From Betaproteobacteria bacterium (GTDB lineage: Bacteria > Pseudomonadota > Gammaproteobacteria > Burkholderiales > SG8-39): DNA of 64,000 bases. Location of the stretch: positions 1 to 64,000 of the forward strand of contig JAJDOG010000040.1 in assembly GCA_022340285.1 (NCBI GenBank), in the 5' to 3' direction. Shown here piece by piece: positions 1 through 64,000 of the stretch (the first letter of the stretch is position 1; each line of letters starts with the position of its first letter). Below the pieces are notes generated by a model, which was given only the letters and a program-made list of their open reading frames with translations, searched no databases and was not told where the DNA came from. A program made the position numbers and the translations under genes.

Positions 1-842
1 TCGATAGACGGACAGTACCGGGGACCGACGCCTTCGATCTTGCCGGTGTACATCGGCGAGCGATCGAGACCTTGTCGAATGATGGCGTGAGTGCGCTCGT
101 TCGTATGGGTAATCCAGCAGGGAAGCTGTGCAGGGTGCATCGCCCGGTTGCTCATGAAGGAGAAAACCGGCTCAGGGCTATCCCCCGGCTGCGCGCTCAT
201 AGCTGAGAAATCGATCGTTCGCCCATCGATGCGAGGGGGCGTTCCGGTCTTGAGCCTTCCGACGGGTAGCGCGAGCTCTCTCAGCCGGGCCGCGAGAGTG
301 TTTGCGGGCGGATCCCCTGCCCGGCCTGCTTGATAATTCTGGAGTCCGATATGGATCAGGCCGCCCAGAAACGTGCCCGTGGTCAGCACCACTGCGGGGG
401 CGTTGAATCGAACTCCTAGCTGGGTGAGAACGCCGGCAATGCGGTCGCCTTCGAGGACCAGATCATCGACGGCGGCCTGAAAAAGCGTCAAGCCGGCTTG
501 ATTTTCCAGACCGTTTCGAATTGCCTGCTTGTAGAGGACGCGGTCGGCCTGGGCGCGGGTCGCCCTGACGGCGTGCCCCTTCGACGCATTCAGCGTCCGG
601 AACTGGATCCCGGCGACATCGGTTGCGAGGGCCATCGCCCCGCCGAGTGCGTCGATCTCTTTGACCAAGTGGCCCTTCCCAATGCCGCCAATGGACGGAT
701 TGCAGGACATCTGGCCCAGCGTTTCGATGCTGTGGGTCAAAAGAAGCGTGTCGCAACCGGACCTGGCGGCCGCAAGCGCGGCCTCAGTGCCTGCGTGACC
801 ACCCCCTACAACGATGACATCGAAGGTTCTCGCGAACTGCAT
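1..842 (-). CDS. mnmG: tRNA uridine-5-carboxymethylaminomethyl synthesis enzyme MnmG/GidA, N-terminal part, truncated by window edge
   Basis: Reverse-strand translation from ATG at 842: [68 protein letters not shown]...; RYCPSI at the window edge. Absent from the ORF track because it has no stop inside the window. Confidence 0.95.
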
Positions 843-910
843 GAAACACGCCCTCTCGGGAGGCCGCAATGATACGCGTTTTGGCCAGCCGGCGCTCAGG
901 TGCAGCAGAA

Positions 911-924
911 GTTCCACGTGGAAC
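911..924. promoter_or_regulatory. parS-like ParB-binding site (GTTCCACGTGGAAC)
   Basis: Perfect 14-bp palindrome matching the core of the bacterial parS consensus TGTTNCACGTGNAACA. Confidence 0.8.
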
Positions 925-954
925 CGCACCGGGCCAGTTCCCGTTCGGAATCGT

Positions 955-970
955 TGTTTCACGTGGAACA
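955..970. promoter_or_regulatory. parS ParB-binding site (TGTTTCACGTGGAACA)
   Basis: 16-bp match to the parS consensus, about 30 bp from a second copy and near mnmG/oriC. Confidence 0.88.
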
Positions 971-1367
971 GGCCGAATCTAGGGTACGGCCTAGAGCGGA
1001 CTCAGACCCCGATCCTCATTTCATCACCTTGATATAAAATACTTTTGTATGGAGTGTGCGCTCACATATCGCGGCGCCTTGAAGCAAACCTCGAGCCCCG
1101 CGCGTTGCACACCCTCGGCCGCTTCCAGGCGAAGATTTCCCGGCGGTGGTACGCTCATCTTGTCCCCCTAGAGACAGACGTTGGGTCACCCTGGCCCGGG
1201 ACGTCTGGCATGGGGGTATGCATTTCGTGCGCGCGCTTTGGCTGGCGCGGGCGATCGCTGTCCTCGCTCCGAGGGAGCCTCCGGCGGTCGATCGCCTTGC
1301 ATGGCCGCCATGCTCGTCTGGGTACAATCTCCATCCATCCCGCATCGTGCAAAACAAGGAGGGAAAA

Positions 1368-2345
1368 ATGTCGAAGTTCAGCATTCGGGGCGGCACCGCC
1401 GCATTACTTGCGATTGCGTTGCTAGCGCCCAGCGCAGCCCTCGCGCAGAAAACCAAATTCGTCACCATTGGCACCGGCGGAACCACCGGGGTCTATTACG
1501 TGGTCGGCCAATCGATCTGCTCGCTCGTCAACCGTGGTGGCAAGGAACACGGCATCAAGTGCACGGCGCCCTCCACCGGCGGCTCCGTGGCGAACATCAA
1601 CTCGATCCGCTCCGGCGAGATGCAGATGGGCGTCGCACAGTCCGACTGGCAATACCACGCCTACCACGGCACCTCCAAGTTCAAGGAACAAGGCCCCTTC
1701 AAGGATTTGCGCTCGGTCTTCTCGGTGCATGCCGAGCCGTTCACCGTCGTCGCCAGGAAAGACGCCAACATCAAGAGCTTCAACGACCTCAAGGGCAAGC
1801 GCGTCAATATCGGCAACCCCGGGTCCGGTCAGCGCGGGACGATGGAAGTGGTCATGGAGGCCAAAGGCTGGAAGATGAGCGACTTCAAGCTCGCGTCCGA
1901 GCTCAAGGCGGCCGAGCAATCCGCCGCGCTCTGCGACAACAAGGTTGACGCGATCGTCTATACCGTGGGGCACCCCAACGGATCGATCCAGGAAGCCACG
2001 ACTTCGTGCGACGCCGTCATCGTGCCAGTGACCGGACCCGAGATCGAAAAGCTCGTGAGCGGCAACGCGTACTACGGTAAGGCCACGATTCCCGGCAAGA
2101 TGTACAAGGGCAATGACAAAGACATCGTGACGTTTGGCGTCGGGGCAACGTTCGTGACTTCGGCCAAGACCGATCCCGAGGTGATCTATCAAGTGGTCAA
2201 GGCCGTGTTCGAGAACTTCGACCGATTCAAGAAGCTGCATCCGGCGTTCGCGCACCTCGATCCGAAAGTCATGATCACCCGAAACCTCTCTGCCCCACTG
2301 CACGAGGGTGCGGTGAAGTACTACAAAGAAAAAGGCTGGATGTAG
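1368..2345 (+). CDS. TAXI family TRAP transporter solute-binding protein
   Basis: MSKFSIRGGTAALLAIALLAPSAALAQ signal peptide, then KFVTIGTGGTTGVYYVVGQSIC...; AAGGAGGG-like RBS before ATG 1368; followed by a TRAP permease. Confidence 0.9.
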   Translation: MSKFSIRGGTAALLAIALLAPSAALAQKTKFVTIGTGGTTGVYYVVGQSICSLVNRGGKEHGIKCTAPSTGGSVANINSIRSGEMQMGVAQSDWQYHAYHGTSKFKEQGPFKDLRSVFSVHAEPFTVVARKDANIKSFNDLKGKRVNIGNPGSGQRGTMEVVMEAKGWKMSDFKLASELKAAEQSAALCDNKVDAIVYTVGHPNGSIQEATTSCDAVIVPVTGPEIEKLVSGNAYYGKATIPGKMYKGNDKDIVTFGVGATFVTSAKTDPEVIYQVVKAVFENFDRFKKLHPAFAHLDPKVMITRNLSAPLHEGAVKYYKEKGWM

Positions 2346-2412
2346 TCAGCCTCGAGCAAGGCGGGAAGCGCAACGCTTCCCGCCAATCCCGCGAGAACCA
2401 GAGGAGGCCAAC

Positions 2413-5004
2413 ATGGCCGCGCAGTCGCGCGCCGGCGAAGCGACGTCCGGGCAAGGCTTGCAGGACCTCGTTGCCCAGGCGGACACGGGCGGGCGTAATC
2501 CGCGTGGCGTAGTGAAGCAGGTGCTGTTGGGCACCGCACTGATCTGGTCGCTCTTCCAGCTATGGATCGCCTCTCCGATTCCGTTCATGGTCGGGTTCGG
2601 CGTCTTCAACGACACGGAGGCGCGCTCGATTCACCTGGCGTTCGCGGTCTTTCTCGCGTTTCTCGCGTATCCAGCGCTGCGACGTTCACCCCGCGCATAT
2701 GTCCCGGTTCAGGACTGGGCGTTCGCATTGGTCGGCGCTTTCTGCGCCGCCTATCTCTTCCTGTTCAATCTCGAGCTTTCGGCCCGCCCTGGTGCGCCCA
2801 TCCTTCAGGACATCATCGTCGGCTGCGTGGGGATGCTGCTGCTGCTCGAGGCGACTCGCCGTAGCCTCGGCCCGCCTCTCACTATCCTGGCCATCGTGTT
2901 TCTGGCCTACACGTTCTTCGGTCCGTACATGCCGGAGGTCATCGCGCACCGGGGTTTCTCGCTCAACGCCATAGTCAATCACCAATGGATCACGACTGAA
3001 GGCGTGTTCGGCGTGGCGCTTGGCGTGTCGACCAGCTTCGTGTTCCTGTTCGTGCTGTTTGGTGCGCTGCTGGACAAAGCCGGCGCCGGAAACTATTTCA
3101 TTCAGGTCGCGTTCTCCCTGCTCGGCCATCTGCGAGGCGGCCCGGCCAAAGCCGCCGTGGTTTCTTCCGGCATGACCGGTCTCATATCCGGGTCGTCCAT
3201 CGCCAATGTCGTTACCACGGGCACGTTCACCATCCCGCTGATGAAGCGAGTGGGTTACTCCGCCGAGCAGGCGGGTGCGGTGGAAGTCAGTTCCTCCGTC
3301 AACGGTCAGATCATGCCCCCGGTGATGGGCGCCGCGGCGTTCCTGATGGTCGAATTCGTCGGGATCCCGTATACGGAAGTCATCAAGAATGCCTTTCTCC
3401 CCGCACTGATCTCGTACATTGCCCTCGTCTACATCGTCCATCTCGAAGCGCTCAAGGCCAACATGCAGGCGCTACCTAAGCGTCGCTCGGTGGGGTGGGC
3501 TCAACGGCTCGTCACCTGGGGTTTGGTCATCTCCGGTACGCTCATCGTGGCCGGTGCTTCGTACTATGCGGTCGCCTGGATGCGGCCAGCATTCGGCGCC
3601 GCGGCGAGTTGGGTGATTGCCGCGCTGCTCGTCGCGGTCCACGTGGCGCTTGTCGGATACGCTGCTCGCTTTCCCGATCTCAAACTCGACGATCCCAGTG
3701 CGCCGGTCGTCGAGCTGCCAGAAGTCGGACCGACCGTCAAAGCAGGACTGCATTTCCTGCTGCCCGTCGTGGTTCTCGTCTGGGCGCTGATGGTTGAGCA
3801 GCTCTCCCCCGGTCTCTCCGCATTCTGGGCGACTGCATTCATGATCTTCATCCTGTTGACCCAGCGCCCCCTTTACGCGCTATTTCGCCGGCGCGCCGAT
3901 ATGGCGACCGCCGTGCGGCAGGGCTTTGCGGAACTGTTGGACGGGTTGATCACCGGTGCCCGCAATATGATCGGCATCGGTATCGCGACGGCGGCAGCCG
4001 GGGTGATCGTCGGGACGGTGACCCTGACCGGGCTCGGCGCCGTGATGGTGGATGCCGTCGAAGCGCTTTCGGGCGGCAACATCATGGCCGTGCTCGTCCT
4101 CACCGCCGTCATCAGCCTCATTCTCGGCATGGGACTTCCGACGACCGCCAACTACATCGTCGTCTCGTCGTTGATGGCGGTGGTCATCGTCGAGCTCGGG
4201 GCACAAGCCGGACTGATCGTACCGCTTATCGCAGTGCATCTTTTCGTCTTCTATTTCGGCATCATGGCGGATATCACCCCGCCCGTCGGCTTGGCGGCAT
4301 TCGCCGCCGCCGCGATCTCTGGCGGCGATCCCATCAAGACCGGACTCACTTCGTTCTTCTACAGTCTGCGCACCGCGGCGCTGCCGTTCCTCTTCATCTT
4401 CAACACCGATCTGCTGCTCATTGACGTCACTTGGCTGACAGCGATTGGGACATTCGTTACCGCTACCATCGCCATGCTGCTCTTTGCCGCCGCCACGCAG
4501 GGGTACTTCCTGGTGCGCAGCCGACTCTACGAATCGGCGGTCCTCCTCCTCGTAGCCTTCACCCTCTTCCGGCCCGGTTTCTGGATGGACATGATTGCGC
4601 CACCTTTCCACGAAGTCCCCGCGGCGGGAGTGGTCGAGGCAGCCGCTTCGGCGGCGCCGGGCACGGAGATCAGACTGCAAATTGCCGGCGAGGACGATTT
4701 CGGTAATCCGAAAGTGTTCTACGTGCCGCTCGAGCTCGCAGCGGGCGCTGACGGAAAAGCGCGTCTCGAGAGCATGGGCATTGAAGTGATCCGACAGGAG
4801 GACTCGCTGGTCATCGACGCTGTCGCATTCGGCAGCCCGGCGCAGAAAGCCGGCCTGAAGTTCGACCAGAAAATCGTTTCCGCCCGCATAGCGGCCGATC
4901 AGCCACCCAAGCAGCTGATGTGGATGATCGGCCTTGTCCTGCTTGTCGGCGTCGTGCTGTCGCAGCGGCGGCGGCGACCGATTCCCGCCCCTGCTGCCGC
5001 GTGA
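2413..5004 (+). CDS. TRAP transporter permease, fused small/large subunits, with C-terminal DUF3394/PDZ-like region
   Basis: 863 aa, multiple TM segments, SGSSIANVVTTGTFTIPLMKRVGY and GMGLPTTANYIV motifs; C-terminal GSPAQKAGLKFDQKIVS. Confidence 0.9.
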   Translation: MAAQSRAGEATSGQGLQDLVAQADTGGRNPRGVVKQVLLGTALIWSLFQLWIASPIPFMVGFGVFNDTEARSIHLAFAVFLAFLAYPALRRSPRAYVPVQDWAFALVGAFCAAYLFLFNLELSARPGAPILQDIIVGCVGMLLLLEATRRSLGPPLTILAIVFLAYTFFGPYMPEVIAHRGFSLNAIVNHQWITTEGVFGVALGVSTSFVFLFVLFGALLDKAGAGNYFIQVAFSLLGHLRGGPAKAAVVSSGMTGLISGSSIANVVTTGTFTIPLMKRVGYSAEQAGAVEVSSSVNGQIMPPVMGAAAFLMVEFVGIPYTEVIKNAFLPALISYIALVYIVHLEALKANMQALPKRRSVGWAQRLVTWGLVISGTLIVAGASYYAVAWMRPAFGAAASWVIAALLVAVHVALVGYAARFPDLKLDDPSAPVVELPEVGPTVKAGLHFLLPVVVLVWALMVEQLSPGLSAFWATAFMIFILLTQRPLYALFRRRADMATAVRQGFAELLDGLITGARNMIGIGIATAAAGVIVGTVTLTGLGAVMVDAVEALSGGNIMAVLVLTAVISLILGMGLPTTANYIVVSSLMAVVIVELGAQAGLIVPLIAVHLFVFYFGIMADITPPVGLAAFAAAAISGGDPIKTGLTSFFYSLRTAALPFLFIFNTDLLLIDVTWLTAIGTFVTATIAMLLFAAATQGYFLVRSRLYESAVLLLVAFTLFRPGFWMDMIAPPFHEVPAAGVVEAAASAAPGTEIRLQIAGEDDFGNPKVFYVPLELAAGADGKARLESMGIEVIRQEDSLVIDAVAFGSPAQKAGLKFDQKIVSARIAADQPPKQLMWMIGLVLLVGVVLSQRRRRPIPAPAAA

Positions 5005-5015
5005 GGAACCCCGGC

Positions 5016-5450
5016 ATGTACACAGACATCCTGCTCCCAGTCGATCGCGAGCACGAAGCCTCCTGGAAAACGGCGTTGCCGGTTGCCATCGAATATTGCA
5101 GAGCGTTCGGCGCCAAGCTGCACGTCCTGACAGTCGTGCCGGGACTCGGCGTCGGGGACGTATCCTCCTTCTTGCCCATGGGTTATGAGCAACAGCTTCT
5201 GGACAAAGCTAATCAGTGGATGCACGCTTTCGCGCGCGACAATGTCCCGTCCGGCATCGCCGTTCAGCATATCGTCGGCCATGGCAAGGTGCATCGGGAG
5301 ATTCTTCGGGTCGCCACCGAGATCGGCGCGGACCTCATCGTCATGGCCTCACATCGCCCCGAACTGAAAGACCACCTCCTCGGCTCGAATGCGGCAAATG
5401 TCGTGCAACACGCGAAGTGCTCGGTGCTGGTCGTTCGCGCCAGACCGTAG
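5016..5450 (+). CDS. Universal stress protein (UspA family)
   Basis: MYTDILLPVD...; GHGKVHREILRVATEIGADLIVMASHRPELKDHLLGSNAANVVQHAKCSVLVVR. Confidence 0.9.
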   Translation: MYTDILLPVDREHEASWKTALPVAIEYCRAFGAKLHVLTVVPGLGVGDVSSFLPMGYEQQLLDKANQWMHAFARDNVPSGIAVQHIVGHGKVHREILRVATEIGADLIVMASHRPELKDHLLGSNAANVVQHAKCSVLVVRARP

Positions 5451-5484
5451 CGAGTGCTTGTAGCTGGCGGCCCCGGAACTCCGT

Positions 5485-6825
5485 TCAGCTCGCGACAGAC
5501 ACTTCGGCAAGCGTCCGATCGAGGGCACTGGCGAGCTTTTCCACGATTTCGTCAGCGTGTGCCTCTTCCATGATAAACGGGGGCGCAAGCAACACATGGT
5601 CGCCCCGCTGTCCATCCAGCGTTCCGCCCATCGGGTAGCACATCAATCCCAATTCCAGCGCCTCCGCCTTGAGCCGCGAATGCACACGCAATGCGGGGTC
5701 GAACGGTTCCTTCGTCTCCGGATCCCGCACGAACTCCAGACCCCAGAACAACCCCCTACCCCGAATATCCCCTACATTCGCATGGCGTCCGAAGCGAGTG
5801 CGCAGCCTAACGCCCAGCAAGTCGCCAAGCCGGCGAACGTTTCCGAGCAGATTGCGGTTGCGAATGGCATGCTGCACGGCAAGCGCTCCTGCGCAGGCCG
5901 CGGCGTGCCCGAGGTAGGTGTGGCCGTGCTGAAAGAATCCCGACCCGTCGCGGATCGTCTCGACGATTCGCGACGACACAATTGCCGCCCCAATGGGCTG
6001 ATACCCGGCACCGAGCCCCTTGGCGACGCAAACGATGTCCGGGGTAATCCCCTCCTGCTCGCACGCGTACAACGTTCCCGTGCGCCCCATTCCGCACATG
6101 ACCTCGTCCAGGATCAGCAGCACGCCGTGGCGGTCGCATACTTCTCGGATCTTGCGGAAGTAGCCGGGTACTGGCGGTACCGCTCCGAGCGTGGCCCCGA
6201 CCACCGTTTCCGCGCAGAACGCGATGACGGTCTCGGCGCCGAGCGCTCGAATTGCTGCATCGAGCTCGTCGGCGAGGCGCGTCCCGTACGCTTCGTCGGT
6301 CTCGTCCGGGGTCTTGCCACGATAGGCGTAGCACGGCGACACGTGTCGCGCCGGAAACAGCAGAGGCTCGTATTGCCGGCGGCGCCATACGTTGCCGCCG
6401 GTTGCCAGAGCACCCAGCGTGTTGCCGTGGTAGCTCTGCAGTCTCGCAATGACGTGCCGCCGCTGCGGTTGCCCGGCTTCCACGAAATACTGGCGCGCAA
6501 GTTTGAGCGCGGCCTCCACCGCCTCGGAACCGCCCGAGACGAAATAGACGTGACTCATGCCTTCGGGCGCCTTCGCGATCAGCTCATCGGCGAGCGCTTC
6601 CATCGGCTCGTTGCTGAAGAAGGAGGTGTGCGCGTAGGGCAGGCGGTCGAGTTGGGCCTTGATGGCGCGGATCACTTCCGCATCGGAATGGCCGAGGCAG
6701 GACACTGCGGCGCCGCCGCAAGCATCCAGATAGCGCTTGCCGGCCGCATCGATGACGTACATGCCGTCACCGCGCACCGCTAGGGGATAGTCCTGCCGAA
6801 GGCTGCGATGGAAGACGTGAGTCAT
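5485..6825 (-). CDS. Class III (PLP-dependent) aminotransferase family protein
   Basis: MTHVFHRSLRQDYPLAVRGDGMYVIDAAGKRYLDACGGAAVSCLGH...; LILDEVMCGMGRTG...; VAKGLGAGYQPIGA. Confidence 0.9.
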   Translation of the reverse strand: MTHVFHRSLRQDYPLAVRGDGMYVIDAAGKRYLDACGGAAVSCLGHSDAEVIRAIKAQLDRLPYAHTSFFSNEPMEALADELIAKAPEGMSHVYFVSGGSEAVEAALKLARQYFVEAGQPQRRHVIARLQSYHGNTLGALATGGNVWRRRQYEPLLFPARHVSPCYAYRGKTPDETDEAYGTRLADELDAAIRALGAETVIAFCAETVVGATLGAVPPVPGYFRKIREVCDRHGVLLILDEVMCGMGRTGTLYACEQEGITPDIVCVAKGLGAGYQPIGAAIVSSRIVETIRDGSGFFQHGHTYLGHAAACAGALAVQHAIRNRNLLGNVRRLGDLLGVRLRTRFGRHANVGDIRGRGLFWGLEFVRDPETKEPFDPALRVHSRLKAEALELGLMCYPMGGTLDGQRGDHVLLAPPFIMEEAHADEIVEKLASALDRTLAEVSVAS

Positions 6826-6904
6826 CGTGCCGGGTCCATTCTGGGTGCCCGGAGGTGCGCGGAACGGCCGCGCCAAGCGGCCCTTGCCGCGCGTCCGCCC
6901 GCCT

Positions 6905-8734
6905 TCAGGCGCCCAGAACGAGATGCAACATCTCGCGACGGAGCGCGAGTTGCCGGGGCAGCCTGTCTTGCAGCTTCCCGAGGAGCTCGTCGTGCAACGC
7001 GAGCTCGGCTTCCCATTCATCGTGCTTGATCGTCGTGGCCGTCTTGAACTGATCGCGTGTAAATGTGTCCAGACCGGACCACTCGAGATCGTCGTAGTCG
7101 GGCACCCAGCCGAGCGGCGTTTCAATCGCCTTGGCCCGCCCCCCGACGCGCTCCACGATCCACTTCAGCACCCGCATGTTCTCGCCGAAGCCCGGCCAGA
7201 CGAATCGGCCCTGAGCGTCGGTGCGGAACCAGTTCACCTGAAAGATTTGCGGTCTTTGCGGGACGCTCCAGCCGAGCTTGAGCCAGTGGCCGAAGTAGTC
7301 CGCCATGTTGTACCCGACGAAGGGAATCATCGCGAACGGGTCACGGCGCACGACGCCGACCTTGCCCGTCGCCGCAGCGGTAGTCTCCGAACCCATCGTC
7401 GCGGCCATGTACACGCCGTCAGTCCAGCTGAATGCCTGCACCACCAGCGGCACGGTATTCGAGCGCCGACCGCCGAAGATGAACGCCGAGATCGGCACGC
7501 CGGCCGGGTTTTCCCAATCCGGATCGATGGACGGGACCTGCGAGGCGTGCACCGTGAATCGCGCATTCGGATGTGCGGCGAGTCGGCCCGAGTCGGGCGT
7601 CCAGTGGTCGCCGCGCCAGTCGATCAGCTCGGGCGGCGGCTGCTTCGTCATGCCCTCCCACCACACGTCTCCATCGGGTGTCAGGGCGACGTTCGTGAAG
7701 ATGACGTTTGACCTGAGCGCCGCCATGCAATTGGGATTGGTCTTCTCGGATGTACCCGGGGCCACCCCGAACAGCCCCGACTCGGGGTTGATCGCGTACA
7801 ACCGGCCGTCTTTGCCGGGCTTGATCCAGGCGATGTCTTCGCCGATGGTCGTGACTTTCCACCCCTTGAAGGCCGGAGGCGGAACGATCATCGCGAAATT
7901 CGTCTTGCCGCACGCGCTCGGAAACGCGGCCGTCACGTAGCTCTTCTCGCCCGAGGGTGCGGTGACGCCGAGAATGAGCATGTGCTCGGCCAGCCAGCCC
8001 TCGTCGCGCCCCATCACCGATGCAATGCGCAGAGCAAGGCACTTCTTGCCGAGCAGGGCGTTGCCGCCGTAGCCCGAGCCGAAGGACCAGATTTCCCGCG
8101 TTTCCGGAAAATGGACGATGTATTTGTGGTCCTTGTTGCAAGGCCACCGGACGTCCGCCGCGCCGCGTCCGAGCGGCGCTCCGACCGAATGAACGCACGG
8201 GACGAACTGGCCTTCGTGTCCCAGCAGGTCCCAAACCTTGGGAGATACCCGCGTCATGATGTGCATGTTGACCACGACGTAGGGCGAGTCTGAGAGCTCG
8301 ATCCCGATCTGCGCGATGTGCGAACCGAGTGGCCCCATCGAGAAAGGCACGACATACATCGTTCGACCGCGCATGCAACCGTCGAAGAGTCCGGCGAGCG
8401 TGGCCCGCATCTCCTTTGGCGCGACCCAGTTGTTCGTCGGGCCGGCGTCCACCTTCTTTTCGCTGCAGATGAAGGTGCGGTCTTCCATACGCGCGACGTC
8501 GGTTGGATCGGAGAGCGCAAGAAAGCTGTTCGGACGCTTGGCGGGATTGAGCCGCTGGAGCATGCCGGACTTCACCATCTCGTCGCAGAGCCGGTCGTAC
8601 TCCGCCTTGCTTCCGTCGCACCAGACAATGCGATCCGGCTTGGTCAGTGCCGCTACCTCGGCGACCCACTCGGTCGCTCGGCGGTTGCGAACGTTGCTGG
8701 GCACGTCAATATGCGGCGTATAGGGCTGGTTCAT
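6905..8734 (-). CDS. pckG: Phosphoenolpyruvate carboxykinase (GTP)
   Basis: [48 protein letters not shown]; start at [10 protein letters not shown] or 21 nt upstream. Confidence 0.95.
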
Positions 8735-8915
8735 TGGGGTTGCCTCGGACGTCAATACGGGCGCAGGCTGCAGCGCAAATCATTGAGTGGGCAGCCTCTG
8801 CGCAGAGGCGCACTTTCGGCCGCCATGGAGGGAGTAGGGCTTTAAATCGTAACACGATCCGAGTCGAAGAGGCCGGCCGGGGGAGCAATTCCCGGTTTGG
8901 CCCGCCCCGACTTCT

Positions 8916-9974
8916 TCAGGTGCCACCCCGTGCGGCATGCCATGCCCGCCGCACGAGTCTGAAGAGGGGCGCCGTCGTCGTGACCAGCATGATGACCCGC
9001 GTTACATGGGCCGCCGTGACCATGGGGACACCGAGCTGCAGGACCTTGGCCGTGATGCACATCTCCGCAATGCCTCCCGGTGCGGTCGCGAGGATCATGG
9101 TGGGCACGGCCAGCCCGCTCGCCCGCGCGATTCCTGCGCCGAAAATGGCCGAAAGACCGATGGCAGCGATGGTGCTGACGCATACGACGAGGGCGAATTT
9201 CGGCGCGTGCCGCATGAATTCCCGCTCGAAGCGCGATCCAAGCGCGCAGCCGAGCAGCAGCTGCCCCGCATTGCTGACCGGGCGGGGAACGGCCGACCAC
9301 TGAAACCCCGCAGCGGTCAGCCCGATGGAGACTGCCAACGCACCGAGCAACCACGCATTCGGCAGGTTGAGCCGTGACATGAGAAAGCCGCCAGTCGTCG
9401 TGCACGCGAATAGCAGCACGAGCCCCCGTGCATCCACCGACTTGCCGGCCGGAACGACGAGATCTGTCCCATGAACGCCGAGGAACGTGAACGCGAAAGG
9501 AACCACCACCACGACCAGAAGGATCCGAAGGGACTGTGCCAGGGCAATGCGATCTGGCTTCGCCCCGAACCGCTCGCCGAGTATCGCCATCTCGGTCGCC
9601 CCGCCCGGGACGCTCGCGAAGAACGCCGTGGTCCGGTCCGTATCGGTCAGCCGAGAGATCGGGTAGGCGCCGAGGTACGCGAGCGCGGTGGCGAAGAGCG
9701 CCGCCGCAACCAGCACCTGCCACTTTCCGAGCACTTCTTGTGTCACGACGGGTGTGAAGTAGAGTCCGAGCGCCGTGGCGATGATGATCTGCCCGACTTC
9801 GCGCCCACCCCGCGGCGCGGTGACGTCCGCGCCGGAAAACCTGAGGGTCGCCATGGCGAGCAGCGGCCCGATCATCCAGGGGAGCGGCGTACCCAGCGAC
9901 TGGGACAGCGCGCCCGCGATGACACACGCCCCGAAGCCCGCGACGACCGACCGGCTGGGCCAGCGCCCGCGCAT
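8916..9974 (-). CDS. AbrB family membrane protein (transporter/ammonia monooxygenase-like, duplicated AbrB domain)
   Basis: Two repeated TM modules: GALSQSLGTPLPWMIGPLLA and GGFLMSRLNLPNAWLLGALAVS; PGGATEMAIL / PGGIAEMCIT. Confidence 0.85.
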   Translation of the reverse strand: MRGRWPSRSVVAGFGACVIAGALSQSLGTPLPWMIGPLLAMATLRFSGADVTAPRGGREVGQIIIATALGLYFTPVVTQEVLGKWQVLVAAALFATALAYLGAYPISRLTDTDRTTAFFASVPGGATEMAILGERFGAKPDRIALAQSLRILLVVVVVPFAFTFLGVHGTDLVVPAGKSVDARGLVLLFACTTTGGFLMSRLNLPNAWLLGALAVSIGLTAAGFQWSAVPRPVSNAGQLLLGCALGSRFEREFMRHAPKFALVVCVSTIAAIGLSAIFGAGIARASGLAVPTMILATAPGGIAEMCITAKVLQLGVPMVTAAHVTRVIMLVTTTAPLFRLVRRAWHAARGGT

Positions 9975-10005
9975 CCACGACTTCACCTCCCGCCCTTCCG
10001 CACCG

Positions 10006-11352
10006 TCATTTACCGATGCAGAAGCGCGAGAAGATCTCGCCCAGCAGATCGTCGGCCGTGAACTCGCCCGTGATGCCCTCCAGGTCACGCTGCGCGAGCC
10101 GCAATTCCTCCGCAAAGAGTTCAACCTGGTCAAACAGACCTTCAGCCGTCGCGAGTCGCGTGGACGCCTGGCGCAGCGCCTGCAAGTGCCGTTCCCGGGC
10201 CATGAAGACACTCTCCGCGGAGGATTCCCAGCCGACGAGCGTGAGGAGCGTCTTCTTGAGGCGATCCAGCCCTTCGCCGGTCTTCGCGGAGGTGAAGACG
10301 TGCACGGCGCTGCCGGCTTCCTCTAGGTCAGTTCGCTCGTCCATGAGGTCCAGCTTGTTGTGCACCACTACGCGCTTGAGTCGTGCAGGGATTCTGGCCA
10401 CGATCGCCTCATCCGCGGCCGTGACTCCCACCCGGGCATCCACGATCAAGAGCAGCAGATCGGCCCGTTCGATCTCGCTCCAGGTTCGCGAGATGCCGAT
10501 CTGCTCGACCTCGTCGCGCGCATCCCTGAGACCCGCGGTATCCACAATGTTCAGCGGTACCCCCTCGAACTGGATCGCCTGACGGACCGTGTCGCGCGTC
10601 GTTCCAGGGATCGCAGTGACGATCGCCAGCTCTTCGCCGGCAAGCCGATTGAGCAGGCTCGACTTGCCGACGTTGGGTTGGCCCGCGAGAACGACGTTCA
10701 TGCCACTACGAAGGAGGCTCCCCTGACGGGCGCGCCCGAGCGCGCTAGCAAGCGCGTTGCGCACATCCGCGAGGCGCCGGCGCGCATCGGCGCGGTCCAG
10801 CGGATCGAGCTCCTCCTCCGGAAAATCCAGCGTCGCCTCGACAAGCATCCGCAGTTCCACGAGACCTTCCGTTACCTCGCGCACCGCCGCCGAAAAATCG
10901 CCCTGAAGCGCCCGAACAGCACACCGCGCGGCCGAATCGGTTGCGGCTTCGATGACGTCCGCCACGGCCTCCGCCTGGGCGAGATCCAACTTGTCGTTGA
11001 GATACGCGCGCCGCGTGAACTCGCCCGGCTCCGCGAGGCGAGCACCGACCTCCAGCGCGCGCCCGAGCACCATTTGCAGAACGACTGGACCGCCATGGCC
11101 GTGTAACTCGAGCACGTCCTCGCCGGTGTAGGAATGCGGGGCCGGGAAGAAGAGCGCGATGCAATCGTCGAGTGCCGCTCCTGCACCGTCGACAATCGTT
11201 GCGCGGGTCGCTCGTCGTGGCGCGGGAATCTTGCCGATCAACTGCTCGGCAAGGGCGCTCAGCGCGGGCCCCGAGATGCGCACAATGCCGATGCCGGCGC
11301 GGCCCTGCGCGGTCGCAATAGCCGCAATGATGTCGCTCGAAGGTGCGCCCAT
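10006..11352 (-). CDS. mnmE: tRNA modification GTPase MnmE (TrmE)
   Basis: [28 protein letters not shown]...; [17 protein letters not shown]-terminal FCIGK. Confidence 0.98.
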
Positions 11353-11432
11353 ATCACGCCATCCACATAGGGCCGCTGACGCACCGGCGACCTCTCACGA
11401 GGGAGATGTAAGCCGGTGTCCGCTGGTTCGCC

Positions 11433-13100
11433 CTACTTGGCGCTGCGCGCCAGCGTGCGCGTAATGTGCCACTGCTGAGTGATCGAAAGAATGTTGTTGA
11501 CAAGCCAGTACAAGACCAAGCCAGCCGGAAAGAAGAAGAACATCACGCCAAACGCGAAGGGCATGATCATCATTACTTTCGCTTGCACCGGGTCTGGCGG
11601 CGTGGGGTTCAGCTTGGTCTGGATGATCATGGACGTCATCATCAGGACAGGCAGGATGTACCAGGGGTCCGGCGACGACAGGTCCGTAATCCAGCCGAAA
11701 AAGGGCGCCTGCCGCAGCTCCACGCTGCCGAGCAATACCCAATACAGCGCGATGAACACGGGGATCTGAACCACGATCGGCAGGCAGCCGCCGAGCGGAT
11801 TAATCTTCTCCTCCTTGTACAGCTCCATCATCGCCTGGTTCATCTTGGCGCGGTCGCCGCCGTACTGCTCGCGGATCTTCGTGAGCCGCGGTGTCACCTT
11901 TTTCATTCGCGCCATCGACTTGTAGCTTGCCGCCGACAACGGATAGAACACCAGCTTGATCAGGACGGTGAGGAGGATGATCGCGACCCCCCAGTTCTTC
12001 ACCACCCCATGAATCCAGTTCAGGAGCCAGAAGATCGGTGCCGCGAGTAACGTGAGCCAACCATAGTCGACTACCAGCTCAAGGCCGGGCGCCACCGTCT
12101 TGAGCGACTCGAGGTCCTGCGGACCGGCGTAAACCGGTACGTCGATTTTCCCGGTTTGACCAGGTGCCACGGTCGAAACAGGGACGATGACGCCCGCGCT
12201 GTAGAGACCTTCCGACACGCGGCGGGTGTAGAACTCCCGCGGGACCTTTCCGGGGGGCACCAGCGCGGTCACGAAGTAGTGCTGAACCATGGCGATCCAG
12301 CCGTTGTCGCTATTCTTCGAGTAGGCGGCTTTGCCTTTTTCGATGTCGTCGAAACTCACCTTCACGTACTTGTCCTGCTCGGTGTACACCGCCGGGCCGT
12401 GGAAGGTCCTCAACATGAATGTGTCGCCTGGTGACGGCTGGTTGTCCCGCGTCACCTGGAAATAAGCGTGCGCGCTTATTGGCTCTGACCCACCATTCAC
12501 GATCTCCTGGGTGATGTCGATGAGGTAGCTCGAGCGCCTGAGCGTATAGGTCTTGATGACGCGTACGCCTTGCGGGCTAGTGGCCTCGAGCTGCACTTCG
12601 AGGCTCTCCTGGCCGGGCTTGAGCGTGTATTCCCTCGCGCTCGAGCTGAACTGGGTCTTGTGATTCGGCAGATCATCACCGATTAGGCCGCTCTGCAACG
12701 CGCTGTGAAACGCCGGACTGAGAAGAACGAAGTTCTTCTTAAGGTCCACCGTGTCCTTATGCTTGAGAAGCTCGAGCCTGACGATGTCGCCGCCGCGCGG
12801 GCTCACGTCCATCTCGACAAGATCCGTTCGCACGCGGATGAGGTCTTGCTGCGGGTGCTCACCGCCAGCCGGCGCGGGCACCCCTGCGTGATCTGCCGCC
12901 GGTTTGGTCGCGCCGTCGCTGGCCGGTATGGACGGCACCGGTACGCCCGGCGGCGCAGTGGCCTTGCCCGCCTGCGACGCAGCTTTCTCCTGAGGTGCAG
13001 GAGGCGGTTGATGCTCGCGTTGCCACGCCTCCCAGAGCATGAGCACCGAGAAGGAGAAGATAATGAAAAGAATCAGACGTTGCGTGTCCATCGGCCTCAA
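11433..13100 (-). CDS. yidC: Membrane protein insertase YidC
   Basis: MDTQRLILFIIFSFSVLMLWEAWQ...; NWGVAIILLTVLIKLVFYPLSAASYKSMARMKKVTPRL. Confidence 0.98.
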   Translation of the reverse strand: MRPMDTQRLILFIIFSFSVLMLWEAWQREHQPPPAPQEKAASQAGKATAPPGVPVPSIPASDGATKPAADHAGVPAPAGGEHPQQDLIRVRTDLVEMDVSPRGGDIVRLELLKHKDTVDLKKNFVLLSPAFHSALQSGLIGDDLPNHKTQFSSSAREYTLKPGQESLEVQLEATSPQGVRVIKTYTLRRSSYLIDITQEIVNGGSEPISAHAYFQVTRDNQPSPGDTFMLRTFHGPAVYTEQDKYVKVSFDDIEKGKAAYSKNSDNGWIAMVQHYFVTALVPPGKVPREFYTRRVSEGLYSAGVIVPVSTVAPGQTGKIDVPVYAGPQDLESLKTVAPGLELVVDYGWLTLLAAPIFWLLNWIHGVVKNWGVAIILLTVLIKLVFYPLSAASYKSMARMKKVTPRLTKIREQYGGDRAKMNQAMMELYKEEKINPLGGCLPIVVQIPVFIALYWVLLGSVELRQAPFFGWITDLSSPDPWYILPVLMMTSMIIQTKLNPTPPDPVQAKVMMIMPFAFGVMFFFFPAGLVLYWLVNNILSITQQWHITRTLARSAK

Positions 13101-13180
13101 TCAGATGCGCGGCGCCCGAAGGGGTTGCGCAGCAGTGCGCTGCGTCGGGCTCGGGAATCTCCGTGCGTTACACCCCGAAC

Positions 13181-13429
13181 TCAGCTGCGGTGCGACGACC
13201 CGTCGGGAAAGCCAGCCGGCGGAGGAACCGGATCGAATCCGCCGTGATGCCACGGATGACAACATGCCAGCCGACGCACCGTGAGCCAGCTGCCACGCCA
13301 GACGCCGTGTCGTTGCAGGGCTTCGACCGCGTACGCCGAACACGACGGATCAAAGCGGCAATGCTGCCCAAGAAATGGGCTCAGGGCATATCGATATGCC
13401 TGAATGATCGCGATCAGAATCCTACTCAT
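13181..13429 (-). CDS. yidD: Membrane protein insertion efficiency factor YidD
   Basis: [42 protein letters not shown]...[13 protein letters not shown]. Confidence 0.95.
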
Positions 13430-13763
13430 CCCGGTATGACGCGAACAACGCGTCGATTTCGAGAAACGTTACCGGACGATCTTCGGGCCCGCGGATCAGA
13501 CGCAGGACGAAGTCGTGGCCACCCAATTCTGCCTGACGCCGACGGAATGCCTCGCGTGCCTGGCGCCTGATGCGATTCCGGTCGACCGCTTTCCTCACCA
13601 GTCGCTTCGGAACGACCAGCGCAAGTCGCGGATACCCGAGTGAATTGACACGAGTGTGAAGCACGAAGCGCTGCGCGCGCGCAGTGCGGCCTGACTGGAG
13701 CGCAGCTGCTACGGCGGCGGACTGGAGCCGCTGGATTCGCCGCAGGCGAGCGCCGACCGTCAA
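13422..13763 (-). CDS. rnpA: Ribonuclease P protein component (probable TTG start overlapping the rpmH stop)
   Basis: [11 protein letters not shown]...[50 protein letters not shown]; the RNRIRR motif is characteristic of RnpA. Confidence 0.88.
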
Positions 13764-13894
13764 ACAGCCAAGCGAGCGCGCCCTTTCGCCCGTCGGGCAC
13801 GAATGACCGCCCGGCCGCCCCGGGTTCGCATCCTGACCAGGAAACCGTGGGTTCGCTTGCGCCGAACGCGCGAAGGTTGGTACGTGCGCTTCAT
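13760..13894 (-). CDS. rpmH: 50S ribosomal protein L34
   Basis: Reverse translation [44 protein letters not shown] (44 aa, too short for the ORF track). Confidence 0.97.
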
Positions 13895-13971
13895 GGGAGA
13901 TTCCTGACGTCGGACATAACCCACTATTAAACCAAGGGGCTGCGAAACCTGTCAACGAAACCGCCATAGCC

Positions 13972-13980
13972 TGTGGATAA
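13972..13980. promoter_or_regulatory. DnaA box (TGTGGATAA = reverse complement of TTATCCACA)
   Basis: Exact consensus DnaA box in the rpmH/dnaA intergenic region. Confidence 0.8.
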
Positions 13981-14052
13981 CTCATGTCAATCAGCGTATC
14001 ATTCCGGTACTGCAACGTTGATCGATTCCGGGTCCGGCCGAGCCGTTCTGCA

Positions 14053-15402
14053 ATGATGGAAACCCTCTGGGAAGCCTGCACCGCTCGGCTGCAGAAAGAG
14101 CTTCCTTCTCAACAATTTAATACCTGGATTCGGCCGCTTAGACCAGGCGCTGAATCCATTGCCGACAGCGAGCTGGCGCTCATTGCGCCAAATCGCTTCG
14201 TACTTCAGTGGATCAAGGACCGGTTCGTACCGAAAATCGAGGCACTCGCCAGCGAGCTGGCCGGCCATCCCGTGCGCCTTTCGCTAGCGCTTCCGGAGAC
14301 CGACGCCCTCATTGAGCCGCTTGCCACGGCACCGGTCAAAGCGCAGCCCAAGCCCGCAGCGGCCGTCCGCGCGAAGCTTGAGCGCTCCAATCTGATCGGG
14401 GAGTTTACGTTCGATAGCTTCGTGCCGGGCAAGGCCAATCAGCTCGCGCGCGCAGCCGCGCTCCAGGTCGCCGAGAATCCCGGCACGTCCTACAACCCGC
14501 TCTTCATCTACGGGGGGGTCGGCCTTGGCAAGACCCATCTCATCCATGCCGTCGGCAACCATGTGCTGAGCCGGCAGCCGAATGCCAGAGCCCGCTACCT
14601 GCACGCCGCGCAATACATCTCCGACGTCGTCCGTGCATATCAGCAGCGATCATTCGATGCGTTCAAGCGCTACTACCATTCGCTCGACATCCTGTTGATC
14701 GACGATATTCAGTTCTTTACCGGGAAGGATCGCACGCAGGAGGAGTTTTTCTACGCGTTTAACGCGCTCATCGAGACCCATAAGCAGATCATCATCACCT
14801 GCGATACCTATCCGCGCGATATCTCGGGCATCGACGAGCGTCTCAAGACGCGGTTTTCCTGGGGCCTGACGGTCGCGATCGAGCCGCCCGAGCAGGAGAT
14901 GCGCGTGGCTATCGTGCTCAAGAAGGCCGAAGTGCTCGGTGTCGAGCTAGCCGAGGACGTTGCATTCTTTATTGCCAAGCATATCCGCTCGAATGTCCGC
15001 GAGCTCGAGGGTGCACTCAAGAACGTCATCGCATTTTCCCGTTTCAACGGCCGCGATATCACGATCGACCTCGCCAAGGACGCCCTGCGCGACCTGCTTA
15101 CCGTCCACAATCGGCAGATCTCCGTCGAGAACATCCAGAAAACGGTTGCCGAATTCTACAAGATCAAGGTTGCGGATCTGCATGCCAAGAAACGCACGCG
15201 AAACATCGCGCGACCACGGCAGATTGCCATGGCGCTCGCCAAGGAGCTCACCCAGATGAGCCTCCCCGAAATCGGCGATGCCTTCGGCAACCGTGATCAT
15301 ACGACCGTCCTGCACGCCTGTCGCACGATTGCGGCCCTGCGCACCAAGGACACCGAGATCAACCGGGACTTCCATGTTCTGGAACAAACGCTCAAGGGTT
15401 GA
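14053..15402 (+). CDS. dnaA: Chromosomal replication initiator protein DnaA
   Basis: [29 protein letters not shown]...; [56 protein letters not shown]. Confidence 0.98.
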
Positions 15403-15600
15403 TGACCGTTGGATATCCTGTCATTCGCTGTGGACATCTTCGCCTACAACATTTCACATCGACCGATTTCCAGGAGTTGCTCACTGGGCGTCCACAGGAA
15501 CGTCCACAGCCATTCCACAACCTAAGCTCTTGACCTCGCGCCATTCGCATGCGTAATCCCCTCTGATGCAGCGCTTCATCATCATCATCAGGAAAAGAAT
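15403..15600. promoter_or_regulatory. Putative oriC-associated dnaA-dnaN intergenic region with a cluster of DnaA-box-like motifs
   Basis: TGTGGACAT at 15429; TCCACA cores at 15491, 15503 and 15514, spaced 12 and 11 bp. Confidence 0.55.
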
Positions 15601-20091
<4,491 letters not shown>

Positions 20092-20308
20092 GGCCGCTCC
20101 GCGTGAATGAGACTCATCACGAAAATCAAGTGGAATGATATGCCAGGGTCCGGCATTCTCGCCGCGGCGTGCGACCCGGGCGGGAACGGTCGGCGATCGC
20201 AGAGGAGCCACTCGTCCCATCGCACCAGGAGTGGGACGAGCCTGCCGTTGCGCGGGTCAGGGGGGACGATTGTCTCCCGAACCCGCCCGGCGTCGCCGCA
20301 TTCGCTTG

Positions 20309-20749
20309 ATGGAAACCCTGATGGACCGAGAAGACGACGGAAAGCCGCCGGCGACCGCGAGCGACGCGGTTGCTCTCGCAACGCGCCTGCTGCGTTTTCA
20401 GGTCGATCTGAGCGGTTGCGCCGGCGACACTGTCAATCGCGATCCCTTCGTCGCCGGATATTTATGGGGGTTCTGCGGTGGGATCCTCGCGGGCCTGCGC
20501 ACGGTCTCTCCGGGGCTATTCCCTCTTCACAGCATGGTGTGCAGAGCCCTGTTCGGCGATCGCGACGGCGCGAGCATGGTGGAACATGTCGCCCGCGTGC
20601 GAGAGACTTCCGCTTTTGTAACGGGCGAGCGGGTGGGATTTGCAGATGCTCTGCGATACGCCATGGAAGGTCATGCAGGAGGTGGCCTCGTCACCCACCT
20701 GGCCGGTGCGATTTCGCGCGACAGGGGTGGGACAGGCCGGCCGGATTAG
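20309..20749 (+). CDS. Hypothetical protein
   Basis: METLMDREDDGKPPATASDAVALATRLLRFQVDLSGCAGDTVNRDPFVAGYLWGF...; coherent composition but no recognised family. Confidence 0.55.
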   Translation: METLMDREDDGKPPATASDAVALATRLLRFQVDLSGCAGDTVNRDPFVAGYLWGFCGGILAGLRTVSPGLFPLHSMVCRALFGDRDGASMVEHVARVRETSAFVTGERVGFADALRYAMEGHAGGGLVTHLAGAISRDRGGTGRPD

Positions 20750-20765
20750 TCTGGGTGGCTGCTGG

Positions 20766-21338
20766 TCAGCGTGCAAGAAACGCGAAATATCCCGCCAGCG
20801 CGTAGAAAGCTGCGACCTGCGCGAGGTTTCGCAATCCGTGATTGCGAACGAAGGTCCCCCAATCGAAATACGCGATCCGGCCCCCGGGATGCGGGGTCAG
20901 ACGCGGCAGGAAGCGCGGGACCGCAGCGCAATATCGCGCGTAGGCATCGCCGAACGTCGGCGCCAGCAGGGCTTCTTCGCGCCGCACACGATTAACCATG
21001 TAGAAGTAGTACACCACCGTGAAGACCCACGGCATCCAGGCATTGCCGGGCAGCATCAGCATTCCCAGCAGCAGGAAATAGCGTCCGAGGTACATGGGAT
21101 TTCGCACCATCGCGTACGGGCCGTTTGCCGCCAGCACCTCATTCTTCTGCAAGCTCGCGAAGCACCACAGTTGGATTGCCTCGCCGAAGAGCGAGACGGC
21201 GAGAGCGGGCACGAACCAGTCGCGCTTCGCGTACCAGATCAGCGCAAACCCGAGCAGGACGAAGAGCGGCACACGCAAGCGCACCAGCGTTCGGCGCAAC
21301 GCAGGATTATTGAAGAGTCCGTGAACGCCCGTTGCCAT
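20766..21338 (-). CDS. Isoprenylcysteine carboxyl methyltransferase / phospholipid methyltransferase family integral membrane protein
   Basis: ANGPYAMVRNPMYLGRYFLLLGMLM...RREEALLAPTFGDAYARYCAAVPRFLP. Confidence 0.85.
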   Translation of the reverse strand: MATGVHGLFNNPALRRTLVRLRVPLFVLLGFALIWYAKRDWFVPALAVSLFGEAIQLWCFASLQKNEVLAANGPYAMVRNPMYLGRYFLLLGMLMLPGNAWMPWVFTVVYYFYMVNRVRREEALLAPTFGDAYARYCAAVPRFLPRLTPHPGGRIAYFDWGTFVRNHGLRNLAQVAAFYALAGYFAFLAR

Positions 21339-21349
21339 CGCGGCGTGGA

Positions 21350-22078
21350 CTACGCGTCTCCGGGTGGTCGATTCTTGTGATGCTGCGGCTTAAACCCGAA
21401 GTATCCCTTCAATACCCATAGCTTCCGCCAGGAATTCGCGCGGCCCAGAAATGCCAGGCGCTCGGCACCAAGCGAGTCGGGATGGCGATGCGACCAGTGC
21501 TTGTAGACGCCGGCGAGATCCACGCTCACGAGTAGTCGCTTGACGAAGCGTGGTAGTCCGCGAAGCTTGACGTGAGACTGAAAGTCCACCAGGAGCGGCT
21601 CGTCCGCATCGCTCACGAGGATGTTGCCCCCATAGCGCAGGTCCAGGTGCACGATGTTGCGCCGGTGCATCGAAAGGACGACTGCCTCGAGTGCGCGGAA
21701 GAAGTCGGGTGTCGCGCGCTCCGGGCCGGCGTCGGCCATCTCGATCCCCGGAACGAAACGGTACGCGAGCGCATACGCGTCGATGCGGAACGTGTCGGCC
21801 GGAACGCCAGAGAGCCCGCGAAGCCGTTCGAGGGCGGATAGCTCTCGGCTTACCATCAACCTGCCGAGCGTTTCCCGGTATGGGACTGGGCAGTCATGAA
21901 AATCCTTGACGACCCATTTCACGCCAGCATGCTCGTGGACGAATACGGTCGCGTTCGCCCAGCGGCCCTTGTTGAGAATCCGGGCCGTGCCGTTGCCGAG
22001 ATCTGCGCGCGTGAAGGGCTGATCGGTTCGAGGAGCGTTGGCGGTGGCGCTCATCCGCGCGGGCCGGGCGTCACTCAA
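21350..22078 (-). CDS. Protein-kinase-fold (LPS-kinase/RIO-like) protein
   Basis: RRNIVHLDLRYGGNILVSDADEPLLVDFQSHVKL resembles an HxDxxxxN catalytic loop and DF(G)-like motif. Confidence 0.65.
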   Translation of the reverse strand: MSDARPARMSATANAPRTDQPFTRADLGNGTARILNKGRWANATVFVHEHAGVKWVVKDFHDCPVPYRETLGRLMVSRELSALERLRGLSGVPADTFRIDAYALAYRFVPGIEMADAGPERATPDFFRALEAVVLSMHRRNIVHLDLRYGGNILVSDADEPLLVDFQSHVKLRGLPRFVKRLLVSVDLAGVYKHWSHRHPDSLGAERLAFLGRANSWRKLWVLKGYFGFKPQHHKNRPPGDA

Positions 22079-24789
22079 CTTCGCTTGGCCGCCGTCTTGC
22101 GCACGCTCGACGGCTTCTTCGGCGGGGGTCTGTTCACGCGGGCGGTCGGTTTGCGAGCCGACGGGCGTTTCGGTGTCTTGGTAGCCGCCGTCCGTCTCGT
22201 CGTCGCAGGCGGCGCCTTAGCCGCGCGTGGGGGCTTGGTCGGGCGGACCGGGGATTCGGGCTCTGCCTTCGCTTGGCTCGGCGGTTTGCCGACCGGCGTT
22301 TTGCGCTCGCGCGGCGCGAACTCGAAGCCGATTCTTCCGTCCGGCTGCCGCGCGAGAAATGCGGAAAACGGACGACCTTTCTTCGAAATGAACCGATGGA
22401 GCAGATCGGTCTTCCCGGTCGCGAGCAGCTTCTTGACCTGCTCGACCTCGATGGGTCGCTGCAGAATGATCTTACCCGTTCGGAAATCGCAGCTCCGGTT
22501 GGGTCCCACTGACTTCTCGCAGACGTAGGCTAGCTCATGATCGTATACGCGCGCGCCGCATTTCGGACAATTTCCAAGTGGCGTGTGACCCGAGAAATCC
22601 ACGGGTTCAGCATCCCGTTCGTCATTCGAGCCCTGTCCGAAGTCGAGGTCGATCCCGAAATCGTCCTTGAGCTTGAGCATCGCGGCGAAACGCTTGCCCA
22701 TCCGGCTGCGGAATCCCTGTAGCGGGCCGATCGACCGCGTCTCGATCAACGCCTCGGCCTCCTCAGCTTCGATACGCCGCCCTGCAATCACCTTCCACAT
22801 CGCGAAGTCGCACTTGGTGCAGGCGAACTTTTTGTAGTTTTCGATCACCTTCGCGCCGCACTTCGGACATTTTGCCTTGAGCGTCGAAATCGGCTCGTCC
22901 AGCTTGCCGGCCCGCTTGATCCGGGCCACGAGATCACTGGTGGTATCGACGATGTGATCCATGAATTCGCGACGCTGCAGCTTGCCCTGCTCCATTTGCT
23001 TGAGCTTGAACTCCCACGTCCCCGTCAGCTCGGGCGAGGAGATCTCCTCGATGCCGAATTTGTGGAGTGCGAACATCAAATCGAACGCCTTGGCCGTGGG
23101 ATGAAGGTCGCGGCCCTCGCGGACCACATATTCCTCGTAGATTAGCCCTTCGATGATCGCTGACCGGGTGGCGGGCGTACCGAGCCCTTTTTCGCGCATC
23201 GCCTCGCGCAGCTCGTCGTCTTCCACGAGCTTACCGGCGCCTTCCATGGCGCTGAGCAGCGTTGCCTCCGTGTACCGTGCGGGGGGTTTGGTCTGGTTCG
23301 GCTGCACCTCGATGTCGATGGTGTCCGCCTTCCCATCCGGAACGGGCGCGAGCGTAGGCGTGTCAACGGACTCCGCCTCGCGGCCATAGACGGCCAGCCA
23401 GCCGGGATTGACCATCACACGGCCTTCGCTCTTGAACGGCTCCTCGACCACGCGCGTGATGCGTGTCGTGACCAGGTACTCGGCGGACGGGAAGAAGACC
23501 GCCAGAAAACGCTTGGTCACCATGTCATAGAGCTTCGCCTCAGCCTCGCTGAGGTGCTTGGGCGCCTGCAACGTCGGAATGATCGCGAAGTGGTCCGACA
23601 CCTTCTCGTTGTTGAAGATGCGCTTGTTGGGCTGCACCCAGCCCTCCTTCAGCACACGCTGGGCATGCGGCGAGTAGCCGGCGATGAGCGCCGAGTCTCC
23701 GCCGCGCGCGCCTTTCTTGCCTTTCTCGCCGCGAAGCATCTCCAGGGTGGACTTGACGGTTCCTAGATAGTCCTCCGGCAACGCACGGGAGTCCGTGCGG
23801 GGATAGGTCAACACCTTGTGCTTTTCGTAGAGCGCTTGCGCGATTGAAAGCGTGCCCTTTGCGGAAAAGCCGAAGCGCGAGTTTGCCTCGCGCTGGAGAC
23901 TGGTCAGATCATAGAGGAGCGGTGGCGCCTGGGTCGTCGGCTTCGATTCCTCGGTGACGATGCCCGGTTTGTCGAGGCACTTCGCGCGAATCGCTTCGGC
24001 CCGCGCTGCATCCCACAAGCGCTCCGGCCGGAGGTCGGGATCCTCCGCCTTCTTATCTTTCTCGAAGGCCTCGTCGAACCAGCGCCCGCGGTACTCCCCA
24101 CCCTTGCCGCCGAACGTCCCTTCGACTTCCCAGTAGTCGCGCGCGACGAAGCTCTTGATGCGCTCCTCGCGTTCGACCAGGATCGCGAGTGTCGGGGTCT
24201 GAACGCGTCCGACGGTGGTCTTGTAGAAGCCGCCGTCTTTGGAGTTGAACGCCGTCATGGCGCGCGTGCCGTTTATGCCGACGAGCCAGTCGGATTCGGA
24301 CCGACTACGCGCCGCATCGGCGAGCGGCCGCATGGCCGAGTCGGTCCGTAGACTCTCGAATCCCTCGCGGATCGCGCCCTGCGTCATCGACTGCAGCCAA
24401 AGCCGCTCGATCGGCTTCTTTGTCCCTGTGTGATCGACGATGTACCGGAAGATAAGCTCGCCCTCACGGCCCGCGTCGCAGGCGTTGATCAGCGCGTCGA
24501 CGTCCTTGCGCTTTATCAGGCGCGTGAGCAACTTCAGCCGATCTTCGGTCCTTTCGATCGGTTTCAGATCGAAATGCGGTGGAAGCACCGGAAGATTCTG
24601 CAGCGACCACTTGCCGCGCTTAACCTCGTAATTCTCAGGGGCCGCGATTTCGACCAGGTGGCCGATCGCGGACGAAAGCACGTACTTGCTGCTTTCGAAG
24701 TAATCGCCATGGCGCGTGAACCCGCCCAATGCGCGCGCGATGTCGTTGGCGACGGAGGGTTTCTCGGCGATGATGAGTTTCTTTGCCAT
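22075..24789 (-). CDS. topB: DNA topoisomerase III
   Basis: MAKKLIIAEKPSVANDIARALGG...; ACDAGREGELIFRYIV; LTYPRTDSRALPEDY; C-terminal Cys4 zinc motifs and Lys/Ala/Pro-rich tail. Confidence 0.95.
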   Translation of the reverse strand: MAKKLIIAEKPSVANDIARALGGFTRHGDYFESSKYVLSSAIGHLVEIAAPENYEVKRGKWSLQNLPVLPPHFDLKPIERTEDRLKLLTRLIKRKDVDALINACDAGREGELIFRYIVDHTGTKKPIERLWLQSMTQGAIREGFESLRTDSAMRPLADAARSRSESDWLVGINGTRAMTAFNSKDGGFYKTTVGRVQTPTLAILVEREERIKSFVARDYWEVEGTFGGKGGEYRGRWFDEAFEKDKKAEDPDLRPERLWDAARAEAIRAKCLDKPGIVTEESKPTTQAPPLLYDLTSLQREANSRFGFSAKGTLSIAQALYEKHKVLTYPRTDSRALPEDYLGTVKSTLEMLRGEKGKKGARGGDSALIAGYSPHAQRVLKEGWVQPNKRIFNNEKVSDHFAIIPTLQAPKHLSEAEAKLYDMVTKRFLAVFFPSAEYLVTTRITRVVEEPFKSEGRVMVNPGWLAVYGREAESVDTPTLAPVPDGKADTIDIEVQPNQTKPPARYTEATLLSAMEGAGKLVEDDELREAMREKGLGTPATRSAIIEGLIYEEYVVREGRDLHPTAKAFDLMFALHKFGIEEISSPELTGTWEFKLKQMEQGKLQRREFMDHIVDTTSDLVARIKRAGKLDEPISTLKAKCPKCGAKVIENYKKFACTKCDFAMWKVIAGRRIEAEEAEALIETRSIGPLQGFRSRMGKRFAAMLKLKDDFGIDLDFGQGSNDERDAEPVDFSGHTPLGNCPKCGARVYDHELAYVCEKSVGPNRSCDFRTGKIILQRPIEVEQVKKLLATGKTDLLHRFISKKGRPFSAFLARQPDGRIGFEFAPRERKTPVGKPPSQAKAEPESPVRPTKPPRAAKAPPATTRRTAATKTPKRPSARKPTARVNRPPPKKPSSVRKTAAKRS

Positions 24790-24811
24790 GTGCGGTTATT
24801 GCGCGCGCTCT

Positions 24812-24877
24812 CTAAGCCTCATGCGCGATGTCGTTGGCGACGCAGGGCGGCTCGGCGATGATGAGTTTGTCAGCCAT
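24812..24877 (-). other. 21-codon mini-ORF resembling a duplicated topB N-terminus (MADKLIIAEPPCVANDIAHEA*)
   Basis: Direct comparison with the topB start at 24789; own ATG and TAG. Confidence 0.85.
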
Positions 24878-25106
24878 CGGGGACGGGATGTTAACTTGCA
24901 CGCTCTCTGTAGGCGACACCGGCTTATAGCCGACGACGAATCTGTGGCAAGGCCTCTCCCTTTTAGCGCGCGCTTCGTTCGCGCGGGCTCGTTGAGGCGG
25001 CGTGCATGACCCTGAAGCGAGTAAGGTGCTCCGGGGCGCGAAAGGCGGCAATGATAAGGAGTCGCGGCGAGCGAAGCAAGGCGCCTGTGCCGCGCAGGTC
25101 TTCGAG

Positions 25107-25565
25107 TCAGTGTATGTACTGGGGCCCGCCGCTGGGAAGCAACTCTTCGAGCATCAGGGTGTCCACGTCACCCCGGCGCGTCCAGAGCACCATCAGCACG
25201 ATCACCTTGAACTTCTCCAGCTCGACGATGTCGTCCTCGACGGCCATCGCCTTGTCGAGGATCAGTTCGCGCAGGCCCGGTGAGAGCACGCGCGCGCTTT
25301 CCAGGAATATCAGGAATCCACGGCTTTCGGCACTCAGCTTCGCAAGCTCGGCCTGTGCGAAGGCGCGAAAAGCGCCGGGAGCATCGATGTGCTCATAGGA
25401 AGCGCCTTCGCCCGGACCGACGAGGCCGTTCAGCCAGTCCAATGCCTCGGTGATCTCGTCGTTCTCGAACCCGGCGGCGGTCAGCTTGCGGGCAAGCGTG
25501 TCCTGGTCGGGATAGTTCTCGGACTGGTAGTAATTCTCGAACAGGTAGACGAGCACTTCAAACAT
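25107..25565 (-). CDS. smg: Smg family protein (DUF494)
   Basis: MFEVLVYLFENYYQSENYPDQDTLARKLTAAGFENDEITEALDWLNGL. Confidence 0.95.
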   Translation of the reverse strand: MFEVLVYLFENYYQSENYPDQDTLARKLTAAGFENDEITEALDWLNGLVGPGEGASYEHIDAPGAFRAFAQAELAKLSAESRGFLIFLESARVLSPGLRELILDKAMAVEDDIVELEKFKVIVLMVLWTRRGDVDTLMLEELLPSGGPQYIH

Positions 25566-25581
25566 CGTTTGGCGTCGCTCC

Positions 25582-26682
25582 TCAAGAGACGCGCTGGTAC
25601 ACCCCGCCGGGCAGGCTCATGACCCTCCCTTCGAGCTCCAGCTGCAACAGGATCGCTGATACCTTGTCGGGCGTCAAGCCGCTGCGCTCGCACAGGGTGT
25701 CAACATTGCACGGGTCGTATCCCATGTGTTCGAGCACTGGGACATCCGTCACGCCCGGTGCCAAATGCGTCGCATCGGACGCACCGACGACCCCCAACTC
25801 GCTCAGCACGTCCTCCGCGCTTTCGACGAGTTTCGCGCCCTGCTTAATGAGTGCGTGACACCCTTTGGCAAGCGGAGAATGTATCGAGCCCGGAACTGCG
25901 TACACGTCGCGTCCCTGGTCTACGGCCATACGCGCCGTGATGAGTGACCCGCTCGAGATCGCGGCCTCCACGACCAGTACCCCCCGCGCAAGGCCGCTGA
26001 TGATCCGGTTCCGACGGGGAAAATTCTCGCGCACGGGCGGTGCGCCGATTGGAAACTCGGTCACCATCACGCCGCGTGTCGCGATCTCCTCGGCAAGCTG
26101 TGCGTTGCGCGGAGGATAGATCACGTCGATTCCTGTCCCGAGCACCGCAACGGTGCTGCTACGACCGGCCAATGCGCCACGGTGTGCTGCGGCATCGATG
26201 CCGAGCGCAAGCCCGCTCACTATCGGAAACCCTGCGTTGCTGAAATGCCTGGCGAAGCTTTCCGCGTTGGCGAGCCCCTGCGGCGTCGCATTCCGGCTGC
26301 CGACCATGGCGAGGCTCCGCTGTGCAAGCAGCGATGCGTCGCCGCACACGTACAGAAGTGCCGGGGGGTCCGGGATCTCGAGAAGCTGCGGTGGGTAGTT
26401 CGAATCGGCGAGCGTGACGATGCTGTGACGGGGTTGCGCCAGCCACTCGAAAGTACGCTCGAGCAGGTCCCGGTCCGGTATCTCGTGTATGCGGTCGGCC
26501 AAGTCCTCACCGACCTGGGCAGCAAGCGCCCGCCGCCCCGCGGCCAGCACGTGTTGCGGAAGGCCGTGCGCAGCGAGAAGCTTGCGAAGACCTTGGCCGC
26601 CGAGTCCGGGGACGAGCGTGAGCCGGATCCAGGCGGCAAGATCGCTATCGCGCTCCACGGCCGCCAGGACGGCGCCGGTCAA
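25582..26682 (-). CDS. dprA: DNA-processing protein DprA
   Basis: AMVGSRNATPQGLANAESFARHFSNAGFPIVSGLALGIDAAAHRGAL...FPRRNRIISGLARGVLVVEAAISSGSLITAR. Confidence 0.97.
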   Translation of the reverse strand: MTGAVLAAVERDSDLAAWIRLTLVPGLGGQGLRKLLAAHGLPQHVLAAGRRALAAQVGEDLADRIHEIPDRDLLERTFEWLAQPRHSIVTLADSNYPPQLLEIPDPPALLYVCGDASLLAQRSLAMVGSRNATPQGLANAESFARHFSNAGFPIVSGLALGIDAAAHRGALAGRSSTVAVLGTGIDVIYPPRNAQLAEEIATRGVMVTEFPIGAPPVRENFPRRNRIISGLARGVLVVEAAISSGSLITARMAVDQGRDVYAVPGSIHSPLAKGCHALIKQGAKLVESAEDVLSELGVVGASDATHLAPGVTDVPVLEHMGYDPCNVDTLCERSGLTPDKVSAILLQLELEGRVMSLPGGVYQRVS

Positions 26683-27830
26683 GGGGTTCGAGCGACGTCG
26701 CGCGGCGTGACCGGCTCCGTAGACTGCACAACCAGCGCGAACGACACGTGCTGAAAGGTCCGGAACACGAAGACCAGCCCATAGCGCTCTTCCGGAAGCG
26801 TCACGTCAGCCGGGCGCGGCTTGCCCATGTAGAAAGGGCCGGTGCTCTTGTCGTAGCTTACCGTCACGCTTCGATACAGGGCGAGCACATTGCCCAGCTC
26901 GACTCCGTCCTGCGCGCCTTTGTTGAGGATCACGATTTGCAGTGGACCCGCCTCGCGACGGAACGTTCCGACCTTGTTTTCGACCGCATACGCCCAGGGA
27001 TCCTCGCCCTTGGCATTCTCGCCGTAGACCTCGCTCCGCGTGTCGAACTCGCCGTCGGAAATCCTCGCTACGCGGGCGTTGATCATCCGATCGGGCTTGC
27101 GCGGGATGTAACTGAACACCACCGAGGGTCCGACAGCGACCAACCGGTCGCCACGGGTGATTTCGCGGTTCCCGCTGGTGATCGTCAGCGTGCTCGGCTC
27201 GCCACGCTTGACGACGCGCGCCACGCCCAGGTTGACTGCCTCGAAACCGAGTGTCGTGTCCGTATCCGGATCGATGATCGGTCGGCCTTCGCGATAGACG
27301 AACCAGAGCTTCTCGTCGCTCTGGCTGATGCCGTTGGCGTAGACCTTGCCGCCCTGGCCGACGTTATAGCGGCCAAGCTCCGTGGCCACGATTTCGGGCG
27401 CCTTGTCGAGTCCACCGTGCTCGATGACCAGCGGCCGGGTGAGGAAGGGCTCGATCAACTTCGGCGGGATGCTAGGGATCGCCTCGCCCGCCAGCTGTTC
27501 CTCGCGCACACGAGGCTCGACGCGCTGAATGGTCAGTCGCCCGGTCGCGCGATCGAAGATCACCACGTCGCCGGGGTAGATGAGATGCGGGTTGCGGATC
27601 TCGTCCTTATTGAGACGCCAGATCTCCGGCCAGCGCCAGGGCTCGTGGAAGAACTTGCTGGAAATGCCCCAGAGCGTGTCGCCCTTTCGGACCGTATAAC
27701 GGTCGGGGGCGTCCGGCCGAATCTCGAGGACGTTTCCGCTGACACGTGGATCCGGCTGTTGCGCCAGCGCCGGAATGGACAGGGCGCAGGCGAACAGCAG
27801 CGCTATGCTAAAATTTTTGAACATATACAC
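26679..27830 (-). CDS. LysM peptidoglycan-binding domain protein
   Basis: Signal peptide MYMFKNFSIALLFACALSIPALAQ; LysM RYTVRKGDTLWGISSKFFHEPWRWPEIWRLNKDEIRNPHLIYPGD. Confidence 0.92.
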   Translation of the reverse strand: MYMFKNFSIALLFACALSIPALAQQPDPRVSGNVLEIRPDAPDRYTVRKGDTLWGISSKFFHEPWRWPEIWRLNKDEIRNPHLIYPGDVVIFDRATGRLTIQRVEPRVREEQLAGEAIPSIPPKLIEPFLTRPLVIEHGGLDKAPEIVATELGRYNVGQGGKVYANGISQSDEKLWFVYREGRPIIDPDTDTTLGFEAVNLGVARVVKRGEPSTLTITSGNREITRGDRLVAVGPSVVFSYIPRKPDRMINARVARISDGEFDTRSEVYGENAKGEDPWAYAVENKVGTFRREAGPLQIVILNKGAQDGVELGNVLALYRSVTVSYDKSTGPFYMGKPRPADVTLPEERYGLVFVFRTFQHVSFALVVQSTEPVTPRDVARTP

Positions 27831-27944
27831 CTCGACCCCGTCGAATCCCTACCTAGCCAAGGGCTTGATTATTATCCTGGTGTGGCGCAAGTCTCAGGGA
27901 TTTGTTGAGATTCTGCACGTAATTAATTCACGCAGCAAGTATTT

Positions 27945-28451
27945 GTGGCACAACTGACCATCCTCCGCTATCCCGACCCGCGGCTCTACACGGTCGCGAA
28001 GCCTGTCGAGGAAGTTGACGACCGGATCCGGACCCTCGTGCGCGACATGGCGGAAACCATGTATTCGGCGCCAGGGATCGGCCTGGCGGCCACTCAAGTG
28101 GACGTCCACCTCCGGGTCATCGTCATCGACGTCTCCGAAACGCGCGACCAGCTGACCGTGCTGATCAACCCGGAACTGCTCCACGCCGAGGGCATGCAGG
28201 AGTGCGAGGAGGGTTGCCTGTCCGTCCCGGGAGTCTACGAAATCGTACCCCGGGCCCAGAAGGTCAAAGTGCGCGCCCTGGGACTCGACGGGAAGCAATA
28301 TGAATCCGACGCCGAGGGGTTGCTCGCCCTGTGCATCCAGCACGAAATGGATCACCTTGAGGGCAAGGTCTTCGTCGATTACCTCTCGCGGCTGAAGCAG
28401 ACGCGTATTCGCGCGAAGCTCCAGAAGCAGCAGCGGCGCCAGGCGGCCTGA
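27945..28451 (+). CDS. def: Peptide deformylase (GTG start)
   Basis: [39 protein letters not shown]. Confidence 0.97.
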
Positions 28452-28482
28452 CCGCCGGCCCAACCGCGGCCTACCTGTTCGT

Positions 28483-29433
28483 ATGCGAGTCGTCTTCGCC
28501 GGCACGCCGGGGTTTGCGGTGCCGGCCCTGCATGCGCTTAACGAGGGCGGGCACGACGTGACGTTGGTATTGACGCAGCCTGATCGGCCGGCCGGCCGGG
28601 GGCTGGATCCGGCCGAGAGCGCAGTGAAGCGCGCCGCCGTGGCCTTGGGCTTGCCCGTTTTTCAGCCCACGACACTAAGTGACCCGGCGGCCCGCACGCG
28701 GCTCCACGCCGCGGCACCCGAAATCCTGGTCGTGGCGGCTTACGGCCTGATCCTTCCCCAGGCGGTGCTCGACGTTCCCGACCGCGGTGCCGTGAACATT
28801 CACGCCTCGCTGCTTCCGCGGTGGCGCGGTGCGGCGCCCATTCAGCGGGCCATTCTGGCCGGAGACCCGGTTACCGGCGTGAGCATCATGCAGATGGACG
28901 CCGGGCTCGATACCGGGCCTGTCCTGATGCGAGCCGAAGCCGCAATCACTCCCGAGGACACGACCGGAACGCTGCATGATCGGCTCGCGGTCCTCGGGGC
29001 GGCGTTGCTGCTCGACGCCTTGAAGGGGATTCTGGCGGGTACCATTGCGCCGGTGCCGCAAGCGACCGATGGCGTAACCTACGCGCGGAAGATCGAGAAG
29101 TCGGAAGCGCGCATCGACTGGACAGGCGCAGCTGCGACGGTCGACCGGCAGATTCGCGCGTTCAACCCTTTTCCGGGTGCCGTCGCGCAGATTCGCGACA
29201 CGCAACTCAAGGTGTGGCGGGCTGCGCTGGGCATCGAGTCCGGGCAGCCTGGAATGATCCTGCGCGCGGGCGCAGAAGGCATCGTCGTTGCGTGCGGCGT
29301 GGATTCAGTCATTCTGACCGAGCTGCAGCGCGCCGGCGGCAAGCGCCTTTCCGCCGGCGAACTGCTGCGCGGTTTTCCTCTTGCGTCGGGCGAGCGCTTC
29401 ACGACTGCGCACGCTGGGCTAGGCAAGCGGTGA
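28483..29433 (+). CDS. fmt: Methionyl-tRNA formyltransferase
   Basis: MRVVFAGTPGFAVPALHAL...; NIHASLLPRWRGAAPIQRAILAGD. Confidence 0.97.
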   Translation: MRVVFAGTPGFAVPALHALNEGGHDVTLVLTQPDRPAGRGLDPAESAVKRAAVALGLPVFQPTTLSDPAARTRLHAAAPEILVVAAYGLILPQAVLDVPDRGAVNIHASLLPRWRGAAPIQRAILAGDPVTGVSIMQMDAGLDTGPVLMRAEAAITPEDTTGTLHDRLAVLGAALLLDALKGILAGTIAPVPQATDGVTYARKIEKSEARIDWTGAAATVDRQIRAFNPFPGAVAQIRDTQLKVWRAALGIESGQPGMILRAGAEGIVVACGVDSVILTELQRAGGKRLSAGELLRGFPLASGERFTTAHAGLGKR

Positions 29434-29513
29434 TCCAGCCTCTCGAGCGGCTGTACGCGCGAGCGATGTGACGCGCGGGGCTCGGCGCGCCGGCTATAAT
29501 TCGCGTCTCCGCC

Positions 29514-30779
29514 ATGGCCACCGCCCAACCCAAGAGCCTGGCCGAGGATCTCGCCGACGCGAGCCGAGTGGTCGCGCGAGTGGCCGCCGGCGAAAGCTTG
29601 AATTCCGTGCGTGCACGGCGGCCACTGCGGCCCGCCGTACTCGATCTCGTGTACGGGTGCCTGCGCGATTTCGGCCGCGGAGACCTCCTAATCGATGCGC
29701 TCACGAATCGGGCGGCTCCCACCCCGGCAGTGCGTGCGCTTCTGCTTGTCGCATTGCGCGGGCTGCACGCCGGGCGGGCCGAGCATGTTCTCGTGAGCCA
29801 GGCGGTCGAGGCGGCGGGGCGACTTCGCGTCGGCGCCGCGAAGGGTTTCGTGAATGCCGTCCTGCGCAATTATCTGCGCAGGCGGAACGCGTTGAACGCG
29901 CAGATCGCGCGGTCCCCGATCGGCCGCTATTGCCATCCGCAATGGTGGGTGGACCGGGTACGCAACCAGTATCCCGACGAATGGGAGCGCGCGCTCGACG
30001 CGGGCAATCAGCACCCGCCGATGACCCTGCGCGTGAACGTGCGACGGACCGGCGTGGCCGACTACCTTCATATGTTGGCGGGGAAAGGCATCGATGCGCG
30101 GCAGGTCGGTCCAGTAGCAATTCGTGTCGGCGCACCGCTTCCGGTAGAGGAAATCCCCGGGTTCGCAGATGGAGCCGTGTCGGTGCAGGATGCGGGGGCG
30201 CAGCTTGCGGCTCCGCTCCTCGCGGCAGCTTCCGGACAGCGTGTGCTCGACGCCTGTGCCGCGCCGGGCGGCAAGGCGGCACACATCCTCGAATTGGCCG
30301 ACGTCGATCTCACCGCCCTCGACATCGACCCGGTGCGGGTGGATCGCGTGCGTGCCACGCTTGCGCGATTGGGTCTCGCAGCCACCATCCTGCAGGGTGA
30401 TGCCACCGAACCTGCGCAGTGGGCAAACGGCCGTACATTCGAACGCGTACTGCTCGACGCGCCGTGCACCGCGTCGGGTGTCGCCCGCCGCTATCCGGAC
30501 GTGAAATGGCTGCGACGCGAGCGGGACATCGCAGGATTTGCGACGCTCCAACGCAAGCTCGTTTCCGCACTGTGGCGGGTGTTGGAGCCGGGTGGTAAAT
30601 TGCTCTACGTCACCTGTTCGGTGTTCGGCGAGGAGAACGACGCCGTGGTGGAATGGTTTCTCGAGCGTCAATCGGATGCGGCGCGCATCGCCGTCCCGGA
30701 GCTTGCCGGGGGCCAGTTGCTGCCTGACGAGGAGCACGACGGCTTCTTCTATGCCCTGCTGGGCAAAGAACTCGGCTGA
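29514..30779 (+). CDS. rsmB: 16S rRNA (cytosine(967)-C(5))-methyltransferase RsmB
   Basis: LDACAAPGGKAAHILELAD; LLDAPCTASGVARRYPDVKWLR; LLYVTCSVFGEEN. Confidence 0.95.
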   Translation: MATAQPKSLAEDLADASRVVARVAAGESLNSVRARRPLRPAVLDLVYGCLRDFGRGDLLIDALTNRAAPTPAVRALLLVALRGLHAGRAEHVLVSQAVEAAGRLRVGAAKGFVNAVLRNYLRRRNALNAQIARSPIGRYCHPQWWVDRVRNQYPDEWERALDAGNQHPPMTLRVNVRRTGVADYLHMLAGKGIDARQVGPVAIRVGAPLPVEEIPGFADGAVSVQDAGAQLAAPLLAAASGQRVLDACAAPGGKAAHILELADVDLTALDIDPVRVDRVRATLARLGLAATILQGDATEPAQWANGRTFERVLLDAPCTASGVARRYPDVKWLRRERDIAGFATLQRKLVSALWRVLEPGGKLLYVTCSVFGEENDAVVEWFLERQSDAARIAVPELAGGQLLPDEEHDGFFYALLGKELG

Positions 30780-30950
30780 CGCTCTCCGGCAAGTGCTCGT
30801 GCGAAGGCGGAGGATGCGGCCGGGCTCACGCGGGGAACATGGCTAAACGTTTCGCTGATCAGGAACGAAAAGATCTTGCTCTCCAACTCCGCGCCGCAGA
30901 CGAACCCGAGGGTTCTGCTCCATCGATTCGCCGAGGGACTGCGCTGGTCG

Positions 30951-31526
30951 ATGTTTGCGATCGTGGCAGTGACTGCAACGACCAGCATGCTCGCGTCCGA
31001 CGCGGCGCACGCCGACGAGATCGCGGTTCGCGACGCGCGCTTGAGACCGGGAGAGGACGGTGTTGCGTTGATGGCAGATTTCGTCGTGACCCTCACGCCC
31101 CGCCTCGAGGACGCCCTGCACAAAGGGGTGGCGCTCTACTTCACGACCGAATTCGAGTGCACGCGTCCGCGCTGGTACTGGCTGGACGAGCGGATCGCAT
31201 CGGTCTCGCGCCCGACACGCCTGTCATTTCACGCGTTGACGCGTACCTATCGTCTCAGCACGGGGACGTTGCACCAAAGCTTTCCCACGCTCGGCGAGGC
31301 GCTGCACGTGCTTGGTCGCATACGCCATTGGATCGTTCTGGGAAATGATCAGCTGCGTCCCGAAACCATTTACCAGGCCGCGGTCCGAATGCGACTCGAT
31401 GTCTCGCAGCTTCCGAAACCGTTCCAGGTGAGCGCGCTTGCCAATCGCGAGTGGACCCTTGCCTCGGAGTGGCAACGCTGGGGGTTCATCACGCCGGCGG
31501 GCAACCCGAAGGCAGACGCGAAATGA
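30951..31526 (+). CDS. DUF4390 domain-containing secreted protein
   Basis: ADEIAVRDARLRPGEDGVALMADFVVTLTPRLEDALHKGVALYFTTEFECTRPRWYWLDE; signal-like N-terminus; position between rsmB and ntrY. Alternative start at 30876. Confidence 0.85.
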   Translation: MFAIVAVTATTSMLASDAAHADEIAVRDARLRPGEDGVALMADFVVTLTPRLEDALHKGVALYFTTEFECTRPRWYWLDERIASVSRPTRLSFHALTRTYRLSTGTLHQSFPTLGEALHVLGRIRHWIVLGNDQLRPETIYQAAVRMRLDVSQLPKPFQVSALANREWTLASEWQRWGFITPAGNPKADAK

Positions 31527-33622
31527 CCTACCTTCTCGTTGCCAGCGCTGCGCTCGCCGGAATTCTGTTGTTCCTGCTTGCGGCGGCGAGTGGGCAGACG
31601 ACGTTCTTCGCCGAGCATTATCCGTTGCTGCTCCTTTTGAACGGGGCGATGGTGGTCGGGCTGTTTCTCCTCGTCGGCTACCAGCTGATCACCTTGTGGC
31701 GTGCGCTGAAGGCGCGGGCGTTCGGTTCGCGATTGACGCTTCGGTTTCTTGCCATATTCGTCGTCATGGCGCTGGTGCCGGGCGCGCTCGTCTACACGGT
31801 GTCGGTTCAGTTCCTCACCCGCAGCATCGAATCCTGGTTCGACGTTCGCGTCGATGCTGCGTTGGAGAAAGGGCTGGATCTCGCGCGCAACCTGCTCGAC
31901 AGCCGTCTCGCCGATCTGCGCGGCAAGGCGACGACGATGGCGATCGAGCTGTCCGAACTGCCGCCTGCCCTTCAGCCCATCGCGCTCAATCGCATGCGCG
32001 AGCAGGCGGGTGCCACGGAGGCGGTACTGATTGCCGGCAACGGCTCGGTGATCGCGAGCGCGTCCCGGGATGTGACGCGTCTTGTCGCCGAGCCCCCGCC
32101 CGCGGCGGCGCTTCGCGCAGCTCGCGCCGCGCGCGGCTACGCGGCCATCGAGGGTGTGGGCGAGCGGGGCCTGCTGCTGAGAGCGATCGTGCCGCTTTCG
32201 GCCGCTGCGATCTCCGAGGAGACGCGTTGGCTCCAGCTGATCGACGCCGTGCCCGCAAACCTCGTCGACAGCGCCGAGACGGTGCAGTCCGTCTATGGAG
32301 ACTACAAGGAACTTTCCCTGCTCCGCAGTGGCCTCAAGCGGATCTATCTCCTGACGTTGACCTTGACGCTGCTTCTCACACTCTTCTCGTCGATCGCGCT
32401 CGCATACGTGCTTTCGCGGCGATTGTCCGCGCCGCTCGCAGCGCTTGCCGAGGGCACCGAGGCCGTCGCCCGAGGCGACTTCAGCCGGCGTGCCGAGGTG
32501 ACTAGCCGGGATGAACTGGGCGTGCTGACGCGCTCCTTCAACTCGATGACCGCGCAGCTCGGGCAGGCGAGGGCGACCGCCGAGGCAAACCGCGAACAGG
32601 TCGAAGCCGCCAAGGCGTACCTGGAAAACATTCTCGCCAACCTTTCCGCGGGTGTGCTCACGTTCGACGAGCGATTCCGGTTGTTGATCGCGAACGCGGG
32701 TGCCGGGTCGATTCTTGGTGAAGACCTCACCCGCCGCGAAGGCGCGCCGCTCGCGGGAACCGCGACGCTTGATTCCCTTGCACAGGAGATCGGCGCTGCA
32801 TTTGCGGGATCCGGCGAGGGTTCGTGGCAGCGCGAGATCGAGCTCGCTGAGCGCGGTCAGGTGATTCTCGCGCGAGGCTCGCGGCTGCCTGCCCCTGCCG
32901 GAAGCGGGTTCGTAGTGGTGTTCGACGACATCACGCAGCTGATCGCCGCGCAGCGTGCCACGGCATGGGGCGAGGTCGCCCGGCGGCTCGCACACGAGAT
33001 CAAGAATCCGCTGACTCCGATCCAGCTTTCGGCGGAGCGATTGCAGGCCAAGCTTGCGAGTCGTCTCTCGGCGGGTGACGCCGAGGCGCTCGAACGGGCG
33101 ACCGACACGATCATCAACCAGGTCGCGGCGCTGAAGAACATGGTGGACGAGTTCCGCGAGTACGCGAGGTTGCCCGCGCCGACGCTGCATGCGCTGGATC
33201 TGAACGCGCTGGTGCGCGAGGTCTACGCGCTGTACGAGCATTCCGATGCGCCGGTCGAGCTCCGGCTCGGGCAGAATCTGCCGCTGGTACGCGGTGACCC
33301 AGCTCAGCTTCGGCAGGTCATCCATAATCTGATCCAGAATGCACAGGACGCACTTGCCGGCCGGCGGGACCCTCGAATCGAACTTCGCACCGAGCGGGCA
33401 GGGGACCGCGCCCGTCTCTGCGTGGCCGACAACGGCGGCGGGTTCGCCGAGAGCATCCTGAAACGGGTCTTTGAGCCCTATGTGACGACCAAGCCCAAGG
33501 GCACCGGGCTCGGGCTTGCCATTGTGAAAAAGATCATCGAAGAACATCACGGAACAGTTTCAATCGAAAATCGCCCCCAATCCGGCGCGGCCGTTACGGT
33601 CGCGTTGCCGCTGGCGGCGTGA
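31523..33622 (+). CDS. NtrY-like sensor histidine kinase
   Basis: N-terminal TM segments, HAMP, RRLAHEIKNPLTPIQLSAERLQ H-box, GTGLGLAIVKKIIEEHHG. Confidence 0.93.
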   Translation: MTYLLVASAALAGILLFLLAAASGQTTFFAEHYPLLLLLNGAMVVGLFLLVGYQLITLWRALKARAFGSRLTLRFLAIFVVMALVPGALVYTVSVQFLTRSIESWFDVRVDAALEKGLDLARNLLDSRLADLRGKATTMAIELSELPPALQPIALNRMREQAGATEAVLIAGNGSVIASASRDVTRLVAEPPPAAALRAARAARGYAAIEGVGERGLLLRAIVPLSAAAISEETRWLQLIDAVPANLVDSAETVQSVYGDYKELSLLRSGLKRIYLLTLTLTLLLTLFSSIALAYVLSRRLSAPLAALAEGTEAVARGDFSRRAEVTSRDELGVLTRSFNSMTAQLGQARATAEANREQVEAAKAYLENILANLSAGVLTFDERFRLLIANAGAGSILGEDLTRREGAPLAGTATLDSLAQEIGAAFAGSGEGSWQREIELAERGQVILARGSRLPAPAGSGFVVVFDDITQLIAAQRATAWGEVARRLAHEIKNPLTPIQLSAERLQAKLASRLSAGDAEALERATDTIINQVAALKNMVDEFREYARLPAPTLHALDLNALVREVYALYEHSDAPVELRLGQNLPLVRGDPAQLRQVIHNLIQNAQDALAGRRDPRIELRTERAGDRARLCVADNGGGFAESILKRVFEPYVTTKPKGTGLGLAIVKKIIEEHHGTVSIENRPQSGAAVTVALPLAA

Positions 33623-33632
33623 GGCGGAGCGC

Positions 33633-34874
33633 ATGGCGAACATTCTTGTGGTCGACGACGAGGTTGGCATCCGCGAGCTCCTGTCGGAGATCCTGACTGA
33701 CGAGGGGCATACCGTACGCCTCGCCCAAAGCGCGACAGCCGCGCGGGAAGTGCGCGCTCGCGAGCGTCCGGACCTCGTGCTTCTCGACATCTGGATGCCG
33801 GACATCGATGGGATTTCCTTGCTCAAGGAATGGGCAACCAACGGGGCGCTCACCATGCCTGTGGTGATGATGTCCGGTCATGCGACGATCGACACGGCCG
33901 TGGAAGCCACGCGGATCGGCGCAATGGACTTTCTCGAGAAGCCGATCGCACTGCAGAAGCTCCTTGGCGCGGTAAAGCGGGCGCTGCGCAGCGGCGAGAT
34001 GCGACAGGAGCCACGCTTGACGCTCGCCAGCCTCGGCCGCGCCCCTGCAGTCATGGAAGCGCGGAAGCGTCTCGCGCAGCTCGCCAATGCCAGCGCACCG
34101 TTGCTTCTGCGTGGCGAGTCCGGCGCAATGCCCGAGCTATATGCCAGGGAGCTGCAGCGCGCCAACACGCCCTGGGTCGGCGCGGGCAAGGCGCTTTCGG
34201 AAGCGCCGCAGGAGATTCTCGCGCAGGCGGCCGGCGGCATTATCTTCATCGACGAGCTCGCCAACCTGAGCAAATCCCAGCAGCGTAACCTCACGTTCCT
34301 CCTTGCGCGGGCAGAGCGCAGTCAGATCCGATATGTCTCGTTTTCCTCGGAGGATCCGCGCCGTCTCATCGAGGAGCGCGGCTTCGACGCGGATCTCCTC
34401 GCGCGGCTTTCGGAACTGGTTCTCGGTTTGCCCGCGTTGCGCGATTTCGCGCAGGAAATTCCGGAGCTCGCCTCGACACTGCTTGTCCAGCTGGTCGAGA
34501 CGCGTTTCTGTCCGCCGCGCGTCTTCTCGACGGCCGCGCTGAACGCGTTGCGGCAATACGAATGGCCACGCAATCTCGAGGAGTTGCAGCAGGCCGTTAA
34601 AAGCGCCGGACTGGCCGCGCTCGAGGAAGAGATCAGCGCCGCGGACATCGAGCGGGTCCTGATGCGGCCCGCGTCGAGGCCCGCGGGAATCGGCGTCCCG
34701 CTCGATCTTCCGCTGCGCGAAGCGCGTGACGTTTTCGAGCGCGCATATTTCGAGCATCATCTCGCGCGCGATCCATCGATCAGTCGGCTCGCGGAGAGAT
34801 CGGGGCTCGAGCGAACGCACCTTTACCGGAAGCTGAAGGCACTCGGCATTCCGCTCGGCCGCAAGGAAGAGTGA
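33633..34874 (+). CDS. NtrX-like response regulator with degenerate AAA+ domain and Fis-type HTH
   Basis: Receiver MANILVVDDEVGIRELLSEILTDEGH...VLLDIWMPDIDGISLL; degenerate GESGAMPEL; retained GGIIFIDELANL; C-terminal Fis-like helix. Confidence 0.92.
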   Translation: MANILVVDDEVGIRELLSEILTDEGHTVRLAQSATAAREVRARERPDLVLLDIWMPDIDGISLLKEWATNGALTMPVVMMSGHATIDTAVEATRIGAMDFLEKPIALQKLLGAVKRALRSGEMRQEPRLTLASLGRAPAVMEARKRLAQLANASAPLLLRGESGAMPELYARELQRANTPWVGAGKALSEAPQEILAQAAGGIIFIDELANLSKSQQRNLTFLLARAERSQIRYVSFSSEDPRRLIEERGFDADLLARLSELVLGLPALRDFAQEIPELASTLLVQLVETRFCPPRVFSTAALNALRQYEWPRNLEELQQAVKSAGLAALEEEISAADIERVLMRPASRPAGIGVPLDLPLREARDVFERAYFEHHLARDPSISRLAERSGLERTHLYRKLKALGIPLGRKEE

Positions 34875-34971
34875 GCGGCCTCAGGCAGGCCATCGTGCTT
34901 TCGCACGAGCCGCACTCGCTGACGCTGTTGGAACAAGCTACAATCCGCGCGCGCAATCTCGAGGGAGCGCT

Positions 34972-36399
34972 GTGAAGATCCTCATCCTGGGCGCGGGTCA
35001 AGTCGGCTCGACCCTTGCCGAGAACCTTGTCTCCGAGCAGAACGACATCACGGTCATCGATCTGGACGCCGCGAAGCTCAAGGAACTTCAGGACCGGTTC
35101 GATCTACGTGCCGTTTCCGGCAGCGCGGCGGATCCGCGCGTTCTCACCGAGGCCGGCATCGAGGACGCCGACATGCTGATCGCGGTGACGCAGAGCGACG
35201 AGACGAATCTGGTCGCCTGCAAGATCGGATCCAAGCTCTTCAACGTGCCCACCAAGATCGCACGGGTGCGGGCGACGGGTTTCATGCGCCGCCCAGAAAT
35301 CCTGTCCGAGGACGGATTCGACGTCGATTTCGCGATCTGCCCCGAGCAGATCGTCACCGAGAACATCTCCAAGCTCATAGAGTTTCCCGAAGCGCTGCAA
35401 GTGCTGGATTTCGCAGCTGGCCGCGTCACGATGGTGGCCGTGCGCGCATTCGAGGGCGGGCCACTCGTCGGCCACCCGCTGAAGGACATGCGCCGGCACA
35501 TCCCGTCCGTCGACGCGCGCGTGGTCGCGATCTTTCGAGGCGACCAGGCCATCATCCCCGATGGCGAGACGATCGTGCAGGCGGGCGACGAGGTGTTCTG
35601 CATCGCGGACACCGATCATGTCCGCAGGGTGATGCACGAGCTGCGCAAGATGGACAAGCCGGTCAAGCGGGTCATGATCGCCGGGGGCGGCAACATCGGG
35701 CTGCGGCTCGCCAAGGCGCTCGAGTCCCGCTACCAGGTGAAGGTCATCGAATATAACAAGCGCCGCGCGAGCGAGATCGCCGGCCAGCTCTCCGATGCGC
35801 TGGTGCTGCACGGCGATGCCACCGACGAAGAGCTCCTCGAGAGCGAGAACGTCGCCGAGATGGACCTTTTTCTGGCGCTCACCAACGACGACGAGAACAA
35901 CATCATGTCATCGCTGCTTGCCAAGCGGATGGGGGCGCGTCGCGTGGTCGCATTGATCAACCGGCGTTCGTACGCCGAGCTGATGCAGGGCGGCGAGATC
36001 GACATCGCGATCTCTCCCGCGCAGGCGACGATCGGCAAGCTGCTCACGCGAATCCGCCGCGGCGACGTCGTCGCGGTGCACAGCCTGCGTCGTGGTGCCG
36101 CCGAGGCGCTCGAGCTGATTGCTCATGGAGACGAGAAGACGTGCAAGGTGATCGGCAAGCGCGTGGAGGAGATCCAGCTTCCGCGCGGCGCTGCAATCGG
36201 AGCGATCGTGCGCCGGCTGGAGCGGCCCGAGACCGAGCGGATCAACGACCTCGTCGCCACGACCCGCGACAGCCAGGTGCTGATGGCCCATCACGACCTC
36301 ACGATAAAGCCCGACGATCACGTCATCATGTTCGTCGCGAACAAGCGGATGATTCCCAGGATCGAGAAGTTGTTCCAGGTGGGATTCGCATTTATCTAG
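34972..36399 (+). CDS. trkA: Trk system potassium transporter TrkA
   Basis: MKILILGAGQVGSTLAENLVSEQNDITVIDLDAAKLKEL; second GGGNIGLRLAKALE module. Confidence 0.97.
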   Translation: MKILILGAGQVGSTLAENLVSEQNDITVIDLDAAKLKELQDRFDLRAVSGSAADPRVLTEAGIEDADMLIAVTQSDETNLVACKIGSKLFNVPTKIARVRATGFMRRPEILSEDGFDVDFAICPEQIVTENISKLIEFPEALQVLDFAAGRVTMVAVRAFEGGPLVGHPLKDMRRHIPSVDARVVAIFRGDQAIIPDGETIVQAGDEVFCIADTDHVRRVMHELRKMDKPVKRVMIAGGGNIGLRLAKALESRYQVKVIEYNKRRASEIAGQLSDALVLHGDATDEELLESENVAEMDLFLALTNDDENNIMSSLLAKRMGARRVVALINRRSYAELMQGGEIDIAISPAQATIGKLLTRIRRGDVVAVHSLRRGAAEALELIAHGDEKTCKVIGKRVEEIQLPRGAAIGAIVRRLERPETERINDLVATTRDSQVLMAHHDLTIKPDDHVIMFVANKRMIPRIEKLFQVGFAFI

Positions 36400-36444
36400 G
36401 CGAAGCCTTGAGACCACCCACCCGGTGCGCAACCGAATAGACTC

Positions 36445-37902
36445 ATGGACCGATTTCTTCCGGTCCTGAACGTTCTCGGGATCGTCGTCCTGATCTTCGG
36501 GCTGTCGGTCCTTCTGCCGATCGGCGTGTCCTGGTGGATCGACGACGGAGCGCTGACATCTTTCGACGAGGCGCTCCTGTTGAGTGTCGGGCTCGGCGCG
36601 CTTGTCTACGGAGCGACGCGGAAGTTCCGGCGGGAGCTTTCAACCCGCGACGGATTTCTCCTGGTGCTCTCGGTGTGGGTGATCCTGCCGGCGGTCGCGT
36701 CGCTGCCGTTACTGATCGCGATACCGGGATTGTCGTTTTCGGATGCCTACTTCGAAGCGACGAGCGGCCTGACCGCAACCGGCGCCACGGTTCTCTCGGG
36801 TCTGGACAGCCTGCCCGGCTCGTTGAACCTCTGGCGCACCCTCCTCCATTGGATCGGCGGACTCGGAATCATCGTGCTGGCAGTGGCGATTCTGCCGATG
36901 CTGGGCGTGGGCGGACGCCAGCTCTACCGCGCGGAGACGCCCGGACCGATGAAGGACACGAAGCTCACGCCCCGCATCGCGGAGACGGCGAAGGGCTTCT
37001 GGATCATCTATGTGGGGCTGACCACCGCCTGCGCGGTCGCGTACCGAATAGCGGGGATGAGTTGGCTCGACGCGGTGATTCACGCCTTTTCGACCCTCGC
37101 CCTGGGCGGCTTTTCGTCGCACGATGCCAGCATCGGGTATTTCAACTCCGTCGCGGTCGAATCCGTGGCGATCACTTTCATGTTCATCGCCGGATTGAGC
37201 TATGGCACGCACTTCCTCGCCCTGACGCGCCGATCGTTCCTGCCGTATATCCGTGACCCGGAGGCGAAGGCATTCGTGGTGATCCTGGCGGGAAGTTGTG
37301 TGGGCATCGCGCTGTATCTCTGGACCACGGGCGTCTACGCGGAATTCCCCACCGCGCTGCGTTATGCCGCCTTCAACACCGCTTCGGTCGCGACGACGCT
37401 CGGTTTCTCCAACACCGATTACGGCGCATGGCCGGTGTTCGCGCCGTTGTGGATGCTTTTCCTGTGCGGATTCGTCACCTGTTCCGGTTCGACTGGCGGC
37501 GGGATCAAGCTGATCCGGGCGAGGCTGCTCATCAAGCAGATGTTCCGGGAAACATCGATGCTCGTTCACCCGCGCGCCGAGATACCCGTGCGTCTCGGTC
37601 GGCAGGTCGTTGCGCCGCGGGTGGTTTTCGCGGTGCTGGCCTTCATGTCGTTCTACGGAGCGAGCATGCTTCTGGTCGTGTTTCTGCTCACTTTGAGCGG
37701 CCTCGACCTTCTCACCGCGCTCTCCGCCGCGGTTGCATGCCTCAACAACACCGGCCCTGGCCTCGGGCATGTCGGTCCCGCGACGACCTACGCAGGCCTG
37801 ACGACCTTCCAAATCTGGGTTTGCACCGCGGCAATGCTGCTGGGCAGGCTGGAGCTCTTTACACTGGTGGTGGTGCTCAATCGGCGGTTCTGGCACGCGT
37901 AG
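36445..37902 (+). CDS. trkH: TrkH family potassium uptake protein
   Basis: SDAYFEATSGLTATGATVLSGLDSLPGSLNLWRTLLHWIGGLGIIVLAVAILPMLGVGG; GSTGGGIKLIR. Confidence 0.96.
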   Translation: MDRFLPVLNVLGIVVLIFGLSVLLPIGVSWWIDDGALTSFDEALLLSVGLGALVYGATRKFRRELSTRDGFLLVLSVWVILPAVASLPLLIAIPGLSFSDAYFEATSGLTATGATVLSGLDSLPGSLNLWRTLLHWIGGLGIIVLAVAILPMLGVGGRQLYRAETPGPMKDTKLTPRIAETAKGFWIIYVGLTTACAVAYRIAGMSWLDAVIHAFSTLALGGFSSHDASIGYFNSVAVESVAITFMFIAGLSYGTHFLALTRRSFLPYIRDPEAKAFVVILAGSCVGIALYLWTTGVYAEFPTALRYAAFNTASVATTLGFSNTDYGAWPVFAPLWMLFLCGFVTCSGSTGGGIKLIRARLLIKQMFRETSMLVHPRAEIPVRLGRQVVAPRVVFAVLAFMSFYGASMLLVVFLLTLSGLDLLTALSAAVACLNNTGPGLGHVGPATTYAGLTTFQIWVCTAAMLLGRLELFTLVVVLNRRFWHA

Positions 37903-37920
37903 CACTTGCCGTGGACCGGA

Positions 37921-38448
37921 TCACTTCCGCGTCAGTCGAAACGAGCCGAGGAAGAGGTCTACGTCCGCATCGGTGAAGCGGTCGCTTTGGCCCACGAACA
38001 CCACCTGATAGAAACGGGAGCCGGCGAGGAGAAGCCGGGCCACGAGCCGCATCGAGCGTCCGCCGAGGTTCCCCTCTGCGTAAAATTCTTGTCCTGCGGC
38101 GCCGTCGATCGTCACTTCGTGGGCGGAAGTGATTCGACCGTCGATATTGCGCACGAGCCCGTCGCGCGCGGCGGCGAGAAATTCGGCGTGGCGAGCATAG
38201 TCGGCAGGAAGGTCCGCGTACGCCACGCCAAACGCCATGCCGTCTCTGCGCACCGAGGCCATCGACATGACAACCACGAGGCCACCAAGGGCGATCTCGC
38301 GCTGTGCATGGTCCGGCTGCGCCGGCATCAGCACGGCATAACCGCCACTGGCCGAGGTCACTTCGCGCCAGTCGAGCGCGGGGTAGCAGGCGGACACGAG
38401 CAAGGCGACGGACATGGCGCATGCCCGGGCGATCCGGTCGAGGGTCAT
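37921..38448 (-). CDS. Hypothetical lipoprotein
   Basis: N-terminal signal with lipobox (VALLVSAC), then globular sequence. Confidence 0.7.
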   Translation of the reverse strand: MTLDRIARACAMSVALLVSACYPALDWREVTSASGGYAVLMPAQPDHAQREIALGGLVVVMSMASVRRDGMAFGVAYADLPADYARHAEFLAAARDGLVRNIDGRITSAHEVTIDGAAGQEFYAEGNLGGRSMRLVARLLLAGSRFYQVVFVGQSDRFTDADVDLFLGSFRLTRK

Positions 38449-38452
38449 CGGC

Positions 38453-39100
38453 TCAGCCGCCGCGCAGATATCGCTCGTCGGAGAAGGTGCCGATCCAATG
38501 TGGTCGGTACACGGCCATCAGCGTCGCCAGCATGCCGGTAAGCGTCGCCTCCGCAAGACCAAGCATCAGCAGGACGGCTGTGAGCGGCGCATCGGGAGGC
38601 AGTGCTGCGGGCGTGTAGAGGTCGAGCAGCGCCGCAGTGAGGGCCCCTGCGCTCACCATCGCCGCGGCGCCGCCGAAGAATGCGGCGCCGAACACATAGA
38701 TGAAGAAGTTGGGTGGCAGCTTCTCCTCGCATACGCGCAGCATCAGATGGCTGACCGCGATGGGCAGTACACCTCCGACGAGCGCCCGAAACGGGGCGGT
38801 CGACAGGCTTTCCGGCATCATGACGCCGCTCAGCGCGATAGCAGCGGTCATACCGATTACCGCAAGCCGCGATCCAAACATCAAGACCATGAGCGTCGCA
38901 CCCAGGAGATGCAGCCGCGGCAGCATCCCGACCGCGGAGCTGATGCTCCACAACAGCGCGACCGCGACGATCGCGCCGAGAAACACGTGGCTCTGCACAC
39001 CGTCGCGAAGGCGCGCCCAGGGCGCGCGCAGTGCTGCCCAGCCCACGCAGGCACAGAGCGCAACCAGGCTCGCGAGCGTCTGGCCCAGGGAGAGCGTCAT
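38453..39100 (-). CDS. Energy-coupling factor ABC transporter permease (CbiM-like membrane protein)
   Basis: QSHVFLGAIVAVALLWSISSAVGMLPRLHLLGATLMVLMFG...PIAVSHLMLR; multi-TM. Confidence 0.7.
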   Translation of the reverse strand: MTLSLGQTLASLVALCACVGWAALRAPWARLRDGVQSHVFLGAIVAVALLWSISSAVGMLPRLHLLGATLMVLMFGSRLAVIGMTAAIALSGVMMPESLSTAPFRALVGGVLPIAVSHLMLRVCEEKLPPNFFIYVFGAAFFGGAAAMVSAGALTAALLDLYTPAALPPDAPLTAVLLMLGLAEATLTGMLATLMAVYRPHWIGTFSDERYLRGG

Positions 39101-39122
39101 GACATCCCGTTCCTCGCCGGGA

Positions 39123-39470
39123 CTATTTGGCGGCGGTGCACGCGATCTCCACGAGGATGCGCGGGTTGGCGAGCTTGGCCTCGACCGTTGCGCGAGCGGG
39201 CGGGTTCTTCGGATCCATCCACGCCATCCAGGCGGCGTTCATTTCGTCCCGAGCGCGGATGTCGGCAACCCAGACATTCGCCCAGACGATGTTCGACTTG
39301 TTCGTGCCGGCCTTCGCGAGCAATGCATCGATCTTCGCGAGAACCTGTTCAGTCTGCCCCCGCACGCCCTGATCCAGATCGTCGGGCACCTGGCCTGCCA
39401 GGAAGACGAAGCCGTTGGCCTCCACCGCGCCGGAGAGGAACTTGCCCGGATCGTGACGTTTGAGCTGCAT
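39123..39470 (-). CDS. RidA family protein
   Basis: MQLKRHDPGKFLSGAVEANGFVFLAGQVPDDLDQGVRGQTEQVLAKIDALLAKAG...KNPPARATVEAKLANPRILVEIACTA. Confidence 0.9.
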   Translation of the reverse strand: MQLKRHDPGKFLSGAVEANGFVFLAGQVPDDLDQGVRGQTEQVLAKIDALLAKAGTNKSNIVWANVWVADIRARDEMNAAWMAWMDPKNPPARATVEAKLANPRILVEIACTAAK

Positions 39471-39519
39471 GGTCTCGTGCTCCTTTTGTCGACTGGGAAA
39501 TCGGGTCGCCCGCGCCGCA

Positions 39520-42500
39520 TCAGGCGTCGTATGCAAGCGCGGGCGCGAGCCAGCGTTCCGTTTTCGCCACATCCGCGCGCTTGCGTCGCGCATAGTCCTC
39601 GACCTGGTCACGGTCGATCTTGCCGACCGCGAAGTAACGGGCCTGCGGGTGTGAGAAGTAGAAACCCGAGACGCTCGCCGCGGGCAGCATGGCGTAGCTC
39701 TCTGTGAGCGTCATGCCGATATCGGTCGCGCGCAGGATGTCGAAGAGCGTGCCCTTTTCCGTGTGGTCCGGGCAGGCCGGGTAGCCGGGCGCGGGGCGAA
39801 TACCTCGATAGCGTTCCGTGATGAGCGCGTCATTCGGAAGATCCTCGTTCGCGGCGTAGCCCCAGAAATCCCTGCGAACCCTCAGGTGCATGAGTTCGGC
39901 GAACGCCTCTGCGAGCCGATCGGCCAGCGCCTTGAGCATGATCGAATTGTAATCGTCGTGGGCCGCCTCGAATGCGGAAACACGCTCCTCGCAGCCCAGT
40001 CCCGCAGTCACCGCAAACGCGCCAAGATAGTCGCGTATGCCCCGGGATTTCGGCGCTACATAGTCGGCCAGGCAAAGATTGAACCGATCCTCCGCTTTTC
40101 GGCTTTGCTGGCGCAGCATGTGAAACACGGTCGCGATTTCCCGGCGAGTCTCGTCAGTGTAGAGCTCGATGTCGTCGCCGACCGAGTTGGCGGGCGCGAT
40201 GACGAACACGCCGTTGGCGGTTAGCCATTTCTCGTGGATGATGCGTTCGAGCATCGCTTGTCCGTCCCGGAATACGCTGCGCGCACTTTCGCCTACCACC
40301 GGATCCTCGAGGATCTTCGGATAGGCGCCGGTCAGATCCCAAACCTGGAAGAATGGCGACCAGTCTATGTAGCGTGCGATCTCCGCCAGGTTGTAGCCGC
40401 GAAACGCCCGCCGGTCGATCAGTCGGGGGACCGGGGGCGTGTAATTCGACCAGTCGAGCTTGCAGGCGTTCTCGCGTGCCTGGCCCAATGTCACCATCGG
40501 CGCCTGGCCCTTCTTCGCCGCATGTTGCGCCCGGATGCGTTTGTAGTCGGCGCGCACCTCAGTGACGTAGCCGTCGTGCGCATCCTCGGAAAGGAGGTTC
40601 GCGCACACGCCCACGCTCCGGGATGCGTCCGGCACGTAGATCACGAGGCCCGAGTAGCCCGGGGCAATTTTCACGGCGGTGTGCACGCGAGAGGTTGTGG
40701 CGCCGCCGATCAACAGCGGGATCTGGAATCCTTCACGTTCCATTTCCTGCGCGACATGCGCCATCTCCTCGAGCGACGGCGTGATCAGCCCGGACAAACC
40801 GATGATGTCGGCTCCCGCCTCGCGCGCCACCTGCAGGACCTTCTGCGCGGGCACCATCACCCCGAGATTGATCACCTCGTAGTTGTTGCACTGAAGCACG
40901 ACCGCCACGATGTTCTTTCCGATGTCGTGCACGTCTCCCTTCACCGTGGCGACCACGATCTTGCCTTTCGGCTTGACGTCGCCCGAGACGGCTTTCTCCG
41001 CCTCGATGTAGGGCACCAGGTGCGCGACGGCCTGCTTCATCACGCGCGCCGACTTCACGACCTGCGGCAGGAACATCTTGCCCGCGCCGAAGAGGTCCCC
41101 GACGACGTTCATTCCGTCCATGAGCGGCCCTTCGATCACCTGGATCGGGCGATCAAATTTCTGCCGCGCTTCCTCGGTGTCCTCGACGACCCACGTCGTG
41201 ATGCCCTGAACGAGCGCATGCGTCAGCCGCTCCTCCACCGGGCTGCTGCGCCAGGCCAGATCTTCTTCCGTGCGCCGTGCTCCGCCCTTCACCGTTTCGG
41301 CAAAAGCCACGAGCCGTTCGGTCGCGTCGCTTCTCCGATTCAGGATCACGTCCTCGACGCGCTCGAGGAGCTCCTTGGGAATCTCCGCGTAGACCCCCAG
41401 CTGGCCCGCGTTGACGATTCCCATCGTCATGCCGGCTTCGATGGCGTGGTAGAGGAAGGCGGTGTGCATGGCCTCGCGCACGGCATCATTGCCGCGGAAC
41501 GAGAACGACAGGTTCGATACCCCGCCGCTTACCTGCGTGTGGGGCAGGTTGGCCCTGATCCAGCGTGTTGCCTCGATGAAATCCACGCCGTAGGCGTTGT
41601 GCTCCTCGAGCCCGGTGGCCACGGCGAAGATGTTCGGGTCGAAGATGATGTCCTCGGGAGCGAAACCGACGCGATCGAGCAGGAGGGCGTAGGCACGCCG
41701 GCAGATCTCCTCGCGGCGCGCCAGCGTGTCGGCCTGCCCCTGCTCGTCGAATGCCATCACGACCACCGCGGCGCCGTAGCGACGCGCGAGTGTCGCCTGA
41801 CGCAGGAAGGATTCCTCGCCTTCCTTGAGCGAAATGGAGTTCACGATCGGCTTGCCCTGGACGCACTTGAGCCCAGCCTCGATCACCGTCCACTTCGAGG
41901 AGTCGATCATGACGGGCACGCGCGAGATGTCCGGCTCCGACGCGATGAGGTTCATGAACGTCACCATTGCCGACTGCGAGTCGAGCATCGCCTCGTCCAT
42001 GTTGACGTCGATCACCTGGGCACCGTTCTCGACCTGTTGGCGCGCGATGGCGAGCGCATTCGTGTAGTCGCTCGCGAGGATCAGCCGTGCGAAGGCTTTC
42101 GAACCCGTTACGTTTGTGCGCTCGCCGACGTTCACGAAGAGCGAGTCTCTCCCGATGTTGAGCGGCTCGAGGCCCGCGAGCCGCGTCCGGTGCTCGATCT
42201 CCGGCACCTTGCGCGGCGGCAGATCGGCCACGGAGGCAGCTATCGCCTGGATGTGTTCCGGCGTCGTGCCGCAGCAGCCGCCGACGACATTGAGGAAGCC
42301 GCTTTCGGCGAATTCGCGGAGAAGACCGGAGGTGTATTCCGGAGTCTCGTCATAGCCGGTCTCCGCCAGCGGGTTGGGCAGGCCCGCGTTGGGATAGCAG
42401 CACAGCCAGGTGTCGGCGCAGCGCGCGAGCTCCTCGATGTAGGGCCGCATGAGCTTTGCGCCGAGCGCGCAATTGAGCCCGATCGTGAGGGGGCGCGCGT

Positions 42501-43212
42501 GGCGAACCGAATTCCAGAATGCTTCCGGCGTCTGGCCGGTGAGCGTGCGCCCGGACTGGTCGGTGATCGTCCCGGACACCATTACCGGCAGGCGCTGGCC
42601 CCGCCGCTCGAACTCGCTCTCGACCGCGAAGATCGCGGCTTTCGCGTTGAGCGTGTCGAAGATCGTCTCGAGGAGGATCAAATCGGCGCCGCCGTCGAGG
42701 AGCCCGCGAGCCGAATCCGTATACGCTGCGACGAGTTCGTCAAAAGTGATGTTCCGGTATCCCGGATCGTTGACGTCGGGAGAGATCGACGCCGTCTTGC
42801 TCGTGGGTCCGAGTACGCCCGCGACAAAGCGCGGTCGTTCAGGCGTTCTGTCGCTCCATTCGTCCGCCGCCGCACGGGCTAACACGGCGGCGGCGGCGTT
42901 CAGGTCATAAGCGAGCGCCTCCATCCGGTAGTCGGCGAGCGAGGGCGCATTCGAGTTGAAGGTGTTCGTTTCGATGATGTCGGCGCCGGCTTCGAGGTAG
43001 GCCCGATGGATCGCCGCAATGATTTCCGGTCGGGACAGCGACAGGAGATCGTTGTTGCCCTTCACCTCGGACGTCCAGTCGGTGAAGCGCGCACCGCGGT
43101 AGCCGGCCTCGTCGAGCTTGTAGCCCTGGATCATGGTGCCCATGGCGCCGTCCAACACTAAAATGCGCCGTCCAAGGAGTGTGCGGAGTTCTGCGGTGCG
43201 ATCTGGCTGCAT
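39520..43212 (-). CDS. metH: Cobalamin-dependent methionine synthase
   Basis: [64 protein letters not shown]-terminal activation domain. Confidence 0.98.
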
Positions 43213-43256
43213 GCTATAGATGGTTGGAACCGGCACCGCCCCGTGCACGGGGCGGG

Positions 43257-43293
43257 AAAAACAAAAACCCGATCGGCCAAGCGCGGATCGGGT
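43257..43293 (-). terminator. Intrinsic terminator in the metH leader
   Basis: Minus strand CCCGATC-CGCGCTTGGCC-GATCGGG followed by TTTTTGTTTT. Confidence 0.85.
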
Positions 43294-43353
43294 CGCTGCG
43301 CTTTAGCCGGATTTCTAGAGCGCCCGCAAGCTGGCAATCAAATCGGCGCTAGG
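43294..43353 (-). promoter_or_regulatory. SAM-II-like riboswitch aptamer upstream of metH
   Basis: Minus strand AGCGCC-GATTTGATTGCCAGCTTGCG-GGCGCTCTAGAAATCCGGCTAAAGCGC: P1 AGCGCC/GGCGCT, GATTT/AAATC pairing, conserved CTTGC and GCTAAA elements. Confidence 0.75.
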
Positions 43354-43453
43354 AGAAAGGCTACTTTGCGTGTAACTCTTTGTCAACCAAAGCGGTTCCC
43401 GCAGCCGTTGCGCGCGATATACTGGCCCCCTTTCCCGCAAGTGTGCCCTGAGC

Positions 43454-43849
43454 ATGAAGCACCTCACACCCCGCGAAGCGTTCGAGTTTCTGCATAGCAC
43501 GCCGCAAGCGCTCATGGTGGATTGCCGCAGCGAAATGGAGTACCTCTTCGTCGGGCATCCCGCTGGCGCCCTGCACGTCTCGTGGAATGACGGACCCGAC
43601 TGGGAGGTCAATCCGCATTTCGTCGGCCAGGTAAAGAAGGTTGCAGGGACCAACCACGCGCATCGTCCGATCATATTGATCTGCCGCAGCGGCAACCGGT
43701 CGATCGAGGCGGGCGAGGCACTCGAGCGGTGCGGCTTCACGGACGTCTATAACGTGCTGCACGGGTTCGAAGGCGATCTCGACGAGAATCATCATCGAGG
43801 TTCCAAGAACGGCTGGCGCTACGAGGGACTGCCCTGGGAGCAGGTGTAG
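43454..43849 (+). CDS. Rhodanese-like domain protein
   Basis: MKHLTPREAFEFLHSTPQALMVDCRSEMEYLFVGHPAGALHVSW...PIILICRSGNRSIEAGEAL. Confidence 0.93.
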   Translation: MKHLTPREAFEFLHSTPQALMVDCRSEMEYLFVGHPAGALHVSWNDGPDWEVNPHFVGQVKKVAGTNHAHRPIILICRSGNRSIEAGEALERCGFTDVYNVLHGFEGDLDENHHRGSKNGWRYEGLPWEQV

Positions 43850-44000
43850 GCCGACGCCGGCCGACAGCGATTGACCCCACGCTCGGGCCCCGCCGCCGGC
43901 GCGCGGATTGGCGCTGTGTCACCGGTTCAGCTAGCATTCCGCGGAGCGAATCGTTTGGGCCTGCAATAATCAGCGTCCAAAACGGAATCCCGCGCACCGA

Positions 44001-44462
44001 ATGTCGGCCAAACACAACCAGTCCACCCGCGAGTCGCCCGGACTCGATCACGGGATTCTCCCGACGCTGCTCGGCTACCAGCTGCGCCTCGCGCAGGTTG
44101 CGGTCTTCAAGGACTTTGCCGCCAGCGCGCGCGACTTCGATGTCTCGCCCGGGCGCTTTGGCATGCTGGTGCTGATCGAGGCGAATCCGGGCGTGACCCA
44201 GACCCGGCTGGCGGAGGCAGTGGGACTCGATCGTTCGACGTTGGTCGCGGTGCTCGACCAGCTTGAGGAGCGCGGCCTGCTCGAGCGCCGTCGCGGCGCG
44301 GACCGCCGTACCAACGGACTGTGGCTGACCCGCCGGGGTAAATCGCTCGTCGGGCGCATGAAGGAGCGAATTCGCGCGCACGAAGAACGGCTCGCGGCCG
44401 AACTGTCCGAGGCAGAGCGCAGGACGCTGCTGGGATTGCTGCGGCGCTTCGCCGAGAGGTAA
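44001..44462 (+). CDS. MarR family transcriptional regulator
   Basis: GRFGMLVLIEANPGVTQTRLAEAVGLDRSTLVAVLDQLEERGLLERRRGADRRTNGLWLT. Confidence 0.93.
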   Translation: MSAKHNQSTRESPGLDHGILPTLLGYQLRLAQVAVFKDFAASARDFDVSPGRFGMLVLIEANPGVTQTRLAEAVGLDRSTLVAVLDQLEERGLLERRRGADRRTNGLWLTRRGKSLVGRMKERIRAHEERLAAELSEAERRTLLGLLRRFAER

Positions 44463-44502
44463 GGCGCCCGCATCCGTCGCGGCCGAGCCGTCTAGAGAGA
44501 CA

Positions 44503-45540
44503 CTACCGTGGCGGCGGCGCCGTCTTCGGGGGCACCACGGTCGATGGGCCGGTCATGCCCGGCGAGAGCGTCGGTGACGTTGACGGTGAAATGGTCGACG
44601 GGCTCGTGATGCCCGGAGAGAGCGTCGGCGAGGTCGTCGTCGGTGAGGTCGCGGGGGCCGTCAGCGTCGGCGAGGTGGACGGTGCGATCGGAGTTGGCGA
44701 GATGGTCGTCGGACTGGTCAACGAAGGGGACAGGGTTGGCGCCGTCGTCGGGGACGTCAATGTACGGCTCGGGTCGATCTGCTGGGGATTGACGGGCTGC
44801 AGCTGCCGCACTGTGGGTCCACCACTCTCGCCCTGGCTTCGCTGCGGCGGTTGTGATCTTGGCGCGGGCGCGGGCGCCGGCCGCGACGGCTGCAGCATGA
44901 ACCGAGGGGTCTGGGGAAGGAGACGCGGCGGCGCGGCTGCAACGGGCACGAAGCCGATCTGCGTGGATTGCACGTCAAGGTTACCTTGCGGAGTCTGCAG
45001 GAATGCGATCCCTCGGCTGACACGGAGGTAAGTGCCGGGCTCGTCGGGCGGCGCCAGGCCGCCCGGGATCGGCGCCGGAATGTAAAACGCCTCGAAGTCC
45101 GTGCCCCGCACGCCGATCGTCGCCGTCGGCGTCACCACCCGGTAGCCGCTTCGATTCTGCCGCGCCACTGCCCCCGTGATCGCACGCAGGCCACCTTTCA
45201 ATAGCTGCAACACCGTTGTGGCGAGCGTGTCGCCCGGGCCAAAGAACGAGTGAGCCTCGATCTTCAGGTCCGAGTTCGCGCGGACTGAGAGCATCGCGCC
45301 GTCGGAGAAGCGGATCTGCGCTAGGCCGTTGGCGCCGGTGATGACGCGGTCGCCGGGAGCGAGCGGTCCGCCCCGTTCACCCGCGCGCGTGCGGCCTCCG
45401 GCGTCGACCACCTGCACCGAGCCGATCGCGACGATGAAGCTGGCGGCCGACTGGGCGAGCGCGTTGCCGGGCACGAACGCAGCGATCGCGATCGCGGCCA
45501 TGGCGACGGCGAGGCGCGTGAGCTGGACGGTTAGCGTCAT
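44503..45540 (-). CDS. FecR domain protein with low-complexity Ser/Thr/Pro C-terminus
   Basis: GSVQVVDAGGRTRAGERGGPLAPGDRVITGANGLAQIRFSDGAMLSVRANSDLKIE (FecR); SPT/SPS-rich tail. Confidence 0.85.
   Translation of the reverse strand: MTLTVQLTRLAVAMAAIAIAAFVPGNALAQSAASFIVAIGSVQVVDAGGRTRAGERGGPLAPGDRVITGANGLAQIRFSDGAMLSVRANSDLKIEAHSFFGPGDTLATTVLQLLKGGLRAITGAVARQNRSGYRVVTPTATIGVRGTDFEAFYIPAPIPGGLAPPDEPGTYLRVSRGIAFLQTPQGNLDVQSTQIGFVPVAAAPPRLLPQTPRFMLQPSRPAPAPAPRSQPPQRSQGESGGPTVRQLQPVNPQQIDPSRTLTSPTTAPTLSPSLTSPTTISPTPIAPSTSPTLTAPATSPTTTSPTLSPGITSPSTISPSTSPTLSPGMTGPSTVVPPKTAPPPR
44515..44770 (-). repeat. Imperfect short tandem repeats encoding SPTLSPG/TSPTxxSP units
   Basis: TSPTTAPTLSPSLTSPTTISPTPIAPSTSPTLTAPATSPTTTSPTLSPGITSPSTISPSTSPTLSPGMTGPS. 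Confidence 0.85.
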
Positions 45541-45644
45541 CGGCAGATCGCCGCCGGCGTCGAACGGCGGCAAGCGCGGGCGATGCCGCGGAGCCTAACA
45601 TCGACCGCGGGGTCGCGCTAAGAGCACGTGCCCGCGGGCATGCA

Positions 45645-47288
45645 TCACGTCACGACATGTGCATTGGATTCCGGGAAGAGCTTGCGGGCGCGTTCGCGGA
45701 GCACGAACTTCTGGATCTTGCCGGTCGCCGTACGCGGCATCTCGTCGATGATTTCGAGCCGCTCCGGCCAGAAATGCTTGGCCACGCCTTCCGTACGGAG
45801 ATGCTGCTGGAGCCGCTCGAGCGTCAGCGAATGGCCTGGACGCAGCGTGGCGAACGCGCAAGCCCGCTCGATCAGCCTCGGATCCGGCATCGCGACGATG
45901 GCGACGTCCGCGATCTCGGGCATCTGATAGATCGCGCTTTCGACTTCGATCACCGGGATGTTCTCGCCGCCCCGGATGACGATGTCTTTCTTGCGCCCGC
46001 AGATCCGGATGTAGCCTTCGTCGTCCATGCGCGCCAGGTCGCCCGTGTCGAACCAGCCGTCCGGATCCAGGGCATAGAGATGCGGGCGCTTGAGGTAGCC
46101 GACAAAGAGCGCTGCACCGCGAATCTGGAGCGTGCCTTCAGCGCCGCGCGAAAGCGCTTCGCCGCGCTCGTCGACGATGCGCACTTCCTCGCCGTCGAGC
46201 GCGCAGCCATCCGATTCGAGGACCTTGTATCCGCTCGGCGGTGTCATGGTGACGCTGCAACACTCGGTCATGCCCCAGCAGGTCGAGACGGTGACACCGA
46301 GCCGGTCCTGCGTGGCTTGAACGACGGCCGGCGGAATCGGCGCACCCGAGCTCACGAAGAGCCGCAGGGAGTCGAGACGTCGGTGCTCGATGCCGGGAAA
46401 GTTGGCGAGGTCGGCAAGAAACGGCGTCGCCGCAAAGGAGAAAGTCGGACGGTAGCGCTCGATGAGGTCCGCGGCGCTCGCGGGATTCCAGACATCGAGC
46501 AGCACGAGCGGACTGCCCGTGAGCTGTGTCATCAGGATTCCGTACGCGAATCCGAGCTGATGCGCGAGCGGAGAGGGCATGAACACCGCGTCCGAAGCGC
46601 TCACCTGCATTCGCTCGGCGAATTTCTGCACGGTGCCGAGCAGGGTGTTGGACGTGTGCATGACGCCCTTGGGCTCTCCGGTCGTTCCGGAGGTGTAGAG
46701 GAGCTGGGTCACGTCGTTCGGCGCAAGCGCAGCGCCCGACGCATATGCGCCTTTCGAAGCGGTCCGTGCGAGTCGAGTCTCGAACGCGTCAGCGTCTTTA
46801 CCGCCGATTAGCAGCACGTGTTGCAGGGAGGGAACATCGCGGGCGAGGGTACGGGCCAGTGTCGCATGATCGAAGCCACGAAATCGCGCGGGCGCGATGA
46901 AGACTTTCGACTCGGCGAGCGCCAGCATGAATGCGAGTTCGCGGTGCCGGAAGATCGGCATCAGCGGATTGCCTACAGCGCCGATGCGGACGCAGGCGAG
47001 GTACACCGCGACGAACTCCCACCAGTTGGGGAGCTGAAATGCGACCACATCGCCGCGGGCCACGCCCAGTTCGGTGAGCGTGCTCGCGATGACGACAACC
47101 CGATCATTGAGCTCGCCGTAGGTCAACCGCGTCGTGGCGCGATCTTCTTCGCGGAAGGCAATGATTGCCGGGTCGTTCGGCCGGGTGGCGACCCACTGGT
47201 CCAGATAGTCCGTCACGACGCGATCGGGCCAGATGCCGCGCGCGGCCTCGAAGGCGAGACGGGAAGCGTCGAGAAAGACTCCGTTCAT
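45645..47288 (-). CDS. AMP-dependent acyl-CoA synthetase/ligase (cyclohexanecarboxylate-CoA ligase-like)
   Basis: QLLYTSGTTGEPKGVMHTSNT; DGWFDTGDLARMDDEGYIRICGRKKDIVIRGGENIPVIEVE. Confidence 0.88.
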   Translation of the reverse strand: MNGVFLDASRLAFEAARGIWPDRVVTDYLDQWVATRPNDPAIIAFREEDRATTRLTYGELNDRVVVIASTLTELGVARGDVVAFQLPNWWEFVAVYLACVRIGAVGNPLMPIFRHRELAFMLALAESKVFIAPARFRGFDHATLARTLARDVPSLQHVLLIGGKDADAFETRLARTASKGAYASGAALAPNDVTQLLYTSGTTGEPKGVMHTSNTLLGTVQKFAERMQVSASDAVFMPSPLAHQLGFAYGILMTQLTGSPLVLLDVWNPASAADLIERYRPTFSFAATPFLADLANFPGIEHRRLDSLRLFVSSGAPIPPAVVQATQDRLGVTVSTCWGMTECCSVTMTPPSGYKVLESDGCALDGEEVRIVDERGEALSRGAEGTLQIRGAALFVGYLKRPHLYALDPDGWFDTGDLARMDDEGYIRICGRKKDIVIRGGENIPVIEVESAIYQMPEIADVAIVAMPDPRLIERACAFATLRPGHSLTLERLQQHLRTEGVAKHFWPERLEIIDEMPRTATGKIQKFVLRERARKLFPESNAHVVT

Positions 47289-47303
47289 GGCTCCTCCCAT
47301 GAA

Positions 47304-47321
47304 TGAATGAGCATTCATTCA
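47304..47321. promoter_or_regulatory. Palindromic operator TGAATGAGCATTCATTCA
   Basis: 7-bp arms TGAATGA-N4-TCATTCA immediately upstream of the acyl-CoA ligase start; same architecture at 51145. Confidence 0.7.
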
Positions 47322-47471
47322 TGTCATCCGGCAATGCTAGGCAGTGCGAGGGAGAGCGGGTTTAGCCTGGATCAACAAATCGTCAGGTTGTGCGGGAACC
47401 CACCGAACCGACCTGAGTGCTGCAGCGCAATATCCGCCGGCCAGCGTCCGCGTCCCGTCCAGTAGTCCGCG

Positions 47472-48152
47472 TCAGTCGCGGCGACGCTGCTTGCGCTTGA
47501 ATCGCGCCATGGCGGCGCGCCCTTTGTCTGTGAGGAACGGCTCCACGAGCAGCTTGATGCCTTCTTCGACGTACTCGTCGAGCGAGTACCGATCCCGCAG
47601 GGCCCACTGCTTGAGGGCCCACGCATGGGCGAAGAGCACGTACTGGTACACGAGGAGATGGTCGTTTACCGGACGGAGATGCCCGCCCGCTATGCACGCG
47701 CGCAGGCATGCTTCCAGCAGCCGGTTGGTGCGGATCTCGCCGTCCTTGATGAAAATGCGCCGGTCCGCTCGCAGCGACTTGGTGGAGCGGTACGTGAGTA
47801 CGGTCGCTTCGCGCAGCTTATCGACCACGCGGCAATACGCGCCGATCGCGGCGCACAGGCGCTCGAGCGGGTGGTCGATGCCTTCGAGCGCGGCAGGAAT
47901 CTCGTTCTCGTAGGTCTCGAGGACGAGCTTGAGCGAGAGAAACAGGACATCGTCCTTGTCGCGAAAGTATTGGTAGATCAGTCCAACGCTGATCCCCGCC
48001 TCGCGAGCGATGTGCTGGATCGTCGTGCTGTAGTAACCCTGCTCCGAAAAGAGCTTTGTCGCCGCGCTCACGATCTGCTGGCGTCGCTCACCGACCAACT
48101 TGGGATCGGTGACCACGCTCTCGACCGTGCCCGGTGTGCTCATCGCTCCCAT
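47472..48152 (-). CDS. TetR/AcrR family transcriptional regulator
   Basis: RRQQIVSAATKLFSEQGYYSTTIQHIAREAGISVGLIYQYFRDKDDVLFLSLK. Confidence 0.95.
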   Translation of the reverse strand: MGAMSTPGTVESVVTDPKLVGERRQQIVSAATKLFSEQGYYSTTIQHIAREAGISVGLIYQYFRDKDDVLFLSLKLVLETYENEIPAALEGIDHPLERLCAAIGAYCRVVDKLREATVLTYRSTKSLRADRRIFIKDGEIRTNRLLEACLRACIAGGHLRPVNDHLLVYQYVLFAHAWALKQWALRDRYSLDEYVEEGIKLLVEPFLTDKGRAAMARFKRKQRRRD

Positions 48153-48167
48153 CTCGCCGTCGCCGCT

Positions 48168-49343
<1,176 letters not shown>

Positions 49344-49436
49344 GGCGGACCTATCCGTTGCGCCACAGGGCGCAGAGATTTCTCACCTCCTCCCCGCGCG
49401 CGAGAGCGGGAGTGAGGGTGGGGGCGCGTCGACCCA

Positions 49437-50255
49437 CTAGTTTCCCTCGAACTTCGGCTTTTCCTTCTTCACGAAGGCGTTGTAAGCGCGCTCGAAATCG
49501 CGCGTCTGCATGCAGATCGCCTGCGCCTCGGCCTCGGCCTCGATGGCCTGCTCGATCGACATGTTCCATTCCTGGTGCAGGCACTTCTTGGTCATCGAGT
49601 GTGCGAACGCCGGGCCGTTCGCCAGCGTGAGCGCCATCTCGTTGGCGCGCGCCAGGAGCTTGTCCGGGAAAACGAGCTCGTTGAAGTAGCCCCACGCAAG
49701 ACCTTCCTCGGCCTTCATGACGCGGCCGGTATAGAGCAGCTCTGACGCTCGTCCTTGACCGATGATGCGCGGCAGGATCGCGCACGCGCCCATGTCGCAT
49801 CCGGCGAGGCCGACGCGCACGAAGAGGAACGCCGTCTTGCACTCGGGCGTCCCATAGCGGAAATCCGAAACCATCGCGACGATCGCGCCCGCACCCGTGC
49901 AGATGCCGTCCACGGCGGCGATGATCGGCTGCGGACAGTTACGCATCTCCTTGACGAGGCTTCCAGTCATGCGCGTGAAGACCATCAGGTCGTCCATTTC
50001 CATCTTCACCAGCGGGCCGATGATGTCGTGCACGTCCCCGCCCGAGCAGAAATTTCCGCCTTCACCGGTGACGACCACCGTCCGCACGTCGTCCGCGTAT
50101 TGCAGCTTGTGGAACGTGTCGCGGAGCTCCGCGTAGCTCTGGAAGGTGAGCGGGTTCTTCCGCTCCGGTCGGTTGAGCGTGATGGTCGCGACGCGATTCT
50201 TCACTTCCCACTTGAAATGCTCGGGCCGCCACTCGGCCGCCTTCAACTTGTACAT
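49437..50255 (-). CDS. Enoyl-CoA hydratase/isomerase family protein
   Basis: [25 protein letters not shown]...; [40 protein letters not shown]. Confidence 0.93.
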
Positions 50256-50321
50256 GATGTTCCTCCTGATGCTTCCTGAAAACTGGGTGCGGACGTTTCG
50301 AGCCCTTCCAGGCCGATACAC

Positions 50322-51068
50322 TTACCCGGCCATGGTCAAACCGCCGCTCACGCTCAAGACCTGGCCGGTGACGAAGCTCGTCGCGTCGCTCGCAAAGAAC
50401 ACGACCGCATCGGCAACCTCTGCAGGCAGCGCGAGTCGCTGCATGGGCGTGACGCGGACAAACGCATCGCGGATCTTTTCGGGCACCGCGGCGAGTAGCG
50501 GGGTATCGGTCGGACCCGGGCACACGCAATTGACGGTGACGTTGTAGCGGGCCATCTCCCGCGCCAGGCCCTTGGTGAATGCGATCACGCCGCCCTTGGC
50601 CGCCGAGTACACGGTCTCACCGAGGCTCCCGACGCGGCCTGCGTCGCTCGCCACCGAGACGATCTTGCCGGCCTTGCGCTCCATCATCGGCTCGATGAAC
50701 GCCCGGGTCACCATGACGGGTCCCATGAGGTTGAGGTCGACGACCTTGCGCCAGAAGTCCGGCGTGTTCTTGACGAAAGGCTCCGTCTTCCCCCAGCCCG
50801 CGACGTTTGCGACGATGTCCACCTGCTGCGCCTTGGCGAGCGCGTCGCGACGGAAGGCCTCCACCGAATCGGGATCGGTGACGTCCAAACGGAAGAAATC
50901 GGCGCGCTGCCCTTGTTCGCGCGCGCGTGCGGCCACCGCTTCGCCGGCTTCTATGGCGACGTCACCGAGCAGGACATGCGCGCCCGCTGCGGCGAGCTTC
51001 TCTGCCGTTGCACGTCCGATTCCCGATGCGGCACCGGTCACCACTGCGGTCTTTCCCTGAAGTTGCAT
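50322..51068 (-). CDS. SDR family NAD(P)-dependent oxidoreductase (2-hydroxycyclohexanecarboxyl-CoA dehydrogenase-like)
   Basis: GKTAVVTGAASGIGRATAEKLAAAGAHVLLGD; YSAAKGGVIAFTKGLAREMA. Confidence 0.92.
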   Translation of the reverse strand: MQLQGKTAVVTGAASGIGRATAEKLAAAGAHVLLGDVAIEAGEAVAARAREQGQRADFFRLDVTDPDSVEAFRRDALAKAQQVDIVANVAGWGKTEPFVKNTPDFWRKVVDLNLMGPVMVTRAFIEPMMERKAGKIVSVASDAGRVGSLGETVYSAAKGGVIAFTKGLAREMARYNVTVNCVCPGPTDTPLLAAVPEKIRDAFVRVTPMQRLALPAEVADAVVFFASDATSFVTGQVLSVSGGLTMAG

Positions 51069-51144
51069 CGTGCGATCCTCCTTGATCGGGCGGACTGCCG
51101 GCCCGGGACGGCGAGGCCGGCCCGATAGTCCGAAATGCGGTCAT

Positions 51145-51162
51145 TGAATGATTGCTCATTCA
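51145..51162. promoter_or_regulatory. Palindromic operator TGAATGATTGCTCATTCA
   Basis: TGAATGA-N4-TCATTCA upstream of the SDR; same arms as the site at 47304. Confidence 0.7.
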
Positions 51163-51306
51163 TTTTGGTGCGTCAAGCGGATCGCGCGATCGCGCCCGAT
51201 CACACTGGCGGACGCGCGGAATACCGAGCTAAATGAGGATGTTATGGCGGCGCGGTGGTGCTCAGAGGGCCATGCGGAGGCCGTGCGCGACCTCGCGCGC
51301 CGACGC

Positions 51307-51933
51307 CTAGGACACCCTGCGTGCGTGCTTGCCCACGCTCCAACCCATCGCGGCGAGGTGCTTCTCGCCCACCTCGACCGGATCCGACTCGAGGGGCGTC
51401 GCCATGGTGTCGTTCCAGCGGTTGAGGTAGCCGAACAGCGCGATCACGGCGACGATCTCGACGATCTCGCCTTCGTTCCAGTGCTTCCGCAGCTCCGCGA
51501 ACATCGCGTCGGTGACGTCATTTGGCACCTGGCCGGCCGCCAGTGCCACATCCAGCGCCGCACGCTCGGCCGCGCTGAATAGTGGGCTCGTCCGGTACTC
51601 CCACACGGCCGCAAGCTTCGCCCCGTCGACACTTTCCGAGTGCAACGCGTGGCCAGCGGTGTGCGCCATGCAGTACTGGCAGCCGGCCGCGCGACTCGCG
51701 ACGTGACCGATGAGGCGCCTGAAGCCGAGGTCCACGCTTCCCTCCGGGTCCCAGATCGCGGCGGAAAGCTGGGCGTAAGCCTTGAGCAGCTTCGGGCGCC
51801 GCTGCATCGTCAGCTGGCTGTTCGGCAGATAGCCGTTGCGCTTCTCGAGCTTCGCAAAGTACTCGGTGAGGTCCGGGTCATGGTCGGGAGGAAGCGGCGC
51901 GAGCCGCGGCGCGGGAAGCATGTCGTCTTTCAT
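51307..51933 (-). CDS. Carboxymuconolactone decarboxylase (AhpD-like) family protein
   Basis: LIGHVASRAAGCQYCMAHTAGHALHSE (CxxC...H AhpD core). Confidence 0.88.
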   Translation of the reverse strand: MKDDMLPAPRLAPLPPDHDPDLTEYFAKLEKRNGYLPNSQLTMQRRPKLLKAYAQLSAAIWDPEGSVDLGFRRLIGHVASRAAGCQYCMAHTAGHALHSESVDGAKLAAVWEYRTSPLFSAAERAALDVALAAGQVPNDVTDAMFAELRKHWNEGEIVEIVAVIALFGYLNRWNDTMATPLESDPVEVGEKHLAAMGWSVGKHARRVS

Positions 51934-51948
51934 GTTGGTCTCCTCTCT

Positions 51949-52965
51949 CTACAATCCGAGCAGGCGCGCAGCGTTTACTTCGGTGATAGCGTGCTTCGCT
52001 GCCTCGTCAAGCTTGGAATGCGCGGTCACGATTTCCACTGGTCGCTCATAGGCGATCGGGAAGCAATAGTCGCTGCCCATCAGCACCCGGTCGGCACCGA
52101 TGACGCGCACCAGGTAGTCGAGCACGTCGTCCGAGTAACCCACCGTGTCGTAATAGAACCGGCGCAGATACTCGACCGGCGACTGTCGACTCGTGCTCTT
52201 GAGGTCCGCACGCTTCTCCCAGCCGCGGCTCAGTCGCCCCACGAGCCACGGGAATGCCCCGCCGGCATGCGGCAGGACGACCGTGAGCTGCGGATAGCGG
52301 TCCAGCACGCCGCCGAAGATGAGATGCGCGGCTGCGATCGCGGACTCGAACGGATTGCCCAGCAGGTTCGTGAGGTAGTGCTTCTGCAGCCGCTCGTTGG
52401 CAATCACGAAGACGGGATGCAGAAAGATCGGCAGCCCCAGTGCTTCGATGCGTTCATAGACAGGAAAGAAAGCCGGTTCGGAGAGCTCTCGGTCGTTCAC
52501 GCGTGTGGACATGTAGAAACCCCGCACGCCGGGCAACTTGGCCGCGCGTTCGACTTCCTTCACTGCGAGGTCCGGCTCGTGCATCGGCAGCGCAGCGAGA
52601 CCCACGAGCCGCCGCGGCGCGCGCTCGTGTGCGCGAGCGAGCTCTTCGTTAAAAGTTGCTGCGAGCCGCTCGCCGAGCTCGCGCCCGGCCCAGTACACCA
52701 TGGGCTGCGAAAGTGAGAGGGCGTGCACCTTGACGCCCTGCTCGTCCATCGCGGCGAGCCGCGCGTCGAGGTCGACGAAGCGTGGGCCCAAAGGGCCGGT
52801 GGTGAGATATCCAACCTTGAACTGCGGCCCCTTGTCGTCGATTTCACGCCATTCGAGACCATGCGCGGGGCCCTTCTCCGCAAGCAGATCCAGAAAGCGC
52901 TTCGGATACCAGTGGGCGTGTACGTCCACCGGGCCATGGGAGTGAAAGGCCTGGGCTTTGCTCAT
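51949..52965 (-). CDS. Amidohydrolase family protein (ACMSD-like)
   Basis: HGPVDVHAHWYPKRFLDLLAEKG...; VVLPHAGGAFPWLVGRLSRGW; VLMGSDYCFPI. Confidence 0.9.
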   Translation of the reverse strand: MSKAQAFHSHGPVDVHAHWYPKRFLDLLAEKGPAHGLEWREIDDKGPQFKVGYLTTGPLGPRFVDLDARLAAMDEQGVKVHALSLSQPMVYWAGRELGERLAATFNEELARAHERAPRRLVGLAALPMHEPDLAVKEVERAAKLPGVRGFYMSTRVNDRELSEPAFFPVYERIEALGLPIFLHPVFVIANERLQKHYLTNLLGNPFESAIAAAHLIFGGVLDRYPQLTVVLPHAGGAFPWLVGRLSRGWEKRADLKSTSRQSPVEYLRRFYYDTVGYSDDVLDYLVRVIGADRVLMGSDYCFPIAYERPVEIVTAHSKLDEAAKHAITEVNAARLLGL

Positions 52966-54236
52966 CTTAGGAATTGCAGTATCCAGAGGGAAAGTTGGGG
53001 AATGAATGTCACCACGAGAAGCGCCGCGATCGCTACCGCGATGAACGGCAACAATCCCGGATAGATGGAGGACAAGGGCGCCCTGAACACTGCCTGGCCG
53101 ACGAAGATGTTAAGCCCGAATGGAGGGGTGAACGTGCCGATGCTGAGGTTCATCACGAGTATTACGCCGAAGTGAATCGGGCCAACGCCGGCGGCCATGG
53201 CTATGGGCAACAGAAGCGGGGCCAGCACGAGGATGGAGGACGCCGTATCGAGCACCATGCCGACGAGCAGCAGGAACCCATTGATGGCGAGCAGCACCGC
53301 CCAGGTTGGCCACGCGAGTGCGGTGATGAAATCCGTCGCGGCTTGCGCGGCGCCGCTCACTGTCAGTAGCCATGAATACACACCGGCGCAGGCAACGATG
53401 ACGAAGATCTGTGCGGTGAGGTACATCGAGCGCGCGGCAGTCCTGAAGATTTCGCGAAGTCCCATCTCGCGATAGACCAGCCCGACGACGATCATCGCGT
53501 ACACGCAGGCAACACCTGCAGCTTCGGTCGGGGAGAACACGCCGCTGTAGATGCCACCCAGAATGATCACCGGCGCGGCGATCGACCAGATGCCGGCGCG
53601 CGTTGCCGCGAGGAATTCCGAAAGCCGGAACGGCGCAACGCCGCGATCGCCGCGGCGGCCGGTGTAGAACAGGATGTACGCAGCAAAGGCCGCCGCAAGC
53701 ACGAGACCCGGCAAGATGCCCGCAGCGAACAACCGGACGATGGACGCCTCGGCGGCGATACCGTAGAGGATGAAGCCGATCGACGGCGGGATCAGGTTGT
53801 CGATCGCCGCTGCAGAAATGAGCAGACCGCTCGAGAACTTCTCGTCGTACCCCGCATCGCGCAGGCGCTGGTAGGTGAGCCCTCCCACCGCCGCGACGGT
53901 TGCGGCAGTGGATCCCGATATCGCGCCGAATACCGTGGTCGTGCCCAGTGCGGTGAGAGGGAGACTGCCGCGGACTCCGCCGATCATCGATGTGACCCAG
54001 CGCACGAGGCGCTCCGACACTCCGCCTCTTCCCATCAGATCACCGGCGAAGATGAAGAACGGCACGGCGAGCAGTGCGTACTTGTCAATGCTGCTGAACA
54101 TGACCTGATGAACCGCCGTCGTGGGCACGTCGGCAAACACCAGCAGCACCACAATGGACGTCGCGAGCAGGATCAGGAATAGCGGAAAGCCGAGCGCCAA
54201 CAGAACGATCGGCAGGAGCGCCATCACCCATCCCAT
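52962..54236 (-). CDS. dctM: TRAP transporter large permease (DctM family)
   Basis: SIDKYALLAVPFFIFAGDLMGRGGVSERLVRWV...; GAISGSTAATVAAVGGLTYQRLRDAGYDEKFSSGLLISAAAIDNLIPPSI. Confidence 0.93.
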   Translation of the reverse strand: MGWVMALLPIVLLALGFPLFLILLATSIVVLLVFADVPTTAVHQVMFSSIDKYALLAVPFFIFAGDLMGRGGVSERLVRWVTSMIGGVRGSLPLTALGTTTVFGAISGSTAATVAAVGGLTYQRLRDAGYDEKFSSGLLISAAAIDNLIPPSIGFILYGIAAEASIVRLFAAGILPGLVLAAAFAAYILFYTGRRGDRGVAPFRLSEFLAATRAGIWSIAAPVIILGGIYSGVFSPTEAAGVACVYAMIVVGLVYREMGLREIFRTAARSMYLTAQIFVIVACAGVYSWLLTVSGAAQAATDFITALAWPTWAVLLAINGFLLLVGMVLDTASSILVLAPLLLPIAMAAGVGPIHFGVILVMNLSIGTFTPPFGLNIFVGQAVFRAPLSSIYPGLLPFIAVAIAALLVVTFIPQLSLWILQFLR

Positions 54237-54248
54237 CGCGATGGGCTC

Positions 54249-54716
54249 CTAGAACTTACCTGTCAGATAGGAGCGGATGCGAACGACGACCGCGAGGGCC
54301 GCGAGCGCGAATCCCGTCAAAAGGGCCGCGTGCGGAATGGCCTTCGGGATACCCGCCGACACGCTGACCTGCTTGGCTTGGACGAAGAGCGTCACGACCT
54401 GAAAAGACTGCAGGACGACGAAGCCGCAGCAGGCGATCATCGCCGCGGCGACGAAGCCATTGAGGATCGCTCTCCATGGCCCGCGGATGGCCGCGGAGAA
54501 CAGATCCATGTTCAGGTGATCGCCGTTGTAGCTGATCGCCGCTATGCCGATGAAGACGCCCCAGATGGTGATGAAGACCATCACCTCCTCGGCCCAGAAC
54601 AAGGCATAGCCGAACGCATATCGGCCGATGACATTCGCGATGTTGATTGCGACGCCGAGCAACATCAGCGTGCCGAGCGCCCAACGCGGGAGGGTGGCGA
54701 ATACGAATCGGAGCAT
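54249..54716 (-). CDS. TRAP transporter small permease (DctQ family)
   Basis: NIANVIGRYAFGYALFWAEEVMVFITIWGVFIGIAAISYNGDHLNMDLF. Confidence 0.92.
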   Translation of the reverse strand: MLRFVFATLPRWALGTLMLLGVAINIANVIGRYAFGYALFWAEEVMVFITIWGVFIGIAAISYNGDHLNMDLFSAAIRGPWRAILNGFVAAAMIACCGFVVLQSFQVVTLFVQAKQVSVSAGIPKAIPHAALLTGFALAALAVVVRIRSYLTGKF

Positions 54717-54746
54717 CCGGACTCGCCCCCTTCTAACGGAGCGGAA

Positions 54747-55757
54747 TCAGTACTTCGCCGACGTCGACTTCAGCTGCTTGTAGAAACCGCTGACTGCGGG
54801 ATTGCCTTTCGTCACGTCGTCGCCGATGTGCGCAAGCAGCGATCTAACCTTGGCTTGATCCGCGGCAGGAAGCTTCACAAAGCTGCCGCCGACCTCCGCC
54901 CACTTCTTGCGCATCCCGGCGTCCAGCTCCCGTGAGCGCGCCATTGTGCGCGGCTGCAGTTTGGCGCCTTCCTCGATCACGATCTGGCGCAGATCGGGGG
55001 GCAGCTTCGCGAGCCAGGGGCGACTGACGGCGCCGGTGGAGATGATCATCGTATCGTCGACTTCGGTCAGCACTTTGGCGATGTCGTAGAACTTGAAGAT
55101 CACGTAGACCGCCGTCGCACTCATCGTGCCGTCGATCACGCCCTGCCGCAACCCCGGAACGACCTCCCCGAGATCCATGGGGACGGCCGTGGCGCCGAAC
55201 GCACGCATCTTCGCCCGCTCGGCGTCGGTGGCGTTGACGCGCAGCTTCTTGCCCTTGAAGTCGTCCAGGGTGCGGAGCGGCTCCTTGCCGAAGTAGTGGG
55301 CGAACGCATACGTGGTCACGGATACGACCTGCAGATTCTTATCGGCGCCCAGTCCCATGATCGCCTCGTTCGTCTCCGGGTCGAGCAGTACCTTCTCCGC
55401 CTGCGCGGGATTCTTGAACAGCAGCGGGATGCTGAAGACGCCGAACCGCGGGTCGACGCCGGCGAAGAAATCCGCGGGCGCGATGAACGCCTCGACCGTG
55501 CCGAGCTGAAGCCCCTCGATCTGGCTCGCGATCGTTCCGAGCTGGTTGCGAGGGAACACCTTGACCTCGATGCGACCTTTGCTCCGCGCCTCGATTCCCT
55601 CCTTCATCCAGTTTGCCCACTGATGCTGAATGTCGTTCATGGTGCCGAGGCCGATCTTCATGGTGTAGTCGGCCGCATGGACCGGGGCGATCCAGGACGC
55701 CGCTGACAGGATCGTCGCCGCGGCGAGCGAGCGTAGTGCGAGTGCGGGTTGACGCAT
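54747..55757 (-). CDS. TRAP transporter substrate-binding protein (DctP family)
   Basis: Signal peptide, then ADYTMKIGLGTMNDIQHQWANWMKEGIEARSKGRIEVKVFPRNQLGTIASQIEGLQLGTVE. Confidence 0.93.
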   Translation of the reverse strand: MRQPALALRSLAAATILSAASWIAPVHAADYTMKIGLGTMNDIQHQWANWMKEGIEARSKGRIEVKVFPRNQLGTIASQIEGLQLGTVEAFIAPADFFAGVDPRFGVFSIPLLFKNPAQAEKVLLDPETNEAIMGLGADKNLQVVSVTTYAFAHYFGKEPLRTLDDFKGKKLRVNATDAERAKMRAFGATAVPMDLGEVVPGLRQGVIDGTMSATAVYVIFKFYDIAKVLTEVDDTMIISTGAVSRPWLAKLPPDLRQIVIEEGAKLQPRTMARSRELDAGMRKKWAEVGGSFVKLPAADQAKVRSLLAHIGDDVTKGNPAVSGFYKQLKSTSAKY

Positions 55758-55811
55758 TTTTCTCCTCCTTTGGTCTTCCAAAACGCTCCGGCTTGACCGG
55801 AGACGGGCCGA

Positions 55812-56495
55812 TCACCAGATGAGGTCGCCCTCGCGGATCAGCATCTTGCAGTTTTCGTTTTCTGTGAAAGGCGCGTGCGGCATGCCGCATGGCATGCGGA
55901 ACCAGACTCCGGTCGTGTACGCGGCGTATTCGTCCTTGAGGCAGCCTTCGAGAACCAGCGTCTCCTCGCCGATCGAATGGTCGTGCGAAGGAAGCTGGCG
56001 GTTCGGGTGCACGTTACCGATGCGGCTTGTCTCGATGCCGTCCTTGTTCGGGTAGAGATGCAGGACGTCCGCGCCTCGATGAGGAAAGGCCATCCACTGC
56101 GCCGTTTTGGCGTCGACCACGATCCTTTCGCCGGCGGCCGCGCGGATCGGAACGCGCCACTTCGCGTAGATGACGCAGCCCGTCTTGGACGCAGGCGCGT
56201 GGTGGAACCCGGGCGGATTGCGGATGAAGGTGTGCGGCCCGTAATCGCCGTGGCCATCGGAATACGTTCCCTCGACGACGAAGATGTCGAGCCGGTCGGC
56301 GAGCGTCTCCGCCGGCATGCTCGCGCCCGGCTCGAAATTGAGGAGGGAGGTTTCGCGCCCCTTCTTCGGGTCGTTCACGAATTCGAGCACCTTCCGCGAT
56401 ACGCCGGGGTACTCGGTTTTCTCCCACGGAACCTCGTTCGTGTTGACGACCGCGCACTGGGTCGGGTCGGCGTTGACGGAGGCGGCGACACGCAT
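55812..56495 (-). CDS. Cupin domain (bicupin, ChrR-like) protein
   Basis: LLNFEPGASMPAETLADRLDIFVVEGTYSDGHGDYGPHTFIRNPPGFHH; NRQLPSHDHSIGEETLVLEGCLKDEY. Confidence 0.85.
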   Translation of the reverse strand: MRVAASVNADPTQCAVVNTNEVPWEKTEYPGVSRKVLEFVNDPKKGRETSLLNFEPGASMPAETLADRLDIFVVEGTYSDGHGDYGPHTFIRNPPGFHHAPASKTGCVIYAKWRVPIRAAAGERIVVDAKTAQWMAFPHRGADVLHLYPNKDGIETSRIGNVHPNRQLPSHDHSIGEETLVLEGCLKDEYAAYTTGVWFRMPCGMPHAPFTENENCKMLIREGDLIW

Positions 56496-56661
56496 GGGCT
56501 TCCCCCCTTGACTTCGGTTTCCGATAACGTGGCAAAATAACGATAAAGCACCGCCGGGAGCCCGGTCAAGCGCTTCGTCGAATGATCCGCGACGGGGCCT
56601 GGCAACGATTCAGGTGGTGCGTCGCCTTTGGGCGCCGCGGCAACCAACAAGGCCCACTACG

Positions 56662-56916
56662 ATGTCCAACACCGAAGAGCCGTTGATCGCCCAGAAGGGC
56701 CCCTTCCGGATCGAGTTGCTCGCCACCTACCGGTACGCATGGTGCGCCTGCGGAATGAGCAAGATGCAGCCCTTTTGCGATGGGTCGCATACCGGGTCCA
56801 AGGCGGGCATCAAGCCCGTCATCTGGGTACAGGACAGGGATGCAACGGTGCTGCTATGCGGATGCAAACGGACCGGCAAGCAACCGTTCTGCGATTCCAC
56901 GCACAAGACGCTCTGA
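56662..56916 (+). CDS. CDGSH iron-sulfur domain protein
   Basis: Two CDGSH-type motifs: CACGMSKMQPFCDGSH and CGCKRTGKQPFCDSTH. Confidence 0.95.
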   Translation: MSNTEEPLIAQKGPFRIELLATYRYAWCACGMSKMQPFCDGSHTGSKAGIKPVIWVQDRDATVLLCGCKRTGKQPFCDSTHKTL

Positions 56917-56997
56917 CGCGCGCCGGTTGCTGCCTGGCTTGTCCGCGATCTGGCGCTGCTTGGCGGCTGGTCCATTTTCTCGAGAAACCGAATCACC

Positions 56998-57711
56998 ATG
57001 AGTCAACGCCATCCTGATCAGGCTTTGTTGTTAGAGGCCAGGACCGGAAGCGAATCGCCACAGGGCGGCACCCTCGCCGGCGCGATCTGCGACCGGGTGC
57101 GCACCGACATCCTTGCGGGTCGCCGCCAGCCCGGAGCGAGAATTCGTCTCGAGGATCTGAAAGCGGAGTTCGGCGTGAGCTGGAGCCCGATCCGCGAAGC
57201 CGTTTCGCGGCTCGTGGCCGAGGGGCTGATCACTACCGAGGAGAACCGCGGCTATCGCGTTGCACCGGTGTCCAGGGCCGATCTTGCCGAGGTGATCAGC
57301 TTGCGCATGCTGCTCGAGAGCATGGCGCTGCAGCGCTCGATCGAGCAGGGCGACGACGCGTGGGAGGCGGACGTCCTCGCCCACCAGCATCGCCTGGGAA
57401 AGCTCGAGAGCAGCCGGATGAATCCCGCGGAAGGCGAGCAGTGGGAGACCTGGCACCGCGCGTACCACGAAGCGCTCATTCGCGCGTGCGGCTCGCCGAT
57501 CCTGCTCCAGTTTTGCGACCAGCTGCATGATCTGAACGACCGCTACCGGCGCCTGTTTCTTTCGGCGCACGACTTCGATCGCGACGTCCCCGCCGAGCAT
57601 CGCAGCATCACCGAAGCCACGCTCGCGCGTGACGCGGTCACCGCCTGCGACCTTCTGCGGGGGCATATAGAGAGAACCGGCCAGAACGTCCTGCACTCCA
57701 TGCAGGTTTAG
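56998..57711 (+). CDS. GntR family transcriptional regulator
   Basis: LAGAICDRVRTDILAGRRQPGARIRLEDLKAEFGVSWSPIREAVSRLVAEGLITTEENRGYRVAPVS. Confidence 0.93.
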   Translation: MSQRHPDQALLLEARTGSESPQGGTLAGAICDRVRTDILAGRRQPGARIRLEDLKAEFGVSWSPIREAVSRLVAEGLITTEENRGYRVAPVSRADLAEVISLRMLLESMALQRSIEQGDDAWEADVLAHQHRLGKLESSRMNPAEGEQWETWHRAYHEALIRACGSPILLQFCDQLHDLNDRYRRLFLSAHDFDRDVPAEHRSITEATLARDAVTACDLLRGHIERTGQNVLHSMQV

Positions 57712-57738
57712 TGGCGCAGGCCGGCACCATTTGGGGAA

Positions 57739-58887
57739 CTAGGCCAGCACGGGCGGGAGCTGGCGGGCGAGCGCCTGCTTTCTAGACGTTGCCGCGCCGA
57801 CGAGCGCGAACCCGGTGAGCACGCCGGCGCCATCGACGAAACGCGCTTCCACGCCCTCTTCGGCCGCTTCCGTCTCCCACGCACCATCTGATCCGGCCGG
57901 CGGGGCGACCACGACCGGCAACGCAGGCGTTTTGACCACGACGGGCATCGCCGGGTAGGTCACCGCGGTCGGCATGCCGGCAAGCGTGCGCGCTAGCGCG
58001 CGTGTTGCATGCATGATCGGGGCGACGAACGGAAGCACCTGACCGTTGACCTCGGCACAGTCGCCGAGTGCGTAGACATCGGGTGCACTCGCGGCGAGAA
58101 AACGGTCGGTCACGATGCCGCGATTGACGGTCAGGCTGGCACGGCGCGCGAGATCGGTCCGCGGCCGCAGGCCGATCGCCGCGAGTACGGCATCGGCCTC
58201 GAGGTCCATGCCGTCTGCGAGCGCAACGCGCAGCCCTTCGGTTGCGTGCGACACCGTTGTCGCGGTCGTTCCGAGATGCCAGCGCACGCCGACGCGGGCC
58301 AGCGCAGCCTCTACGCGCTCGGCGGCGGGTCCGGGCAGGAGCCTGCCGAGCGGCTGGGGCGCCGGATCGACGACGTCCACAGTGTAGCCGGCCGTCGCGA
58401 GATCGTTGGCGAACTCGCAGCCAATGAGGCCGGCACCCAAGAGCACGACACGCCTGCGCCCCTCGATCTTCGCGCGAAATCGCGCGTAGGACTCGAGGTC
58501 GTTTACGCGCTGAACTTCGTCGGCCGCGTCGCCCGCAAGCGGCACCGAAATCGGATCCGCGCCGAGCGCCAGCACGAGCTTCGAGTAAGTAAGCGTCTCC
58601 CCATCGAGCTCGATCGCCCGTCGCACTGTATCGATTGCACGGACTTCAGTGTTCGCGCGAACTTCTGCGCGGAGCTGCGCAGCCATGTCCGCGGCGCTCG
58701 CTCCGCCGAGCTGAGTCACCGTCTTTCCCGACGCGAAAGCGTTCGAGAGCATCGGCTTGGAATAAGCCCGCGCCTCGTCGCGGCTGACGACCACGAGCGC
58801 TCGCTCGGCGTCGAGCTTGCGGAGCTCGCGCGCGACACCATAGCCCGCGAGCCCGCTGCCGAGAACGATGATCGGCGCCTTTCCCAT
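57739..58887 (-). CDS. FAD-dependent NAD(P)H oxidoreductase, probable rubredoxin reductase
   Basis: APIIVLGSGLAGYGVARELRKLDAERALVVVSRDEARAYSKPMLSNAFASGKT; VVLLGAGLIGCEFANDLATAGYTVDVVD; YALGDCAEVNG; adjacent rubredoxin. Confidence 0.88.
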   Translation of the reverse strand: MGKAPIIVLGSGLAGYGVARELRKLDAERALVVVSRDEARAYSKPMLSNAFASGKTVTQLGGASAADMAAQLRAEVRANTEVRAIDTVRRAIELDGETLTYSKLVLALGADPISVPLAGDAADEVQRVNDLESYARFRAKIEGRRRVVLLGAGLIGCEFANDLATAGYTVDVVDPAPQPLGRLLPGPAAERVEAALARVGVRWHLGTTATTVSHATEGLRVALADGMDLEADAVLAAIGLRPRTDLARRASLTVNRGIVTDRFLAASAPDVYALGDCAEVNGQVLPFVAPIMHATRALARTLAGMPTAVTYPAMPVVVKTPALPVVVAPPAGSDGAWETEAAEEGVEARFVDGAGVLTGFALVGAATSRKQALARQLPPVLA

Positions 58888-59357
58888 TACTGCTCCAGCA
58901 GGCTCCGCAACATCCACGCGTTCTTCTCGTGGACCTGCAGGCGCTGGGTGAGAAGGTCCGCAGTCGGCTGGTCGCCGGCCTTCTCGACCGTCGGGAACAC
59001 CGAGCGAGCGGTGCGCGCCACGGCCTCCTGCGCTTCGACGAGCTGCCGGATCATGTCCCGCGCCGCTGGCACGCCCTCCTCGTCCGGAATGGACGAGAGC
59101 TTCGCGAACTGCTTGGACGAGCCAGGCGCCGGATGGCCCAGGGCCCGGATGCGCTCTGCGATGAGATCCAGCGCGTTCCACTGCTCCGTGTACTCTTCCA
59201 TGAAGAGCGTGTGCAACGTCTGGAACATGGGCCCCGTCACATTCCAGTGAAAGTTGTGGGTCTTGAGGTAGAGCGCATAGGAGTCGGCGAGCAGCCGCGA
59301 CAGGCCGTCCGCGATCGCTTTGCGGTCTTTCGTGTCGATGCCGATATCGATCTTCAT
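58887..59357 (-). CDS. Dps family DNA-binding ferritin-like protein
   Basis: [53 protein letters not shown]. Confidence 0.95.
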
Positions 59358-59390
59358 TCCCGAGCCTCCTTTCGCTTCAAGCGGCGGCCG

Positions 59391-59564
59391 TCAGGCCGCC
59401 ACCACTTCGACCATCTCGAAATCCGCCTTCGCGACGCCGCAGTCCGGACAGCCCCAGTCGGCCGGGATGTCCTCCCAGCGCGTTCCTGCCGCGATGCCTT
59501 CTTCGGGAAGTCCCTTGGCCTCGTCGTAGACGAAGCCGCACACCACGCATTGCCATGTCTTCAT
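59391..59564 (-). CDS. Rubredoxin
   Basis: [57 protein letters not shown]; two CxxCG motifs. Confidence 0.97.
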
Positions 59565-59590
59565 TTCGATCTCCTTTCGTTCGTGATCCG

Positions 59591-60061
59591 TCATGCGCTG
59601 GCTTTGGCGAGCGCTGCGCGGTACTGGTTGGCGTGCCGCTCTTCCACCTTGGCGAGCGCCGCGAAGCGCCGTGCGGCCTTCTCGAGCGTGCGCCGGAAGC
59701 TCTCGGCGTGTTCCTTGGACTCGGCGATCTGCTCGTCGAATTCCTTGACCGCCGCGGCGTTGCCTTCCTCGACCGCGAGATGGCGGAACTTCGGATACAT
59801 CTCGGTGTACTCGTAGGTCTCGCCTTCGATCGCGATCTCGAGCGCCTTCGCGGGAGTGAGCTGCGCTTTCGGGTAGAGCAGATCGAGGTGGCCGAACGCG
59901 TGTTGCACTTCCTGGTCGGCGGTCTCTTCGAAGATGCGTGCCGTCTCGATGTCGCCGGCCTCGCGCGCGAGCTTGGCGAAGTAACGGTACTTGATGTGCG
60001 CCATGCTCTCGCCCGCGAAAGCGGCCTCGAGGTTCTGGACGGTGACTGATTCGGGTTTCAT
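59591..60061 (-). CDS. Rubrerythrin family protein
   Basis: [51 protein letters not shown]...; appears to be the diiron domain only, with rubredoxin as a separate gene. Confidence 0.93.
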
Positions 60062-60207
60062 TGCTGCCTCCTGTGCTGGTTTTCAGAATCGACGGGTGCA
60101 TTGTGCCGCCCCGTCGATATCGATTCCAACGAATAATATTGAGTGTTATGATCGAGTTTATCGATAACACATCCGGATTGCCGTCCGCTTTCCCGCCGGC
60201 TTTCTCC

Positions 60208-61173
60208 ATGCGCGCCTTGCCCTCCCTTCGCCAGCTGCGCTATCTCGTCGCCATCGCTGAGCACCTCAACTTCACGCGCGCGGCGGAAGCCTGCTTCGTG
60301 ACCCAGTCGACGCTCAGCGCCGGGCTCAAGGAGCTCGAGACCATCCTCGGCGCCCAGGTCGTTGAGCGCGACCGGCGCTCGGTCGTGGTGACGCCGTTGG
60401 GGCGGGAAATTGCGGATCGCGCCAGATCGCTGATCGCCGAGGCGGAGGATCTCGTCGATCTCGCCGCGGGCTCCGCCGAACCCATGAGTGGAACGTTGCG
60501 GCTTGGGGTCATTCCGACGATCGCGCCTTTCCTGCTGCCGAAAGCGCTCCCCGGGCTCCGCGACTGCTATCCGGCGCTCAAGCTCGTGCTGCGCGAAGAC
60601 CTGACGGGAAATCTGCTGGCACGACTACGCGACGGCGAGCTCGACCTCGCGCTCATCGCGCTTCCCTACGACACGGGCGAGCTGCGTGTGCAGCCGCTCT
60701 TCGACGACGAATTCTGGCTCGCGGGGCCCGAGGGCGACCCGGCGCTCAAGGCCAAGCGCCCCCCCTTTGCTGGGCCGATCGCCGAGCGACTGCTGCTCCT
60801 CGAGGAAGGGCATTGCCTGCGGGATCACACGCTCGCCGCCTGCGAGCCCGGGAGGACACCGAGCGCGTCGGGGTTGGAGGCCACCAGCTTGCTAACCTTG
60901 ATGCAGATGGTCGAATCCGGCCTCGGCCTCGCCCTCGTGCCCGAGCTCGCGTTGCGGAGCGGTGCACTGAACAACACGGGGCTTGTCGCCCGCCCACTCG
61001 CGCCGCCGGCGCCCCGGCGGACGATTGCGCTCGTGGCGCGCCACACGACCGCGCGGGCCGCGGAGCTCGGAGCTCTTGCGGAGTTTCTCGTCGATCTGCG
61101 CAAGCGCGAAGGCCGTGCGGTGCTGACCTCGCGCGGCCGACTTACCCGAAAGCCGGGAGCCCCGAAGACGTAG
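60208..61173 (+). CDS. oxyR: LysR family regulator, OxyR-like
   Basis: [83 protein letters not shown]. Alternative start at 60148. Confidence 0.88.
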
Positions 61174-61206
61174 GGGCCGCTGCGATGCGTTGGCCGCGCC
61201 GGCGCG

Positions 61207-61920
61207 TCACGCTTGCGATTTCATCTGGGCGAGCGCCCGTGCCCGCCACATGGGCCAGGCGCGGTTATAGTTCTGCACCGGCACGGAGGCGTGCACCTCC
61301 TTCGCGTCGAGGTAAGTGATCTTCCCCCCGGGGCCGGCGATGGCCATGGCTTGCGCCTGCATACGGGCGCTCAGCTCCATGTAGATGCTGCGCCCTACTG
61401 CGCGGGGTAGATTCTCGCCCACGACCACGGAACCGTGGCCGCGCATCAGCGCGGCGGGCTTTTCTCCCAGCGTTCGCGCCAGCGCCTGTCCGAGATAGGG
61501 TGTCTTGACCAGGAGGTCAGTGCCTTCCTGGGCGTCGCGGATCTCGAAGATGGGCACACCGTCACCCACGAACGCGGCCATGTGAAAGATCGGGCGCAGG
61601 GGCACCGTCGTGACGCTGAACGGGACGACCGTCGGCGAATGGGTATGGACCACGGCCATTACCTCGGGCCGGGCCTTGTAGATCTCCCCGTGGATGAAGC
61701 GCTCCCGGACGGACTCGCGCCCGCGCGCTTCGCGCGGATTGCTGTCGAGGTCGTACTCCATGATGTCTTCCACGGTGACGAGCTCCGGCGCAAGCGAGCG
61801 CGCGAGCAGGTAACAGGCGGGGTCACGATCCGAGCGCACGCTGACGTGGCCGTATGCATCGATCACGCCGTGCTCCGCAAGGATGCGGTAGGCCGCGGCC
61901 AGATCTTCGATGAGATTCAT
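61207..61920 (-). CDS. Class II aldolase/adducin family protein
   Basis: MNLIEDLAAAYRILAEHGVIDAYGHVSVRSD; VVHTHSPTVVPFSV; ALMRGHGSVVVGENL. Confidence 0.9.
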   Translation of the reverse strand: MNLIEDLAAAYRILAEHGVIDAYGHVSVRSDRDPACYLLARSLAPELVTVEDIMEYDLDSNPREARGRESVRERFIHGEIYKARPEVMAVVHTHSPTVVPFSVTTVPLRPIFHMAAFVGDGVPIFEIRDAQEGTDLLVKTPYLGQALARTLGEKPAALMRGHGSVVVGENLPRAVGRSIYMELSARMQAQAMAIAGPGGKITYLDAKEVHASVPVQNYNRAWPMWRARALAQMKSQA

Positions 61921-62063
61921 CGGGAGCGTCTCCTCCGTCGGGATATCGGTCGCGCACATTGTGCAGAGATTCGGCCGGCGCGGCGAGCACGGATACGGCG
62001 CCCGGGCCGGCTAGAATGGATGACCGCCGGCGTCGTTCCGGCGGCTATGGCCAAGGGGAGACG

Positions 62064-63044
62064 ATGGCCGATCTGAAGCTCACTTTCGCGTGCGGCGGCT
62101 ACGACCGGATCGAGGCGCTGCGCAACGGCGCCGTCAAGCCGGAGGGAATCGACCTGGATTTCCTGGAGATCCAGGCGCCGCGCGAGATCTTCGACCGCAT
62201 GGTCGGCAAGCGGGAATTTGACGTGTCCGAGCTGTCGAGCTCGGAGTTCATCGCCATGACGGCGGCGGGCGACTGTCCGTTCGTCGGATTGCCCGTGTTC
62301 CCCTCGAAGTGCTTTCGCCACGGCTTCATCTGCATCAATCGGAACTCGGGCATCCGCGCGCCGAAGGACCTGGAGGGGAAGCGGGTGGGCACGCCGCTCT
62401 ATACCCAGACCGCGGCGATTTGGATCCGCGGTCATCTGCAACACGATTTCGGCGTGGATCTGAGCACGATCCACTGGGTGCAAGGCGCGGTGGAGAAGGG
62501 GGGCAGTCACGGCGAACCGCACGCCCGGCCGCTACTGCGCCCGGTCGAGATCGAAATCAACCGCAGCGGCAAATCCTTGAGCGACATGCTGGCCGATGGC
62601 GATATCGACGCGGTGCTCGGCTCGCGCCTGCCCGAGTCGCTCCGGACCCATCCCGACGTGGTGCGACTCCTCCCCGACTACCGCACGGTGGAACGAGATT
62701 TCTACCTGCGCACCAGGATCCATCCGATCATGCACCTCGTCGTGATTCGCCGCGACGTGTACGAACGCGACCCCTGGGTTGCCCGGAGCCTGTACAACGC
62801 GTTCGACGCCGCGAAGAATTGGGCGCTCCACGCAATGCGCTTTTCGGGCGCGCAGCGCTACATGCTGCCCTGGCTATTCGCCGACATCGACGAGATCGAC
62901 GAGGTGTTCGGCGGCGATCCCTGGCCTTACGGGATCGAGCCCAACCGCCCGACTCTGGAGGCGCTCGTCCAGTACATGGCCGAGCAGCACCTTATTGCGC
63001 AGCCGCTTCCGGTGGACGAGCTGTTCGTCCCCGTCTCGTATTAG
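62064..63044 (+). CDS. 4,5-dihydroxyphthalate decarboxylase-like protein (periplasmic-binding-protein fold, no signal peptide)
   Basis: MADLKLTFACGGYDRIEALRNGAVKPEGIDLDFLEIQAPREIFDRMVGKREFDVSELSSSEFIAM. Confidence 0.82.
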   Translation: MADLKLTFACGGYDRIEALRNGAVKPEGIDLDFLEIQAPREIFDRMVGKREFDVSELSSSEFIAMTAAGDCPFVGLPVFPSKCFRHGFICINRNSGIRAPKDLEGKRVGTPLYTQTAAIWIRGHLQHDFGVDLSTIHWVQGAVEKGGSHGEPHARPLLRPVEIEINRSGKSLSDMLADGDIDAVLGSRLPESLRTHPDVVRLLPDYRTVERDFYLRTRIHPIMHLVVIRRDVYERDPWVARSLYNAFDAAKNWALHAMRFSGAQRYMLPWLFADIDEIDEVFGGDPWPYGIEPNRPTLEALVQYMAEQHLIAQPLPVDELFVPVSY

Positions 63045-63176
63045 GCGAACCGAGGCAGCGGTTTCGCCCGAGGTGCCTCACGCGTAGTATAAGGCGACCC
63101 AGAATGCTCACCCGACCAGGCAACCGCCGGACGAGCATCGCAGACGACCCGTGACCGTCAGAAAAGGAAGCGCGCA

Positions 63177-64000
63177 ATGAACGAACCGATGGTGAGAGCG
63201 GTGAGAGGCAAGGACGACGCGGCGGCGACGCGCGAGGGACGGGGTTTGCGGATCCCGTACGAGGATCTCCGGGACTGGATCGCGCAGGCCGAGAAGCTCG
63301 GCGAGGTCCGGGTCGTCAAGGGCGCCTCCTGGCAGGAGGAGATCGGGATGGCGGCCGAGCTCGTGATGCACGACGAGAACGCGCCGTGCGTGATCTTCGA
63401 CGACGTGCCGGGCTGCCGGAGTGGGCAGCGGGTGCTGGTGAACTTCTTCGGCGGCAAGCGGCGGAACATGACCCTGGGCTTCCCGCTCGAATACAGCAAG
63501 CTCGAGCTCTCGGAGGCCTTCCTCGAGAACTACATGCGCGAGCTGAAGTCGGTCCCGCATCAGTTTGTCGAGACCGGTCCGATCTTCGAGAACGTGATCA
63601 CCGGCGCGGACATCGACATCACGAAGTTCCCGGTGCCGACCTGGCACGAGGGCGACGGCGGGCGCTACATCGGGACGGGTAGCTACAACGTCACGATCGA
63701 CCCGGAGGAGAAGTGGATCAACGTGGGCACCTACCGCGTCATGATCCACGACAAGAATTCGCTCGGCTTTTATATGTCTCCGGGCAAGCACGGCCGGATC
63801 CACCGCGACAAATACCAGGCGCGCAACGAGCCGATGCCGGTGGCGGTCGTGGTCGGCGGCGATCCGCTGCAATTTCTCGTTGCCTGCAGCGAAATGCCTT
63901 ACGGCGTCTGCGAGTTCGACATCGCGGGCGGGCTGCGGGGCAAGCCGGTGCAATGCGTGCGCGGCAAGGTGACGGGCCTGCCGATTCCCGCCAATGCGGA
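63177..64000 (+). CDS. UbiD family decarboxylase, N-terminal part, truncated by window edge
   Basis: MNEPMVRAVRGKDDAAATREGRGLRIPYEDLRDWIAQAEKLGEVRVVKGASWQEEIGMAAELV...; KFPVPTWHEGDGGRYIGTGSYNVTIDPE...NVGTYRVMIHDKNSLGFYMSPGKHGRIHRDKY. Not in the ORF track (open at window end). Confidence 0.92.
   Translation, partial: MNEPMVRAVRGKDDAAATREGRGLRIPYEDLRDWIAQAEKLGEVRVVKGASWQEEIGMAAELVMHDENAPCVIFDDVPGCRSGQRVLVNFFGGKRRNMTLGFPLEYSKLELSEAFLENYMRELKSVPHQFVETGPIFENVITGADIDITKFPVPTWHEGDGGRYIGTGSYNVTIDPEEKWINVGTYRVMIHDKNSLGFYMSPGKHGRIHRDKYQARNEPMPVAVVVGGDPLQFLVACSEMPYGVCEFDIAGGLRGKPVQCVRGKVTGLPIPANA

Follow-up and report, generated by a model that had tools for sequence, protein, structure and literature searches.

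A SAM-II aptamer and a probable transcription-attenuation platform in the leader of a betaproteobacterial metH gene

Background

Upstream of metH in the window analyzed here (the whole stretch of DNA under study, 64,000 nucleotides of the Betaproteobacteria bacterium contig JAJDOG010000040.1) lies a leader that raises the question of whether this gene is controlled by a SAM-II riboswitch and, if so, by which mode of action. A first-pass annotation, made from the sequence alone, had proposed a SAM-II-like aptamer combined with a transcription attenuator and considered the layout worth testing on the premise that SAM-II switches usually act on translation. Our analysis retains the aptamer and the attenuator but overturns the premise: SAM-II switches normally act through transcription termination, and the metH switch is no exception, being of a known kind and mechanism. 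With SAM-II (metA motif, SAM_alpha, RF00521; Corbino et al. 2005, PMC1273637), the metH leader shares P1, a predicted P2 pseudoknot, the GAUUU of L1, CUUGC, and GCUAAAG, along with a putative promoter just before P1, an intrinsic terminator after P2, and a methionine synthesis gene downstream.

With a probability of about 0.87, we read the metH leader as a SAM-II riboswitch that turns metH off at high SAM by means of a transcription-attenuation platform. Transcription is very probably halted when SAM is abundant, and we infer that SAM binds to this leader, that the promoter is used, and that termination depends on SAM. What is unusual here is the target gene, the missed score threshold, the probable resolution of an orphan RNA element, and the swapped antiterminator strand; the nature and presumed working of SAM-II are unchanged by these findings. 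The gene joins SAM-II control in a beta-proteobacterial family in which the public model misses many copies.

Architecture of the metH leader

The ORF downstream of the leader is full-length metH, cobalamin-dependent methionine synthase (39520..43212, minus strand; NCBIfam PRK09490, 2160 bits; TIGR02082, 1766 bits). Translation most likely begins at the ATG at 43212-43210, not at the GTG at 43248 given in the mechanical list of reading frames, because a similar N-terminal beginning of about 10 residues is common to the relatives. The leader itself (43386-43257, minus strand, as are all its elements) consists of a SAM-II aptamer and, 3' of it, an intrinsic terminator, and every element named in the first-pass annotation was found by reading the sequence where it had been placed. 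A putative promoter (43358..43386) comprises a -35 element TTGACA (43386-43381), a 17-nt spacer, and a -10-like element TAGCCT (43363-43358), which would set the transcription start at approximately 43351, just 5' of P1. Both elements are kept with equal spacing in three other genomes of the genus. TAGCCT agrees with the -10 consensus in 3 of 6 bases, which explains why a consensus promoter scan listed no promoter at the metH leader.

The aptamer (P1, L1, P2, and L3; 43298..43351), delineated by matches to RF00521 and to a clade model, R1, contains the P1 strands AGCGCC (43345..43350) and GGCGCT (43319..43324, with the pairing indicated by covariation among relatives), the L1 motif GAUUU (GATTT in the DNA; 43340..43344), the P2 5' strand CUUGC (CTTGC; 43326..43330), the segment AAATC (43314-43310), and the P2 3' strand GCUAAAG (43301..43307), the last lying within the aptamer 3' segment GGCTAAAGCGC (43308-43298). 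The terminator hairpin (43268..43292) is formed by CCCGATC (43292-43286) and GATCGGG (43274-43268), which enclose the loop segment GCGCTTGGCC (43284-43275), and is followed by the U-tract TTTTTGTTTTT (T5-G-T5; 43257..43267).

A second strong GC hairpin (43255-43236, minus strand) lies between the U-tract and the metH start. It is missing from two of the three genus relatives, where the ATG falls within a few bases of the U-tract, and no Shine-Dalgarno sequence is evident before metH with or without this hairpin. On the other side of the leader, a rhodanese-domain gene (43454-43849, plus strand) is divergent from metH; a similar coding stretch adjoins metH in two other beta-proteobacterial metagenome-assembled genomes (MAGs; L139 and L145), where the riboswitch motif was not found.

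A predicted terminator and mutually exclusive antiterminator

The terminator has a 7-pair stem and 2 inner pairs, with a folding energy of -15.6 kcal/mol, and was not listed by a simple consensus terminator scan because the loop of its main stem exceeds the length allowed by that scan. An alternative helix joins CGGCU-A-AAGCGC (43298..43309), which overlaps the P2 3' strand, to GCGCUUGGCCG (43274..43284), which consists of the terminator loop and the first base of the 3' arm. This antiterminator (43309-43298 x 43284-43274) has 11 pairs and one bulge, with energies of -18.3 kcal/mol as a free duplex and -16.8 kcal/mol in context, and its formation excludes both the ligand-bound fold of the aptamer and the terminator. 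The loop segment GCGCUUGG has its counterpart, AAGCGC, in the aptamer strand.

When the stem was kept and the loop replaced, pairing with the aptamer strand as good as that observed was obtained in 0.25-0.34% of loop shuffles and in 0.02% of random loops. The test on the whole hairpin thus yielded a p value of about 0.003, compared with 0.13 for a duplex test on part of the terminator only; for the loop and the P2 5' strand, pairing did not exceed the chance level (p about 0.1). The intrinsic terminator is supported, as is the competing antiterminator helix that the first-pass annotation had described, formed by the 3' strand of the aptamer. Within the antiterminator 3' strand, CGCGCTTGGC does not differ among the four genomes of the genus, although the adjacent terminator stem does; the loop CGCGCUUGGC is likewise unchanged, a neighboring stem pair having been converted from A-U to G-C in the three other genomes. 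A loop that stays constant next to a stem undergoing compensatory change is predicted by an antiterminator and not by a plain terminator.

By energies that leave out the pseudoknot and kinetics, the ON state (P1 with antiterminator, -26.6 kcal/mol) and the OFF state (P1 with terminator, -25.4 kcal/mol) are nearly equal. In a transcript of 80-83 nt, when the 3' arm of the terminator is still incomplete, the minimum-energy fold includes P1 and an antiterminator helix on the same aptamer strand. When the complete leader is folded without ligand, the nested minimum-energy structure has a closed terminator and a rearranged P1, so antitermination must be kinetic, taking place during transcription. 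The following sequence of events is envisaged. Transcription would start a few bases 5' of P1, which would fold first. At low SAM, CGGCU-A-AAGCGC would pair with the terminator loop once the loop is transcribed, and the resulting antiterminator helix would hold the loop, such that the terminator could not close and the polymerase would read into metH. With SAM bound, GCUAAAG would be locked in the P2 pseudoknot, the antiterminator could not form, the CCCGATC/GATCGGG hairpin would close, and transcription would end in the U-tract. Points that weigh against this reading are the G that interrupts the U-tract, the weak -10 element, the score under the Rfam cut-off, and a P2 that varies too little for covariation to support it.

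The closed terminator in the nested fold of the full leader is also what would be expected if the SAM-II aptamer acted mainly on translation or RNA stability and the terminator were constitutive, ensuring a low basal level, in the manner of Sinorhizobium meliloti metA. In the latter case, a validated terminator 3' of the SAM-II aptamer is subject to no predicted SAM effect, and most transcripts stop at this terminator in both media tested (PMC9373788). We nevertheless consider such a mode of action improbable for metH: the complementarity between the terminator loop and the aptamer exceeds chance and is kept in the genus, no Shine-Dalgarno sequence overlaps P2, and the metH start is located 86 bases past the aptamer, beyond the U-tract. 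The preferred reading, SAM-dependent attenuation, has a parallel in S. meliloti metZ, an experimentally studied SAM-II attenuator for which the same paper reports a short RNA of about 100 nt, rising in rich medium. In metZ, as in the metH leader, a Rho-independent terminator accompanies SAM-II, and it is predicted to form when SAM binds; unlike the metH leader, the metZ leader is alpha-proteobacterial and precedes another gene (PMC9373788).

The aptamer belongs to SAM-II despite a score below the Rfam cut-off

A standard Rfam scan of the whole window at gathering thresholds matched no family. Searched directly against 43200-43460, RF00521 (SAM_alpha, SAM-II) produced a match along the full model (positions 1-79) at 43359-43283 on the minus strand, with 32.0 bits and an E value of 9.6e-6 in this 261-base search. 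The gathering score of RF00521 is 36 bits, hence the absence of the metH aptamer from the standard scan; we treated this cut-off as a curation threshold, not as a biological trait or a defining feature of the RNA. The clade model R1, constructed from 28 aptamers of relatives with the genus of the window left out and with P1 as its sole helix, matched 43351-43298 at 71 bits (E 2.4e-17), the runner-up in the window scoring 9.9 bits. With this match, the metH leader is assigned on sequence and covariance grounds as carrying a SAM-II aptamer, as had been claimed. The aptamer is present upstream of metH, in a common layout, in all four known genomes of the genus.

The shortfall against the cut-off is typical of the clade. 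In a sample of 399 genomes of the order, RF00521 matched at E <= 0.001 in 171, only 65 of which passed the cut-off, indicating that the Rfam cut-off is too strict for this clade; since most relatives score low too, the low score of the metH leader reflects an Rfam seed poor in clade members. Within the family of the window, RF00521 matched at E <= 0.001 in 62 of 98 genomes (40 over the cut-off) and the clade model at E <= 0.0001 in 96 of 98, a count that is not independent because the model was trained partly on this family. In a genome that was inspected, a wide gap separated the real matches to the clade model from the rest (36.8 versus 15.3 bits). A second RF00521 match in the genome of the window (G000:C7:610; 19.1 bits, E 0.11) lacks the GAUUU/CUUGC motif and was rejected as a chance hit.

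Among the 28 relatives, both bases have changed in 4 of the 6 P1 pairs, and the covariation score of P1 was reached by none of 500 shuffles. In L1, AUUUG is invariant and the first G is present in at least 90% of the sequences; UUGC of the P2 5' strand and GCUAAA of the P2 3' strand are invariant as well. The two sides of P2, CUUGC and GC(U)AA, are complementary and nearly invariant, so that P2 hardly varies and covariation cannot lend support to this pairing here; it is supported by complementarity and the literature. In the crystal structure of SAM-V (PMC6061858), the core of which is closely superimposable on that of SAM-II, the P2 duplex is a CUUGC/GC(U)AA helix with a U-rich 5' strand in its major groove, U:A pairs lie next to a bulged U, which is paired with the SAM adenine, and two uridine O4 atoms face the sulfonium. 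By homology with that structure, the metH P2 is expected to comprise the pairs C43326-G43307, G43327-C43306, U43328-A43304, and U43329-A43303, with U43305 bulged as the expected contact of the SAM adenine, and the third strand, contacting SAM, would be U43342-43340 of GAUUU. All these positions are conserved among the relatives. SAM-V and SAM-II agree in their pseudoknot core and SAM contacts; unlike the metH leader, SAM-V is translational and belongs to marine bacteria, and it is not the best-matching family here (PMC6061858).

The pseudoknot had initially been assigned to GAUUU and AAAUC. This five-pair helix is not conserved, because the base following AAAU varies among the relatives, and was ruled out in favor of CUUGC/GCUAAA as the probable pseudoknot. 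A register of P2 with UA bulged was likewise replaced by that with a single bulged U on the strength of the SAM-V structure (PMC6061858); the variation count was made in the UA-bulge register, and the UU/AA/GC columns are invariant in either one.

The score below the Rfam cut-off, together with the reported existence of altered-specificity variants in some riboswitch classes, could be taken to indicate that this is a SAM-II-derived aptamer with a changed ligand, such as SAH or another adenosyl compound. This is very unlikely, given that the residues expected to contact SAM, mapped by SAM-V homology (the L1 uridines, the P2 uridines and G, the bulged U, and the following A), are all present and match the consensus, including both sulfonium-facing uridines and the adenine-pairing U, that the low score is accounted for by the composition of the seed, and that the controlled genes are methionine synthesis genes. 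Chance resemblance of an ordinary leader and terminator to SAM-II, for which the lack of any hit at Rfam gathering thresholds might be cited, is refuted by the genus-excluding model search and by the conservation upstream of the same gene across the genus.

SAM-II switches before metX, metZ, and metH

Besides the metH aptamer, the clade model detected two others of the SAM-II class in this genome, both missed by the Rfam model: one upstream of metX (G000:C50:58045; L236 1501-1576, C50) and one between a purF-like gene and metZ (G000:C65:19746; L237 1501-1588, C65), the metX and metZ assignments being made by comparison with relatives. In both, P1 is separated from the AAAU segment by an additional hairpin. 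With aptamers before metX, metZ, and metH, each step from homoserine to methionine is preceded by a SAM-II aptamer, and we infer from this arrangement that the three switches put these steps under SAM feedback; if so, a single ligand would govern the homoserine-to-methionine pathway of this genome through three separate leaders. Elsewhere in the genus, each genome contains 3 or 4 SAM-II copies. Across the family, the same aptamer occurs before metH, metX, and metZ, with 121 distinct SAM-II leaders distributed among metH (22), metX (41), metZ (35), and other or unassigned genes (23). SAM-II control of metH is not general: among the best 80 metH loci in named genomes, only three, from Candidatus Desulfobacillus denitrificans, a Nitrosomonadaceae MAG, and a Methyloversatilis MAG, carry the motif upstream.

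The relatives of the window appear to be beta-proteobacterial. A 2014 regulon survey (Leyn et al. 2014, PMC4239095) reports that SAM_alpha was found only in Rhizobiales and Rhodobacterales, and metH is not among the targets named there (hom, metA, metX, metC, metY, and metW). The same survey presents as novel a 'metXZ' RNA element of beta-proteobacteria. This element, for which no ligand is named there, occurs once per genome and comprises a pseudoknot, terminators, and conserved blocks, some of which were guessed to form an antiterminator. That element and the switches analyzed here share their location in beta-proteobacterial metX and metZ leaders, and the metX and metZ leaders of the relatives of the window carry the SAM-II consensus; the difference is that one copy per genome was described there, compared with three here, one of them before metH. 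Judging by this textual description, the metXZ element probably is SAM-II, seen without its class being recognized, and our literature searches retrieved no publication that equates the two. If this is true, the orphan metXZ element is resolved as SAM-II.

Two proposed forms of the antiterminator

The leaders that could be assigned fall into two forms with respect to the strand of P2 to which the terminator is complementary. In form A, the terminator is complementary to the P2 5' strand, typically GUUCAGCUUGCG with CGCAAGCUGAAC; this form accounts for 31 of the 36 metX leaders in which a terminator was found and for 9 metH leaders. Form B is defined by complementarity of the terminator to the P2 3' strand and comprises 8 metH leaders, that of the window included. 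Automatic sorting was unclear for 5 metH leaders and for 25 of the 35 metZ leaders. The bases after GCUAAA are GAG in 36 of 47 form A leaders and GCG in 18 of 19 form B leaders, all these counts including related sequences and hence not being independent. Within the genome of the window, the metZ terminator pairs with the 5' strand (loop-shuffle p 0.0055), that of metH pairs with the 3' strand (p 0.0025), and the assignment of metX is ambiguous (p about 0.03 for either strand).

These observations tilt us, with some reserve, toward the view that the SAM-II platform is strand-swapped within the family. In form A, the 3' half of the terminator would copy the P2 3' strand, and antitermination would be effected by the P2 5' strand CAGCUUGC, with P1 or its loop disturbed; in form B, the terminator loop would copy the P2 5' strand, and antitermination would be effected by the P2 3' strand GCUAAAGCG, with P1 intact. 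Both forms would be found in paralogous leaders, with metH of the genus in form B and metZ of the same genome in form A, and the orphan metXZ element would be SAM-II inclusive of these platforms. The existence of two alternative antiterminator strands offers a natural means of testing which of the P2 strands has to be free for antitermination to occur.

Several further variants were observed. The metH, metX, and metZ leaders of the family (L271-L290, L144, and L111) repeatedly contain a SAM-II variant in which a hairpin is inserted between AAAU and the 3' strand of P1; P3 is described as absent from SAM-II (PMC6061858). Tandem or multiple SAM-II aptamers, approximately 100-180 bases apart, are present at L293 (G048:C137), L292 (G084:C64), L061, L103, and L105; several of these have AUUGC for CUUGC, and some are near genes that do not match metH, metX, or metZ. 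Nine SAM-II copies were counted in the genome G048. Finally, L039, L075, and L216 (in G006, G023, and G289) contain SAM-II-like aptamers with another P1, of the GGGGG/CCCCC type, and a longer L3.
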